Assembly: GCA_021804965.1 (NCBI GenBank)
Contig: JAJZGG010000004.1
Location: 1-64,000 of the forward strand
Source of the DNA: Acidobacteriota bacterium
Lineage (GTDB): Bacteria; Acidobacteriota; Terriglobia; Terriglobales; Acidobacteriaceae
Direction of reading: 5' to 3'
Length of the DNA stretch: 64,000 nucleotides
Part shown: piece by piece, positions 1 to 64,000 of the stretch
How the letters are laid out: each line of letters begins with the position of its first letter
Numbering within the stretch: position 1 is the stretch's first letter
Notes under the pieces: generated by a model
The model's input: the letters and a program-made list of their open reading frames with translations, nothing else
Databases searched by the model: none
Told to the model about the DNA's origin: nothing
Position numbers and translations under genes: made by a program

Positions 1-705
1 CAGCCGCTCCAACTGCGGCCGCAACCAGCGCCGCACCACCGTCTCCACCGCCAGCTCCCCGCGCTGCCGCCGCAACCACGCCTCCAGCTGCGGCCGCGCC
101 GCCAGATACGCCTCCACCGCCTGTGCCACATCGGCAGCCGGAATCAGCGTGTAGCTCGTCACCAGCGGAGCCTTCCCGCGCGAGGCCGCCGCATACCCTC
201 GCGAGGCCGCATGCAGCCGACCCAGCGCCGCACCGGACGCACGCGCATGCTCCACGCAGCCATACGGCGTCCAGGAGACCGCCTGCGCGTACACATCCTC
301 ACCCGGCGCCACCGGAAACACCTCGCACGTCCACGCCTGTCCCGTTGCGCCCACGCACTCCCGCGCCGAACTTCCATCGCGCATCCGCAGCGGAGCCGCC
401 ACCGGCGCACCGGCTGCGGCCAGCCACTGCGCAAACGCATGCTCCTCGCGCAGGCTCTCCACACTGCGCACTGTGCGCGCATGACGCTTCACCACCACCG
501 TTCCGCTCGTCGTGCGCACCCGCGCCGCTGCGGAAAACGGCCGCGGGCTCACGCCTTCCAGCGCCACCGCGCGGCCAGCACCCTCCACCGCGCGCAGCAG
601 CTCGTCGGCCTCGGCCAGCGTCCACGCCGGCCAGTCGGCCTCTGTCCATCCGCCGTCCAGCCCATGCATCCGATGTTCGCCTGTGTGCGCTTCTTCTCCG
701 GCCAT
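1..705 (-). CDS. phosphotransferase (APH-like) family protein, 3'-truncated by the window edge
   Basis: Reverse frame is open from ATG at 705 to base 1 (MAGEEAHTGEHRMHG...RGKAPLVTSYTLIPAADVAQ...WLRPQLERL). Start overlaps the stop of the upstream gene (TGATG). Composition and the 'ALGRLHAAS' segment resemble APH-type kinases. Not in the ORF track because it runs off the window. Confidence 0.55.
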   Translation of the reverse strand, partial: MAGEEAHTGEHRMHGLDGGWTEADWPAWTLAEADELLRAVEGAGRAVALEGVSPRPFSAAARVRTTSGTVVVKRHARTVRSVESLREEHAFAQWLAAAGAPVAAPLRMRDGSSARECVGATGQAWTCEVFPVAPGEDVYAQAVSWTPYGCVEHARASGAALGRLHAASRGYAAASRGKAPLVTSYTLIPAADVAQAVEAYLAARPQLEAWLRRQRGELAVETVVRRWLRPQLERL

Positions 706-2750
706 CACTCCCCGTCCGGCCGCTTGTACGGCTTGCGCAGATACAGCCGCGCCTCGTTCAGCGCGCCCTGCGTATTGTCATTCGTCTGGATCGCCTGCCG
801 ATACTCATTCACCGCGCGCTCCCGCTGTCCGGTCACGTCAAAGATCTTCCCCAGTTGAATATGGCTCCAGACCTCGGTCCACGCCGGGTCATCATCTCCG
901 CGCAGCGCATCCCGAAACGCATCCGCACTGGCCTGATAATTCTTCTCCGTAAACAGCGTCGCCCCGATCCGATAGCTCACCAGCGAGCTTTGCGGATTGA
1001 CCTGCAGCGCCTTCTGATACTCGCCCAGCGCCCCGTTCAAATCGCCCTGCGCCGCCAGTTGCTGCCCACGCAGAATTCCCGCCCGCACCTGCAGCTCCGG
1101 CGTATTCTTCAGCACCCAGTTGTCGGGATCAATCCTAATCAGCCGCGGCCGTCCAAACGTATCCACCACATAGTGCGTCTCGGTGCCCACCACGTCAATC
1201 CGCTGCCGCACCGTCCTGCCTTCCGTTTCAATCTGCAACTCCACCGGCATGTTGAACAGGTCCAGATCCTGATCAATCTCGCCGATCGTCCGAAATCCCT
1301 TCCCGTTTCCCAGCCGATAGACCGCGTACTTGTCGGCAAACTTCGGCTCGCCGGTCCCATCAATCCACTGCGAGAAAAACGGCGTCAGATTCTTCTGGCT
1401 CACCTGCTCGGCCACCTTTTCCAGCTCCGCCGCCCGCACCGGCCGGTCCGAATACTGGCTCAAAAACCCGCGCAGAATCTGCACAAACGTCGCATCCCCC
1501 ACCTCCCACCGCAGCATGTGGAAGACCATCGCACCCTTCTCCAGCGTCATTGACTGGAACTGCGGCGCAAACGCATCCAGCCTGCCGGCCGAAGACAGCG
1601 GCGTCGTGTCATAGGCAATCGCACCGGCGGCAATATCAGTCACCGCTCGCTCCAGCGCCGTCCGTCCGCCCTCGTCCTCCACATACATCAGCTCCGCATA
1701 CCGCGCCATTCCATTCGTGATCCACGCATCGTTGCGCGTCGCCGGACTCACCTCCGAGCCCCACCACACATGTGCCAGGGTATTGGCCAGCAGCCTTCGC
1801 CCGGGCGCATCGTTCAAATGCGCCCCCATCACCAGCGCCATCTCCGGAGCCCAGAACGCAGGCAGCGTGTCATTCGGCAGCTCCACCACCTGCATCCGCC
1901 CGGACTCCGCCTCGCCGAATCTGCCCGTGAAGAAATCCATCGCACGCGCCGCCGTCTCCGCCACCGCTCCCGCCTCGCCGCTGTGCGCCTCCGTCACATA
2001 CGCCTTCACATTCGCCGCCACATTCGCCGTTGCCGCCGGCGCAAACCGCCCCGCCACCAGCGTCCCCGGAAACCCCGGCTTCGTCCACGCAAAGTCATAC
2101 TCGCTGCCCGGCTTTCCATCCGCCAGCGCAATCGGCTTCACGCCCTCAGCGCCGCTGCCAATCACCCGCTCGCCCTGCGGCACGCGCACATGCAGCTCCA
2201 TCGTGAACCGGTCCGTCAGATACCCGTTCATCGGAAACCACCGCGCCGGATACAGCAGATATGTAATCGGATCCCCGATCGCCGCCAGCTTCAATCCCTC
2301 CACCGGACCATCCTCATTGCCCGTGATCCGCCCCGCATACACAAATGTCCAGTGCATCGGCTGCCCATCCATCGGCGCCGCTGGCTCAATCCGCACTCCG
2401 CCGCCGCTGGTCCGCTCGCCGGTCAGCACCCGCCCCGCATCGTCGGTAATACGCGTGATCTTCAGCGCCGGATGCAGCTCAAACCGCACCGCATCCGCAC
2501 CCTCCGGAGCCGTGAAGGTCACCACCGCCGTCGCCGTCATCGTATGCGCCGCCGGGTCCAGCTCCACATCCATCCGATACCCCAGCACATCCAGCCCGCG
2601 ACTCCGCACCCCGGCCGCCGCATCGCCACCCACATCCTGTCCCGAACCCAGCGCCGCAGCACGCGCGGCAGTGGAGGCCGCAAGCCACCCGCACAGCAGC
2701 AATCCCACCACCAACCACCGCCGACCCTGTGCGCCAAGCCTCATGCCCAC
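705..2750 (-). CDS. M1 aminopeptidase-like protein with C-terminal TPR region; zinc-binding motif degenerate
   Basis: 681 aa; N-terminal M1-like beta domain; 'LANTLAHVWWGSEV' and 'WITNGMARY' align with the HExxH and NEGFA regions of M1 peptidases; C-terminal TPR-like repeats. Confidence 0.75.
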   Translation of the reverse strand: MGMRLGAQGRRWLVVGLLLCGWLAASTAARAAALGSGQDVGGDAAAGVRSRGLDVLGYRMDVELDPAAHTMTATAVVTFTAPEGADAVRFELHPALKITRITDDAGRVLTGERTSGGGVRIEPAAPMDGQPMHWTFVYAGRITGNEDGPVEGLKLAAIGDPITYLLYPARWFPMNGYLTDRFTMELHVRVPQGERVIGSGAEGVKPIALADGKPGSEYDFAWTKPGFPGTLVAGRFAPAATANVAANVKAYVTEAHSGEAGAVAETAARAMDFFTGRFGEAESGRMQVVELPNDTLPAFWAPEMALVMGAHLNDAPGRRLLANTLAHVWWGSEVSPATRNDAWITNGMARYAELMYVEDEGGRTALERAVTDIAAGAIAYDTTPLSSAGRLDAFAPQFQSMTLEKGAMVFHMLRWEVGDATFVQILRGFLSQYSDRPVRAAELEKVAEQVSQKNLTPFFSQWIDGTGEPKFADKYAVYRLGNGKGFRTIGEIDQDLDLFNMPVELQIETEGRTVRQRIDVVGTETHYVVDTFGRPRLIRIDPDNWVLKNTPELQVRAGILRGQQLAAQGDLNGALGEYQKALQVNPQSSLVSYRIGATLFTEKNYQASADAFRDALRGDDDPAWTEVWSHIQLGKIFDVTGQRERAVNEYRQAIQTNDNTQGALNEARLYLRKPYKRPDGE

Positions 2751-2812
2751 ATCTCACCTTCCGCTCTTACCCTTACCTGCGCTCGAAAGCCCTTGCATCC
2801 ACCATTCCCCGT

Positions 2813-2972
2813 CGTTTGTCACGCCCGCAGGGAATCAGCTTATGTATTCCATCGTCCGCAACCACCCACCCACGCGACCAACGGGAGCGCCACCAACACC
2901 TACACCCTCCGCATAAGGCGGCCAAAGGCCGCATCCGCTGCATGCAATGCCAATGCCAATGCTTATGCTAAG
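2813..2972 (+). repeat. dispersed intergenic repeat, copy 1 (homologous to 8000-8193)
   Basis: Shares TTTGTCA..CCCG.AGGGAATC.GCTT, CGCGACCAA.GG.AGCGCCAC, CATAAGGCG and the identical CTGCATGCAATGCCAATGCCAATGC with copy 2; contains hairpin GCGGCC-AAA-GGCCGC (2918-2932). Confidence 0.7.
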
Positions 2973-4174
2973 GTTTGGGCAACCACGGCGGCCACTCGTT
3001 CCATGGCACTGCCTTCCGAATTTCCATCCCGGCGCAATTTCCCGCCCACTTCTTTCAACTCCTGCATCATGGCTGCGCGTTCCGGCCCGTCTTCCAGCAG
3101 CGGTTGCAGGGCTGCCGTCACGGCCGTGGCGGAGAACGCATCCTGAATCAGCTCCGGCACCACGCGCCGGTCCGCCACCAGGTTCACCATCGCCACATGC
3201 GGTACCTTCACCACGCGCTGCGCAATCGCATACGTCAGCCGCGAAACCCGGTACACCACCACAAACGGATTGCCGATCAGTGCCGCCTCCACCGTCGCCG
3301 TGCCGCTGGCCACCACGCTGGCCCGCGCGTGGTGCAGCGTGCCGCGCGCATCGTCCACCAGATGCACCCGTCCGGCCAGCCCCGCCTGCTGCACCATTGT
3401 CCGGGTCTGCTCCACCGCTGCGGCGGAAAGTGTCGGCGCCAGCGGCAGCACAAACTCGGCATCGGCAAGCATCGACGCCGCGCGCAGCATCTCCGGCAGA
3501 TTCATCCGAATCTCGCGCGCCCGGCTCCCGGGCAGCAGCCCAATCCAGCGCCGGCCTGCATCCAGCCCATGCCGAGCGGCAAACTCCTCGCGGCTGACTG
3601 TTGGCAGCGGCAGCTCCGCCAGCGGATGGCCCACAAACTCCGCCTGCACCCCGCGCTGCCGGTAGTACTCCTCTTCAAACGGAAAGATCACCAGCATCCG
3701 GTCCACAAACCGCTTCACCCGATGGATGCGCCGCTTCTTCCACGCCCACAGCTGCGGACTCACAAAGAAGATCACCGGCACGCCCGCCGCATGCAGCGCC
3801 TCCGCCAGCTTCAGGTTCACATCCGGAAAATCAATCAGAACCGCAGCCGCCGGCCTGCGCTCGCCGATCGCCTGCTTCAGCCGCCGATACTCGCGATAGA
3901 TGCGCGGCAGATGCCGGATCACCTCCGTGATTCCCATCACGGCCACATCCTCGCTGCGCACCACGCGCTCAAAGCCCAGCGCCTCCATGCGCGCGCCGCC
4001 CATGCCAAAAAACCGCGCCTCCGGAATCCTGCGCCGCAGCTCGTCCATCAGCAGAACGCCGTAGTGTTCGCCGCTGGCCTCACCGGCGGAGAGAAAAATC
4101 CACGGCTCGGAATTCGACGGCTCCGAACTGCGCGGCGCTGCATTTCCCGGCCCTGCATTTCCCGGCTCGCTCAT
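2963..4174 (-). CDS. lpxB: lipid-A-disaccharide synthase
   Basis: 403 aa; SAGEASGEHYGVLLMDEL, FFGMGGARMEALGF, VLIDFPDVNLKLAEAL, FFVSPQLWAWKKRRI are characteristic LpxB segments. Confidence 0.93.
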   Translation of the reverse strand: MSEPGNAGPGNAAPRSSEPSNSEPWIFLSAGEASGEHYGVLLMDELRRRIPEARFFGMGGARMEALGFERVVRSEDVAVMGITEVIRHLPRIYREYRRLKQAIGERRPAAAVLIDFPDVNLKLAEALHAAGVPVIFFVSPQLWAWKKRRIHRVKRFVDRMLVIFPFEEEYYRQRGVQAEFVGHPLAELPLPTVSREEFAARHGLDAGRRWIGLLPGSRAREIRMNLPEMLRAASMLADAEFVLPLAPTLSAAAVEQTRTMVQQAGLAGRVHLVDDARGTLHHARASVVASGTATVEAALIGNPFVVVYRVSRLTYAIAQRVVKVPHVAMVNLVADRRVVPELIQDAFSATAVTAALQPLLEDGPERAAMMQELKEVGGKLRRDGNSEGSAMERVAAVVAQTLA

Positions 4175-4207
4175 CCGTCCCCTGTCCTGCGGCAGTCTCC
4201 GCGCGTC

Positions 4208-6238
4208 TCAGTGCGCCAGTGCCGCAGCACCGGCATCCAGACCGCCATCCAGTCCCGCGCGCAGCGCAGCGCCGGCATTCCCTGCCGGCAGCTCCTGGTC
4301 GCGATACTGCAGCTGATACAGCTTGTAGTAGATTCCGCGCACGGCCAGCAGCTCCTGATGGCTGCCCTTCTCGCGCAGTTGTCCCTTGTGCATCACCAGA
4401 ATCGCGTCCGCCCGCTGCACCGTCGACAGCCGATGCGCAATCAGCACCGACGTCCGCCCGGCAATCATCTTTTCCAGCGCCATACGGATCCGCAACTCCG
4501 TGTCCGTATCCACGCTCGACGTCGCCTCATCCAGTATCAGAATCTTCGGATCAAAGGCCAGCGCACGCGCAAAGTTCACCAGCTGCTTCTGCCCGGTCGA
4601 AAGCGAATTTCCCCGCTCCAGCACCGGCTCGTCAAACTGCTTCGGCAGGCTCTCCACAAACTCCAGCACGTTCACATCCCGCGCCGCCTGCCGCATCCGC
4701 TCGTCGGTGATCTCCTCGGCGCCCAGCCGGATATTCTCCGCAATCGTCCCCGTAAACAGGTACGGATCCTGCAGCACCACCGCAAAGTGCCGCCGCAACT
4801 GCTCCAGATCCTGCTCCCGCACATCCACGCCGTCAATCAGAATCGCCCCGCGCGTCACATCATAGAAGCGCATCATCAGGCTCGTCAGCGTCGTCTTGCC
4901 CGCGCCCGTGTGGCCCACAATCGCCACCGTCTCGCCCGGCTCCACCACAAACGAAACATCCTTCAGAATCCACTCAATGTCACTGCGCGCCGCCAGCTCC
5001 GCATCCGTGGCCGAGGCCACCCACGCGCGCTCCTCGTCGCTCATCTCCTGGTAGGTGAACCACACATGCCGAAACTCGATCCGGTTCGACCCGTCACCGG
5101 CCTGCGCCACCTGCGGCGACACAATCTGCGACGGCGTATCCAGCAGCTTGAAGATTCGCTCGCAGGCCGTCATCGCCGCCTGCAGAATGTTGAACTTTTC
5201 GCTCAGGTCCTGGATCGGGCGGAAGAACCGCTGCGCATACTGGATGAACGCGCTGATGATGCCGATCGTGATCGTCCCGCCAATCACGCCCACGCCCCCG
5301 CGCCACACAATCATCGCAATCGCAATCGACGACAGAATCTCCACCGCCGGGTAATACAGCGCATAGGCAAAGATCGTGTCCTTGAAGGCGACCATGTGCT
5401 GCCGGTTCACCGCCTCAAAGTCCTCATACGCACGCTGCTCGCGGTTGAACAGCTGCACCACGCTCATCCCGCTCACATGCTCCTGCGTAAACGAGTTGAT
5501 CCGCGCAATCGCCGTCCGCACCCGCCGATAGCTGGCCCGCACCGAGATCCGGAACAGGTTCGTCGCCACCACAATCAGCGGCAGCACCGCAAACGTCAGC
5601 AACGCCAGCCGCCAGTTCATCGCCAGCATCGCCACCACCATGATCGTCAGCGCAAACACGTCATCGATCATCGCCAGCACGCCCGACGTGAACATGTCAT
5701 TGATCGCGTCCACATCCGACGTCAGCCGCGTCACCAGCCGCCCCACCGCATTCGTGTCAAAGAACGCCACATGCATCCGCTGCATATGGCGGAAGATCTC
5801 CCGGCGCAGGTCAAACATCACCTTCTGCCCCGTCCACTGCATCAGATACGTCTGCGTGAACTCAAACACATAGGCCACCAGCAGCACCGCCAGATACAGC
5901 AGCGCCAACTGCCCCACACCCACCCGCGCATCGCTGCTCAACTGCCGCGACAGCCACCCGGTGCCCACATGCGCCTCGCGCGTCATGTACCGGTCCAGCG
6001 CAACCTTCACCAGATACGGCCCGGCCGCATCCGTGGCCGCGCGCAACGACACCGCCACCACGCTCACCGCAGCCTGCACCCGATACGGCCGCAGATACCC
6101 CGCCAGCCGCAGCATCAGCCGCGTGTCATACGCCTTGCCCGTAATCTCGTCGTCGGTCTTCACGCGCGGCTTGGCCGCAGCTTCGCTCTTCGGTCCAGGC
6201 TGCTCCTCTGCGCGCGCTTTGCCCTGTTCCTCTGCCAT
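4208..6238 (-). CDS. ABC transporter, fused permease/ATP-binding (exporter type)
   Basis: Walker A GHTGAGKTT, signature LSTGQKQ, Walker B ILILDEATSSVD, six-TM exporter domain. Probable start MAEEQGKA at 6238; the ORF extends to 6328. Confidence 0.9.
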   Translation of the reverse strand: MAEEQGKARAEEQPGPKSEAAAKPRVKTDDEITGKAYDTRLMLRLAGYLRPYRVQAAVSVVAVSLRAATDAAGPYLVKVALDRYMTREAHVGTGWLSRQLSSDARVGVGQLALLYLAVLLVAYVFEFTQTYLMQWTGQKVMFDLRREIFRHMQRMHVAFFDTNAVGRLVTRLTSDVDAINDMFTSGVLAMIDDVFALTIMVVAMLAMNWRLALLTFAVLPLIVVATNLFRISVRASYRRVRTAIARINSFTQEHVSGMSVVQLFNREQRAYEDFEAVNRQHMVAFKDTIFAYALYYPAVEILSSIAIAMIVWRGGVGVIGGTITIGIISAFIQYAQRFFRPIQDLSEKFNILQAAMTACERIFKLLDTPSQIVSPQVAQAGDGSNRIEFRHVWFTYQEMSDEERAWVASATDAELAARSDIEWILKDVSFVVEPGETVAIVGHTGAGKTTLTSLMMRFYDVTRGAILIDGVDVREQDLEQLRRHFAVVLQDPYLFTGTIAENIRLGAEEITDERMRQAARDVNVLEFVESLPKQFDEPVLERGNSLSTGQKQLVNFARALAFDPKILILDEATSSVDTDTELRIRMALEKMIAGRTSVLIAHRLSTVQRADAILVMHKGQLREKGSHQELLAVRGIYYKLYQLQYRDQELPAGNAGAALRAGLDGGLDAGAAALAH

Positions 6239-6378
6239 GCCTGCCGTCTCGCTTCCCGCCTTGGCTCTGTTCCCTGCCTGCACCGAACTCCGGCAACCGC
6301 GGCCGTCAGCGGTTGGAATGCCATCCAACCCGCTCCGGCTGCCGCGTTTGCCCCCTCAACATCCGTCAGGGACCTACG

Positions 6379-7830
6379 CTATCGCTTGTATCCGCTGCTC
6401 TGCATCGCCCGCCGCTGCACCCGCTGCCAGAAGCGCGAGAAGCGCCGCAAATCCAGCTCGCCCAGCTCCTCCGTCCCGTCGCAGAAGCGCGGCTCCCGCA
6501 CCCACCCCACCGGCTCGCCCCGCATCCGCACCACGGCCTCAGCCGTCTCCTGCGCCACCACCCCATCGGCTCCCAGCCGCGCACACAGCCCGCGCAACAG
6601 CTCCGCCAACCCGCCCCGCTCCACCCGCGCAATCCACATCCGCTCCGGCATCTCCCGCAAACACTCCGCCACAAACGCCAGCCGCTTCGCGCTCACCCGA
6701 TCCCGCTCCAGCCACTCCCCATCCCACACAAACACCACCGGAGCCTCCGGATAGCGCCGCAGCGCCTCCTGCTTCGGATTCAGACTCCCGGCATGCACCC
6801 AGATCAGCGGCCGCCGCACCGGCTTGTCCGCCGCCGCCACTGCTGCGCCCTTCACACGACGCAGCCGCCCGGCCGGCCAACGCCCATCGCCTGACTCCGT
6901 CGCCATCCCTGCCGCCGTCTCTGCCCCGGTACCAAACAGCCGCACCGCCAGCTCCTCATAGCTGCCCTCCATCGGGCAACCACGCCCCGCCAGCGCGCAC
7001 CCCTCGCAAAACCGCCCACCCGTATACCGCTCCAGATTCTCCCGATTGAAAAAGTACGGCCTGCTCCCAAACGTCGATGCCACCCACTGCCACGACAGGT
7101 CATTGCTCGCCGCATCCCCATCCAGCAAATGCTCCCGAAACCACGCCGCACCCGCCTGCCACCGCACCCGCCGCCAATGCACCAGATACGCCGCCATCCA
7201 CATCCGCGCATGGTTGTGCAAATACCCGCTCCGCTGCAACTGCCCGCTCCAGGCATCCATGCACCGCAGCCCGGTCTGCGCCTCGCGCACATCCTCCGGC
7301 AGCTCTCGGGCGCGCGCCACCACCCCCGTCTTGTCCGCCTCCAGATCCGCACCCACCGCCCCATCCAGCGCCACATACACCCGCTGCCAATACTCCCGCC
7401 AGGCCAGCTCCTGCACCAGCTTTTCCGCACCCGCACCTGCCGCCGCCAGCGCTGCATCCCGCACCTCGCCCAGCGCCAACACCCCATGCCGCAGATACGG
7501 CGACAGCCCCGTCACCCTTCCATCCAGAAAATTCCGGCTCCGCGCATACCCCTCCGGATCCACCGCCCGCAACGCCGCCTCAGCCGCCGCACGACCACCC
7601 CGCATCCGCTCCGGCACCGCCGCCAGCCGCCAAGCCTCCACACTCCACCGCCCGGCCTGCCCGGCACCATCGCCCGCAGCCACATCGTCCGCAGCCGCGC
7701 CGTCCCCAGCACCATCGTCCCCGGCCAGGCGCGCATTCCCACCCGCCTGCAGGTCCGCACGCACCTGCGCCTCCAGCCGCGCCGCATCGCCGCAGTCCCC
7801 ATACACATTCCGCTCATGCAGGATCATCAC
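6379..7830 (-). CDS. photolyase/cryptochrome-like protein: N-terminal FAD-binding domain, C-terminal alpha/beta domain (permuted order)
   Basis: 483 aa; LSPYLRHGVL, ELAWREYWQRV, GYLHNHARMWMAAYL, HLLDGDAASNDLSWQWVAS and PYFFNRENLERYTGGRFCEGC match the photolyase FAD domain; C-terminal RPLIWVHAGSLNPKQEAL..PVVFVWDGEWL..KRLAFVAECLREMP resembles the photolyase N-terminal alpha/beta domain. Confidence 0.8.
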   Translation of the reverse strand: MMILHERNVYGDCGDAARLEAQVRADLQAGGNARLAGDDGAGDGAAADDVAAGDGAGQAGRWSVEAWRLAAVPERMRGGRAAAEAALRAVDPEGYARSRNFLDGRVTGLSPYLRHGVLALGEVRDAALAAAGAGAEKLVQELAWREYWQRVYVALDGAVGADLEADKTGVVARARELPEDVREAQTGLRCMDAWSGQLQRSGYLHNHARMWMAAYLVHWRRVRWQAGAAWFREHLLDGDAASNDLSWQWVASTFGSRPYFFNRENLERYTGGRFCEGCALAGRGCPMEGSYEELAVRLFGTGAETAAGMATESGDGRWPAGRLRRVKGAAVAAADKPVRRPLIWVHAGSLNPKQEALRRYPEAPVVFVWDGEWLERDRVSAKRLAFVAECLREMPERMWIARVERGGLAELLRGLCARLGADGVVAQETAEAVVRMRGEPVGWVREPRFCDGTEELGELDLRRFSRFWQRVQRRAMQSSGYKR

Positions 7831-7925
7831 CCCTACAGCCTAACCGCCCACCGCTCCTCAATCGCCCCTCGAACCCAACCCCATTCCCACCCCGTCAAAA
7901 CCCACCCCCAACACACACCCCACGC

Positions 7926-8001
7926 AACCAACCATCCATCTCTCAACCACCCATCCATTGCTTAACCAACCATCTATTTCTTAACCAACCATCCCCTTTG
8001 T
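7926..8001. repeat. four tandem copies of a 19-bp unit (AACCAACCATCyATyTCTT-like)
   Basis: Units start at 7926, 7945, 7964 and 7983: AACCAACCATCCATCTCTC / AACCACCCATCCATTGCTT / AACCAACCATCTATTTCTT / AACCAACCATCCCCTTTGT. Confidence 0.8.
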
Positions 8002-8193
8002 TTGTCATTCCCGAAGGGAATCTGCTTCTACTGTTGCCGTTGCTGTTGTTGCTTTTGCCGTTGCCCTTGTCGTTGCCTTTCCCCATCGCCCCACCCCGCG
8101 ACCAAAGGAAGCGCCACAACCACCCGCGTCCTCCACATAAGGCGCGGCCAGAGCCGCGCTGCTGCTGCATGCAATGCCAATGCCAATGCAAGG
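8000..8193 (+). repeat. dispersed intergenic repeat, copy 2 (homologous to 2813-2972)
   Basis: TTTGTCATTCCCGAAGGGAATCTGCTT...CGCGACCAAAGGAAGCGCCAC...CATAAGGCGCGGCCAGAGCCGCGC...CTGCATGCAATGCCAATGCCAATGC; hairpin GCGCGGC-CAGA-GCCGCGC at 8142-8159; internal TTGCYG-type hexamer run. Confidence 0.7.
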
Positions 8194-8200
8194 TGGGAGA

Positions 8201-9646
8201 ATGGAAGCAGTGATGTCCGACTCCCTCCATACCGCAATCCGGTCTGCAAACCAGCCCCTAAGCGAGCCCGGCCATTCCTGCCAGCCGGCCGCGCCTGCCA
8301 GCGCCGACTTTGGCCTCTATCTCTCCATCCCCTTCTGCCGTTCCAAGTGCACCTATTGCAACTTTGCCTCCGGCGTCTATCCCGCCAGCCAGCATGACCG
8401 CTACGTCGCCCGCCTCATCGCCGACCTCGACGCCAGCCGTGCCTGGAGCCGGTCGCAGGGCCTCGATCTGCCCGCCACGCTCACCTCCATTTACTTCGGC
8501 GGCGGCACGCCCGTGCTGCTGGCGCCGCATCATTTCGAAGCGATCTTTGCCGCCATCGCCCGCAACTTCCAACTCGCGCCCGGCATCGAGATCACCATCG
8601 AAGCCGCGCCCGGCCAGCTTGCCGACGCCACCCTCGACGCACTCGTCCGCTGCGGCGCCAATCGCATCAGCCTCGGCGTGCAAAGCTTCGTCGACCGCGA
8701 GTCCGCCATCAGCGGCCGTCTCCACACCCGCGCCCAGGTCCTGGCCGACATCGCCCGCATCCGCGCCGCCGGCATCGCCAACCTCAACCTCGATCTGCTC
8801 GCCGGACTCGCCGGCCAGACCCTTGACTCCTGGAGCGAATCCCTCGCCGTCCTGCTGGACACCGGCACGCCCCACGCCAGCATCTACATGCTGGAGATCG
8901 ACGAGGACTCCCGCCTTGGCCGCGAGCTGCTCGACGGCGGCGCGCGCTACCACGCCGCGCTCGTCCCCTCCGACGACGCCATCGCCACCATGTACCAGAC
9001 CGCCATCGAAACCCTGGCCCACGCCGGCCTCGCCCAGTACGAAATCTCCAACTTCGCCCGTCCCGGCCACGCCTCCCGCCACAACCTCGCCTACTGGCAG
9101 CGCACGCCCTACCTCGGAGTCGGCCTCGACGCCTCGTCCATGCTCTTTGCCGCCCGGGCCGCCGGCGCAACCGAAGCGCACCCCGAAGCGAACCCCGAAG
9201 CGAACCCCGAAGCGCATCCAGAACCGCACCCCAGCCTGCGCTTCACCACCACCGCCGACCTCGCCGCCTACCTCGAACACAGCGGCAGCCAGCCGGAACC
9301 AAGCCAATCCGACAGCCCGTCAACTCCAGCTGCAAGCCCAGCGGCAAAACCAGCCCCAAACCCAGCCGCAAGCCCGGCCCCACCCATCGCCGAGCAAAGC
9401 TGGCTCGGCCCCGTCCAGCAGCTCGAAGAGTCCTGGTTTCTCGGCCTGCGCTGCAACTCCGGCATCCAGCTCGACCCGCTCCGCCACACCTTCGGCCACG
9501 CCGCCCTCGAGCCATCTCTCGCCGCCGCCCAAGCCCTCGTCCACGACGGCCTGCTCGAGACCACCCCTCAGGGATTCGCCCTCACGCCGCGCGGACGCCT
9601 GCTCTCCAACGACGTCTTCGCCGCCTTCCTCCACCTCACGCATTAG
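8201..9646 (+). CDS. hemW: radical SAM heme chaperone HemW / oxygen-independent coproporphyrinogen oxidase-like
   Basis: LYLSIPFCRSKCTYCNFASG (CX3CX2C), SIYFGGGTPVLL, NRISLGVQSF, YEISNFARPGHASRHNLAYWQ. The ORF track starts at 8174; 8201 or 8213 are more likely starts. Confidence 0.9.
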   Translation: MEAVMSDSLHTAIRSANQPLSEPGHSCQPAAPASADFGLYLSIPFCRSKCTYCNFASGVYPASQHDRYVARLIADLDASRAWSRSQGLDLPATLTSIYFGGGTPVLLAPHHFEAIFAAIARNFQLAPGIEITIEAAPGQLADATLDALVRCGANRISLGVQSFVDRESAISGRLHTRAQVLADIARIRAAGIANLNLDLLAGLAGQTLDSWSESLAVLLDTGTPHASIYMLEIDEDSRLGRELLDGGARYHAALVPSDDAIATMYQTAIETLAHAGLAQYEISNFARPGHASRHNLAYWQRTPYLGVGLDASSMLFAARAAGATEAHPEANPEANPEAHPEPHPSLRFTTTADLAAYLEHSGSQPEPSQSDSPSTPAASPAAKPAPNPAASPAPPIAEQSWLGPVQQLEESWFLGLRCNSGIQLDPLRHTFGHAALEPSLAAAQALVHDGLLETTPQGFALTPRGRLLSNDVFAAFLHLTH

Positions 9647-9732
9647 CGCCGCGCAAGCAGCCGAGATCCATGCATGCAACCGCGCACGACGCAGCAGGCA
9701 CACGACCGGCCACGTACACGCAGCCCGGTTCC

Positions 9733-10749
9733 TTAGTGTTGCTTTTGCTCCGAGTGGATCTGTCGCGCCAGCAGCTCATACTGATCCGAGGCGATATAGT
9801 CCACGCCGGCGGCAATCGCAGCCTTCCAGCGGATGCGCACCGCCGCCAGCGAGCCAAAGTTGTATCCGTGAAACCATCCATTCGCGCTCAGGTCAGCCTT
9901 CGGGGAGCCATCCAGCGTATAAAAGCGAATCCATAATCCATTCGCATGTGCGCGCTTCACCAGCGCCTGCAGCCGCTCCTGCCTGGCCGCCGTCCACGCA
10001 CCCGCCGCCGGCTGTCCGGCCGGTTCCACCACGCGCCAGGAGTTGTTCCACCAGCGCCGATAGTTGCTCGCCGTCTCCGTATCCAGAACCTCCGGCGCAG
10101 CGGTTGGCAGCTTCTCTGCCGAGTGAATTGCACCGAACGCATAGATTTGCTCGCCATCGTGCAGCTCATCGTGGAACACCTTCTGCTGCGCATCCGCCTC
10201 GCCGGTCAGCACCAGGATCGGCCTGATCTCCAGCGGCTGCGGCCTGTCATCTTCAGCCGTCTTGCGGGCGCTGGTAATCCAGTCGGCATGGCTCTGCAGC
10301 AGGGCGCGAATGGCGCGCAGATGCTCCGGCTTCTCATCCTTGAAGTCGAGATTGAGCGTAATCAGCGGCCACTGCGATCGGTCTCCGCTGGCCAGCGCAC
10401 GCTCCACCACCGGCCGCACCGTGTCAAAGAAGTAGTGCTCCAACGTGGGTTCCTGTCCGGTCAGCGGTGCTCCATGCGTCACCACAGACCAGCTCCGGCC
10501 TGTCTTCGGATCGGTATACCAGGCCAGATCCTGTTCAATGGCCAGCGGCGTTCCCGTCGACAGTGAGCGCTCAATCCGGTCACTCCACCACTCGAAGTAC
10601 GGGTAGCAGTTGTGCGCATCCATTACGGATCGCGTGCCCGGCTGCGCATGGTCAGCCGCACGCGCGTCACGTCCCGTCATCCACACTGCGCCTGCCAGCA
10701 GCAGCGCCATTGCCCGCCAGTTCCTTCGCATTCCGCCTCCGATCCGCAT
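9733..10749 (-). CDS. secreted phosphatidylinositol-specific phospholipase C / GDPD-like TIM-barrel protein
   Basis: 338 aa with signal peptide; MDAHNCYPYF..PLAIEQDLAWY.., C-terminal GVDYIASDQYELL as in PLC-like phosphodiesterases. Confidence 0.55.
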   Translation of the reverse strand: MRIGGGMRRNWRAMALLLAGAVWMTGRDARAADHAQPGTRSVMDAHNCYPYFEWWSDRIERSLSTGTPLAIEQDLAWYTDPKTGRSWSVVTHGAPLTGQEPTLEHYFFDTVRPVVERALASGDRSQWPLITLNLDFKDEKPEHLRAIRALLQSHADWITSARKTAEDDRPQPLEIRPILVLTGEADAQQKVFHDELHDGEQIYAFGAIHSAEKLPTAAPEVLDTETASNYRRWWNNSWRVVEPAGQPAAGAWTAARQERLQALVKRAHANGLWIRFYTLDGSPKADLSANGWFHGYNFGSLAAVRIRWKAAIAAGVDYIASDQYELLARQIHSEQKQH

Positions 10750-10822
10750 CCATGGCTCCGGCAGGAATCATTCGTGCAGCGGCGCAACGGCATCCTGCCT
10801 GCCGTTGCGCCGCTCCGCCTGC

Positions 10823-13800
10823 CTAGAAGCTGATGCGCAGTGCAAACTGCATCACACGCGGATCGGCGGAAAGCGTCGTAATGGCTCCCGCGCTGCTGTT
10901 GCTCACGTTGCCACCCGGCTGGCCAAACACCGCATGATTGGCCAGGTTGAAGACCTCCCAGCGGAACTCGCTCGACCACCGGTTCGTGATCGGAAACTCA
11001 CGAATCAGTGCAAAGTCGAACAGGTCCGTCGGCGGTCCCACCAGCGTATTGCGGCCGCTGTTGCCGATCACGTACTTGCCCGGATCGGTGAACGGCGTTG
11101 CCACATTGCCGTTGGCCATGCACTTCGGGTTCAGGTTGTCATAGAACCAGCACTGCTGGCTCTTGATGTAATGCACCGGAGCGGCCACATTCGGCACCGC
11201 CGTCGCAAATCCGTAGGCATCGAGCAGACTGCTTTCGCTTCCCCAGCTTGCCGTGAACGGATGTCCGCTGTAGTAGGTGTAGACGCCCGAGGTCTGCCAG
11301 TCGCCCAGAATCCAACTCGCCACTCCATGCTGCAGCATCGCGCGTCCACGTCCGAAGGGAAACTGATACACATAGGTCGCCGAGATGCGGTTGCGCACGT
11401 CAAAGTCCGCACTGCCGTACCACGCAGCGTTGTTGCGTCCGTTCGGGGCATCGCCGGAGTTCGACTCCAGCTCTTCCGGCGCATTGTCCAGCGCATGGGA
11501 GTAAGTGTAGGCGGCGCGCACGCTCAATCCGTTGCGCATCGCACGCACCAGCGAGGCCTGCAGCCCGTGGTAGTTGCCGCGCCCAATCGAATCCATGTAC
11601 TCCACCTGCCCAAAGTCCGGATACGGAACCGTGCCGCCCGGAGCGCTCGCGCTCGTCACCACCTGGTTGCCGGCAATCAGCACCTGGTTATAGTTGCGCA
11701 GCACGTCCAGGTTGCTGGAGTGCGTGCCCACATAGTCCAGCTCGCCCAGCCAGGCCTGGCCCATCTGCCGCTGCACACCCACGCTCCACTGCTCCACCAT
11801 CGGCGGTGCCAGATTCGGATTCTCCGAGCGGATATGGAAGTTCTGCAGCTGGTTGAAGTTGATCGTACCCGGATTCAGAAAGTTCGTCGGAAAACCCACC
11901 GAGGGCTTCAGAACCGGCTGGCTGTTGCTGGCCAGCGTCTTGTTCACCAGGTTTGGCGGATTCTCCGCCAGCTGATTCTCGCTGCCAATGCGCTCCAGAC
12001 CCGTGTAGTAAATGCCAAAGCCGCCATGCAGTACCGTGTTGTCCGTCACCGCATAGGAGACACCAATCCGCGGCGCAAAGTCCGTCGTATTGGGATGCAC
12101 CAGCGTTCGATCATAGAGCGATCCGGACTTGGCAAAGACCAGCGAACCGCTACCGGCCGGGTTGAAGTTCGCCATCCGGTTCTGTCCCTCATAGGCCGGC
12201 GTATTGAAGTCATATCGCAGGCCCAGGTTCAGCGTCAGCCGCGGCGTCACCTTCCAGTCGTCCTCGGCAAAGCCGGAGGCCATCCACATCCGCTGGTCCA
12301 CAAAGAAGACATTCGTCAGCTGCGTATATTCGGTTGCACCAATCAGACCATCGGCATAGGACAGTCCCGTAAAGATGCCCGTGAATGTCAGATCGCCGCG
12401 CGTTCCCGGCTCATCCTGAAACAGATTGCGCATCGGCGCAAAGAGATTCGCGCCCACCTTCAGCGTCTGGTTTCCATGCGTCCAGGAGAGTGTGTCCACG
12501 TACTGATACAGCATTGGCACCTGCTGCTTAGGCAGGTAATCCGGCGAACCAAGGAAGGTCTTGTTCACAAACGCAGTCAGCGGAACACCGCCGCCCGTTG
12601 CCGGATTCTGCGGAATCCCCGGCACAAACTGCCCGGCATACTGCGTCAATCCAAACGGCTGCTGGGCGGCAAACGAGTAGTCCCGCACCCAGCCAAACCG
12701 GAAGTCATTGACCATCGTCGGGCTCAGCACCCGCGTATAGCCCAGCACGAGGCTTGCGCCCTTCAGAATCTGGTTGCCCCATGCCGAGGTGCCGCTGCCG
12801 TCGGCCAGTCCGCCAAAGTATCCCGGAATATCCCGCGTGCGGTTGAAGTAGTTGAAGCGCGCAAAGACCGTATCCACCGGCGACACCGTCCAATCCAGGC
12901 GCGTATCCAGACTTCCATTGAAATCCGTCAGCGCTCCGGTGCGCGAAAAGTTGTTCAGCTCCGGATAATTGGCTCCGCCGTTCTTGAAGTTCGGCTCCGG
13001 AAACAGCGCCATCAGCGCCTTCACGCTGGTGTCAATCTGGCTGGTCGGTATCTGGTTGTTCGTGTACGGCTGGCAGCCGCCGCTCTTCAGGTTATAGGGC
13101 GTCGAGCAGGTCGTCGGATCATAGATCGTCGGATACGGTGAAATTCCGTTTGCCGCTGCCGCCGCCGGACTGAAGTCTCCGATCCGCTCGTTGTCCAGCG
13201 GCACCGTGGCCACACGGGAAACGCCCTGCTTGATGCGCGTCTCCTCATAGTTGCCAAAGTAGAACAGCCGGTTGCGCAGAATCGGCCCGCCCAGGCTGCC
13301 GCCAAACTGGTTCTGGTTGTCCTCCGCTTTTTTTGTCAGCGACTGCTTGGAGAAGTAATCGAAGGCATCAAAGAACTGGTTGCGCACATACTCATACGCC
13401 GTTCCATGAATCATATTGGTTCCGCTGCGCGTATTCACCGAGACCACAGCGCCCGGCGCACGCCCATACTCGGCCGAATACGGATTCGTGATCACGTTGA
13501 ACTCGGAAATCACGTCCACCGACGGGTGCGCTGCCTCCGAGCTCAGCTCCTGCACATTCTCTGAAAACGTGTTGTTGTCGATGCCGTCCAGAATGAAGTT
13601 GTTCTGCAGTGAATGCACACCGTTCACGTTGAAGTCGCCCGTGCGTCCGGCCGCCGTCGATCCCGCCTGATTCGTATACCGGTTGATCTGCACGCCCGGC
13701 ACCACGCGCAGCAGGTCATCCCAGTTGCGCAGAAACAGTGGAGTCTCGCTGATCGTATCCTGTGTCACGATCGTGCTGATGGACGCATCATCGCGTGCCA

Positions 13801-14263
13801 GCGCATTCGCCTCGGAGGTGACCTGCACCGTCTGGCTCTCCGAGCCCACATGCATCTGCAGATCGGCACGAGCGCGCGCACCCACATTGATCGTCACCGA
13901 CTCGCTGGCCACCGTAAACCCGGGCGCCGTCACCGTCAGCGTATACACGCCGATCGGCAGATTCGGCATCTGATATTGCCCATCCGGCTGCGACTTCTCC
14001 ACGCGCCGGTAGCCGGTCGCGCCATCCACCACCATCACCTTCGCTCCGGCCAGCGCCGCACCGGAGCTGTCGCTGATCTGCCCGCTCAGGCTTCCCGTAT
14101 TCACCTGTGCCTGTCCCGGAACTGCCGCAGCCAGCAGCAACGCCACCGCCACCAGCAGCCACCCAAAGATCCGATTGCCTGCGTGTACTTGCACTCTTGT
14201 CCTCGGCCTATGGCCTGTCAGCATGCCTGCCGCAATGTGCTTCCGGATATCGAACCGCGTCAT
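10823..14263 (-). CDS. TonB-dependent receptor with N-terminal carboxypeptidase-regulatory-like domain (Oar-like)
   Basis: 1146 aa; signal peptide, GSLSGQISDSSGAALAGAKVMV domain, plug and barrel regions, terminal LRISF. Confidence 0.9.
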   Translation of the reverse strand: MTRFDIRKHIAAGMLTGHRPRTRVQVHAGNRIFGWLLVAVALLLAAAVPGQAQVNTGSLSGQISDSSGAALAGAKVMVVDGATGYRRVEKSQPDGQYQMPNLPIGVYTLTVTAPGFTVASESVTINVGARARADLQMHVGSESQTVQVTSEANALARDDASISTIVTQDTISETPLFLRNWDDLLRVVPGVQINRYTNQAGSTAAGRTGDFNVNGVHSLQNNFILDGIDNNTFSENVQELSSEAAHPSVDVISEFNVITNPYSAEYGRAPGAVVSVNTRSGTNMIHGTAYEYVRNQFFDAFDYFSKQSLTKKAEDNQNQFGGSLGGPILRNRLFYFGNYEETRIKQGVSRVATVPLDNERIGDFSPAAAAANGISPYPTIYDPTTCSTPYNLKSGGCQPYTNNQIPTSQIDTSVKALMALFPEPNFKNGGANYPELNNFSRTGALTDFNGSLDTRLDWTVSPVDTVFARFNYFNRTRDIPGYFGGLADGSGTSAWGNQILKGASLVLGYTRVLSPTMVNDFRFGWVRDYSFAAQQPFGLTQYAGQFVPGIPQNPATGGGVPLTAFVNKTFLGSPDYLPKQQVPMLYQYVDTLSWTHGNQTLKVGANLFAPMRNLFQDEPGTRGDLTFTGIFTGLSYADGLIGATEYTQLTNVFFVDQRMWMASGFAEDDWKVTPRLTLNLGLRYDFNTPAYEGQNRMANFNPAGSGSLVFAKSGSLYDRTLVHPNTTDFAPRIGVSYAVTDNTVLHGGFGIYYTGLERIGSENQLAENPPNLVNKTLASNSQPVLKPSVGFPTNFLNPGTINFNQLQNFHIRSENPNLAPPMVEQWSVGVQRQMGQAWLGELDYVGTHSSNLDVLRNYNQVLIAGNQVVTSASAPGGTVPYPDFGQVEYMDSIGRGNYHGLQASLVRAMRNGLSVRAAYTYSHALDNAPEELESNSGDAPNGRNNAAWYGSADFDVRNRISATYVYQFPFGRGRAMLQHGVASWILGDWQTSGVYTYYSGHPFTASWGSESSLLDAYGFATAVPNVAAPVHYIKSQQCWFYDNLNPKCMANGNVATPFTDPGKYVIGNSGRNTLVGPPTDLFDFALIREFPITNRWSSEFRWEVFNLANHAVFGQPGGNVSNSSAGAITTLSADPRVMQFALRISF

Positions 14264-14547
14264 GGAAAACCCTCCTCGGAATGTTCAGGCCCGAGCCTGT
14301 CCAAACACCCCGATCCTACGAATTCCCCAACACGCCCAACAGAGTGTAATTTCCACCTCCACCGTGCATACACCCGTGCAAACTTCCGCTAACTCGCTGG
14401 CAGCTATCCACTTGCCTCCAAGATGAAAATCTCTCGAATCCGCCCGCTCTCCACCGTCCATCCCCCGGCATATTCATCCGCTGTTCATCTCGGTGTCCTA
14501 CAGTGCAAACAAGACAGTCCATCCATCGCCGGGAAGGAGGTCGTTCC

Positions 14548-15873
14548 GTGAGCCTTGCGCACATTCCCCTGGAGCCGCTGCCGGAGCAATCCGAGCTCGA
14601 TCTCGATCCGCGCTGGCAGGCTGCGCAGCGCATCGTCGCCAGCAGAATCTTCTCCCGCTCCACGCTGCTCACGCGTCTGCTGCTGCACCTGGTTGCCGCC
14701 ACCATTCAGGACCGCACACACCAGCTGACGGAAACCCGCATCGGCATCGCCGTCTTCTCCCGCAAGCCCGGCTATCGCACCGATGAGGACAACATCGTGC
14801 GCACCTATGCGCGCCTGCTGCGTCGCCGCCTCGCCGAGTTCTATGCCGATCCCCAATGCACCGAATCCATCCGGATCGAGGTTCCTGTCGGCCAGTATGC
14901 CGCCGTCTTTCTGCCCCACGAGCCTGCCGCTTTCCCTCTGTCCCCGCTCAACGAAAATCCCGACCCTCCCCAAACCCTCGCAGCTGCTGCCGACCCTCCG
15001 CATCCCTCCGAACCGAACCGCTGGCCGCGACCGCTTCTGCTGCTGGCCTGCGCGCTTGTGCTGCTCGGTGCACTGGCTTCGGTCGCAGTCATCCATCGCT
15101 TCCTGCATCCCGACCTTCGCAGCGCCTTCTGGAGCAGCCTTTTTCCACCCGACGGCCGCACCCTCCTCGTTCCGCCCGACAGCGGCCTGAACATCGCCGA
15201 AGACATCGCGGGCAAGCCCGTTCCGCTGGCCGACTATGCCAGCGAATCCCCGCTGCCCATGGCCCTCGGCGGTCTTGCACAGCAGGCCCGCCGCGACCTG
15301 CTCACCCAGCGCTATCTCGACTTTGAAAGCCTTCGCATCCTCGAGAAGCTGGAGCAGATTCCGCAGTCGTCCCCGCAGCGCGTCCAGCTTCGTTTCCCCC
15401 GCGATCTCACCCTCGACGACCTCAAATCCGGCAATGCCATCCTGCTCGGCTCCATCACCTCCAACCCCTGGGCCGAGCTGAGTGATGCCTCCTCCGACTT
15501 CCGCGTTGTCGCAAACCCGGAGATGTCCCAAGCCTGGATCGTCAACCTCCATCCGCAGCCCGGTGAAAGCGCCACCTACCAGAGCCACTGGAACGAACCC
15601 GCACACACCTCCTACGCGCTGGTCAAGTACCTGCCCAACCTCAGCGGCAACGGCAACATCCTCTTTCTCGAAGGCCTCGATGTCGCCGGTACCGAGGCAG
15701 CCGCCGAGGAGATTCTCAGCGATCCGGACTTCACCCAGGTCCTGCGCCGCGCCGCGCTGCCCAATGGACGCTTCCGGCCCTTTGAGCTGCTCCTGCAGAC
15801 CACCAGCCTGCGCTCCAAATCCGTGCACGCGCAACTGCTGGCCACGCGCATCCACGCCGCCGCCCATCCCTGA
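14548..15873 (+). CDS. membrane-anchored putative regulator (N-terminal winged-helix-like domain, single TM, C-terminal extracytoplasmic domain)
   Basis: GTG start at 14548 preceded by GGAAGGAGG; TRIGIAVFSRKPGYRTDEDNIVRTYARLLRRRLAEFY..IRIEVPVGQYAAVF segment; TM PLLLLACALVLLGALASVAVI. Confidence 0.6.
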   Translation: MSLAHIPLEPLPEQSELDLDPRWQAAQRIVASRIFSRSTLLTRLLLHLVAATIQDRTHQLTETRIGIAVFSRKPGYRTDEDNIVRTYARLLRRRLAEFYADPQCTESIRIEVPVGQYAAVFLPHEPAAFPLSPLNENPDPPQTLAAAADPPHPSEPNRWPRPLLLLACALVLLGALASVAVIHRFLHPDLRSAFWSSLFPPDGRTLLVPPDSGLNIAEDIAGKPVPLADYASESPLPMALGGLAQQARRDLLTQRYLDFESLRILEKLEQIPQSSPQRVQLRFPRDLTLDDLKSGNAILLGSITSNPWAELSDASSDFRVVANPEMSQAWIVNLHPQPGESATYQSHWNEPAHTSYALVKYLPNLSGNGNILFLEGLDVAGTEAAAEEILSDPDFTQVLRRAALPNGRFRPFELLLQTTSLRSKSVHAQLLATRIHAAAHP

Positions 15874-15913
15874 AAACTCTTACGGACAGGGCATCTCACG
15901 CACGCATCCAAAA

Positions 15914-15944
15914 GCAAGGGCTGCCCATCCGGGGCAGCCCTTGC
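15914..15944. terminator. hairpin between convergent genes
   Basis: GCAAGGGCTGCCC-ATCCG-GGGCAGCCCTTGC, 13-bp perfect stem; T-rich on the minus side (AAAA upstream on the plus strand). Confidence 0.8.
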
Positions 15945-15977
15945 CAGCATTCCAACCGTTTGTGCTTGCTTTCCTCG

Positions 15978-17588
15978 TCAGCGTCGTGCCGGTGCTGCCG
16001 CCGGAGCCTCCGGTGCAGTGCTTGAGACATACGCCGCCGTCACATCCAGCCGCGCCTTCCACGGATCGGTCTCCGCCACCGGACCATGATCCGGCGTAAA
16101 GTCCATCACCATGTTTGTTTCCGGCGTAAACCGCGGCCACGCCACCGCATTGCCCGTGCTGGGATCGCCCGTCTTGGCAAACGACACCCAATAGCTCAGC
16201 ATCGCGCGGGCCGTCGCCTCATCCTGCGGAGCCAGGCTGCTGCCATACTTGGCCGCCACCGTGTCAAAGACAAACGGAATCTCCGTGGCATGCGGCGCGC
16301 CCGGCCACTGCTTGCGCATCGACTGCGCCACATAGCCGAAGCGATAGATGTAGGCCGGCTCACCCTCCGAGGCAAAGACGCTGGCCACAAACCGCGCCGG
16401 CTCCACCATGAAGCGATCCATGTTCACCATGTAGCGCACCGCCGCCAGGCTGCCCTTGCCGGTCGGATCATACGCTTCCATCGCCTTCTCGCGATTGGCT
16501 CCAAACCCGGCAAACAGCGCCTCCTTGCTGGGCTGGAAACCGAAGCCAATATCCAGGCTGTTGGTCCCGATCAGCAGCGGCACATGCCACCCGGCTCCCG
16601 ACAGATATACCGTCTGCGGATCGGCCACCACCACGCGCCCGTCGATCATCGGACCGGCATATCCGGGCTGCGACATCGTGGCCATGTTCAGGTTGCCGCG
16701 CACAGCTTCCGCAGGCAGTTTGCGCAGTGCCTCCAGCGCCGCCTTTCCGGTTCCCTGAATGCCCACGCTCCGCGCAAACTCCACACCAATCGACTCCGCA
16801 GAAGCCGGTCCGTTGGGCAGTGCCGTGCTCACATACCGTTCTCCGCCCAGATTCGTCCGTCCGCCGCCGGACTCAATAATCGCCTTCGTAAACAGCCCCT
16901 TGCTCAGCGGCGACGTCAGCAGCATATGCACGGAGAATCCGCCCGCAGACTCGCCCAGCACCGTCACGTTCGCGGCATCCCCGCCAAAGGCTGCAATATT
17001 CCGCTGCACCCACTGCAATGCGGCAATCTGGTCCATGAACCCATAGTTGCCCAGCATCCCGTCGGGATTCTCCCGCGTCAGTTGAGGAAACGCAAAAAAT
17101 CCAAACCGCCCCAGCCGGTAGTTCGCGCTCACAAACACCACGCCCTTGGCAGCGAACCTGCTTCCGTCATAGACCTCCGGCGAACTGCCTCCATTTACAA
17201 ATCCCCCGCCATAGATCCAGAACATCACCGGCAGCTTGTCGCCGGCATGCGTTCCCGCCGGCCGCCACACATTCAGGTACAGGCAGTCCTCCGACGGCTT
17301 GGTTCCCAGCGGTGCCGCATCGCTCGGGAATGGCACCTGCATGCAGTCCGACGAATATGCATTCGCCATCCGCACCCCGCTCCACGCCTTCACCGGCTGC
17401 GGTGCCCGCCAGCGCAGATCGCCCACCGGCGGCGCTGCAAACGATACACCCTTGAACGACTCAATCCCCTGCGCCACCACGCCGCGCACACTGCCGGCAT
17501 CCGTCTTCACCACGCCGCTCTGCCCATGCGCCACCACGGTTCCCAGCGCCACCATCGCAGCCAGCAACATCCTCATCTTTCCTTGCAT
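15978..17588 (-). CDS. type B carboxylesterase
   Basis: 536 aa; signal peptide, EDCLYLNVWRPA, VTVLGESAGGFSVHMLL (catalytic Ser), FVFDTVAAKYG region. Confidence 0.92.
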   Translation of the reverse strand: MQGKMRMLLAAMVALGTVVAHGQSGVVKTDAGSVRGVVAQGIESFKGVSFAAPPVGDLRWRAPQPVKAWSGVRMANAYSSDCMQVPFPSDAAPLGTKPSEDCLYLNVWRPAGTHAGDKLPVMFWIYGGGFVNGGSSPEVYDGSRFAAKGVVFVSANYRLGRFGFFAFPQLTRENPDGMLGNYGFMDQIAALQWVQRNIAAFGGDAANVTVLGESAGGFSVHMLLTSPLSKGLFTKAIIESGGGRTNLGGERYVSTALPNGPASAESIGVEFARSVGIQGTGKAALEALRKLPAEAVRGNLNMATMSQPGYAGPMIDGRVVVADPQTVYLSGAGWHVPLLIGTNSLDIGFGFQPSKEALFAGFGANREKAMEAYDPTGKGSLAAVRYMVNMDRFMVEPARFVASVFASEGEPAYIYRFGYVAQSMRKQWPGAPHATEIPFVFDTVAAKYGSSLAPQDEATARAMLSYWVSFAKTGDPSTGNAVAWPRFTPETNMVMDFTPDHGPVAETDPWKARLDVTAAYVSSTAPEAPAAAPARR

Positions 17589-17680
17589 TCCATGCCTCCA
17601 TAAACGCCATATCGAATATCGCAGCCGACTATATCAACCCGCAGCCGCATCTGTACAATGCATCGTTTCGAATCCATCGA

Positions 17681-18637
17681 TCACGATTTACGATGATTCT
17701 TTCTGCCGGTTCCCGTGCTCGCGCGCCGTCCAGGCTTGCCTCCCTGGAAATGCCGCTGCAGATGCCTTACAAAACTCTCCGCAGCCGGGGAGGGGGACAG
17801 GTCGCGCCGCTCCAGCAGTTCAATCTGCCGGAACGTAAACCGGTTGTGGATCGGAATCCGCACAAAATCCCCCGACCCCGGCTCCGCAGCCGATTCCGGC
17901 AGAATCGCAACCCCCAATCCCGCCCGCACAAAGGCCAGCACCGTGGCCATCGAGTTCATCTCATACTGCGGCTCCAGCGCAATCCGCTCGCGATGTGCAA
18001 TCGCCTCCATCGCCGCACGCACGCTGCTGGCTCGCGCCGGCAGAATCAGCGCGTAGCCACTTGCCTCCCGCAGCGTTACCGACGTTCGCTTGGCCAGCGG
18101 ATGGCTCGGCGGCACAAACACAAACAGCCGGTCCTGAAACAGCGATGTCGCCTTCAGGTCCGCATCTCGGCCCAGCCGTGTGCCAATGCCAAGATCCACC
18201 TGCCGACGCCGCACCGCCTCCCGCACCTGCTCGGCAATCATGTCGCTCACCTGCACCCGTACCCCGGGATGACTCTGCAGAAACGACTGCAGGATCTCCG
18301 GCAGCACAGTCGTGCACACCGTCGGCAGCGCTGCAATCGCCACAAAGCCCGCCGATGCCGACCCAATCTCATGCGCATGGTCCACAATCGACTGCGCATC
18401 GTGATACAGCCGCTGCAGCGGCGCAAACACGTCCTGCCCGGCTGCCGTCAGCGTCACCCCACGCTTGTTGCGATCAAAGAGCTGCATGCCAAGACTGGCC
18501 TCCAGCTGCTGCACCTGCACCGTCAGCGCAGACTGCGAAATGTGCAGTTCGCTGGCCGCACGCGTAAAGTTGCGCGTTTCGGCAATCTTCAGGAACGCCC
18601 GAATGTGGCGCAGTTCATGCATCATCGCGAATTCCAA
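17681..18637 (-). CDS. LysR-family transcriptional regulator
   Basis: 318 aa; MHELRHIRAFLKIAETRNFTRAASELHISQSALTVQVQQLEASLGMQLFDRNKRGVTLTAAG. Confidence 0.95.
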   Translation of the reverse strand: MEFAMMHELRHIRAFLKIAETRNFTRAASELHISQSALTVQVQQLEASLGMQLFDRNKRGVTLTAAGQDVFAPLQRLYHDAQSIVDHAHEIGSASAGFVAIAALPTVCTTVLPEILQSFLQSHPGVRVQVSDMIAEQVREAVRRRQVDLGIGTRLGRDADLKATSLFQDRLFVFVPPSHPLAKRTSVTLREASGYALILPARASSVRAAMEAIAHRERIALEPQYEMNSMATVLAFVRAGLGVAILPESAAEPGSGDFVRIPIHNRFTFRQIELLERRDLSPSPAAESFVRHLQRHFQGGKPGRRASTGTGRKNHRKS

Positions 18638-18649
18638 TCATCCTGTTCT

Positions 18650-18700
18650 GAATTATGCAATGTACAGATCGTGATTCCGGTTCTTATACTCGCATAATTC
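18650..18700. promoter_or_regulatory. candidate LysR-type operator in the divergent promoter
   Basis: Perfect 9-bp inverted half-sites GAATTATGC (18650-18658) and GCATAATTC (18692-18700), 42 bp apart start to start, between divergent lysR and citMHS. Confidence 0.5.
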
Positions 18701-18731
18701 GGCAGCCGATGCATGCGTCATCTGCCCGCCG

Positions 18732-20066
18732 ATGTACACTCACCTGCCATCGTGCCCGGCACGCGGCAGGCTCGCGGACTTCGCCATGCTCGCCCTCTGG
18801 GGACTGATCACCATCGTCGGCATGATTCTGGCCATTGCCAGCCGTCGCGTCTCGCCCTTGGTCGCGCTGCTGCTCTTTCCCGTTGCCACGGCCATTGCCT
18901 CCGGCTTCGGCCTTCATACCGGAGCCTTTGCCATCGCCGGGCTTCGCGCCATCGCTCCCGTGGTGGCCATGTTCCTCTTTGCCATTCTCTTCTTCGGTGT
19001 GCTCACGGAGATTGGCCTCATCCAGCCGCTGCTTCGTCTGCTGCTGCGCCGCATCGGTCGCAATCCCCGGCTCATCGTTCCCGGCTCTGTCCTGCTGGCG
19101 TTGCTGCTCCATCTGGACGGCTCCGGCGCGGTGGTCTTTCTCGTTGCCATTCCCGCTTTGCTGCCGCTCTATCAGGAGCTCGGCATGGACAGCCGCATCC
19201 TCGCCTGCGCCGTCTCGCTGGCTGCCGGCGTCAACTTCCTGCCCTGGACAGGGCCGGTCCTGCGCGCCGCCACTGTCCTCCACACCAGTCCTGCCGCACT
19301 CTTTCGCCCGCTCATTCCGGTGCAGCTCGTCGGCCTCGTCTACATCTTTGCCGTCGCCTTCTATCTCGGCCATCGGGAGCATCGCCGCCTCGGCAGCCGA
19401 CCCTCGTTGTCGCCCACCGTGCCAACGCACTCCCACCCTTCACTGCAGCGTTGGCGACTGCTGCTCAATCTGCTTCTGGTTCTTCTTGTCCTCGGCTCGG
19501 TCATCTCCGGTCTTGTCCAGCCGGCGCTGTCCTTCATGCTCGGCACCTCGCTGGCGCTGCTGCTCAACTTCCGCTCCATCCGCGATCAGGGAAACGTCCT
19601 CGACCGGCACGCCCGCGAGGCCATCACCATGTGCGCGGTGCTCTGTGCTGCCGGCGTCTTCAGCGGCATCCTCAAGGGCACCGGCATGCTCACCGCCATG
19701 GCCCATGCGACGCTGGGCCACATCCCTGCAGCCTTTGCGCCCCACATTCCCTTTGCGCTCGGCCTGCTCGCCATGCCGCTCAGCCTGCTCTTCGATCCCG
19801 ACTCGTTTTACTTCGGCGTCCTGCCGGTTCTCATCGCAGCGGCGCAGGGCTTTGGACTGCCTCCGGCCAGTGTTGCCCAGGCCGCATTGCTTGGGCAGAT
19901 GACGACCGGCTTTCCCGTCAGCCCGCTCACACCGGCAACCTTTCTCGTTACCGGTCTCAGTGATGTTGAGCTGGGCACGCATCAGCGTTTCGCCGGACCC
20001 TGGCTGCTCGGAGCCTCGGTGCTCATGACCTTCACCGCAGCCCTGCTGCACCTGTTCCCCTTTTAG
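18732..20066 (+). CDS. CitMHS-family (citrate/tricarboxylate-like) transporter
   Basis: 444 aa polytopic; [27 protein letters not shown] and [16 protein letters not shown] motifs. Start may be 18786 ([12 protein letters not shown]). Confidence 0.88.
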
Positions 20067-20110
20067 AGGCCCACCCGCATGCTGCCTGCCGTCGCTATCC
20101 AGACTCGCCG

Positions 20111-20155
20111 CACCGGCCATCCGCGCACCAGCCATCCGCGCACCGGGCATCCACG
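20111..20155. repeat. three tandem copies of a 15-bp unit
   Basis: CACCGGCCATCCGCG / CACCAGCCATCCGCG / CACCGGGCATCCACG between citMHS and the atuA-like gene. Confidence 0.75.
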
Positions 20156-20185
20156 CATCGCCGTGCACCTCCGGAGGCAGCTGCC

Positions 20186-21550
20186 ATGAGGACAGTCCGC
20201 ATCGGAGCCGGTGCCGGCTTCGCCTCCGACCGCATCGACCCAGCCGTCGATCTGGCCCAGCGCGGCCAGCTCGACTATCTCGTCTTCGAGTGCCTGGCCG
20301 AGCGCACCATCGCCCTCAGCCAGTTGCGCAAGCGCCAGAATCCTGCCCTTGGCTACGATCCCATGCTTGAGCCGCGCATGCGCGCCGTCCTGCCAGCCTG
20401 CCGCAAACACGGTACGCGCATCCTCAGCAACATGGGGGCAGCCAATCCCCGCGCCGCCGCCCAGCGGACCATCGAAATTGCGCAGCAGCTCGGCCTGCGC
20501 GGCCTGCGCGTGGCCTGTCTGGAGGGCGACGATGTCCTTGCGCACGCGCCATCCTTTCTGCCCTTCGACGACGAACCGCTTCCGGATTCGACCCAGATCC
20601 TGACCGCCAACGCCTACCTCGGCGCCGATGCCATCGCGCAGGCTCTGGCCACCGGGGCTGACGTCGTGCTCACCGGCCGCGTTGCCGATCCCTCCCTCTT
20701 TGTCGGAGCCTTTCTCCACACCTTCAGCTGGTCGCAGCAGGACTGGAACCGCCTCGGCCAGGCCACTGCCGTCGGCCATCTGCTGGAGTGTGCCGGCCAG
20801 CTCACCGGCGGCTATTTTGCCGATCCCGGCTTCAAGGATGTGCCGCATCTGGAGCGCCTCGGCTTTCCGCTCGCCCAGGTCAGCGAAGATGCTTCCGCCC
20901 AGCTCAGCAAGCTTCCCGGAACCGGCGGCGTGCTCGATCTGCAAACCTGCCGCGAACAGATTCTCTATGAGGTCATGGACCCATCCGCCTACCTCACGCC
21001 CGACGTCGCCGCCGACTTCACCACGCTCCGGTTCACGCAGCAGGAGCAGGATCGCGTGCACGTCTGCGGCGCCACCGGCAGGCCGCGACCGGACCACTAC
21101 AAGCTCTCCATCGGAGTCGAGGACGGCTATCTGGCGGAGGCACAGATCTCCTACGCCGGTCCCGGTGCGCTCGCCCGCGCCCGTCTTGCCTCCAGCATCC
21201 TGCGCAGCCGCCTGGAACACCTGCACCCCGAACAGTTGCGCCTCGATCTGCACGGCGTCCAGGCCATCTTCGGCGAATCCGCATCGCCGGATGGCACCCC
21301 TGCAGCATCCACAGCCGAACCATCCGAGATTCGCCTTCGCGCCGCCGCCCGCTTTCGCGATCCCGCGCATCCGGCTCTGGCCGAGCAGCGCGCCGCCGAA
21401 CTCACCCGCGAAGTCGAAAGCCTCTACCTCAACGGACCGGCCGGCGGCTGCGGCATCACCTCCTCGGTCCGCCACAACATCGCCATCGTCCCCGGGCTCA
21501 TCCCCAGGGATTGCGTCCGCACCACCGTCATCCTGCTGGAGGTTCCATGA
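20186..21550 (+). CDS. acyclic terpene utilization AtuA-family protein (DUF1446)
   Basis: 454 aa; RIGAGAGFASDRIDPAVDLAQRG..DYLVFECLAERTIAL, ILSNMGAANP, LTGRVADPSLF. Confidence 0.88.
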   Translation: MRTVRIGAGAGFASDRIDPAVDLAQRGQLDYLVFECLAERTIALSQLRKRQNPALGYDPMLEPRMRAVLPACRKHGTRILSNMGAANPRAAAQRTIEIAQQLGLRGLRVACLEGDDVLAHAPSFLPFDDEPLPDSTQILTANAYLGADAIAQALATGADVVLTGRVADPSLFVGAFLHTFSWSQQDWNRLGQATAVGHLLECAGQLTGGYFADPGFKDVPHLERLGFPLAQVSEDASAQLSKLPGTGGVLDLQTCREQILYEVMDPSAYLTPDVAADFTTLRFTQQEQDRVHVCGATGRPRPDHYKLSIGVEDGYLAEAQISYAGPGALARARLASSILRSRLEHLHPEQLRLDLHGVQAIFGESASPDGTPAASTAEPSEIRLRAAARFRDPAHPALAEQRAAELTREVESLYLNGPAGGCGITSSVRHNIAIVPGLIPRDCVRTTVILLEVP

Positions 21551-21864
21551 TCCTGCGCCAGATCGCCCACGCACGCGCCGGAGACAAAGGCCGTCTCGTC
21601 AACATCTCCGTCATCGCCTACCTTGCCCAGGACTATCCGCTGCTGGTTCACCAGCTCACCGTCGAGCGTGTCACCGCACTTTTTGCCGCCGACCTCACCC
21701 AGTCCGTCACGCGCTACTGCATCCCCGGCTTGCAGGCGCTCAACTTCGTCCTCCACCGCCGTCCCGAGGACAGCGTCACCCGCTCGCTGCGCATCGATGC
21801 CCACGGCAAAAGCCTCAGCTTTCGCCTGCTTTCGCTTCCCCTCCATCCCGCCGATCCGGAATAG
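21547..21864 (+). CDS. AtuA-associated ferredoxin-fold-like small protein
   Basis: MILRQIAHARAGDKGRLVNISVIAY..LNFVLHRRPEDSVTRSLRIDAHGKSLSF; ATGA overlap with the upstream stop. Confidence 0.8.
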   Translation: MILRQIAHARAGDKGRLVNISVIAYLAQDYPLLVHQLTVERVTALFAADLTQSVTRYCIPGLQALNFVLHRRPEDSVTRSLRIDAHGKSLSFRLLSLPLHPADPE

Positions 21865-22216
21865 AGCCACCTGTCCGCAACTTCTGCTTGAGGAAATCCC
21901 GCAGCACCTGCAGATGGCTCTGTTCCACATCGCGCGTGGCCGTCAGCAGCGTCACGTTTTCCCGCACTGCCAGCGCCACCGTCTCCTGCCACGGTGCAGC
22001 CTCCAGTTCCTGCCAATACTCCATCCGGAATGTATCCCGGTCGATCCTCCCGCCATGCAGCCTGCGTCGAAGCAAATCGCTCGGTGCCAGTTCTCTGGCC
22101 CATCGCAGTAACGCTCCCTCGCTTTTGCGCAAGCCGCGCGGCCACAGACGGTCCACCAGCAGCCGTGCCCCGTCTTCGGCCTCCGCTGCTTCGTAGATAC
22201 GCCGGATTCGGATCAT
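21815..22216 (-). CDS. DUF488 family protein
   Basis: MIRIRRIYEAAEAEDGARLLVDRLWPRGLRKSEG..WARELAPS..LLTATRDVEQSH. The ORF extends to 22318 but MIRIRR at 22216 is the likely start. Confidence 0.88.
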   Translation of the reverse strand: MIRIRRIYEAAEAEDGARLLVDRLWPRGLRKSEGALLRWARELAPSDLLRRRLHGGRIDRDTFRMEYWQELEAAPWQETVALAVRENVTLLTATRDVEQSHLQVLRDFLKQKLRTGGSIPDRRDGGEAKAGES

Positions 22217-22292
22217 TGTCTTCCTCGCGCTGCCGTTGTGCAGCCAGGGTCGCGTCCATGCATCTGCGCGACCCCGCCTGCAGCCATCCTCT

Positions 22293-24533
22293 TCAGCGAT
22301 TCGCCTTCTGATCAGCAAACGAGTGGCCAGTCAGCAGCCCCAGCACAAACCAGCCGAACAGCAGGGCACCCAGCGCGAACAGAATATCGCCCGGAACCCG
22401 CATCCAGCGCAGCGTCTGCATGGTGTTCGTCTGCAGAAACTCCGCGGATCGCGCATACCAGGTTCCCCGTTCCACCGCAGCCCAGGCCTGCAGCAGGCCA
22501 ATCGGCAGCAGACTCAGGAAGGCCATCATGCCCAGCCCCACATTCAGGCACCAGAAGGATGCCCGCAGTGCGCCCTGCTTCCATCGCCGTTCCGGTTTCA
22601 GCGCCCGCAGGCAGAACAGCGTCAGGCCCAGGCCCAGCATTCCATAGACTCCAAACAGTGCCGTGTGTCCATGCAATGGTGTCAGATTCAGACCCTGCAC
22701 ATAATAGAGCGAGATTGGCGGATTGATCAGGAAGCCGAAGATTCCCGCGCCCACCATGTTCCAGAAGGCCACTGCCACAAAGAAATAGATCGGCCACTTG
22801 TAATTGCCAATCCATCTGGCTTTTTCCGTCGCATGCGTCAGTCGCAGATTCTCCCACGCCTCATATCCCACAAGCGTCAGTGGAACCACCTCCAGCGCGC
22901 TGAACACTGCACCAAAACCAATCACAGCCGCCGTCGATCCGGCAAAGTACAGATGATGGAAGGTGCCAATGATCCCTCCGGACAGAAAGACGATTGTGGA
23001 GAACATCACCGCCCGTGTCGCGCTGCGAATCTCCAGCAGTTGCAGCCGTGTAAACAGGAAGGCGATCACCACCGTGGCAAACACCTCAAAGAACCCTTCC
23101 ACCCAGAGATGCACCACCCACCAGCGCCAGTACTCCGCCGTCACCAGGTTGCTTCGCTGCCCATACATCAGCCCTGCTGCATAGAACAGCGGGATGGCAA
23201 TGCTGGATACCAGAAACAGGATCAGCAGCGTGCGGTCTTCCTTGCTCTGCCGGAAGGCCGGGCGCAGTGCGCGCACCATCAGCACCAGCCACAGCAGCAG
23301 CCCCACAAACAGCAACAGTTGCCAGAAGCGGCCCAGATCCACATACTCGAATCCCTGGCTTCCGAACCAGAACCACAGATTGCCCAGCTTCTGCTGGATT
23401 CCCAGCCATTCGCCGGCCATCGATCCGCCCACCACAACCACCAGCGCGCCCAGCAGCACATGCACGCCCAGGCGCTGATACTTCGGCTCGTGTCCGCTCA
23501 CCGCCGGCCCCACATACAACCCCGTCGCCAGCCATGACGTCGCAATCCAGAAGATCGCCAGTTGCAGGTGCCACGTCCGCGCAATGGCATACGGCAGATA
23601 CCGGTCCAGCGGAATCCCATAGAATCCGTTGCCTTCCACCCCGTAATGAGCCACCACCACGCCCATTCCAATCTGCACCGCCCACAGCGCCACCACCACC
23701 AGAAAATACGGAATCGTGGCCCGCTGCGAGGGCGTCGGCTTCTGCCCCACAAACGGATCCAGCGCAGGATACGGCCCCTGCGGCAGCAGCTTTTCCTGCG
23801 ACCCATACCACCAGACCAGCCCTCCGATTCCGGCCAGCAGCAGCACAAAGCTCACCACGCTCCACATCACCGCCCCGGTTGTAGGCACGTTGGCAATCAG
23901 CGGCTCATGCGGCCAGTTGTTGGTATACGTCACCGCCAATCCCGGCCGATTCGTCCCCGCCGCCCACGCCGTCCACCAGAAGAACGCGGCCATCTGCTGC
24001 GCCTTATGCGCATTCACCAGCGCACCGGCTGGAATCGCATACGGCGCATACCCCCGAGCAAACAGCCCTGCGTAGTACGCTGCCAGCTCGTGAAAGACTG
24101 CCGCGCGATCTGCATCCAGCACCACCCGGTTGGTTGCCGCGTCATAGGTGTTCGTACGCATCACGCGCACCAGCCGGGCCCGCAACACTGCCTGCCGATC
24201 CGCATCCAGCGCCGCAAAACTCGCCGCACCACTCTGCTGCGCCCATCGCTCCAGCAGCGCCTCGGATTCCCGATGCAGCCAGTCTGCGCTCCAGTCCGGC
24301 GCCACATACGCTCCATGGCCCCACACCGTGCCAATCTCCTGGCCGCCCACCGACTGCCAGACTCCCTGTCCCTCCGTAATCGTTGTGCCGGCAAACAGCA
24401 GACTGCCATCCGCGCCATACACATCCGGCAACGGCGGCACCTGCCGGATCATCCTGCGCCCCACCGTGCCCAGCACGGCAAATGAGCACACCAGAACCAC
24501 GACCAGCGCAATCCAGTAGCGTCGATAACTCAT
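22293..24533 (-). CDS. norB: quinol-dependent single-subunit nitric oxide reductase (qNOR)
   Basis: MSYRRYWIALVVV..PLPDVYGADGSLLFAGTTITEGQGVWQSVGGQEIGTVWGHGAYVAPDWSADWLHRE; RTWHLQLAIFWIATSWLATGLY; LHGHTALFGVYGMLGLGL. Confidence 0.93.
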   Translation of the reverse strand: MSYRRYWIALVVVLVCSFAVLGTVGRRMIRQVPPLPDVYGADGSLLFAGTTITEGQGVWQSVGGQEIGTVWGHGAYVAPDWSADWLHRESEALLERWAQQSGAASFAALDADRQAVLRARLVRVMRTNTYDAATNRVVLDADRAAVFHELAAYYAGLFARGYAPYAIPAGALVNAHKAQQMAAFFWWTAWAAGTNRPGLAVTYTNNWPHEPLIANVPTTGAVMWSVVSFVLLLAGIGGLVWWYGSQEKLLPQGPYPALDPFVGQKPTPSQRATIPYFLVVVALWAVQIGMGVVVAHYGVEGNGFYGIPLDRYLPYAIARTWHLQLAIFWIATSWLATGLYVGPAVSGHEPKYQRLGVHVLLGALVVVVGGSMAGEWLGIQQKLGNLWFWFGSQGFEYVDLGRFWQLLLFVGLLLWLVLMVRALRPAFRQSKEDRTLLILFLVSSIAIPLFYAAGLMYGQRSNLVTAEYWRWWVVHLWVEGFFEVFATVVIAFLFTRLQLLEIRSATRAVMFSTIVFLSGGIIGTFHHLYFAGSTAAVIGFGAVFSALEVVPLTLVGYEAWENLRLTHATEKARWIGNYKWPIYFFVAVAFWNMVGAGIFGFLINPPISLYYVQGLNLTPLHGHTALFGVYGMLGLGLTLFCLRALKPERRWKQGALRASFWCLNVGLGMMAFLSLLPIGLLQAWAAVERGTWYARSAEFLQTNTMQTLRWMRVPGDILFALGALLFGWFVLGLLTGHSFADQKANR

Positions 24534-24684
24534 GTCTTCCTCTCTCAGGGGGAATATTTTTCTTCCCGCATCGAACGCTATTCCTGCCCACGCACGCTTG
24601 CAGGGACTTTGGTCACACCTGCCCGATCGCCATCCCACCGGATGGCTAACCCTCCGGACCATGTCCCGTATCAGAGCAAAGAAA

Positions 24685-24715
24685 AAGGCCCGAATCCACT
24701 CTGGATTCGGGCCTT
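24685..24715 (-). terminator. Rho-independent terminator of the GH31 gene
   Basis: AAGGCCCGAATCCA-CTC-TGGATTCGGGCCTT, 14-bp perfect stem, followed on the minus strand by TTTCTTTG. Confidence 0.85.
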
Positions 24716-24733
24716 GCCGCCGTTGGATTCAGC

Positions 24734-27136
24734 TCATTGCTGCTTGCCCAGCCGGATCGTCACCGCTTCTCCGGTATACACAATCCGCGCATCGGCATCG
24801 TCGGTCACCGTCGCTCCCGTTCCGTGGCCTGCCCGCACCAGCACCACGCGGAAGACGCGACGCGCAGCCATGCCCGGGAAGTTTCCCTGCCGCGCATCGA
24901 GCGTCAGTGTCCCTGCCGCATCCTTCCAGTGCATCGCAATCGTTGCATGCTCGCCGTGTTCGTAGCCGTAGCCATCCCCGGCGTCATCATAGAGCGTAAA
25001 GCTGCCGTCGGCTCCGCCATAGACGCGCAGTTCCACCGTACCTTCCGGCTTCTGGTCGGCATACTCCACGTTCTCGCCCATCGGCAAAATCGATCCGGCG
25101 CGCACATACACCGGCAGATGCTCCAGCGGTGCTGCCGCTTCCAGCTCTTCGCCGCCCTTCTGCGCCGCTCCGGTCCAGAAGTCGTACCATCGCGCAGTCG
25201 CCGGCAGATACACCCGCCGATGCGTCACGCCCGCCTCCAGCACCGGGTTCACCAGCAGCTCCGGCCCGAACAGAAAGGCATTGCCCAGATCCCAGGTCTT
25301 CGGATCGCTGCGCCAGTCCATCACCAGCGGCCGCTGAATCGTGTAATCCTCGCTCGTCACCTTCCATGCCAGCGAGTAGATGTAGGGCAGCAGCCGATAG
25401 CGCAGCCGGTCATTGGCCACCAGAATCGGCTCCACCTTCGCATAGGACCAGATCTCGTTCTCCGGCCGATGTCCATGGGTCCGGAAGATCGGGCAGAAGA
25501 CGCCAAACTCGAACCAGCGCGTATACAGCTCCTCATACGCCGGATCGTTCGTCGGATTCTGCTCCGGCGGCCAGTATCCGCCAATATCCGTCGTCCAGTA
25601 CGGATAGCCGGAAAGCGCAAAGTTCAGCCCTGCCGGCACCTGTCGGCTCAGTCCCCAGAAGCTGCCATACACATCGCCCGACCAGACCGTCGCGCCCACC
25701 CGCTGCTGGCCCAGGAACGCCGAGCGCGTCAGCAGGAAGACCCGCTTGTCCGGCATTGCCTGTTTCCAGTGCTCCTGCACGCCCAGCGTATGCAGAAACG
25801 GAAACAGGTTCGTATACTCGGCTCCGTTGCCTATCGCCAGTTTCTTGTACTGCAGGATCGCGTCGCCCATGTGCGGCCAGTATTCCTCCGGCTCGGCGCT
25901 GTCCAGCCAGAAGGCATCCCAGCCCATCTGCTGCAGCTTGCCCGGCAGCCGCTGCCAATAAAGATCGCGCGCCTCCGCGCTGCTTGCGTCATACACATGC
26001 GCACCCGGAATCAGCAGATGCCTCGCATCCAGCTCCTGATAGCTCTTCGACTCCGGATCCATCAATCCCCACACCGAGATCATCGTGTGCACATGCTCGG
26101 CATGCAGTGCCTTCAGATCCCCCGGCACGTCCTGGTAGTTCGCATTGAACTCCGGATCGCCCTCATGCTTCCACCAGAACCAGTCCTGCACCATCGCATC
26201 CATCGGAATATGCAGCTTCCGATACCGGTCCGCAATCGACCGGATCTGCTGCAGGGAAACATAGCGATCCTTCGACTGGAAGAATCCATACGCCCACCGC
26301 GGCAGCATCGGCGCATGCCCGGTCATCGTCCGGTACCGATGCACAATCGCATCCATCTCCGGACCATACACAAAGTAGTAGTCAATGCTGTGCCCGGCCA
26401 GTGCGCTCAGCTTCATATCCAGCGGAAACCGGTTGTCAAAGTAGGTCAGCGATGCGGTGTTCCACAGCAGCGCATAGCCACGGCTCGATACCAGCAGCGG
26501 AATCGCCACGTCGGTGTTGTTCTGCCCCAGCTCCACCGTGGCCCCGCGATAGTCAAACATTCCGTTCTGGTGCTGTCCCAGCCCATAGATCGCCTCGCCG
26601 AACACGGGCGAGAATCGGTCCGTCACCCGATACGTATGCTCGCCATTCTTCACCTCCGGCTCAAAAGTGCGCGGCAGGCTCCATCCCTCCTGCAGCAGTC
26701 CGCTGCCATCGGCCGTGCGAAAGCTCAGGTTGCCCCGCGCCACGCTCAGCACCACCTGCAGCTGTGCCGTCTTCACCGTCGCCCATTTGCCGTCCGTGGA
26801 AAAGCTGCTCGCCACCCCGGGGCAGGACTGCGCCGCATCCAGCATCCAGGGCTTGGCCGTGGGACGGCTGCTGTCGTCGGCCTGCCGCACCACCACGTGC
26901 ACCACCGCATCGGTACACGCCGTCACGTCCATCACCTCGTTGCCGGCCACCGCATGCAGTCCATGCGCCGTCGCCGTCACCGTCTCCGGAGTCAGCCCCG
27001 GCATCTTCTGGCCGGGCATCTGTGCTGCCGCCATCGGCCCCTGTGCCGCCATCGCCGCGCAGGCCACTGCCACCAGCGCACACCGCTTCCAACACGCAGA
27101 ACCAGCCATTCGTCGCATCCTTCGTCTCCTCGCCAT
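24734..27136 (-). CDS. glycoside hydrolase family 31 (alpha-glucosidase/alpha-xylosidase type), secreted
   Basis: 800 aa; MGWDAFWLDSAEPEE nucleophile region, WSGDVYGSFWGL acid/base region, GYPYWTTDIGGYWPPE, IFRTHGHRPENEIW. Confidence 0.93.
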   Translation of the reverse strand: MARRRRMRRMAGSACWKRCALVAVACAAMAAQGPMAAAQMPGQKMPGLTPETVTATAHGLHAVAGNEVMDVTACTDAVVHVVVRQADDSSRPTAKPWMLDAAQSCPGVASSFSTDGKWATVKTAQLQVVLSVARGNLSFRTADGSGLLQEGWSLPRTFEPEVKNGEHTYRVTDRFSPVFGEAIYGLGQHQNGMFDYRGATVELGQNNTDVAIPLLVSSRGYALLWNTASLTYFDNRFPLDMKLSALAGHSIDYYFVYGPEMDAIVHRYRTMTGHAPMLPRWAYGFFQSKDRYVSLQQIRSIADRYRKLHIPMDAMVQDWFWWKHEGDPEFNANYQDVPGDLKALHAEHVHTMISVWGLMDPESKSYQELDARHLLIPGAHVYDASSAEARDLYWQRLPGKLQQMGWDAFWLDSAEPEEYWPHMGDAILQYKKLAIGNGAEYTNLFPFLHTLGVQEHWKQAMPDKRVFLLTRSAFLGQQRVGATVWSGDVYGSFWGLSRQVPAGLNFALSGYPYWTTDIGGYWPPEQNPTNDPAYEELYTRWFEFGVFCPIFRTHGHRPENEIWSYAKVEPILVANDRLRYRLLPYIYSLAWKVTSEDYTIQRPLVMDWRSDPKTWDLGNAFLFGPELLVNPVLEAGVTHRRVYLPATARWYDFWTGAAQKGGEELEAAAPLEHLPVYVRAGSILPMGENVEYADQKPEGTVELRVYGGADGSFTLYDDAGDGYGYEHGEHATIAMHWKDAAGTLTLDARQGNFPGMAARRVFRVVLVRAGHGTGATVTDDADARIVYTGEAVTIRLGKQQ

Positions 27137-27192
27137 CCCCGTATCGCCGCCTCAGGCAGCTCTGTGCCAGCCTGCACAGTGTCACGCCGCGC

Positions 27193-29058
27193 TCACACCT
27201 TCCAGTACACGCTGTAGCGCTGCGCCGCCACCTTGTAGAGCGGCAGCACCGCAACCGTTCCCTGGCTCGTCTGCGCGCGGAAGCCATCCGCGCTTCCCGC
27301 CGCCGCCTCCACCGATGCGCCTTTCAGCTCCGGCAGCGGCATCGCCGCCGGCAACTTCGCCGGCACCGTGGCACCGCTGTCAATCACCCGCATCGGCTCC
27401 GGCACCGCTGCATCTCCCAGGTCCGCCGCCAGCACCGTTGGCCCGTGCAGGAATGCCGCCACTGAACCATCCCCGGCCAGCACTTCGCGCCGCACCGCCA
27501 TCGGCAGCGCCAGCGTCAGCGTATCGCCGTCCTGCCACCGTCGCCGCACCGCCACATGGCTGCCGGGATCGGCCGTGGCCTCCAGCAGTCTTCCATTCAC
27601 GCGAATCTCCGCACGCCCGGCCACCCAGCCCGGAATCCGCAGATGGATCGTGCGTTCGCTTGGCTGCTCCAGATGCAGCGTCAGCGTTGTCCCCTGCTCC
27701 TCCGGAAAGCCGGTGCGCTGGGTCAGCCGCAGACCTGCCTCCTTCCACGTCAGCGTCGAGGACAGATACTGGTTCACCACAATCGCATCCCCGCGCCGGA
27801 AATAGATCGTATCCGCAAACTTGGCAAACTCCTCGGCGCCTGTCCCGGTGCAGCACCAGAACGAGTGCTCCGCCGAGTTGTACGCGCGCCAGTACCCGGC
27901 CGCCAGCGGGAAAAAGTACTGCTTCAACCCCGCCGCATTCTGCGTGCCCAGCCGGCAGTTGAAGAGCGACCGCTCATAGGCGTCCATCCATCGCGCATCG
28001 CCGCTCCAGCCATACACCAGCCGCTCCAGCTTCATCAGGTTATAGGCCACGCAGCACTCCGCATTCGTCCATCCCAGCGTGCCCTTCAGGTCTTCGGCCG
28101 GCGACTTCCAGTGCTCATCCAGACTCGTGTTGCCAATCGCGTAGCTGCGCGCCGTCAGCACCTCTTCCAGAAAGTACTCCGCAATCTCCCGGTACCGTCG
28201 CTCCCCGGTCACCTCATACATCCGCGCAGCACCAATGATCTTCGGCACATTCGTATTCGCATGCAGCCCCTGCAGCGCATCCCGCCGCGCCGCCAGCGGA
28301 TTCAGAAACGACGGCTGCTCAAACAGGTGCGCCGTCTCCAGATACCGGCTTTTCCCTGTCGTTGCCGCCAGATTCACCAGCACCTCGTTCATCCCGCCAT
28401 ACTCGGTCCGCAGCATCGTCTGTCGTTGATCCTCGCCGATGCCCACGAAGTACTGACTCACCCACTGCGCCATCCCCTCGGCCACCTGCAGCGCATCCGT
28501 GTTCCCCGCCAGCAGATACATGTCCAGCAACCCGGCCATGATCTTGTGCCAGGTATAGAACGGAGCCCACACCGGCTTGTCCGCAGCCAGCCGTGCAAAC
28601 AGCTCCGGCGGAAACGCGCTCAGATATCCGTTCCCGTGCTTCTTCTGGCACTGCGCCAGCCCATCCACCAGTGCATTGCCCTTGTCGCGCAGGACTGCGT
28701 TGCCCGCCCCGGCCCAGGCCAGCGCACAGGCAGAAAGCATATGCCCGCCCGTGAAGTGCCCGCGCAGTTCCACGCTCGGAGCCTCCCATCCGCCCAGCGG
28801 CTCCGCGCTTGTCGGCAGTGCCGCCGTCAGCCGGAAACAGTGCAGCATCCGGTCCACATTCAGGCTGTCCAGATAGCGCGCATTGATCTCCTGCTGCCGC
28901 TCGAAGATCCCCGTCTCCAGCCGCACCGCATGCAGCGGAAACGGCTCCAGCAGCCCGCTCACCGGGGCCAGAGGCTCCGCCGTTGCCAGCTGCCGCAGCG
29001 GCAGCGCACAGGCCGCTGCTCCGGCCTGCAGAAAATCACGTCGCGACCAGTGCCGCAT
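27193..29058 (-). CDS. glycoside hydrolase family 127 (beta-L-arabinofuranosidase type, DUF1680)
   Basis: WTNAECCVAYNLMKLERLVYGW and HSFWCCTGTGAEEFAKFADTIYF (Glu/Cys metal site), LRIPGWVAGRAEIRVNG; Tat-like RRDFLQAG start at 29058. Confidence 0.9.
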   Translation of the reverse strand: MRHWSRRDFLQAGAAACALPLRQLATAEPLAPVSGLLEPFPLHAVRLETGIFERQQEINARYLDSLNVDRMLHCFRLTAALPTSAEPLGGWEAPSVELRGHFTGGHMLSACALAWAGAGNAVLRDKGNALVDGLAQCQKKHGNGYLSAFPPELFARLAADKPVWAPFYTWHKIMAGLLDMYLLAGNTDALQVAEGMAQWVSQYFVGIGEDQRQTMLRTEYGGMNEVLVNLAATTGKSRYLETAHLFEQPSFLNPLAARRDALQGLHANTNVPKIIGAARMYEVTGERRYREIAEYFLEEVLTARSYAIGNTSLDEHWKSPAEDLKGTLGWTNAECCVAYNLMKLERLVYGWSGDARWMDAYERSLFNCRLGTQNAAGLKQYFFPLAAGYWRAYNSAEHSFWCCTGTGAEEFAKFADTIYFRRGDAIVVNQYLSSTLTWKEAGLRLTQRTGFPEEQGTTLTLHLEQPSERTIHLRIPGWVAGRAEIRVNGRLLEATADPGSHVAVRRRWQDGDTLTLALPMAVRREVLAGDGSVAAFLHGPTVLAADLGDAAVPEPMRVIDSGATVPAKLPAAMPLPELKGASVEAAAGSADGFRAQTSQGTVAVLPLYKVAAQRYSVYWKV

Positions 29059-29096
29059 CTCATCCCTCCCCGGCGCATCCGGCGCCACCTGCCTGT

Positions 29097-30215
29097 TTAC
29101 TGGCAATCCTTCTGGAAGCACAGGTTCTTGCTGAAGAACGGCATCACATGATTCTGGAACCGGTCTGCCACCGCGCTGGTATGCGTGCCGGGATAGATCG
29201 TGAAGCTGTTCGCAATCCCATAGTCATCCATCATCGTGTGCAGCTTCGCCGCATCAAAGCGCAGCCCATCCTGGTCGCCCACGTCCATCGCAATCGCCCG
29301 ATACCGCTTCAGCTGATCCATATACTGGTCGGCAAAGGACAGCGGAGCATTCGCCGCCCACTTGGCCACAATATCCGGCTGCACCACGCCGTTCTTCGTC
29401 GGCAGGTCAAAGTACATCGGCGGATTCTTCGGGTCCGGCGACCAGGCTGCCGCCACGGCCAGTTGCGCCCGCACAAAAAACGACAGCGAGGCCGAGTCCT
29501 GAGGTCCTTTCATTCCGGCCACCACCTTTTCCAAACCCGCATCGCGCTCGCTCACCGGCCGTGCCGACATGCAGCACGGGCTCATGATGTAGAGCGCCCC
29601 AAAGACATCCGCATGCTTCATCCCGATCCGCGATGCCCCATATCCGCCCATCGAATGACCCACCAGTCCGCGGCTGTTCCGCTCGGGAATCGTCCGATAG
29701 TGCGCATCGATGTACGACACCACATCCTGCGCGATAAAGTTCTCGAAGTCTCCGGTCGTGATCGAGCTCGAATACATGGAGCCATTGTGCATCGTCTTCG
29801 AATCCGGAAACACCAGGATCATCTCCTTCGATCCCAGCGCATAGGCACCCTCCACCGTCTGCGGCACATGGATTTCATGCGTCCACTGCTCGGCGCCAAT
29901 CGAGTAGCCATGCAACGCATACACCACCGGATAGCGCCGATGCTTCTCCCGCGCATAGCTCGGCGGCAGCATCACGATCACGTCGCGATCCACCGCATCC
30001 CCCTCCAGATTGCCTTCCAGGTGCTTGCCATGAATCTTGATATGCTCCACCGTCACCGGCTTTGCATTCGGAACCACAGGCGGCACAATCGTCTGCACCT
30101 GCGCGCCCAGCGTGGCCGCTGCCATCACCAGCACCGCCGCCGCGCTCATCCACTTCCACATCGGTTTCCTGTCCATCCTCATTCGCCTTTCCGGGCATCG
30201 CGTGCCCGCGTCCAT
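29097..30215 (-). CDS. secreted alpha/beta-hydrolase esterase (esterase D/CE1-like)
   Basis: 372 aa; VIVMLPPSYAREKHRRYPVVYALHGYSIGAEQW, GLVGHSMGGYGASRIGMKHADVFGALYIMSPC. Confidence 0.88.
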   Translation of the reverse strand: MDAGTRCPERRMRMDRKPMWKWMSAAAVLVMAAATLGAQVQTIVPPVVPNAKPVTVEHIKIHGKHLEGNLEGDAVDRDVIVMLPPSYAREKHRRYPVVYALHGYSIGAEQWTHEIHVPQTVEGAYALGSKEMILVFPDSKTMHNGSMYSSSITTGDFENFIAQDVVSYIDAHYRTIPERNSRGLVGHSMGGYGASRIGMKHADVFGALYIMSPCCMSARPVSERDAGLEKVVAGMKGPQDSASLSFFVRAQLAVAAAWSPDPKNPPMYFDLPTKNGVVQPDIVAKWAANAPLSFADQYMDQLKRYRAIAMDVGDQDGLRFDAAKLHTMMDDYGIANSFTIYPGTHTSAVADRFQNHVMPFFSKNLCFQKDCQ

Positions 30216-30252
30216 CTCTTGCGGTCTTCGTCGTCTTGCTGCCTTCGTCGAT

Positions 30253-31959
30253 CTATTGCAGCCGCATCACCGTCACCGACAGCGGTGGCAGCGTCATCTG
30301 CAGGTGTCCTGCGTGCAGGCTTCCATGCACGGGTTTCGGCATCACCGCATGCGGATTGTCAAAGCTGTTGATGCTGTCCACGGCTGCAGCCGTCAGCGTC
30401 TGGCCGTCAACCTCCGCGTCCGCCTTCAGGTCTCCGGCGCTCAGCCCTGCATCGATCGTCACCGCCTGCTTCGGATCCACATTCGTCATCTCCAGCCACA
30501 GCCGGCCCTTGCTGTCCCGCGCCGCCAGCGCATCCACGCGCGGCAGCGTCACGCTGTCTTCGGTAAAGCTGCCACCATCCAGCCGCACCGGCACAAACGT
30601 CGCATCCTGGAACGGCACATACAGCTGATAAACGTAGTAGGTCGGCGTCAGCACCATCTTCGGTCCGTCGGTCAGGATCATCGCCTGCAGCACATTCATC
30701 ATCTGCGCAATGTTGGTCATCCGCACCCGGTCCGCATGCCGCGCAAAGATGTTCAGCTGCATCGCGGCCAGAATCGCGTCCCGCATGCTGTTCTGCTGCA
30801 TCAGAAACGCAGGATTTGTCCCCTTCAGCGGCGCATGCCAGGCGCCCCACTCGTCCACCACCAGGGCCACCTTCTTCTCCGGGTCATACTTGTCCATCAC
30901 CGCTTCCTGCTTGCGCAGCAGCCCATCCATGCCCATCCCCGACTGGATCGTCCGCACATAATCCTTCAACCCGAATCCGGTCGATGGCGTCGATGGCGGC
31001 CACCCATTCGGCACCGTGTACCAGTGCAGCGACATCCCCTGAATATCCCAGCTCCAGTCATGCTGTTTCCACGCCTGCATCACCGCCTCGGTCCACTTCG
31101 TATCCGCCGTTCCCGGACCCACGGCGATCTTCCACATCTGGTCGTCATGCTGCTGCGCCGGGTTCATGTTGTTCACAAACCGGCTGTAGCGCTTCATCTG
31201 GCTCACATAGAACTCCGGCGACATATCCCCGCCGCAGCTCCAGCTCTCGTTGCCCAATCCCAGAAAACCCACCCGATACGCGGCCGCATGTCCGTTGGCC
31301 GCGCGTTCCCTGGCCAGTGCCGTCGGTGCCGCCGCCGTCATGTATTCCACCCAGTCGGCTGCCTCCTCCACCGTCCCCGATCCCACATTCACCGAGACAT
31401 AGGGTGCGCTGCCAATCTGCTGCATAAAGTCCAGAAACTCGTCCGTGCCAAAGGCATTCGTATCCACCACATTGCCCCAGGCCGCATTCAGCGTCGCCGG
31501 ACGCTGCGCCGCCGGGCCAATCCCCTTGCGCCAGTGGTACTGGTCGGCAAAGCAGCCGCCCGGCCAGCGCACATCCGGCACATGGATCGCCCGCAGCGCC
31601 TCCACCACATCCTTGCGTATCCCGCGCGTATTCGGAATCGCCGAATCCGGTCCCACCCAGATCCCGCCATAGAGCCCATGGCCCAGATTCTCGGCGAACT
31701 GGCCAAACAGGTAGCGGCTGATCTTCGTCCCCGCATGCGCTCCATCCCCGGTTGCCGCTCCCTGGCTCACGTCCACCGTGATGGCCACCGTCGACGGCTG
31801 CTGCGCTCCGGCAGCCGGCAGCAGCAGCAGCGCCAGTCCGGCACACACCCCCTGCCGCAGCAGCAGGCCAGCCATGCCGCCACTCCGCTTCCAACTCCAA
31901 CCCTGCCGCAACCCCGCTGCCATCCCCTGCCGAACGACCTGTTCCATCTGCTCTCGCAT
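30253..31959 (-). CDS. GH51 alpha-L-arabinofuranosidase, secreted
   Basis: ISRYLFGQFAENLGHGLYGGIWVG, VRWPGGCFADQYHWRKGIGP, GFLGLGNESWSCGG. Start may be 31875 (MAGLLLRQG). Confidence 0.92.
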   Translation of the reverse strand: MREQMEQVVRQGMAAGLRQGWSWKRSGGMAGLLLRQGVCAGLALLLLPAAGAQQPSTVAITVDVSQGAATGDGAHAGTKISRYLFGQFAENLGHGLYGGIWVGPDSAIPNTRGIRKDVVEALRAIHVPDVRWPGGCFADQYHWRKGIGPAAQRPATLNAAWGNVVDTNAFGTDEFLDFMQQIGSAPYVSVNVGSGTVEEAADWVEYMTAAAPTALARERAANGHAAAYRVGFLGLGNESWSCGGDMSPEFYVSQMKRYSRFVNNMNPAQQHDDQMWKIAVGPGTADTKWTEAVMQAWKQHDWSWDIQGMSLHWYTVPNGWPPSTPSTGFGLKDYVRTIQSGMGMDGLLRKQEAVMDKYDPEKKVALVVDEWGAWHAPLKGTNPAFLMQQNSMRDAILAAMQLNIFARHADRVRMTNIAQMMNVLQAMILTDGPKMVLTPTYYVYQLYVPFQDATFVPVRLDGGSFTEDSVTLPRVDALAARDSKGRLWLEMTNVDPKQAVTIDAGLSAGDLKADAEVDGQTLTAAAVDSINSFDNPHAVMPKPVHGSLHAGHLQMTLPPLSVTVMRLQ

Positions 31960-32071
31960 CCTTCCGCCTCACCTGCTCCATCTGCTTCAGCCGCCATCGG
32001 CGCTGCCGTCTGGCGCATTGCACCGCATGGCCTCGCACGCTCATCCCCTGCCTCCGCAGCATGCATCTTCC

Positions 32072-32087
32072 GCGAAAACGCTTTCGC
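32072..32087. promoter_or_regulatory. LacI-family-like operator
   Basis: GCGAAAACGCTTTCGC, 16-bp near-palindrome centred on CG, between divergent GH51 and the SASA esterase. Confidence 0.6.
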
Positions 32088-32306
32088 AACCGGCCTTTCC
32101 TGAGCCCACAAAACATAACAAACCCTCACCACCCCGCGCAAGAAAATAAATCGATACAGTAGACGATTTCTGAGACTATCCACCCCGCTCTTCCGTCGTG
32201 TATAGTGCCGCTGTTGGCCGCTTTTTCCTGCTTCGGCTCGGCAACTGTCGGCATGCAAACCCATTTCCAGCACCTCACCCTTGCACCCAGCCATCGGAGT
32301 CTGTTC

Positions 32307-34298
32307 ATGAAACCTGCTGCTCTCGTTCTGCTACTCGCCGCAGCTCTGCCCGTCCTCGCGCAGCCCACGCCGGGCATCTTTCGGATGAAGCCCATCGACC
32401 CCCATTCCCAGCCCTTCGTCAGCACCCTCTTTGCCGACAACATGGTCCTGCAGCGCGGCAAGCCGGATGTCCTCTGGGGCTGGTCGGAACCGGGCGACAC
32501 CATCCACGTCACCCTCGGCGACCACACTGCCACGGCCGTTGCCGCTGCCGATCACCGCTGGCAGCTTTCCATCCAGCCGCCGCCCGTCGGCGGGCCATAT
32601 ACGCTCCAGATCACCGGCGACCACCAGTCCGTCCAGCTTCACAACATCCTCATCGGAGACGTCTGGCTCTGCAGCGGGCAATCCAACATGCAGCTGCCGC
32701 TGCGCATGGTCAAGGATGGTGAGGCCGAGGTCAAGGCAGCCGACGACCCCCAGGTCCGCTTCTTCAACGTCATGCCCCACACCGCCTACCGGCCCGTCAA
32801 CGTCGTGCAGGGCAACTGGCAGCCCGTCACCCCGCAGAACGCCACCTGGATGTCGGCCGTCGCCTGGTTCTTCGCCCGTGATCTCCGCCAGCACACCCAC
32901 GTTCCCATCGGCCTCATCATTGACGCCGTCGGTGGCACTCCGGCTGAATCCTGGACCGGCGCAGCAGCCCTGGCCCGCATCCACGACTTCGATGTCCCGC
33001 TGGCCGAGCTTGCCCGTCTTCGCGACCAGAATGCCCCCGAATACGGCAACTACATCGAGCACTGGTACGACCGCTACGACATCGGCCAGCAGCAGCACTG
33101 GCAGTCGCCCACCCTCGACGATGCCTCCTGGGCCCCGGTCACCATTCCCGGCGGCTTTGCCCAGCTTGGCGTGCCCACCACACCGGCCGTTGCCTGGTTC
33201 CGGCGTCAGATCACCCTGCCGGACCCGCTCCCAGCCGGTCGCGCCGCCATCTACCTCGGCTCCATCGAGCGCATGGACACCGTCTACATCAACGGACAGA
33301 TGGTCGGTGCCAGCTCCTGGGTTGAGAACCCGCGCGTCTACTTCCTGCGTCCCGGCGTCCTGCATCCGGGCACCAACTCCATCGTCATTCGCGTCTTCAA
33401 AACCAAGCCCGACGGCGGCTTTCTCGCCAAGCCGGCCGATCTCTACCTGAAGCTCGGCGACAACACATCCATCCCGCTGGCCGGCACCTGGAAGGGCAAG
33501 CTCAGCGTCGATGCCCGTCCGCCCCAGCCCATGCCGCTCACCTATGAGAACTGGCCCGTCATGCCCACCGTCCTCTACCAGGGCATGCTCAAGCCCATCG
33601 CGCCCGTCTCCCTCGCCGGAGCCATCTGGTATCAGGGCGAGCAGAACTCACCCCGCGGCTACGCCTACCGCCGCCTGCTTCCGGCCATGATTGCCGACTG
33701 GCGCCAGCTCTTCCAGCAGGGCAACTTCCCCTTCTACATCGTCAGTCTGCCCGCCTTCATGCCACGCAGTGCCACGCCCGTCAATGGCGATGACTGGACC
33801 GAAACCCGCGAGTCCCAGGCCATCACCGTTGCCACCGTGCCCAACACCTGCCTGGCCGTCACCATTGACACCGGAGACGCGGACAACATTCACTCCAAGG
33901 ACAAGGTCCCCGTCGGCGATCGCCTGGCCCGCTGCGCCCTGCGCGGCTATTACCACCAGAAGGTCGTCGATCAGGGTCCCACCTACACCCACATGAAGAT
34001 CAGCGGCAACCGTCTGCGCGTCTACTTTGCCCACACCCACGGCGGTCTGGTCGCCAAAGGGGGCAAGGCCGAGGAGTTTTCTCTCGCCGGTGCCGATCAC
34101 ACATGGTACTGGGCCGATGCCAGCATTCACGGCAACTCCATCGTGCTCACCTCGCCCCAGGTGCCGCATCCGGTTGCCGCGCGCTACGCCTGGCAGTCCA
34201 ACCCGCGCGCCACGCTCTACAACGGCGCCGGTCTACCCGCCGTGCCCTTCCGCACCGACGACTGGACCGAGCACACGCAGAACGCGCGTCCCTATTAG
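32307..34298 (+). CDS. sialate O-acetylesterase-like (SASA) carbohydrate esterase, secreted
   Basis: MKPAALVLLLAAALPVLAQ signal; LFADNMVLQRGKPDVLWGWSEPGD, IGDVWLCSGQSNMQLPL, PVSLAGAIWYQGEQN. Confidence 0.92.
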   Translation: MKPAALVLLLAAALPVLAQPTPGIFRMKPIDPHSQPFVSTLFADNMVLQRGKPDVLWGWSEPGDTIHVTLGDHTATAVAAADHRWQLSIQPPPVGGPYTLQITGDHQSVQLHNILIGDVWLCSGQSNMQLPLRMVKDGEAEVKAADDPQVRFFNVMPHTAYRPVNVVQGNWQPVTPQNATWMSAVAWFFARDLRQHTHVPIGLIIDAVGGTPAESWTGAAALARIHDFDVPLAELARLRDQNAPEYGNYIEHWYDRYDIGQQQHWQSPTLDDASWAPVTIPGGFAQLGVPTTPAVAWFRRQITLPDPLPAGRAAIYLGSIERMDTVYINGQMVGASSWVENPRVYFLRPGVLHPGTNSIVIRVFKTKPDGGFLAKPADLYLKLGDNTSIPLAGTWKGKLSVDARPPQPMPLTYENWPVMPTVLYQGMLKPIAPVSLAGAIWYQGEQNSPRGYAYRRLLPAMIADWRQLFQQGNFPFYIVSLPAFMPRSATPVNGDDWTETRESQAITVATVPNTCLAVTIDTGDADNIHSKDKVPVGDRLARCALRGYYHQKVVDQGPTYTHMKISGNRLRVYFAHTHGGLVAKGGKAEEFSLAGADHTWYWADASIHGNSIVLTSPQVPHPVAARYAWQSNPRATLYNGAGLPAVPFRTDDWTEHTQNARPY

Positions 34299-34337
34299 CG
34301 CCTGTTCCCGCTTCCGGGTACAGATCCTGACCCCAAC

Positions 34338-34378
34338 CGCCATCCGGCCGCAGGCATTTCGCTTGCGCCCGGATGGCG
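34338..34378. terminator. long hairpin between convergent genes
   Basis: CGCCATCCGG..CCGGATGGCG (10-bp outer stem) continuing as CGCA/TGCG and GC/GC around loop ATTTC. Confidence 0.65.
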
Positions 34379-34385
34379 CAGTACT

Positions 34386-35822
34386 TTATGCCGCCGGCAG
34401 CGTGAAGGAAAACACCGATCCATGACCCACCTGGCTGGTGCAGCGAATCGTTCCCCGATGCGCCTCCAGAATCGCCCGCACAATCGGCAGCCCCATTCCG
34501 GTTCCCGACACCAGCCCGCGCCGTGACCGTCCGCGATAGAACTTGTCAAAGATCATCGACTGTTCCAGCTCGTCGATCCCGGCTCCGCGGTCGGCCACAT
34601 GCACCGTCACCACTCCCGCCTCGCACTCGGCGCTCACGTGGATCGGGCTGCCCGGCTCGGAGTACTTGATCGCATTCTCCAGCAGGTGATGCATCGCCTT
34701 CGTGATGTACGCCAGGTCCATCTTCGCCAGCGGCAGGCTCTGCGGAATCCGCAGCTCCACCGGATGCTCGGCCAGCGCCTCGGCCACCTCCGCCATCGCC
34801 TGCTCCACGGCCGCCCGCACCGGATGCGGCTGCAGATCCAGCTTCACCTCGCGCGCGTCCAGTTGTGCCATCTCCACAGCTTCGGCAATCAGCCGGTTCA
34901 GCCGGTCCGTCTCCTCTTCAATCACCGCCAGCAGCTCTTCCCTCTGCTCCGCGTCCAGATTCGGCATCTGCCGCACGCTCGTGATCGATGCCTTGATCGA
35001 CGTCAGCGGTGTCCGCAGATCATGTGTGATCGAGTCCAGCAGCGCCGTCCGCAGCCGTTCGTTCTCCCGTGCCGCCTCTGCGCGGGTCAGCTTCTCCAGC
35101 GCCACGGCGCGCTCCACGGCAATGGCCACCAGCCCGGCCAGCGCCTCGGTTGTCTCCCGCGAGGGCAGCGTGCCCCGCAGCGCCACCGCGCCCGTCGAGC
35201 GCATGCCCATCATCAGCGGAGCATAGAGCACCCGCTCGCCATCCGTTTGCATATCGCGGCTCACCGCCGCCTCGCGCAGCCGCTCCGCCGGCAGGTCCAT
35301 CGCATTCCCGCTGGAGCGATAGATCCGGTTCCGGCTGCTGGCATAGAGCGCCACTTCCTCCAGCCCAAACAGCAGCGTGATGTCACCCGGTATCCGCGTC
35401 AGCAGTTCCGTTGTATTCTCCGTAATCAGCAGTTGCTGGCTCAGGTTATAGAGCTGTTCCACCTCGTGCCGTCGCTGGTTGGCCGTCTCCGCCTGGCTTC
35501 GCGCGCGCTCCGCCAGCTGGCTGGCGATGATCGCCGTCATCAGAAAGGCAAACAGCGCCACCCAGTTCCGCGTGTCGGCCACTGTCAGCGTGTAGATCGG
35601 CGGCAGAAAAAAGTAATTGAACGCCAGCGTTGCCAGCAGCGACGTAAAGATCGCGGGACGCAATCCCGCCCTCGCCGCCGTCACCAGCACCACCAGCAGG
35701 AACGAGAGCGAAACCGTGCTCAGGTTCGCATGCAGCAGCCGGAAATTCACCGCCGTAACAACCACCACCGCCAGGCTGCCCAGCCCATACGGCATCCATC
35801 GCAAGATTCCATTCCGTCGCAT
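34386..35822 (-). CDS. sensor histidine kinase corresponding to the KdpD C-terminal half (DUF4118 TM, GAF-like, HisKA, HATPase)
   Basis: MRRNGILRWMPYGLGSLAVVVVTAVNF..NYFFLPPIYTLTVADTRNWVALFAFL; ITHDLRTPLTSIKASI H-box; DRGAGIDELEQSMIFDKFYRG; GTGMGLPIVRAILEAHRG. Frame open to the stop at 34386. Confidence 0.9.
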   Translation of the reverse strand: MRRNGILRWMPYGLGSLAVVVVTAVNFRLLHANLSTVSLSFLLVVLVTAARAGLRPAIFTSLLATLAFNYFFLPPIYTLTVADTRNWVALFAFLMTAIIASQLAERARSQAETANQRRHEVEQLYNLSQQLLITENTTELLTRIPGDITLLFGLEEVALYASSRNRIYRSSGNAMDLPAERLREAAVSRDMQTDGERVLYAPLMMGMRSTGAVALRGTLPSRETTEALAGLVAIAVERAVALEKLTRAEAARENERLRTALLDSITHDLRTPLTSIKASITSVRQMPNLDAEQREELLAVIEEETDRLNRLIAEAVEMAQLDAREVKLDLQPHPVRAAVEQAMAEVAEALAEHPVELRIPQSLPLAKMDLAYITKAMHHLLENAIKYSEPGSPIHVSAECEAGVVTVHVADRGAGIDELEQSMIFDKFYRGRSRRGLVSGTGMGLPIVRAILEAHRGTIRCTSQVGHGSVFSFTLPAA

Positions 35823-35855
35823 GCGTAGTATTGTACGAAGTATTGAGGTTTGCGC

Positions 35856-37004
35856 ATGCCCGCCAACGAGGAAGATCGTCTTTCCCAAAAAACTCCCGAA
35901 GAGTGGCTGGAGAAAGCCGCCGAGGAAAAGACCGTCGGCATCTTCAAAATCTTCCTCGGCTACGCTCCCGGAGTCGGCAAAACCTACAGCATGCTCAGCG
36001 AGGCCCAGCGCCGCTCCAGCCGCGGCGAGGACATCGTCGCCGGCATCATCGAAACCCACGGCCGCAAGGGCGTCGTCGAGCTTGCCGGGCAGATCGAATG
36101 CATCCCCCGCCGCCAGCTTGAGTACAAGGGCGCCATCTTCGAGGAGATGGACGTCGATGCCATCCTCGCCCGCAGGCCCGCCGTCGTCCTCGTCGACGAG
36201 CTGGCCCACACCAACGTCATCGGCAGCCGCAACCGCAAGCGCTACGAGGATGTACTTGAACTGCTCGCCGCCGGCATCGACGTCCTCACCACCGTCAACA
36301 TCCAGCACGTCGAAAGCCTCGGGCCCACCATTCAGGGCATCACCGGCATCTCCGTCCGCGAAACCGTCCCCGACTGGGTGCTCGAGCGCGCCGACCAGGT
36401 CGTCATGGCCGACCTCACGCCCGAGGCGCTCCAGACCCGCATGCAGCGCGGCGACATCTATCCCCAGGACCGCGTCGATCGCGCTCTCGGCAACTTCTTC
36501 CGCCGCGGCAACCTGATGGCTCTGCGCGAACTGGCCCTGCGCCAGGTCGCCCGCACCGTCGATCGCAGCCTCGATGCCTATCTCCGTCGCAAGCGATTCG
36601 GAGATCACTGGCAGGTGCAGGAGCGCGTCGCCGTCTGCATGAGCGCCAGTCCCTCCGCCCAGCAGCTCATCGCCCGTGGCGCCCGCATCGCCGAGGGCAT
36701 CGATGCCGAACTCTTCGTCCTCCACGTCAGCGACAGCGAGGAACTCGATCCCGAGGAGCGTCGCAGCCTCCAGGCCAACATCCGCTTTGCGGAAAACCTC
36801 TCCGCACAGGTCGTCTTCCTCAAGGGCAAGACCGTCGCCAGTTCCGTCGCCGCCTTCGCCCGGGAAAAACGCATCACCCAGATCATCGTGGGACGAAAAT
36901 CCGTCCACGGCTTCCGCAAATATCTCTACTACTCCGCCATCCAAAGCCTGCTCAAGGGCGCTCCGCAGGTCGATGTCCACATCGTCACCCAGGACGCACG
37001 CTAG
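35856..37004 (+). CDS. KdpD N-terminal sensor domain plus Usp domain, stand-alone
   Basis: FLGYAPGVGKTYSML Walker A, RPAVVLVDELAHTN, TTVNIQHVESL, Usp-like AVCMSASPSAQQLIARG..RITQIIVGR; stops before any TM or kinase domain. Confidence 0.92.
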   Translation: MPANEEDRLSQKTPEEWLEKAAEEKTVGIFKIFLGYAPGVGKTYSMLSEAQRRSSRGEDIVAGIIETHGRKGVVELAGQIECIPRRQLEYKGAIFEEMDVDAILARRPAVVLVDELAHTNVIGSRNRKRYEDVLELLAAGIDVLTTVNIQHVESLGPTIQGITGISVRETVPDWVLERADQVVMADLTPEALQTRMQRGDIYPQDRVDRALGNFFRRGNLMALRELALRQVARTVDRSLDAYLRRKRFGDHWQVQERVAVCMSASPSAQQLIARGARIAEGIDAELFVLHVSDSEELDPEERRSLQANIRFAENLSAQVVFLKGKTVASSVAAFAREKRITQIIVGRKSVHGFRKYLYYSAIQSLLKGAPQVDVHIVTQDAR

Positions 37005-37036
37005 CCACCGAGATCACTCCCCGCGCCCACCACCGA

Positions 37037-37062
37037 CCCTCCCACTTTGGGAGGGATTTTTT
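37037..37062 (+). terminator. Rho-independent terminator after the kdpD N-terminal gene
   Basis: CCCTCCCA-CTT-TGGGAGGG followed by ATTTTTT. Confidence 0.88.
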
Positions 37063-37252
37063 CTCCCCGCCTGCCCGTCTTTATGGGATTTTTATTCCTC
37101 CTGTCGCACACTCGGTCTTGGGATGCTCCCGGTGCCAGGCTGCTTCGGGTGCCCATGCATCCCGCCAGCGCCGGAGTGCCTTCTCCGCAGCACGCATCGG
37201 AGACAAATCCAGGCACACGCGTGGAGTTCGTGCCTTGCCAGGGGGTCTTGCC

Positions 37253-37339
37253 ATGTCGGATCTGTTCGCCGTCTTCGTCTCCGTCCTGTTCTTTGCCCTG
37301 GCCTTTGGCTATCTCCATGCCTGCCGGCGATTGAGGTAA
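37253..37339 (+). CDS. 28-aa single-TM microprotein upstream of kdpF
   Basis: MSDLFAVFVSVLFFALAFGYLHACRRLR*, preceded by a purine-rich CAGGGGG; hydrophobic helix then basic tail; same strand and tightly packed with kdpF. Confidence 0.65.
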   Translation: MSDLFAVFVSVLFFALAFGYLHACRRLR

Positions 37340-37344
37340 ATCCC

Positions 37345-37434
37345 ATGTCCCTGGAAACCGCAGTCGTTCTCGCACTTTCCATCCTCCTGATGGTCTATCT
37401 CGTCTACGCGCTTCTGCGCCCGGAGAAGTTCTGA
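37345..37434 (+). CDS. kdpF: K+-transporting ATPase small subunit KdpF
   Basis: MSLETAVVLALSILLMVYLVYALLRPEKF*, typical KdpF; TGATG overlap with kdpA. Confidence 0.9.
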   Translation: MSLETAVVLALSILLMVYLVYALLRPEKF

Positions 37435-39170
37435 TGTCGGCCAACGGCTGGTTGCAGATTCTGTTGCTCTTTGCCATCCTGCTCCTGCTCACCCGTCCGC
37501 TCGGTCACTATCTGGCGCGGGTCTTCGAGCGGGAATCGACCATTCTCGATCCCGTCTTCTCGCCCGTCGAGCGGCTGCTCTACCGGCTCTGCGGCATCGA
37601 CGCCCAGGCGGAGATGACATGGATCGAATACGGACTGGCACTGCTCGCCTTCAGCCTCGTCTCCATGCTGCTGCTCTACCTGCTGCAGCGCCTCCAGCTC
37701 TGGCTGCCGCTCAATCCCGAGCACCTGCCCGCCGTCCCCGGCCTGCTCGCGCTGAACACCGCCGCATCCTTCACCACCAACACCAACTGGCAGGCCTACA
37801 CGCCGGAGACGACCATGAGCTATCTCACCCAGATGGCCGGTCTCGCCTACCATAACTTCGCCTCGGCCGCTGTCGGGCTGGCTGTCGCCGCTGCCGTCAT
37901 CCGCGGCATCGCCCGCCGCGAGCAGCAGACGCTTGGCAACTTCTGGGTCGATCTCACCCGCGTCACCTTCCGCGTGCTGCTTCCCGGCGCCTTCGTTCTT
38001 GCCCTCATCCTCGTCAGCCAGGGCGTGGTTCAGAATCTCCGCCCCTATGACACCGCGCACCTGGTCCAGCCCACCGCAGCGCAATCCACCCAGCGCATCG
38101 CGCAGGGTCCGGTCGCCTCGCAGGAGGCCATCAAGGAGCTGGGTACCAACGGCGGCGGATTCTTCAACGCCAACAGCGCCCACCCCTTTGAAAATCCCAC
38201 CCCGCTGACCAACTTCCTCGAGATCCTTGCCATCCTCCTGCTGCCTGCCGCGCTCACCGCCACGCTCGGCCGCATCACCGGCTCCCCGCGCCATGGCTGG
38301 GCCGTCTTTGCCGCCATGTCCGTCTTCTTCTTCGCCGGCATCCTCGTTGCCTACTGGGCGGAATCCGCGCCCAATCCCCTCTGGCACTCGGTCAGCCAGC
38401 ATGCTTCCGTCTCGCAGTCCGGCGGCAACATGGAGGGCAAGGAGGTCCGCTTCGGCATCGCCAACTCCTCGCTCTTTGCCGTCGCCACCACAGACACCAG
38501 CTGCGGCGCCGTCAACTCCATGCATGACTCCTTCACCCCGCTCGGCGGCCTTGTCGTCCTCACCAACATGCTGCTCGGCGAAGTCGTCTTCGGCGGCGTC
38601 GGCAGCGGCATCTACGGCATGATCATCTTCGTCGTCCTGGCCGTCTTCATCGCCGGACTCATGGTCGGCCGCACTCCCGAGTATCTGGGCAAAAAGATCG
38701 AGGCCTATGACGTCAAGATGGCCATGCTCTACACGCTCATCTTTCCCCTCATCGTGCTCACCTCTGCCGCCATCTCCCTGCTGCTGCCGCATCTGGGCCT
38801 CTCCAGCCTGAACAACTCCGGACCGCACGGTCTCACCGAGATTCTCTACGCCTACACCTCGGCTGCAGCCAACAACGGCTCCGCCTTTGCCGGACTCAAC
38901 GCCAACACCGACTGGTACAACCTCACGCTGGCCTTCGCCATGCTTGCCGGTCGTTTTCTCATGATCGTTCCCGTCCTTGCCCTGGCCGGCAACCTGGCCT
39001 CCAAGCGCTACACGCCGCCCTCCCAGGGAACCTTCCCGGTCACCACGCCGCTGTTTGCCGTCCTGCTCGTCAGCGTCATTCTCATCGTCGTGGCCCTCAC
39101 CTTTTTCCCTGCACTCAGCCTCGGTCCGGTCCTCGAGCACCTGCTGCTCCACGCCGGCCACAGCTTCTGA
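37434..39170 (+). CDS. kdpA: K+-transporting ATPase subunit A
   Basis: 578 aa; [51 protein letters not shown]. Confidence 0.97.
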
Positions 39171-39184
39171 GGAGATTGCCGCCC

Positions 39185-41248
39185 ATGATGTCCGCCGACA
39201 GCAACCGCAAGCACTCGCCCCGTAAAAAATCCCTCTGGGATCGCCGCATCGTCTCCACCGCCTCCGTCGATGCCCTGCGCAAGCTCGATCCGCGCCTGAT
39301 GGCCCGCAACCCCGTCATGTTCGTCGTGGAAGTCGGTTGCGTGCTCACCACCGTGCTCGTGCTTCGCGACATCCTCGCCCATCGTCCGGCCATTGGCTTC
39401 GATCTCCAGATCACCCTCTGGCTCTGGTTCACCGTCCTCTTCGCCAACTTCGCCGAAGCCATGGCAGAAGGCCGCGGCAAGGCCCAGGCCGATGCGCTGC
39501 GCCGCGCCAAATCCGAAACCATCGCCCATCGCATCGCCGACAACGGCGAGCTTGAGGATGTTCCCAGCACGAAGCTGCGCATGGACGATCTCGTGCTCGT
39601 TATCGCCGGCCAGCTCATCCCCGGCGACGGCGAAGTCATCGAGGGCGTCGCCTCCGTCGATGAGTCGGCCATCACCGGCGAATCGGCTCCCGTCATCCGC
39701 GAGGCCGGCGGCGACCGCTCGGCCGTCACCGGCGGCACGCGTGTGCTCTCCGATCAGCTCCGCATCCGCATCACCTCCAACCCCGGCGAAACCTTCCTCG
39801 ACCGCATGATCGCCCTCGTCGAAGGGGCCGAACGCCAGAAGACCCCCAACGAAATCGCCCTCAACATCCTGCTCGCCGGCCTCACGCTCATCTTTCTGCT
39901 CGCCGTCGTCACCCTCCAGCCCTTTGCCATCTACTCCGGAGCACCGCAAAGCGTCTTCGTGCTCGTCTCGCTGCTGGTCTGCCTCATCCCCACCACCATC
40001 GGCGGCCTGCTTTCGGCCATCGGCATCGCCGGCATGGACCGCCTCGTGCAGCACAACGTCCTGGCCATGTCCGGCCGCGCCGTCGAGGCTGCCGGGGACG
40101 TGAACACCCTGCTGCTCGACAAGACCGGAACCATCACCCTCGGCAACCGCGAAGCCGCCGAATTCCTGCCCGCTCCCGGCATCACCCCCGACCAGCTGGC
40201 CGACGCCGCTCAGCTCTCCTCGCTCGCCGATGAAACCCCTGAAGGCCGCTCCATCGTCGTTCTGGCCAAGGAGCGCCACGGCCTGCGTGGCCGCGAAATG
40301 GCTCCCTCCCACGCCGAGTTCATCCCCTTCAGCGCCGTCACCCGCATGTCCGGCGTCAACCTCGGCAACCGCATCATCCGCAAAGGCTCCGCAGACGCCA
40401 TCGCACGCCACCTCACCGAGGCCGGCGGCCAGATGCCCGACGGCGTCCGGCAGATCGTCGAAACCATCGCCCGCTCCGGTGGAACCCCGCTCGTCGTCGC
40501 GGAAAATGACACCGCACTCGGCGTCATCCACCTCAAGGACATCGTCAAGGGCGGCATGAAGGAGCGCTTCGCCCAGCTGCGCAGCATGGGCATCCGCACC
40601 GTCATGATCACCGGCGACAACCCCCTCACCGCCGCCGCCATCGCCCGCGAGGCCGGCGTGGACGACTTCCTCGCCGAGGCCAAGCCCAAGGACAAGATGG
40701 ACCTCATCCGCCGCGAGCAGCAGGGCGGCAAACTCGTCGCCATGACCGGCGATGGCACCAACGACGCTCCCGCTCTGGCTCAGGCCGACGTCGGCGTTGC
40801 CATGAACACCGGCACCCAGGCCGCCAAGGAAGCCGGCAACATGGTCGATCTCGACTCCAACCCCACCAAGCTCATCGAAATCGTCGAAATCGGCAAGCAG
40901 CTCCTCATGACCCGCGGCGCGCTCACCACCTTTTCCATCGCCAATGACGTTGCCAAATACTTCGCCATTCTGCCCGCCATGTTTGCCGTCGCCTTCCCGG
41001 TCATGAACGCGCTCAACATCATGCGCCTTCACTCGCCGCAGTCGGCCATCCTCTCCGCCGTCATCTTCAACGCGCTCATCATCGTCTTCCTCATCCCGCT
41101 GGCGCTCAAGGGCGTCCGCTACCGTGCCATGAGCGCCGAGGCTCTGCTGCGGCGCAACCTGCTCCTCTACGGATTCGGCGGACTCATTGCACCCTTCATC
41201 GGCATCAAGATCATCGACCTGCTGATCACGGCACTGCATCTGGCTTAA
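39185..41248 (+). CDS. kdpB: K+-transporting ATPase subunit B
   Basis: [77 protein letters not shown]. Confidence 0.97.
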
Positions 41249-41280
41249 CCCGGCACCAGCCCACATCGGAGACATCCATC

Positions 41281-41865
41281 ATGGGAAAACAGCTCGCCAT
41301 CGCACTCCGCTTCACCCTCCTCACCACGCTGCTGCTCGGCCTCGGCTATCCGCTGCTGGTCACCGTCCTGGCCCAGACCTTCTGGAAGCAGCAGGCCAAC
41401 GGCGAACTGCTCCTGCAGCACGGAACCCTCGTCGGCTCCCGCTGGATCGGCCAGCCCTTTCACGGCGCAGCCTACTTCCACAGCCGCCCCTCGGCTGCCG
41501 GCAGCGGCTATGACGCCACCTCCTCCGGCGGCTCCAACTGGTCGCCCTCCAGCGCCCGGCTCGCCGACCGCGTGCAGGCCTCCGTCGCCGCCGAGCAGGC
41601 GGAAACCTCCACCGCTCCCGTGCCCGTCGATCTGGTCACCGCCTCCGGCTCCGGCCTCGATCCGGACATCACGCCCGCAGCCGCCGACTTCCAGGCGGCC
41701 CGTGTGGCCCGTGCCCGCCATGCCACCCTGTCGCAGGTGCAGCAGCTCATCGACCGCAACACCGACCAGCGCCAGTTCGGTCTGCTGGGCGAGCCGCGCG
41801 TCCACGTCCTGGCCCTCAACCTCGACCTTGACCGCCAGTTTCCGCTGCCCCAGCCGCGCCCATAA
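41281..41865 (+). CDS. kdpC: K+-transporting ATPase subunit C
   Basis: LGLGYPLLVTVLAQTFWKQQANG..GSRWIGQPF..YFHSRPSAAGSGYDATSSGGSNWSPSSARLADRV. Confidence 0.96.
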   Translation: MGKQLAIALRFTLLTTLLLGLGYPLLVTVLAQTFWKQQANGELLLQHGTLVGSRWIGQPFHGAAYFHSRPSAAGSGYDATSSGGSNWSPSSARLADRVQASVAAEQAETSTAPVPVDLVTASGSGLDPDITPAAADFQAARVARARHATLSQVQQLIDRNTDQRQFGLLGEPRVHVLALNLDLDRQFPLPQPRP

Positions 41866-41925
41866 CGGCCACTGCCGCGCCGTCACCCCCGGCTGCAACT
41901 GCTCCACCCTAGGGCCTGCTCCCTC

Positions 41926-41954
41926 GCGCACGTCATCACGACGTGCGCAATTTT
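41926..41954 (+). terminator. hairpin downstream of kdpC
   Basis: GCGCACGTC-ATCAC-GACGTGCGC then AATTTT. Confidence 0.6.
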
Positions 41955-42214
41955 CTGCATCGTCTGCCCCGGATTCCGACTCTAATAGCCACAGACCCGC
42001 GTCCGTACCCCTGCATGCGCTGCATTGGGCTCAAGCTGACCCGCCAGAAGGTCCGCCATCCCCACCCAGAGCAGGCAGAGCCGCAAGCGGGCAACGCAGC
42101 CTCGGCTTCCAGCCCGGCAGCGCAACCGCCACGCAATGCGGGCATGTAGCAACCTGTAAGATAAAGGCACCGCAGACCTCCGTCGCACGCATTCATTCGG
42201 GAGCGCCCTGAAAC

Positions 42215-45200
42215 ATGTGGATTGTCCGGCTTGCATTACGGCGACCCTATACGTTCGTCGTCTTTTCGCTGATGCTTCTCATCCTCGGCGTCGTCAGCAT
42301 CCTGACGATGCCCACGGACATCTTTCCTGACATCAACGTTCCCGTCGTCAGCGTCGTCTGGCAGTTCACCGGCCTGTCCGCCGATCAGATGGCCACCCGC
42401 ATCGTCTACAACAACGAGCGCGGCATCACCACCACCGTCAACGACATCGACCACATTGAGTCGCAGTCGCTCAACGGCATCGCCGTCATCAAGATCTTCT
42501 TTCATCCCCATGTGAACATCGGCGCCGCCGTCGCCGAGGTCACCGCCATCTGCGAGACCCAGCTGCGCTCGCTGCCGCCCGGCACCGTCCCGCCCTTCAT
42601 CATCCAGTACAACGCCTCCACCGTGCCCGTCCTCCAGCTTGGACTTAGCGGCCAGGGGCTCACCGAGCAGCAGCTCTTCGATCTTGGCACCAACTTCATC
42701 CGCACCCAGCTGGCCACAGTCGAAGGCGCGTCCATCCCTTATCCCTACGGCGGCAAACAGCGCCAGATTCAGGTCGATCTCGACACCCACGCCATGCAGG
42801 CCCGCGGCATCTCCCCGGCCGATGTCGTCAATGCCGTCAGCGCCCAGAACATCATCGCCCCGGCCGGCACCATCAAGATTCACAAGCTCGAATACGCCGT
42901 CGAATCCAACGCCGCCCCGCTCACCATCCAGGAGCTCAACGACCTTCCCATCAAGTCCATCAACGGCACCGTCGTCTACATGCATGACGTGGCCCACGTC
43001 CGCGACGGCTTCCCGCCCCAGACCAACATCGTCCGCGTCGACGGCCAGCGCGCCTCGCTGATGCTCATCATGAAGACCGGCTCCTCGTCCACGCTCAAGA
43101 TCATCCAGAGCGTCATGGACAAGCTGCCGCTCATCCACTCCGAGCTGCCCCGCCAGCTCCGCATCACCCCGCTCTCCGACCAGTCCATCTTCGTCCGCTC
43201 GGCCATCAGCGGGGTCGTCCGTGAGGCCATCATCGCCGCCTGCCTCACGGCCGTCATGATCCTGGTATTTCTCGGCAGCTGGCGCTCCACGCTCATCATC
43301 GCCGTCTCCATTCCGCTGTCCATCCTCACCTCGCTCATCGTCCTCTCGGCCCTCGGCGAGACCATCAACATCATGACCCTCGGCGGACTCGCGCTCGCCG
43401 TCGGCATCCTCGTCGATGACGCCACCGTCGAGATTGAAAACATCAACCGCAATCTCGAGGAGGGCAAGGAGATCGAGCAGGCCATCCTTGACGGCGCCGC
43501 GCAGATCGCCGTCCCCGCCTTCGTCTCCACGCTCTCCATCTGCATCGTCTTCGTGCCGATGTTCTTCCTCTCCGGCGTCTCCCGCTATCTCTTCGTCCCG
43601 CTGGCCGAATCCGTCGTCTTCGCCATGCTGGCCAGCTATCTGCTCTCGCGCACCATCGTGCCCACCATGGCCAAGTACCTGCTGCGCGAGCACGATGACG
43701 CGGCCATTGCGCGCCGCCAGACCAGCCGCAATCCCTTCCTCGTCTTTCAGCGCCTCTTTGAGTCCCTCTTCGAGCGTCTTCGCCTCGGCTATCTCAGCCT
43801 GCTCACCTTCTGCGTCGATCACGCACGCGCATTTATCGCCTGCTTCCTGCTCCTCTGTCTGGCCTCGCTTGCGCTCATCCCCTGGCTCGGTCAGGACTTC
43901 TTCCCCGACAGCGATGCCGGCGCCATCAAGATCCACGTCCGCGCCCACACCAGCCTCCGCATCGAGGAAACCGCCGCGCTCTGCGACCAGATCGACCAGG
44001 CCATCCGCCGCGTCATTCCCGCCGACGAGGTCAGCACCATCATCGACAACATCGGCCTGCCCTACTCCAGCTATGCGCTCACCTACTCCACCTCCAATCC
44101 GGTGGGCACCGCCGACGCCGACATCTACGTCCAGCTCAAGCCGCACCACCACTCCTCACGCCACTACACCGATCTGCTGCGCGAGAAACTCCACACCCAG
44201 TTCCCCGGCGTCATGTTTTACGCCCTGCCCACCGACATCGTCACCCAGATCCTCAACTTCGGTCTCGGCGCTCCCATTGACGTGCAGGTCATCGGCCACA
44301 ATCTTGAAGCCAACCGCGCCTTTGCCGACAAGCTGCTCAGCCAGATCGCCTACGTCCCCGGCACCGTCGATGCCCGCATCCAGCAGCCCTTCAACGCCCC
44401 CGAGCTCACCGTCAACGTCGATCGCACCCGCGCCGCGCTCGTCGGACTCAAGGAGCGCGACGTCATCGGCAGCGTCCTCGTCTCGCTCAGCGGCAGCTTC
44501 CAGACCACCCCCAACTTCTACCTCGATCCGCGCAACGGCGTCTCCTACAACATCGCCGTCCAGTCCCCGCAGTACGACCTGGAAACCATCCCCGAGCTGC
44601 AGAGCATTCCCATCACCGTCGCCCAGGGCACCGCGCCCACGCTCGACACTCCCGCACCGTCGCCGGCCGGCGCTCCCGGCATCACCGGCTCCACTCCCGG
44701 CGCGGCCACCACGGCTGCACCCGGCAGCCTTGCATCCACCCAGATCCTCGGCAACCTGGCCTCCATCGACCCCGGCGTCGAGATGGGCACCGAAAGCCAT
44801 TACGACGTCCAGCCCGTCCTCGACATCTTCACCAACGTCGAAGGCACCGACCTCGGCAGCGTCACCCGCCGCATCCAGCAGATCGTCGCCCAGGACCAGA
44901 AGCTCGCTCCGCGCGGCACCCAGGTCGTCCTTCGCGGCCAGAGTGAGACCATGCAGCAGTCCTACGTCGGCCTGCTCTCCGGCCTGGCCTTCTCCATCCT
45001 GCTGGTCTACCTGCTCATCGTCGTCAACTTCCAGTCCTGGCTCGATCCGTTCCTCATCATCAGCGCTCTTCCGGCCGCCATTGCCGGCATCGTCTGGTTC
45101 CTGTTCCTCACCCACACCCATCTCAGCGTCCCGGCCCTCACTGGAACCATCATGTGCATGGGCGTGGCCACGGCCAACTCCATCCTCGTCGTCAGCTTTG

Positions 45201-45526
45201 CCCGCGAACAGCTCACCGCACTGGTCGGCGATGCCCGGCAGGCCGCGCTCAACGCCGGCTTCGTCCGCTTTCGCCCGGTCCTCATGACCGCCCTGGCCAT
45301 GATCATCGGCATGGTTCCCATGGCGCTCGGCCTGGGCGATGGCGGCGAGCAGAATGCCCCCCTCGGTCGCGCCGTCATCGGCGGACTTCTGCTGGCCACC
45401 GTGGCCACGCTGCTCTTTGTCCCCACCTTTTTTGCCGCCCTCCACGGCTGGCTGGAACGCCGCAAACTGCGCACCAGCTCCCCCGGGCAGGGCATCGACT
45501 ACGAAGAATTTCCGGAGTCCCTATGA
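42215..45526 (+). CDS. RND efflux transporter permease
   Basis: 1103 aa; AcrB-family; LAVGILVDDATVEIENINRN proton-relay helix; 12-TM pattern. Confidence 0.93.
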   Translation: MWIVRLALRRPYTFVVFSLMLLILGVVSILTMPTDIFPDINVPVVSVVWQFTGLSADQMATRIVYNNERGITTTVNDIDHIESQSLNGIAVIKIFFHPHVNIGAAVAEVTAICETQLRSLPPGTVPPFIIQYNASTVPVLQLGLSGQGLTEQQLFDLGTNFIRTQLATVEGASIPYPYGGKQRQIQVDLDTHAMQARGISPADVVNAVSAQNIIAPAGTIKIHKLEYAVESNAAPLTIQELNDLPIKSINGTVVYMHDVAHVRDGFPPQTNIVRVDGQRASLMLIMKTGSSSTLKIIQSVMDKLPLIHSELPRQLRITPLSDQSIFVRSAISGVVREAIIAACLTAVMILVFLGSWRSTLIIAVSIPLSILTSLIVLSALGETINIMTLGGLALAVGILVDDATVEIENINRNLEEGKEIEQAILDGAAQIAVPAFVSTLSICIVFVPMFFLSGVSRYLFVPLAESVVFAMLASYLLSRTIVPTMAKYLLREHDDAAIARRQTSRNPFLVFQRLFESLFERLRLGYLSLLTFCVDHARAFIACFLLLCLASLALIPWLGQDFFPDSDAGAIKIHVRAHTSLRIEETAALCDQIDQAIRRVIPADEVSTIIDNIGLPYSSYALTYSTSNPVGTADADIYVQLKPHHHSSRHYTDLLREKLHTQFPGVMFYALPTDIVTQILNFGLGAPIDVQVIGHNLEANRAFADKLLSQIAYVPGTVDARIQQPFNAPELTVNVDRTRAALVGLKERDVIGSVLVSLSGSFQTTPNFYLDPRNGVSYNIAVQSPQYDLETIPELQSIPITVAQGTAPTLDTPAPSPAGAPGITGSTPGAATTAAPGSLASTQILGNLASIDPGVEMGTESHYDVQPVLDIFTNVEGTDLGSVTRRIQQIVAQDQKLAPRGTQVVLRGQSETMQQSYVGLLSGLAFSILLVYLLIVVNFQSWLDPFLIISALPAAIAGIVWFLFLTHTHLSVPALTGTIMCMGVATANSILVVSFAREQLTALVGDARQAALNAGFVRFRPVLMTALAMIIGMVPMALGLGDGGEQNAPLGRAVIGGLLLATVATLLFVPTFFAALHGWLERRKLRTSSPGQGIDYEEFPESL

Positions 45527-46743
45527 GCCATACTCCTTCGTCTGCCAACCCTCCGGCCCACGGCCACACCGATCAGGCACCTGAGCGCCGGCCCATCTCT
45601 TCAGCCCAGGCCATCGCCGGGCTGCTCGGCATCGTCCTGCTGCTGGCCGTCCTCGCCGTCGTCGGCATCCTGCCCCGCATCCATGCCCAGGCAGCGCTCG
45701 CCCGCCGCACCGCGGATCTCGCCCGACCTGCCGTCATCGTCGCGCCGCCGGTTCCCGGCAAGCCGCTGGTCGATCTCGTCCTCCCCGGCAACGTCACCGC
45801 ATACACCGATTCGCCCATCTACTCCCGCACACCCGGCTACCTCACCCACTGGTACTACGACATTGGTGCCCGCGTGAAAAAAGGCGCACTGCTGGCCCGC
45901 ATCGCCACCCCCGAGGTCGATCAGCAGCTGGTCCAGGCCGAAGCCGATCTGAAGACCGCCGAAGCCAACGCCAGCAACGCCAAAATCCAGAGCGACCGCT
46001 ACAACAGCCTCATCGCCACCCACGCCGTCTCCCAGCAGAACACCGACATCCTCGCCTACCAGGCCCAGTCCACCGCGGCCCAGGTTGCCTCCGCCCGCGC
46101 CAACGTCCAGCGCCTGCGCGAGCTCACCTCCTTTGAAAGCATCTACGCCCCCTTTGACGGCGTCGTCACCGCACGCAACGTGGACATCGGCCAGCTCATC
46201 AACGTCGGCGCCGGCAACGAGCTCTTCCACATGCAGGCCATCCACACCCTGCGCGTCTACTCCAGCGTTCCCCAGGTCTACTCCGACTCCGTCCACCTCG
46301 GCGAGTCCGTCGATCTCACCTTCCCCGAGCATCCCGGCAAAACCTTCACCGGCCGCGTCGTCCGCACCGCCAGCGCCATTGATCCGGCCACCCGCACCCT
46401 GCTCGTCGAGGTCGATGTCGCCAATCCCTCCGGCGAGCTGCTGGCCGGAACCCTCGCCCAGGCTCACTTCAAGGTCGCTCCCGTCGGCAACGTCTTCGTC
46501 CTGCCCGTCTCGGCCCTCATCTTCCGCAGCGCCGGCCTGCAGGTCGGCGTCGTCCGCAACGGCGTCGCCCACCTCGTCCGCGTCACCATCGGCCAGGACG
46601 ATGGCCGCACCGTGCAGGTGAACACCGGCATCACCGCCGCCGACCGCGTCATCCAGGACCCGCCCGACTCGCTCGTCGATGGCGAGCCGGTCCGCGTCCT
46701 CACTCCGGACGAAGTCGCCGCCGCAGCCCGGGGAGGCATCTGA
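45523..46743 (+). CDS. RND periplasmic adaptor subunit
   Basis: ATGA overlap with the permease; GYLTHWYYDIGARVKKGALLARIATPEVDQQLVQAEADLKTAEANA; FDGVVTARNVDIGQLIN. Confidence 0.92.
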   Translation: MSHTPSSANPPAHGHTDQAPERRPISSAQAIAGLLGIVLLLAVLAVVGILPRIHAQAALARRTADLARPAVIVAPPVPGKPLVDLVLPGNVTAYTDSPIYSRTPGYLTHWYYDIGARVKKGALLARIATPEVDQQLVQAEADLKTAEANASNAKIQSDRYNSLIATHAVSQQNTDILAYQAQSTAAQVASARANVQRLRELTSFESIYAPFDGVVTARNVDIGQLINVGAGNELFHMQAIHTLRVYSSVPQVYSDSVHLGESVDLTFPEHPGKTFTGRVVRTASAIDPATRTLLVEVDVANPSGELLAGTLAQAHFKVAPVGNVFVLPVSALIFRSAGLQVGVVRNGVAHLVRVTIGQDDGRTVQVNTGITAADRVIQDPPDSLVDGEPVRVLTPDEVAAAARGGI

Positions 46744-48227
46744 TGCGTCCTGCCGCAGCCCTGCGTCTTGCGCTCGTCCCCGCGCTGTCGGCGGCCCTGC
46801 TGCTGGCCGGCTGCCATCCCGTCGGGCCGGACTATCAGCGCCCTGCCTACACGCCCGCACCGCTCTACAAGGAGACCGGCGCCGCCACCGTGCTCGCGCC
46901 GCCGCCAGCCCCGCAGGGTGGCTCCTGGACCGCCGCCCATCCCTCCGACGGCATGCTGCGCGGCCAGTGGTGGCAGGTCTTCGGTGATCCCCAGCTCAAC
47001 CAGCTCGAGCAGCGTGTGGCCACCAGCAACTTTGCCGCGCGTCAGGCCATGGACATCTATCAGGCCGCACGCCAGCAGGTCCGCGTCGCCCAGTCCGCCT
47101 TTTCGCCCACGCTTTCCGCCGGACCCTCCTTCACCCACAACCAGCTTTCGCAGCATCGCCCCTTCTTCAACGGCTCCGGCGGCTCCAGCTCCTTCAATGA
47201 CCTCCAGCTCGTCGGCCAGGCCGGCTGGGAGCCCGACTTCTGGGGGCAGATCCGCCGCAGCGTGGAAGCCGCCCGCGCCCAGGCCCAGGCCACAGCCGCC
47301 CAGCAGGCCGGCGTCGTGCTCAGCCTCCAGGCGCAGCTTGCCGCCTCCTACCTCCAGATGCGTGGCCTCGACCTCGAAGCCAGTCTCCTGCAGATGGATG
47401 TCCAGGAGCTCACACGCCAGCTCGCCCTCACCCAGCAGCGCCTCGACCAGGGCCTCGACACCGCCGCCGACGTCGCCCTCGCCCAGACGCAGCTGGAAAG
47501 CACGCGCGCCCAGCTCATTGACGTCGGCGTCGTCCGCGCCCAGATGGAGCACATCGTCGGCACCATCGCCGTCTACCCGCTCTCCAGCTTCCATCTGCCG
47601 CCGGCCCCGCTCGATCTCCGCCTGCCGGCCATCCCTCTCGGCGTTCCCTCGCAGCTGCTCCAGCGCCGGCCGGACATTGCCGTCGCCGAGCGTCAGGCCG
47701 CTGCCGCCAACGCCCAGATCGGCATCGCCATCAGCGCCTTCTATCCCACCGTCACCCTCGGTGGCACCGGCGGCTTTGAAAGCACCCACGGCGGCACCTG
47801 GCTGCAGGGCCCCAGCTCGCTCTGGACCCTCGGAGCCTCCGCCGCCGAGCTGCTCGTCGATGGCGGCAGGCGCCACGCCTACACCGCACAGGCACGCGAC
47901 AACTTCCAGGCCGCCGCCGACAACTACAAAAACACCATCTTCCTCGCCTTCAACGAGGTCGAGGACGACCTGTCCAACCTTCGCATCCTCGAGCAGGAGG
48001 ACGTCGCACAGCGCGCCGCCGTGGCCAGCGCCCAGACCGCACTCCAGATCACCCGTCAGCAGTACCAGGGCGGCGTCGTCAACGAGCTCCAGGTGCTGAT
48101 CGCGGAAAACGCCCTCATCCAGAACCAGCGCGCCCTGGCCACCCTCCAAACCGCCGAATTCACCAGCAGCGTCCAGCTCATCGCCGCCCTCGGCGGCGGC
48201 TGGGACACCACCCAGCTCCCGCACTAG
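46743..48227 (+). CDS. outer-membrane efflux channel (NodT-type OMF lipoprotein)
   Basis: Lipobox LLLAGCHPVGPDYQRP; SFTHNQL.., RRPDIAVAERQAAAANAQIGIAISAFYPTVTLGGTGGF. Confidence 0.93.
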   Translation: MRPAAALRLALVPALSAALLLAGCHPVGPDYQRPAYTPAPLYKETGAATVLAPPPAPQGGSWTAAHPSDGMLRGQWWQVFGDPQLNQLEQRVATSNFAARQAMDIYQAARQQVRVAQSAFSPTLSAGPSFTHNQLSQHRPFFNGSGGSSSFNDLQLVGQAGWEPDFWGQIRRSVEAARAQAQATAAQQAGVVLSLQAQLAASYLQMRGLDLEASLLQMDVQELTRQLALTQQRLDQGLDTAADVALAQTQLESTRAQLIDVGVVRAQMEHIVGTIAVYPLSSFHLPPAPLDLRLPAIPLGVPSQLLQRRPDIAVAERQAAAANAQIGIAISAFYPTVTLGGTGGFESTHGGTWLQGPSSLWTLGASAAELLVDGGRRHAYTAQARDNFQAAADNYKNTIFLAFNEVEDDLSNLRILEQEDVAQRAAVASAQTALQITRQQYQGGVVNELQVLIAENALIQNQRALATLQTAEFTSSVQLIAALGGGWDTTQLPH

Positions 48228-48281
48228 CGCCTGATTTCCGCTGCGCGCATATTTTTTCCCGCCCCTCCACCTTTCGATGGA

Positions 48282-48311
48282 ATACCCATGGGGGGCATGG
48301 GCATGTATACT
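48282..48311 (+). promoter_or_regulatory. candidate CsoR operator/promoter of the copper operon
   Basis: ATACCC-ATGGGGGGCAT-GGGCATGTAT G-tract pseudo-palindrome overlapping a TATACT -10-like hexamer (48306-48311). Confidence 0.4.
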
Positions 48312-48335
48312 CGAGGCAGACAGGAGGAACACCCC

Positions 48336-48545
48336 ATGGAATCCATTCAGCTTCAGATTGAAGGCATGCACTGCGGTGCCTGCGTCCGTCGTGTCACCCA
48401 GGCTCTCGAAGCGCTGCCCGGCATCCGCCTGGAGTCCGTCGAGGTCGGCTCGGCCCGTCTTCAGTACGACGCCGCACTCATCGCCCGGGAGCGCATCCCT
48501 GCCGCCATCGACGGCATCGGCTTCCCGGCTCGCATCGCCGACTGA
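48336..48545 (+). CDS. copZ: copper chaperone (HMA domain)
   Basis: [30 protein letters not shown]; MxCxxC motif. Confidence 0.88.
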
Positions 48546-48576
48546 CCCCGGCCGCAACGCCTGCCAGGAGCATCGC

Positions 48577-51102
48577 ATGGAATCCCGCACCCCGCATCCA
48601 CCCGCATCCGCAGCGGTCGCCGCTGCCCCCAACCCGCCATCGCCCGACGCGCCGGCAACAGGCCCGCAATCGGCAGCCCCGCAATCGACTGGCCCGGCCG
48701 TCGCCCGTCTGGAGCGGGTCACGCTCCCGGTCACCGGCATGAGCTGTGCCGCCTGCCAGTCCTTCGTCCAGCGCACCCTCCGCTCCACCAGCGGTGTTGC
48801 CGACGCCACCGTCAACCTCATGCTCCACAACGCCACCGTCACCTTTGACCCCGCCGAGGCCACCATCCCCGCGCTGGTCGACGCCGTGCGCAGTGCCGGC
48901 TACGGCTCCGATCTGCCCACCCCCTCGGCCAGCGTCCTCGAGGAGCAGGAAAATCAGGATGCCCTTGCCCGCCGGGAGTATCACGAGCTGCGTCGCAAGG
49001 CCCTCATCACCGTCCCCGCCGGTCTGCTCGCCATGCTGCTCTCGATGCCGCTCATGTCCGGCCCGGCCACTCCTGCCGATCGCTTCCTCGGCTCGCTGCT
49101 GCATGCGCCGCTGCTGCACCGCGCCCTGCCCTGGCTCTTTGCCCTCAGCGCCAACACCCTGCGCTGGTCGCTGCTTCTGCTCTCGGCCCTCATCGTCAGC
49201 TGGTCCGGCCGCCGCTTTTACACCAAGGCCTGGTCGGCCTTCCGCCACCGCACCTCGGACATGAACACGCTGGTCGCCCTCGGCACCGGTGCTGCATTCC
49301 TTTACTCGGCCATCGTCACTCTCGCGCCGGACTTTTTCCTGCGCCACGGCATCCAGCCCCAGGTCTACTTCGATGCCGGCCTGCTGATCCTCGGCCTTGT
49401 CCTCAGTGGAAACGCGCTCGAGAGCCGTGCCCGTGGACGCACCGCGCTTGCCCTGCGCCGCCTCACCCAGCTTCAGCCCCGTCTGGCGCGCATCCAGCGG
49501 GACGGCCAAGAGTTCGATCTGCCCGCCGAAGCCATCCAGCAGGGCGACATCCTCGTCATCCGCCCCGGCGAGCGCATCCCCACCGACGCCGAGGTCGTCT
49601 TCGGCCGCAGCGCTGTGGATGAGTCCATGCTCACCGGCGAATCCCTTCCCATCGAGAAATCGCCCGGCGACCGCCTGCTCGGCGGCACGCTCAACCAGCG
49701 CGGCCTGCTCCACGCCCGCGCCACCGCTCTCGGCAGCCAGGGCACGCTGGCCCAGATCGTCCGTCTCCTTCGCCAGGCGCAGGGAACGCGCGCGCCCATC
49801 CAGCATCTGGCCGACCGCGTCAGTGCCATCTTCGTGCCCACCGTACTGCTGCTGGCCGTGGCCACGCTTGCGCTCTGGATCCTCTTTGCCGGGCCCCACG
49901 CGCTGCTGCAGGCCTTTGCCGCCTCTGTCGCCGTGCTCGTCATCGCCTGCCCCTGCGCCATGGGACTGGCCGTTCCCACCGCCGTCATGGTTGCCACCGG
50001 CCGTGGTGCCGCCGCAGGACTGCTGATGAAAAGCGGCGAAGCCCTCGAACGCCTGCAATCCATGGACACCATCGTCTTTGACAAGACCGGAACCCTCACC
50101 GAAGGTCATCCCGTCGTCCTCGCCACCGAGCCTGCGCCCGGGTTTGCTCACGACCGCCTGCTCCAGTTTGCCGCCTCGCTGGAGCGGGCCAGCGAGCATC
50201 CGCTCGGTGAGGCCGTCGTCGCAGCAGCCCGCACCGCCGGTCTGCCGCTGCTGGACCCCATCGATGTCCTCGCCCATCCCGGTCTGGGCATTGAAGGCCG
50301 CATCCCCCACGCCGCTGTCGCCCTTGACGCAGTTGACGCCCGAGACGCCCAGCCCGGCGCAGCCCGCGTCCTCATCGGCAACGCTCCATTCCTGCAGCAG
50401 AACGCCATCCCCACCGCTCCGCTCGAAGCCCGCGCCACACAGGCCGCCGCACAGGCTCAGACGCCGCTCTGGGTTGCCATCGATGGTCGGCTTGCCGGTC
50501 TCATCCTCGTTGCCGACCCCGTCAAACCCACCTCCCGCGCCGTCGTCCAGCAGCTCCGCAGCCGCGGCCTGCGCGTCGCCATGCTCACCGGAGACAACCC
50601 CCACGTTGCCGCCGCCATCGCCAGCCAGCTTGGCATCGACGAGGTCTTCGCCGGTCTGCTGCCGCAGGGCAAGCTCGACACCATCGCCCGGCTCCAGTCC
50701 CAGGGCCGCACCGTCGCCATGGTCGGCGATGGCGTCAACGATGCTCCCGCGCTGGCCCGCGCCCATGTCGGCATCGCCATGGCCAGCGGTTCGGACGTCG
50801 CCATGGAGGCCGGCGACATCACCCTCATGCGCAGTGACCTGCACGGCGTCCTCGATGCCATCCTGCTTTCGGCCGCCACCATGCGCGTCATGCGTCAGAA
50901 TCTCTTCTGGGCCTTTGCCTACAACGTCTTCATGATTCCCCTCGCTGCCGGCGCGCTCTATCCCCACTGGGGCATTCTGCTCAGCCCCGTGCTGGCCAGT
51001 GCCGCCATGGCCCTCAGCTCGGTCAGCGTCGTCACCAACAGTCTTCGCCTCAGCCGGCTGCGGCTTTCCGCCGCCCCATCCCGACCTCGGAGCTCCCAAT
51101 GA
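48577..51102 (+). CDS. copA: Cu+-exporting P1B-type ATPase
   Basis: 841 aa; N-terminal [16 protein letters not shown] in [48 protein letters not shown]. Confidence 0.95.
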
Positions 51103-51440
51103 ACCCGCGCCCTGCCACGCCCGCCTGCCCACTTCCCGACGCCACAGACCGCCACGCCGTCGGTGTTGACCCCGCGCTCAAGCAGTCCAATCTCCGCCGC
51201 CTCAGCCGCATTGAAGGCCAGTTGCGCGGCATCCAGCGCATGATCGAGGACGATCGCTACTGCCCGGACATCCTCACCCAGGTCTCCTCCGCGCAGCAGG
51301 CCCTGCGTGCCGTTGCCCGCTCGCTCATGCGCAACCATCTGGAGCACTGCGCCACCCAGGCCATCCGCAACGGCTCCACGGACCAGCGCCAGGCCATGTA
51401 CGACGAGCTGCTCGACATGATCTACAAAAACGCCCGCTAG
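51099..51440 (+). CDS. csoR: CsoR-family metal-sensing repressor
   Basis: [54 protein letters not shown] (Cys..His-x3-Cys); ATGA overlap with copA. Confidence 0.9.
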
Positions 51441-51473
51441 CCTCAGCGTCCGCCCCACGCTCCATCGCCCGTC

Positions 51474-53009
51474 CTAGAAGCTGGCCGCCATCACCACCAC
51501 CGCCGTCGCCGCCGCCAGCCCCACGCTCACCCGGTCGCGCAGCGTAAACAGCACCGGATCATCCTCCAGCAGCCCGCGCGAGGCCAGCATCCACATCCGC
51601 AGCAGCCAGAAGCCCAGCAGCGGCAGCAGCATCCACAGCCGTTCCGGATGCGCATAGAGCGTCGTAGCGCCGGGATCGCGCACATACAGGGCCAGAATCA
51701 CCAGCGCCGCCACCGCCGCCGCCACGCCCAGGCTGCGGATCAGCTCCAGATCCGTCACCCGGTAGCCGCGCCCCGGAATCACCGCTCCCTCGCGCTGCCG
51801 CAGCGTCTCCAGCTCCTGCATCCGCTTCACCAGCGCCAGGGACAGGAAGAAGAAGATCGCAAACGTGCTCAACCAGGCGGAAATCGCCGTCCCCGTCGCC
51901 GCACCGCCGGCAAACAGTCGCAGCGTATACAGCCCGGCCAGCACCAGCACATCGGCAATCGCCACCCGCTTCAACCCCAGCGAATACACCGTCGTCACCA
52001 CCCCGTACCCGCACAGCCACAGCGCAAAGCTGCCCGGCAGCAGCAGGCACAGACCAAACGCCGCCGCCAGCAGAGCCGCCATCAGCATCGCGCCCTCGGG
52101 CAGGCCCAGCTCGCCGGCTGCAAACGGACGTCGCCGCTTGCTCCCGTGCCTGCGGTCGCTGTCCACATCCAGCAGATCATTCCACACATAGCAGGCCGAG
52201 GCCATGCAGCCAAAGGCCACAAACGCCACCACCGCCGCCAGCCCCTGCGCCAACCCTGCCCGATGGCTCAGCAGCAGCGGCACCACCAGCAGCAGATTCT
52301 TCACCCACTGGTGCAGCCGCAGCGCCTGCGGCAGGCTCTGCCGCAGCGGCGCCCGCTCGCTCAGCGTTGCCGCCACGGGCACTCTTCCCGACCTCATCCG
52401 CGCCCGCAGCTGCGCCGTCGGATTGGCCACCACCGCCACCCGCGCCGCCTGCAGCAGCACCGCGTCCTCGCCGCTGTTGCCCACATAGTCAAAGCGGCCA
52501 AACCGCTGCTGCAGCGCCGCCAGCTTGCGCCGCCCCGTCAGGTTGCGGCCATGCTCGCTGGCCACCACCTCGTCAAAGCAGCCCAGATGCGCCGCCACCT
52601 GCTCGGCCACGCGGCGGTCGGCTCCGGTGGCCAGCACCAGCCGCCGTCCCCGGCTCTTTTCCTGCCGCAGATGGCGCAGCACCGCACGATTCCACGGCAG
52701 CGACTGCACCTCCAGCCGACGCCCATCCGCGGCATCCTGCTCGGCCAGCATCTGCTTGCCCCGGGCACGGTCGCGCAGCAGCGCCACCAACACCCGCAAC
52801 AGGCCGCGCCGGTCCCGCCGCAGCAGCCGCAGCAGCCCATCGTGCAGCGTGTCGCACTTCACCAGCGTCCCATCCAGATCCACGCAGAGCGGCACGTCCC
52901 TGTCGGGATCGATGCCTGCCAGCGCTTCGGGCCACGGCATCGGCTCCCGCAGCAGGCCGTCGGCCCGCCCGGCCTTTGTCACATCGTCGCTCTGCCCACT
53001 CACCCGCAT
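51474..53009 (-). CDS. HAD phosphatase-UbiA prenyltransferase fusion (decaprenyl-phosphate phosphoribosyltransferase-like)
   Basis: CVDLDGTLVKCDTLHDGLL (HAD motif I), YVGNSGEDAVLL; LRLHQWVKNLLLVVPLL, NDLLDVDSDRRHGSKRRRPFAAGEL and GLKRVAIADVLVLAGLYTLR (UbiA motifs). Confidence 0.88.
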   Translation of the reverse strand: MRVSGQSDDVTKAGRADGLLREPMPWPEALAGIDPDRDVPLCVDLDGTLVKCDTLHDGLLRLLRRDRRGLLRVLVALLRDRARGKQMLAEQDAADGRRLEVQSLPWNRAVLRHLRQEKSRGRRLVLATGADRRVAEQVAAHLGCFDEVVASEHGRNLTGRRKLAALQQRFGRFDYVGNSGEDAVLLQAARVAVVANPTAQLRARMRSGRVPVAATLSERAPLRQSLPQALRLHQWVKNLLLVVPLLLSHRAGLAQGLAAVVAFVAFGCMASACYVWNDLLDVDSDRRHGSKRRRPFAAGELGLPEGAMLMAALLAAAFGLCLLLPGSFALWLCGYGVVTTVYSLGLKRVAIADVLVLAGLYTLRLFAGGAATGTAISAWLSTFAIFFFLSLALVKRMQELETLRQREGAVIPGRGYRVTDLELIRSLGVAAAVAALVILALYVRDPGATTLYAHPERLWMLLPLLGFWLLRMWMLASRGLLEDDPVLFTLRDRVSVGLAAATAVVVMAASF

Positions 53010-53222
53010 CTCTGGAATCCCCGCAGTCCATCATAGGCGCAGCACATCAACCGGCGCAGAACGGCTGTCGCACCCTCCGTCTCCCTGCCGCCCAACAAAG
53101 CCTCACCCGGCCTCGCCCGTCCAGCGCTGTCCAGGATTCCCTGCCATACCAGCAGCAATTCCCGAGGCAATTTACGCAGCAATTCCCGAATCTGCCATCC
53201 GGCTTCGCACATCTCATGGGAG

Positions 53223-53278
53223 CGGTCCCGAAATACGGTCCGAAGCAGGGTCACGCATACGGTCCAGGGAAGCGGTCC
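53223..53278. repeat. four direct CGGTCC repeats with symmetric spacing
   Basis: CGGTCC at 53223, 53236, 53260 and 53273 (spacings 13, 24, 13 bp), between divergent UbiA-HAD and MdtABC-like genes. Confidence 0.6.
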
Positions 53279-53603
53279 GGCTGGCAGGAGAATGCGGCCA
53301 CCCCACCACTTCCAGTGGAAACATTTTTTGCCTCTTGACCGTCCATAGGGGAAGGCGTAACGCTGGAACCAGTTCCGCCTGCCTCCAGGTGCCAAAGCAT
53401 TCTGGCATTGCCGCATGGGGCTGCGCCGTACCTTGATGTATAGGTCCCTGTCCGGGCCTGCTTTTCCAGGGGAGTTGCCCGACCATTCTCCGGCACACGC
53501 CCTGTCGCTGTTCTCCTTCGGGTGCCATTTTCGGCCCCACACTCTCAATGCCGTACCCTCAAATCTCGCAAGAAATGGATCACTCTCCGTGTCTGAGCCG
53601 ACG

Positions 53604-54929
53604 ATGACCTCGCATGAACAGGATGCCCCCCGGAAATCCGGCTGGGTACGCCCCGTTGTTTACGTAATTCTGCTGGCACTCATTGCCGCCGGAGTCTGGC
53701 GCGTTTACCAGAACCGCAAGCTGGCCGCCCAGCAGATGGCCAGTCAGGCCAATGCGCTGCTCAGCCGGCCGGTGCCCGTGCAGGTCACTCCCGTCGTGCA
53801 GAAGCCGATGCCCATCTATCTCTCGGCTCTCGGCACCGTCACGCCCTACTACAGCGTCACGGTCAAGGCGCGCGTCAGCGGCCAGCTCAACCGCGTCAAC
53901 TTCACCGAAGGCCAGACCGTCCACGAGGGCCAGACCATCCTCGTCGTCGATCCGCTCCCTTACAAAGCTGCGCTCGACCAGGCCAAAGGCACGCTCATCC
54001 ATGACGAGGCACTGCTCAAGGATGCCCAGGCCGAGTACCGCCGTTACAAGGCGCTCTATGAGGCCGGTGTCGTCTCCAAGGAGCAGCTTGATCTCGAGCT
54101 TGCCACCCAGGGCCAGTATGAGGGTGCCATCGCTTCCGACAAGGCCGCCGTTGAAAACGCCCAGCTCCAGTTGAACTGGTGCACCGTCCAGTCGCCCATC
54201 ACCGGCAAGATCGGCCTTCGTCTGGTCGATCCCGGCAACATCATCACGGCCAACACCACCAATCTCGTCATCATCAACCAGATGCAGCCCATCGCCGTCT
54301 ACTTCACCCTGCCGGAGAATCAGCTGCCCCAGGTCTTCAGCCTTCTGCGCGACCATCGCACCCTCATCGCCGAGGCCTATGACCGCAGCGACACCACCCG
54401 ACTGACCAGCGGCCAGCTGCTCACCGCCGACAACCAGATCGACACCACCACCGGCACCGACCGCCTCAAGGCCGTCTTCGCCAACGCGAACGAGCAGTTG
54501 TTCCCCAACCAGTTCGTCAACATCCACCTCATCCTCGAGCAGCGCCCGGCGGCTCTGGTCGTGCCTTCGGCCGCCATCCAGACCGGCAATCAGGGTGCCT
54601 ACGTCTGGACCATCCAGCATGATCCGGCCACCGGCACCGACCACGCCCGCATGACCCCGGTCAAGGTCGCTCTCGCCGAGGGCCAGTCCACCATTCTGGA
54701 CAGCGGCGTTGCCCCCGGTCAGCCGGTCGTCGTTGACGGAGCCGACCGCCTCCGCGTCGGCTCGCTCGTCGATCTCAGCACACCCCGCGCGGCCCGGCAG
54801 GCCGTCTCCGCCGAGGGCAATCCCGACCTCAGCCCCGTCGCGCAGGGCCTGCAGCACAGCACCCAGACCACGCACGGGCATGGCACGCGCACCGGCCACG
54901 CCGACCGTAACAAGGGGATGCATCCGTGA
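53604..54929 (+). CDS. RND periplasmic adaptor (MdtA-like)
   Basis: [55 protein letters not shown]; probable start MTSHEQDAP at 53604. Confidence 0.92.
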
Positions 54930-57900
54930 ATCCATCGCGCCCATTCATCATCCGCCCGGTTGCCACCTCGCTGCTGATGGCCGCGATTGTGCTTGCCGGC
55001 GCGGTGGGTTACAAGCAGCTTCCCGTCTCGGCCCTCCCGGAGGTGGACTACCCCATCATCGAGATCCAGACCTTCTATCCCGGTGCCGGCCCGGCCGTCA
55101 TGAGCTCCTCGGTCACCGCTCCGCTCGAGCGCCAGTTCGGACAGATGCCCGGACTCAAGCAGATGACCTCCGTCAGCTCCGGCGGCGGCTCCATCATCAC
55201 CCTCGAGTTCGATCTCTCCGAGAACATTGACGTCGCCGAGCAGGAGGTCCAGGCCGCCATCAACGCCGCCACCAACTTCCTGCCCACCGACCTGCCCAAT
55301 CCGCCCATCTACAGCAAGGTCAACCCTGCCGACGCGCCCGTCATGACCCTGGCGCTCACCTCCGATTCGCTGCCTCTCGATCAGGTCGAGGATGCCGCCG
55401 ACACCAACCTCGCCCAGAAGATCTCCCAGGTCTCCGGCGTCGGTCTGGTCTCCATCGCCGGCGGGCAGAAGCCCTCCGTCCGCATCCAGGCCAATCCTGC
55501 CCAGCTTGCCGCCTACAACCTCAGCCTCGAGGATCTCCGCACCGCCCTGGCCAACGCCAACGTCGATCAGGCCAAGGGCACGCTCAACGGCTCCCGCCAG
55601 TCCTTCACCATCGGCGCCAACGACCAGCTCTTTTCCAGCGGCGACTACAAGCCCGTCATCATCGCCTACCGCAACGGAGCACCCGTCCGCACCTCGGACG
55701 TCTCCACCGTCGTCGATGCCGCGGAGAATGCCCAGCAGGCCGCTTGGATGGGCCTGCCCGGCGTCGGCAGCCATCCGGCCGTCATCCTCAACATCCAGCG
55801 GCAGCCCGGGGCCAACATCATTGCCGTCGTCGACCGCATCAAGACCCTGCTGCCCCAGTTGCAGCTCAGCATGCCGGCCTCCATCCACATCCGCATCCTC
55901 ACCGACCGCACCAATGTCATCCGCGCCTCGGTTGCCGATGTCCAGTTCTCGCTCATGCTCACCATTGCGCTGGTGGTCATGGTCATCTTCCTGTTCCTGC
56001 GCAATCTCTCCGCCACCATCATTCCCTCGGTTGCCGTCCCGCTTTCGCTGGTCGGCACCTTCGGCGTCATGTATCTGCTCGGCTACAGCCTGAACAACCT
56101 CACGCTGATGGCCCTCACCATCTCCACCGGCTTCGTCGTCGATGACGCCATCGTGATGATCGAAAACATCTCGCGATTCCTCGAGGAAGGCGACAGCCCC
56201 ATGCGCGCCGCGCTCAAGGGCAGCGAGCAGATCGGCTTCACCATCGTCTCGCTCACCGTCTCCCTGATCGCCGTCCTCATTCCGCTGCTCTTCATGGGCG
56301 ATGTCGTCGGCCGGCTCTTCCGTGAGTTTGCCGTCACCCTCGCCGTCACCATTCTCGTCTCGGCCGTCGTCTCGCTCACGCTCACGCCCATGATGTGCGC
56401 CCGCATCCTGCGCCACAAGCCGCCCGCGCAGCAGGGAGCCGTCTATCGCGCCTCCGAGCGCGTCTTCGAGTGGGTCATCGACTGGTACGGCAAAACCCTC
56501 AAGGTCGTCCTGCGGCACCAGTTCCTCACCCTGCTGGTCACCATCGGCACCCTGGTCGCCACCATCGTCCTCTTCCTCATCGTGCCCAAGGGCTTCTTCC
56601 CCGTGCAGGACACCGGCGTCATCCTCGGCATCTCTGAGGCACCCCAGTCCATCGCCTTTGCCGACATGGCCCGCCGCCAGCAGCAGCTTGCCGAAATCGT
56701 CCTTCAGGATCCGGCCGTTGAAAGCATCTCCTCGTTCATCGGGGTCGACGGCACCAACATGACCCTCAACAGCGGCCGCATGCAGATCAACCTCAAGCCG
56801 CTCAGCGTCCGCAAAGTCTCCGCCACCCAGGTCATCCAGCGCCTGCAGCCGGCCGTCAACCGCGTCCAGGGCATCCAGCTCTTCCTGCAGCCGTCCCAGG
56901 ACCTCACCGTCGCCGACCGCGTCAGCCGCACCGAATTCCAATACTCGCTCGAGGACCCCAATCCCGACGAGCTGGCCACCTACACCCGCCGCATGGTCGC
57001 CGCGCTCCAGCGCCAGCCCGAGCTGCGCGATGTCGCCAGTGACCTGCAGGATCGCGGACTCGGTGCCGAACTGGTCATCGACCGCGACACCGCCTCCCGG
57101 CTCGGCATCGCCATGGCCGACATCGACAACACCCTCTACGACGCCTTCGGCCAGCGCCAGATCTCCATCATCTTTACCCAGCTGAACCAGTACCACGTCG
57201 TCCTCGAGGTCAGTCCCCAGTTCCAGACCGACCCGGCCGTCCTCAACGATCTCTACGTCAAGTCCGCCAACGGCACCCAGGTTCCGCTCAGCAACCTCGC
57301 CCACTGGCAGCAGACCCGCGCCCAGCTTGCCATCGGCCACCAGGGCCAGTTCCCGGCCACCGTCATCAGCTTCAACGTCGCTCCCGGCAAGTCCCTCGGA
57401 GACGCCGTCGCCGCCACCCGTCGCGTCGAGCAGCAGATCGGCCTTCCCGCCAGCATCAACGGCGCATTCCAGGGCACCGCCGCTGCCTTCCAGGCCTCCA
57501 TCGCCAATGAGCCCATCCTCATCCTCGCCGCGCTCATCACCGTCTACATCGTCCTCGGCGTCCTCTACGAGAGCTACGTCCACCCCATCACCATCATCTC
57601 CACGCTGCCCTCGGCCGGCGTCGGTGCCATCCTCGCCCTGCTCATCACCCATACCGACTTCAGCATCATCGCCCTCATCGGCGTCATCCTGCTCATCGGC
57701 ATCGTCAAGAAAAACGCCATCATGATGATCGACTTCGCCCTCGCCGCCGAACGCACCGAGGGCAAGCCGGCCACCGAGGCCATCTTCCAGGCCTGCCTGC
57801 TTCGCTTCCGTCCCATCATGATGACCACCATGGCCGCCCTGCTCGGCGGCGTTCCGCTGGCCTTCGGCAACGGTGTCGGCGCGGAGCTCCGCCGACCTCT

Positions 57901-58051
57901 CGGCATCACCATCGTCGGCGGACTGCTCGTCTCCCAGCTGCTCACCCTCTACACCACGCCGGTCATCTATCTCTACTTCGACCGGCTCGCCCACTGGCGC
58001 GACCGCCGCCGCAAGTCCGTCCTCGGCCTTGCACCCATCTCTGCCGACTGA
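54926..58051 (+). CDS. RND efflux permease (MdtB-like)
   Basis: 1041 aa; [63 protein letters not shown]. Confidence 0.93.
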
Positions 58052-58065
58052 GGGACGTGAATTCG

Positions 58066-61000
58066 ATGCATCTGTCTGCTCCATTCATCCGTCGTCCGGT
58101 CGCCACCACCCTGCTCAGCATGGCTCTCCTGCTGGCCGGCTCGGTTGCCTACTCCCTGCTGCCCGTCGCATCCCTGCCCGAGGTTGATCTGCCCACCATC
58201 TCCGTCAGTGCCGGCCTTCCCGGCGGCAGCCCGGAGACCATGGCATCCAACGTCGCCGCTCCGCTCGAAAAACAGTTCGGGCGCATCGCCGGCGTCACCC
58301 AGATGACCTCCTCCAGCTCGCTCGGCAGCACCTCCGTCACCCTCCAGTTCGACATCTCCCGCAACATCGACGCCGCCGCACGCGACGTCCAGGCCGCCAT
58401 CAACGCCGCCCGCAGCCAGCTGCCCGCCTACCTGCCGCAGAACCCCAGCTATCGCAAGACCAACCCGGCCGACGCGCCCATCCTCATCCTGCGCCTCACC
58501 TCGTCCGTCGTTCCGCTGCCCCAGATGTACGACATGGCCGACTCCATCCTTGCCCAGAAGATCTCCCAGATCAGCGGCATCGGCCAGGTCTTCGTCGGCG
58601 GCAGCTCCAGTCCCGCCGTCCGCGCAGAGCTGAACCCCATGCAGCTCAGCTCCTTCGGCATCGGCCTCGAGGACATCCGCACCGCTCTCGGCAACGCCAA
58701 CGCCAACCGCCCCAAGGGCAACCTCAACGACGACCGCAACCGCTGGCTCATCACCGACAACGACCAGATCTTCAAGGCCCGCGAGTACGCACCGCTCATC
58801 GTCGGCTACAACGCCACCACCGGCGCACCCGTTCGCCTCGGCGACCTCGGCCAGGTCATCGACTCGGTCTCCAACATCGAATCCGCAGGTCTGGCCGGAA
58901 CCAACACCGGTCCCGGCTCCACCCTGCTGCCCGCCATCGCCATCGTCGTCTTCAAGGTGCCCGGCGCCAACGTCATCGAATCGGTCGACAACGTCCTCCG
59001 CGAACTGCCCCGCCTGCGCGCCGAGATTCCTCCCACCGTCACCCTCAGCGTCGGCGTTGACCGCACCACCACCATCCGCGAAAGCGTCACCGAGGTCGAA
59101 AAAACCCTCCTCATCAGCGTCGCCCTCGTCGTCATCGTCGTCTTTCTCTTCCTGCGTGAGGTCTGGGCCACCATCATTCCCTCCATCGCCGTCCCGCTCT
59201 CGCTGGTCGGCACCTTCGGCGTCATGTACCTGCTCGGCTACACGCTGGACAACCTTTCCCTGATGGCCCTCACCATCTCCACCGGCTTTGTCGTCGATGA
59301 CGCCATCGTCGTCATCGAAAACATCGCCCGCTACCTCGAAAAAGGCATGTCCCCGCTCGATGCCGCCATGCAGGGCTCGCGCGAAATCGGCTTCACCGTC
59401 CTCTCCATGAGCACCTCGCTGGTCGCCGTCTTTCTGCCCCTGCTGCTCATGGGCGGCGTCGTCGGCATTCTTTTCCGCGAGTTCGCCGTCACCCTCAGCG
59501 TCGCCATTGCCGTCTCCCTGCTCGTCTCCCTCACCACCACGCCCATGATGTGCTCGCAGTTCCTCCGGCCCATCCACGAGCAGCACCACGGACGCCTCTA
59601 CAAATCCAGCGAGCGCGTCTTCCGCTGGATGGCCGACGAGTACGCCGTCGGACTCCGCTGGGTCCTGCGCCACCAGGTGCTCATGCTCCTGGTCACCATC
59701 GGCACCTTCCTGCTCAACATCTACCTGTTCGTCATTGTTCCCAAGGGCTTCTTCCCCGAGCAGGACACCGGACGCCTCACCGGTGCAGCCCGTGCCTCCC
59801 AGGACATCAGCTTCGACGCCATGAAGATCAAGCAGACCAGACTGTCGCAAATGGTCCTCGATGACCCCGCCGTCGATACCATCATCGCCTTCGCCGGCGG
59901 TGCCGGACCCGGCGGCGGCAGCAACAACGTCGGCCGCATGTTCATCTCCCTCAAGCCGCTCAGCGTTCGCAAGGTCTCCGCCGACGAGGTCGTCAACCGC
60001 CTGCGCGCCAAGCTCATGAGCGTCCCCGGTGCCGCGCTCTTCCTGCAGGTCCAGCAGGAGTTCCAGACCGGTGCCCGCGGCGCCGACGCCCAGTACCAGT
60101 ACACCCTCGTCGATCCCAATCTCGAGGAGCTCAACACCTGGGCACCCCGCCTGCTTGCCAAGATGCGCACCCTGCCCGAGCTGCGCGACGTCTCCACCGA
60201 CCAGCAGGATCAGGGACTGGAGGAAAACCTCGTCATCAACCGCGACACCGCCTCACGGCTCGGACTCACCGCCGCCACCATCGACCAGGTCCTCTATGAC
60301 GCCTTCGGCCAGCGCGAAGTCTCCACCATGTACACCGCGCTGAACCAGTACTTCGTCGTCATGGAAGTCGCGCCCCAGTACCAGAAAAGCCCCGACTCGC
60401 TGAACGGCATCTTCCTCAAGAGCAGCACCGGAGCCATGGTCCCGCTCTCGGCCATCGCCCACTTCCAGCTCACCCACACCTCGCTCCAGGTCAACCATCA
60501 GGGCCAGTACCCGGCCGTCACCCAGACCTTCAACCTCGCACCCAACGTCGCTCTCGGACAGGCCGTCAGCGCCGTCCAGAAGGCCGAGCGCGAGCTCGGC
60601 ATGCCGGCCGCCATCCGCGGCACCTTCCAGGGCACCGCGCAGGCCTTTCAGACCTCGCTCCGCACCGAACCCTGGCTCATCCTCGCCGCCATCGTCGCCG
60701 TCTACATCGTCCTCGGCATTCTCTATGAGAGCCTCATCCATCCGCTCACCATTCTCTCCACGCTGCCCTCGGCCGGCGTCGGTGCCATCCTGGCCCTGCT
60801 GCTCACCCGCACCGATCTCAGCATCATCGCCCTCATCGGCATCCTGCTGCTGATCGGCATCGTGAAGAAAAACGCCATCATGATGATCGACTTCGCCCTG
60901 CAGGCCGAGCGCGAACAGGGTCTGGCTCCGGTCGATGCCATCTACCAGGCCTGCCTGCTGCGCTTCCGTCCCATCATGATGACCACCATGGCCGCGCTCT

Positions 61001-61233
61001 TCGGCGGTCTGCCGCTCGTCATCGGCCTCGGCCAGGGCTCCGAGCTGCGCCGTCCGCTCGGCATCACCATCGTCGGCGGACTCATCGTCTCCCAGATGCT
61101 CACGCTCTTCACCACCCCGGTCGTCTATCTCTTCTTTGACCGCCTGCAGTGGCGCTTCATGAAGCTGCACCGCATCGGCTCCGAGCTGGGCGAACTCGAC
61201 CACGAACACACTCCGCAGCCGGCCGGCGACTAG
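58066..61233 (+). CDS. RND efflux permease (MdtC-like)
   Basis: [84 protein letters not shown]. Confidence 0.93.
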   Translation: MHLSAPFIRRPVATTLLSMALLLAGSVAYSLLPVASLPEVDLPTISVSAGLPGGSPETMASNVAAPLEKQFGRIAGVTQMTSSSSLGSTSVTLQFDISRNIDAAARDVQAAINAARSQLPAYLPQNPSYRKTNPADAPILILRLTSSVVPLPQMYDMADSILAQKISQISGIGQVFVGGSSSPAVRAELNPMQLSSFGIGLEDIRTALGNANANRPKGNLNDDRNRWLITDNDQIFKAREYAPLIVGYNATTGAPVRLGDLGQVIDSVSNIESAGLAGTNTGPGSTLLPAIAIVVFKVPGANVIESVDNVLRELPRLRAEIPPTVTLSVGVDRTTTIRESVTEVEKTLLISVALVVIVVFLFLREVWATIIPSIAVPLSLVGTFGVMYLLGYTLDNLSLMALTISTGFVVDDAIVVIENIARYLEKGMSPLDAAMQGSREIGFTVLSMSTSLVAVFLPLLLMGGVVGILFREFAVTLSVAIAVSLLVSLTTTPMMCSQFLRPIHEQHHGRLYKSSERVFRWMADEYAVGLRWVLRHQVLMLLVTIGTFLLNIYLFVIVPKGFFPEQDTGRLTGAARASQDISFDAMKIKQTRLSQMVLDDPAVDTIIAFAGGAGPGGGSNNVGRMFISLKPLSVRKVSADEVVNRLRAKLMSVPGAALFLQVQQEFQTGARGADAQYQYTLVDPNLEELNTWAPRLLAKMRTLPELRDVSTDQQDQGLEENLVINRDTASRLGLTAATIDQVLYDAFGQREVSTMYTALNQYFVVMEVAPQYQKSPDSLNGIFLKSSTGAMVPLSAIAHFQLTHTSLQVNHQGQYPAVTQTFNLAPNVALGQAVSAVQKAERELGMPAAIRGTFQGTAQAFQTSLRTEPWLILAAIVAVYIVLGILYESLIHPLTILSTLPSAGVGAILALLLTRTDLSIIALIGILLLIGIVKKNAIMMIDFALQAEREQGLAPVDAIYQACLLRFRPIMMTTMAALFGGLPLVIGLGQGSELRRPLGITIVGGLIVSQMLTLFTTPVVYLFFDRLQWRFMKLHRIGSELGELDHEHTPQPAGD

Positions 61234-61303
61234 CGGGAAGATTTTTCTCTGGTTGTCCCTTGGATCAGGTTCTGGTGTCAGGCCCGGCAACAGGCCCCGG
61301 CGT

Positions 61304-62476
61304 TCATCGCCCGGCCAGATGCCGCTGCCAGGCCTGCTCGATATAGCTGTCCGTCATCCCGGCCAGATAGTCCGTCACCGCCCGTGCCGCGCCCTCGCTC
61401 ACGGCCCGCGCCGCATGGTCGGCCGGCATCCGTTCCGGATCGGCCACCCACTCGGCAAACAGCGTGCCCACGATCTCGCCTGCCCGCTGGTGTTCGGCCT
61501 CCAGCTCGGCCGACTCATACAGCTCCCGGTACAGGAACTGCCGCATCCGCTGCCGTTCCGCCGCCACGGCATCGCTGAAGGCCGCCACCCGGCTGCCGCA
61601 CCGCCGCACCGTCGTCAGGGAATCCATCCCTGCCGTGCGCCGTTGCAGCTCCTCCATCAGGTCCGTCACCAGCCGGTTCAGAATCGTCTTCAGCGCATCG
61701 TTGCGCAGCAGCCGTGAACCGGCCTGCGGATGCAGCCGCTCGGCCTCCCGATAGGCTGCGTCAAACAGCGGCAACTCCGCCCGCACCTGCTCCAGGTGCA
61801 GAATCTCCGCCTCCAGCCCATCCTCCATGTCCGCCGTCAGGTACGCAATCTCATCCACCAGATCAATGATCTGCGCCTCCACCGGCGGCAGCTCGTCCAG
61901 AAAATACTCCGCCAGCTCCGGATGCGCATCGGCGGCATACTCCCGCGAGTGCTTGATGATCCCCTCGCGCACGCCCAGCGTCAGGTTCAGCCCCATATAC
62001 CCGGCATGCCGCTGCTCAAAGCTGGTCACAATCCGCAGCGCATGCAGGTTGTGGTCAAAGCGCATCCCATGCGGGCGCAGCGCCGCATCCAGCGCCCGTT
62101 CGCCGGCATGTCCAAACGGTGGATGTCCAATGTCGTGAACCAGCGCCAGCGCCTCGGCCAGATGCGCATTCAGTCCCAGCGCCGTGGCCAGCGTCCGCGC
62201 AATCTGCGCCACCTCCAGCGTATGCGTCAGCCGGCTTCGCAGATGGTCGCTTTCCCGCTGTCCCCGCGCAAACACCTGCGTCTTGCCCGCCAGCCGCCGA
62301 AAGGCCCGCGCATGCAGAATCCGTCCGCAGTCCCGCACAAATGGCGTGCGATATGCGTGCGCCGGCTCCGGCTCCCGGCGACGCGCCAGCATCTGCTGCT
62401 CGTCGTCGCCCACCGCCAGCCGCTGCAGCGGCCATCGATCCTTCACGCTCTGCACCGGCTTTGCCGCATGGCTCAT
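61304..62476 (-). CDS. dgt: deoxyguanosinetriphosphate triphosphohydrolase-like HD protein
   Basis: RLAGKTQVFARGQRESDHLRSRLTHTLEVAQIARTLA, LVHDIGHPPFGHAGERAL. Confidence 0.92.
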   Translation of the reverse strand: MSHAAKPVQSVKDRWPLQRLAVGDDEQQMLARRREPEPAHAYRTPFVRDCGRILHARAFRRLAGKTQVFARGQRESDHLRSRLTHTLEVAQIARTLATALGLNAHLAEALALVHDIGHPPFGHAGERALDAALRPHGMRFDHNLHALRIVTSFEQRHAGYMGLNLTLGVREGIIKHSREYAADAHPELAEYFLDELPPVEAQIIDLVDEIAYLTADMEDGLEAEILHLEQVRAELPLFDAAYREAERLHPQAGSRLLRNDALKTILNRLVTDLMEELQRRTAGMDSLTTVRRCGSRVAAFSDAVAAERQRMRQFLYRELYESAELEAEHQRAGEIVGTLFAEWVADPERMPADHAARAVSEGAARAVTDYLAGMTDSYIEQAWQRHLAGR

Positions 62477-62486
62477 CGCCCCCGTC

Positions 62487-64000
62487 CTACGGCTGCTTGT
62501 CCGGATTCCCGATCACGCTGTCCTGCTTGGCCAGCCGGGTCCGTGCGCTTTCCAGCTTCTTCTGCACCCGTGCCACCTCCGCCGGGTCCACGTCCGCCGC
62601 TGCCGCCTTCTGGAACTGGGCAAGCGAGATCTCCCACTGCGAGGCAGCCAGACGAATCCGCCCGGTCTTCTCGTAGAGATCGCCCAGGTGGTCATGCACC
62701 GTCGGGTCCGTCGCCGTCCGCTCCACGGCCTTGCGCAGATACTCCTCGGCCGGCTCATAATCGCCCAGCTTGTAATACACCCAGCCCAGCGAATCCAGAT
62801 ACGCGCCGTTCATCGGCTCCAGGTCCACCGCCTTGCGAATATACTTCAGCGCGTCCGTGTATCGGGTCGTCTTGTCGGCCAGCATGAAGCCCAGGTTGTT
62901 CAGCGTGATCGCATTGTTCGGGTCCAGCTCCAGCACCGCATGGAAGTCCTGCTCGGCCTGATCCAGGTGCTTCTGCTCCTCGGCAATCGATCCCTTCTGG
63001 AACAGCACATTGGCCTTTTCCTCGGTCTTCGTCGCCAGTGGCTGCGCCTTTTCCAGTGCCTCTTCGGCTTCCTTCCAGTGGTGCTGCCGCGCCTCAATCT
63101 GCGAGATCTGCAGATACACATCCAGATCGCTGTGGCTGCCGTTCAGCAGGCTCCGCGCAATCGACACACCCTCGTCCAGCTTGCCCGTATCACCCAGCTC
63201 CCAGGCCAGCAGCAGCTTCAGGTCGCGGTCGTTCGGATTCTCCGCCACCGCCTTCCGACACACTGCCGTCGCCTGGTCAAACATCTTCGCGTCGCGATAC
63301 GTCTCCACCTCGCCCTGGTAGCCGCGCTTGGCAAACTCGCCGCCCATCGCAATCAGCTTCTGATAGGTCGCAATCGCCTCGTCCGTCTTGTTGTCCTCGT
63401 GATACACCGCAGCCAGCCGCTCCAGAAAAATGCTGCGATTGGCCTTTTCCTCATTCGTATACGCACCGTTGGCGTGGCTGGTCGCCTCCAGCATCTGCTG
63501 GTAGACCGCAATCGACTCGTCATACCGGCCCAGCACGTCCAGCAGCAACCCCTCGTTGTACCCGGCCTCCAGCGAATTCGGGTCCTTGGCCAGTGCCATC
63601 TTCGCCGTCGCCAGTGCCGCCTCGAAGCGGCCCATGCGGCGCTCAATCTCCGTCATCCGGTTCAGCGCATCCACATCCTGCGGATCGGCCTTGTGCAGCT
63701 TCTCAAAGGCATCCAGCGCCGGCTGCAGCTGGTTGTCCATCAGCAGTGCCCGCGCCAGCGCCCGCGTGATCGTCGCATCCTGCGGATCCATCTCGGAAGC
63801 GCTGCGGTAGGCCGCAATCGCCCGCTTCCGATCCTTCATCTGCTCATAGGTCGCACCCAGCGCAAACTCCATCCGCGGCGTCCGCTGGTCGGCAGGAACC
63901 GCCGCCAGCAGTGCCGCCGAACGGTCCAGATTCCCATCCTGCGCATACAGCCGCGCCAGGCTCATCACCACGTCCTCTGACGATGGCTCCAGCGTCTGTG
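62487..64000 (-). CDS. TPR-repeat protein, 5'-truncated by the window edge
   Basis: Multiple TPR units (ALKYIRKAVDLEPMNGAYLDSLGWVYYKLGDYEPAEEYLRKAV). Frame stays open past the internal Met at 63971 to the window end (QTLEPSSEDVVMSLARLYAQ). Confidence 0.88.
   Translation of the reverse strand, partial: QTLEPSSEDVVMSLARLYAQDGNLDRSAALLAAVPADQRTPRMEFALGATYEQMKDRKRAIAAYRSASEMDPQDATITRALARALLMDNQLQPALDAFEKLHKADPQDVDALNRMTEIERRMGRFEAALATAKMALAKDPNSLEAGYNEGLLLDVLGRYDESIAVYQQMLEATSHANGAYTNEEKANRSIFLERLAAVYHEDNKTDEAIATYQKLIAMGGEFAKRGYQGEVETYRDAKMFDQATAVCRKAVAENPNDRDLKLLLAWELGDTGKLDEGVSIARSLLNGSHSDLDVYLQISQIEARQHHWKEAEEALEKAQPLATKTEEKANVLFQKGSIAEEQKHLDQAEQDFHAVLELDPNNAITLNNLGFMLADKTTRYTDALKYIRKAVDLEPMNGAYLDSLGWVYYKLGDYEPAEEYLRKAVERTATDPTVHDHLGDLYEKTGRIRLAASQWEISLAQFQKAAAADVDPAEVARVQKKLESARTRLAKQDSVIGNPDKQP

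Follow-up and report, generated by a model that had tools for sequence, protein, structure and literature searches.

A photolyase gene with FAD-to-antenna domain order in an acidobacterial genome belongs to the Phr4/Phr5/Phr6 family

The gene and its domain order

The window, a 64,000-nucleotide stretch of one acidobacterial contig, contains at 6379-7830 on its minus strand a gene in which the catalytic FAD domain of a photolyase is followed by the alpha/beta antenna domain (Table 1). The first-pass annotation had placed the gene at these coordinates, and all of the motifs it quoted are present in the protein. Downstream on the same strand lie an ABC transporter gene, then LpxB, then an M1-type peptidase gene; a HemN/HemW-like radical SAM gene is divergent on the opposite side. 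Elsewhere, the source genome encodes a photolyase that reads from its sequence as class II-like (L110, 604-1986) and a typical FeS-BCP protein with a PF04244 domain (L111, 526-2178).

Table 1. Features of the reverse-order photolyase gene, in window coordinates
Feature	Position	Strand	Remarks
Whole gene, reverse-domain-order photolyase, 483 aa	6379..7830	minus	GTG start; ORF 7830..6379; internal stops absent
N-terminal extension, residues 1-72	7615..7830	minus	Variable, low confidence; degenerate 15-bp repeats at 7660-7722
FAD (catalytic) domain, residues 73-300	6931..7614	minus	Fe-S-type cysteine motif at its end
C190, first Fe-S-type cysteine	7261..7263	minus	15 residues ahead of H-N/H-H motif, spacing as in FeS-BCP
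Lesion pocket N206...M210	7201..7215	minus	Class I CPD-type H-N-x-x-R-M
N243 (flavin N5 Asn) to W247 (FAD-proximal Trp)	7090..7104	minus	
C275-x2-C278-x6-C285-P, remaining three Fe-S-type cysteines	6976..7008	minus	+70 from H-N motif vs +73 in FeS-BCP
Inter-domain linker, residues 301-338	6817..6930	minus	Low-confidence; dN/dS is highest here (0.44)
C-terminal alpha/beta antenna domain, residues 339-477	6400..6816	minus	Pfam, profile comparison, AF2/Foldseek

The Pfam profile FAD_binding_7 matched residues 139-260 (E 2e-21), with the match stopping at position 127 of the 203 in the profile. PF00875 (DNA_photolyase) matched residues 356-437 weakly and under the Pfam cut-off (E 0.014 with the whole protein, 0.0033 with the domain alone), and it reached E ≤ 1e-3 in 8 of 35 C-terminal or antenna members. 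Because this sequence-only signal was too weak on its own, profile-profile and structure comparisons were used. A profile built from 35 rows, the window protein and 34 relatives, drew its top PDB matches from the N-terminal antenna domains of photolyases and cryptochromes (best 1.7e-5). Against the canonical antenna profile it gave an alignment of 139 columns (Prob 98.1, E 9.8e-14); the canonical FAD half, used as a control, gave Prob 0.8 and the FeS-BCP antenna Prob 42. An AF2 model of the C-terminal domain alone (pLDDT 87, pTM 0.76) retrieved a (6-4) photolyase as its first Foldseek PDB match (prob 1.00, with a modest E of 4e-3), followed by universal stress proteins, and gave a TMq of 0.58 against CryB. 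The full-length model (pLDDT 82, pTM 0.83) was matched best by class I photolyases; these alignments span only ~240-300 columns, as a sequential aligner would be expected to give on swapped domains, and they are therefore silent on antenna docking. The linker is weak in this model. No canonical antenna domain was found N-terminally, residues 1-69 being low-confidence or disordered. The FAD-first, alpha/beta-second order read by eye in the first-pass annotation is thus borne out by Pfam, profile and structure comparisons. The N-terminal extension contains a degenerate, GDGGA-like 15-bp coding repeat (residues ~37-57), whose copy number varies among same-genus copies (the window, L002 1604-1716 and L013).

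The fragmented state of the source assembly (141 contigs, 87.5% complete) could suggest an assembly or annotation artefact, or a decayed gene. However, the same order is repeated in fused same-genus copies on independent contigs (G004; L002/L013, 93% identity) and in fused relatives, 41% identical, on three complete Deinococcus plasmids (L022-L024); misassembly was rejected on these grounds. Comparison with the 88% identical G004 copy gave a dN/dS of 0.17 over the gene, with values of 0.10 for the FAD domain and 0.22 for the antenna domain, and purifying selection acts on both. The swapped order is confirmed, and artefact or decay is extremely improbable. The Deinococcus plasmid relatives are annotated 'FAD-binding domain-containing protein', in agreement with the first-pass mention of proteins so named in other phyla. 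G004 carries several near-copies (88-96% identity) on short contigs (L002, L013, L014, L015), perhaps reflecting a strain mixture in the assembly.

Split, unlinked and fused relatives

Reverse-order relatives are found in Acidobacteria, Chloroflexi, Cyanobacteria, Deinococcota and Proteobacteria; none were found in the viral contigs searched. Eighty-six loci were classified, 80 from one genome scan and 6 others, with some near-duplicates among them. The two domains are encoded by adjacent genes in the order FAD, then antenna, at 59 of the 86 loci, and 37 of these 59 pairs overlap; in 26 pairs the overlap measures 4 bases. Sixteen loci are fused, including Synechococcus/Cyanobium relatives recovered in the scan (L037, L038, L041), and 11 are without an adjacent antenna gene. 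An antenna gene is present somewhere in all 11 of the latter genomes: 36 kb away on the opposite strand of the same contig in Scytonema (G392), ~6 kb away in G395, and on a separate contig in the other nine, one of which has its locus (L069) at a contig end and is uninformative. The genes are also apart in three genomes from another acidobacterial family, by 1.45 Mb in G191. Haney et al. (2022; PMC9426592) left open the question of whether phr4/phr5 makes one frameshifted protein or two. The separations of 36 kb and 1.45 Mb in two checked lineages make a single frameshifted protein impossible there and indicate that each half is able to work as a subunit of its own. The split form also occurs within the genus of the window gene, in G002 and G011, where the CxxC...C motif has been lost.

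Several neighboring features were recorded during the survey. A small DUF2256-like gene (CxxCxRPFxWRKKW) adjoins phr4/phr5 at 21 loci (e.g., L004 2710, L052 4880, L079 4792, L100 6161) in many Acidobacteria, Chloroflexi and Proteobacteria; the copy in the source genome is on a different contig (C100). At L038, L050, L060 and L085 (minus strand) and at L075, L079 and L080, the reverse-order gene has additional photolyase genes no more than a few kb away, and those at the first four loci have the canonical antenna-to-FAD order by the same profiles. The end of one gene is overlapped by a second photolyase-like ORF. L104 carries the record title 'Klebsiella pneumoniae isolate ZE-13nov19-95' and clusters among rows from Alphaproteobacteria and Acidobacteria; this MAG title may be mislabelled.

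In a tree of FAD domains, from which FeS-BCP proteins and one Persicobacter protein were excluded because of long branches, class I photolyases split off at 100/100, with many inner branches weak. The window protein groups with Cyanobium/Synechococcus members, apart from class I, although the internal order is weak. The fused rows require about 6-7 changes on this tree (7; bootstrap 6-8), and a single clade of fused forms was rejected (p-AU 1.75e-5), which speaks for several fusion or fission events rather than a circular permutation. The circular permutation proposed in the first-pass annotation is therefore probably the wrong mechanism, given that most relatives have separate FAD and antenna genes in this order, sometimes unlinked; permutation by tandem duplication is disfavored by the prevalence of these pairs and the non-monophyly of the fused forms, with gains and losses not polarized. 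The most likely origin of the reversed order is that neighboring phr4 (FAD) and phr5 (antenna) genes fused, the prevalence of pairs suggesting that they came first and the fusions later. We regard as evenly balanced the further proposal that a true two-subunit photolyase, with a separately encoded and possibly exchangeable antenna acting in trans, represents the ancestral or dominant form; the window's reversed chain, with its CPD-type pocket and Fe-S cluster, would then be one of several secondary fusions.

Active-site residues and probable function

The importance of individual CPD-pocket residues is known from E. coli photolyase. Among 90 aligned rows, N206, H207, R209, W224, N243 and W249 are invariant, and M210 is present in 82. 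N243 aligns with the Asn of the class I motif 'DGDxAxN', which upholds the first-pass assignment of an Asn facing flavin N5. The CPD-type pocket and the four Fe-S-type cysteines (C190, C275, C278, C285) had been overlooked in that annotation. C275, C278 and C285 are jointly present in 72/90 rows and jointly missing in 18/90, and the cysteine spacing agrees with that of FeS-BCP proteins, the source genome's own included. The class I-like H-N...R-M pocket favors a CPD over a (6-4) photoproduct as the predicted substrate.

These data make it likely that the window protein belongs to the reverse-order family Phr4/Phr5/Phr6 as a photolyase of two domains, and that it originated by fusion of a gene pair. 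The N-terminal FAD domain would bind a UV-damaged pyrimidine dimer and repair it through light-driven electron transfer from reduced FAD, and a putative [4Fe-4S]-type cluster would occupy the site at the end of that domain. The C-terminal domain, carried on a flexible linker of ~40 residues, is the FAD domain's probable docking partner and probable light-harvesting antenna. A cofH search for a deazaflavin antenna gave a 326-bit match, below the 374-bit cut-off, and control genomes likewise matched below the cut-off, which makes the match uninformative. Disruption of phr4 in Synechococcus RS9916 lowered UV-C survival 20-30-fold, and the mutant was not UV-B sensitive; Synechococcus phr4/5 raised UV-C survival of E. 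coli, the gain in light not significantly exceeding that in the dark, and conferred no UV-B protection (PMC9426592), which leaves light-driven repair unproven in this family. Because the source genome already has the class II-like photolyase and the FeS-BCP protein, the reverse-order gene may have a different job.

Functional change is common among photolyase-fold proteins, which counts in favor of a non-repairing protein, either a cryptochrome-like sensor of blue light or a redox protein, as does the lack of significant light dependence in the E. coli complementation. The photolyase-type pocket residues are nevertheless conserved across phyla, including the Asn at the N5 position, and loss of phr4 cuts UV-C survival (PMC9426592), making a sensor or redox role quite unlikely. 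Repair of (6-4) photoproducts by the same architecture was proposed for Phr4/5/6 by Haney et al., on the grounds of the Fe-S cysteines and the UV-C but not UV-B sensitivity of the phr4 mutant (PMC9426592). The four cysteines of the window protein do have FeS-BCP spacing, but its pocket, with N206 in every row, differs from the H-H...R-L of FeS-BCP proteins, and a typical gene of that type is also present in the source genome; we therefore consider (6-4) repair unlikely. A specialization for CPDs in single-stranded DNA, as in the related NewPHLs, is compatible with CPD repair by a two-domain photolyase and would be a version of it. The FAD domain lies on the NewPHL side of the branch that cuts off class I, and the source genome has its class II-like enzyme as well, but NewPHLs are without the cysteines, and their C-terminal domain is of another kind (Prob 14.8 against the 35-row antenna profile). 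Such a specialization is possible, though we lean against it.

Photolyases are the textbook example of a photoenzyme made of antenna plus engine. With its antenna reordered, split off or distantly encoded, this family makes it possible to test whether energy transfer needs covalent linkage, and the CPD-type pocket beside Fe-S cysteines opens the published (6-4) prediction to direct testing.

Comparison with known photolyases

The arrangement has been known since 2022 in marine cyanobacteria, where Haney et al. (mBio; PMC9426592) described reverse-order Phr4/Phr5, encoded by two adjacent ORFs, and fused Phr6 in Synechococcus/Cyanobium; the first-pass annotation had known of no functional description. 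The window gene is a further member of this little-studied family. Phr4/5/6 proteins share with it the FAD domain first, the DNA_photolyase domain second and the Fe-S-type cysteines, and exist in fused and split versions; the window protein differs in being acidobacterial, about 45% identical and extended by a long, variable N-terminus. Acidobacteria, Chloroflexi and Deinococcus go unmentioned in the main text of Haney et al. The wider phylum range, the possibility of a trans-acting subunit and the CPD-type pocket are new here.

Short NewPHLs have also been described with inverted topology. According to citing papers, NewPHL/Phr7 proteins (short single-strand CPD photolyases) have an N-terminal FAD domain and the same pocket motif as the window protein, but a C-terminal Z-domain and no Fe-S cysteines, whereas the window protein has a full antenna domain and the cysteines. 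FeS-BCP proteins (PhrB, CryB) have four cysteines at equivalent positions, but their N-terminal PF04244 antenna and H-H...R-L pocket are both absent from the window protein. Class I CPD photolyases have equivalents of N206, M210, N243, W224 and W247 in the FAD core and a homologous antenna domain; unlike the window protein, they place the antenna first, have a longer C-terminus on the FAD domain and contain no Fe-S cysteines.
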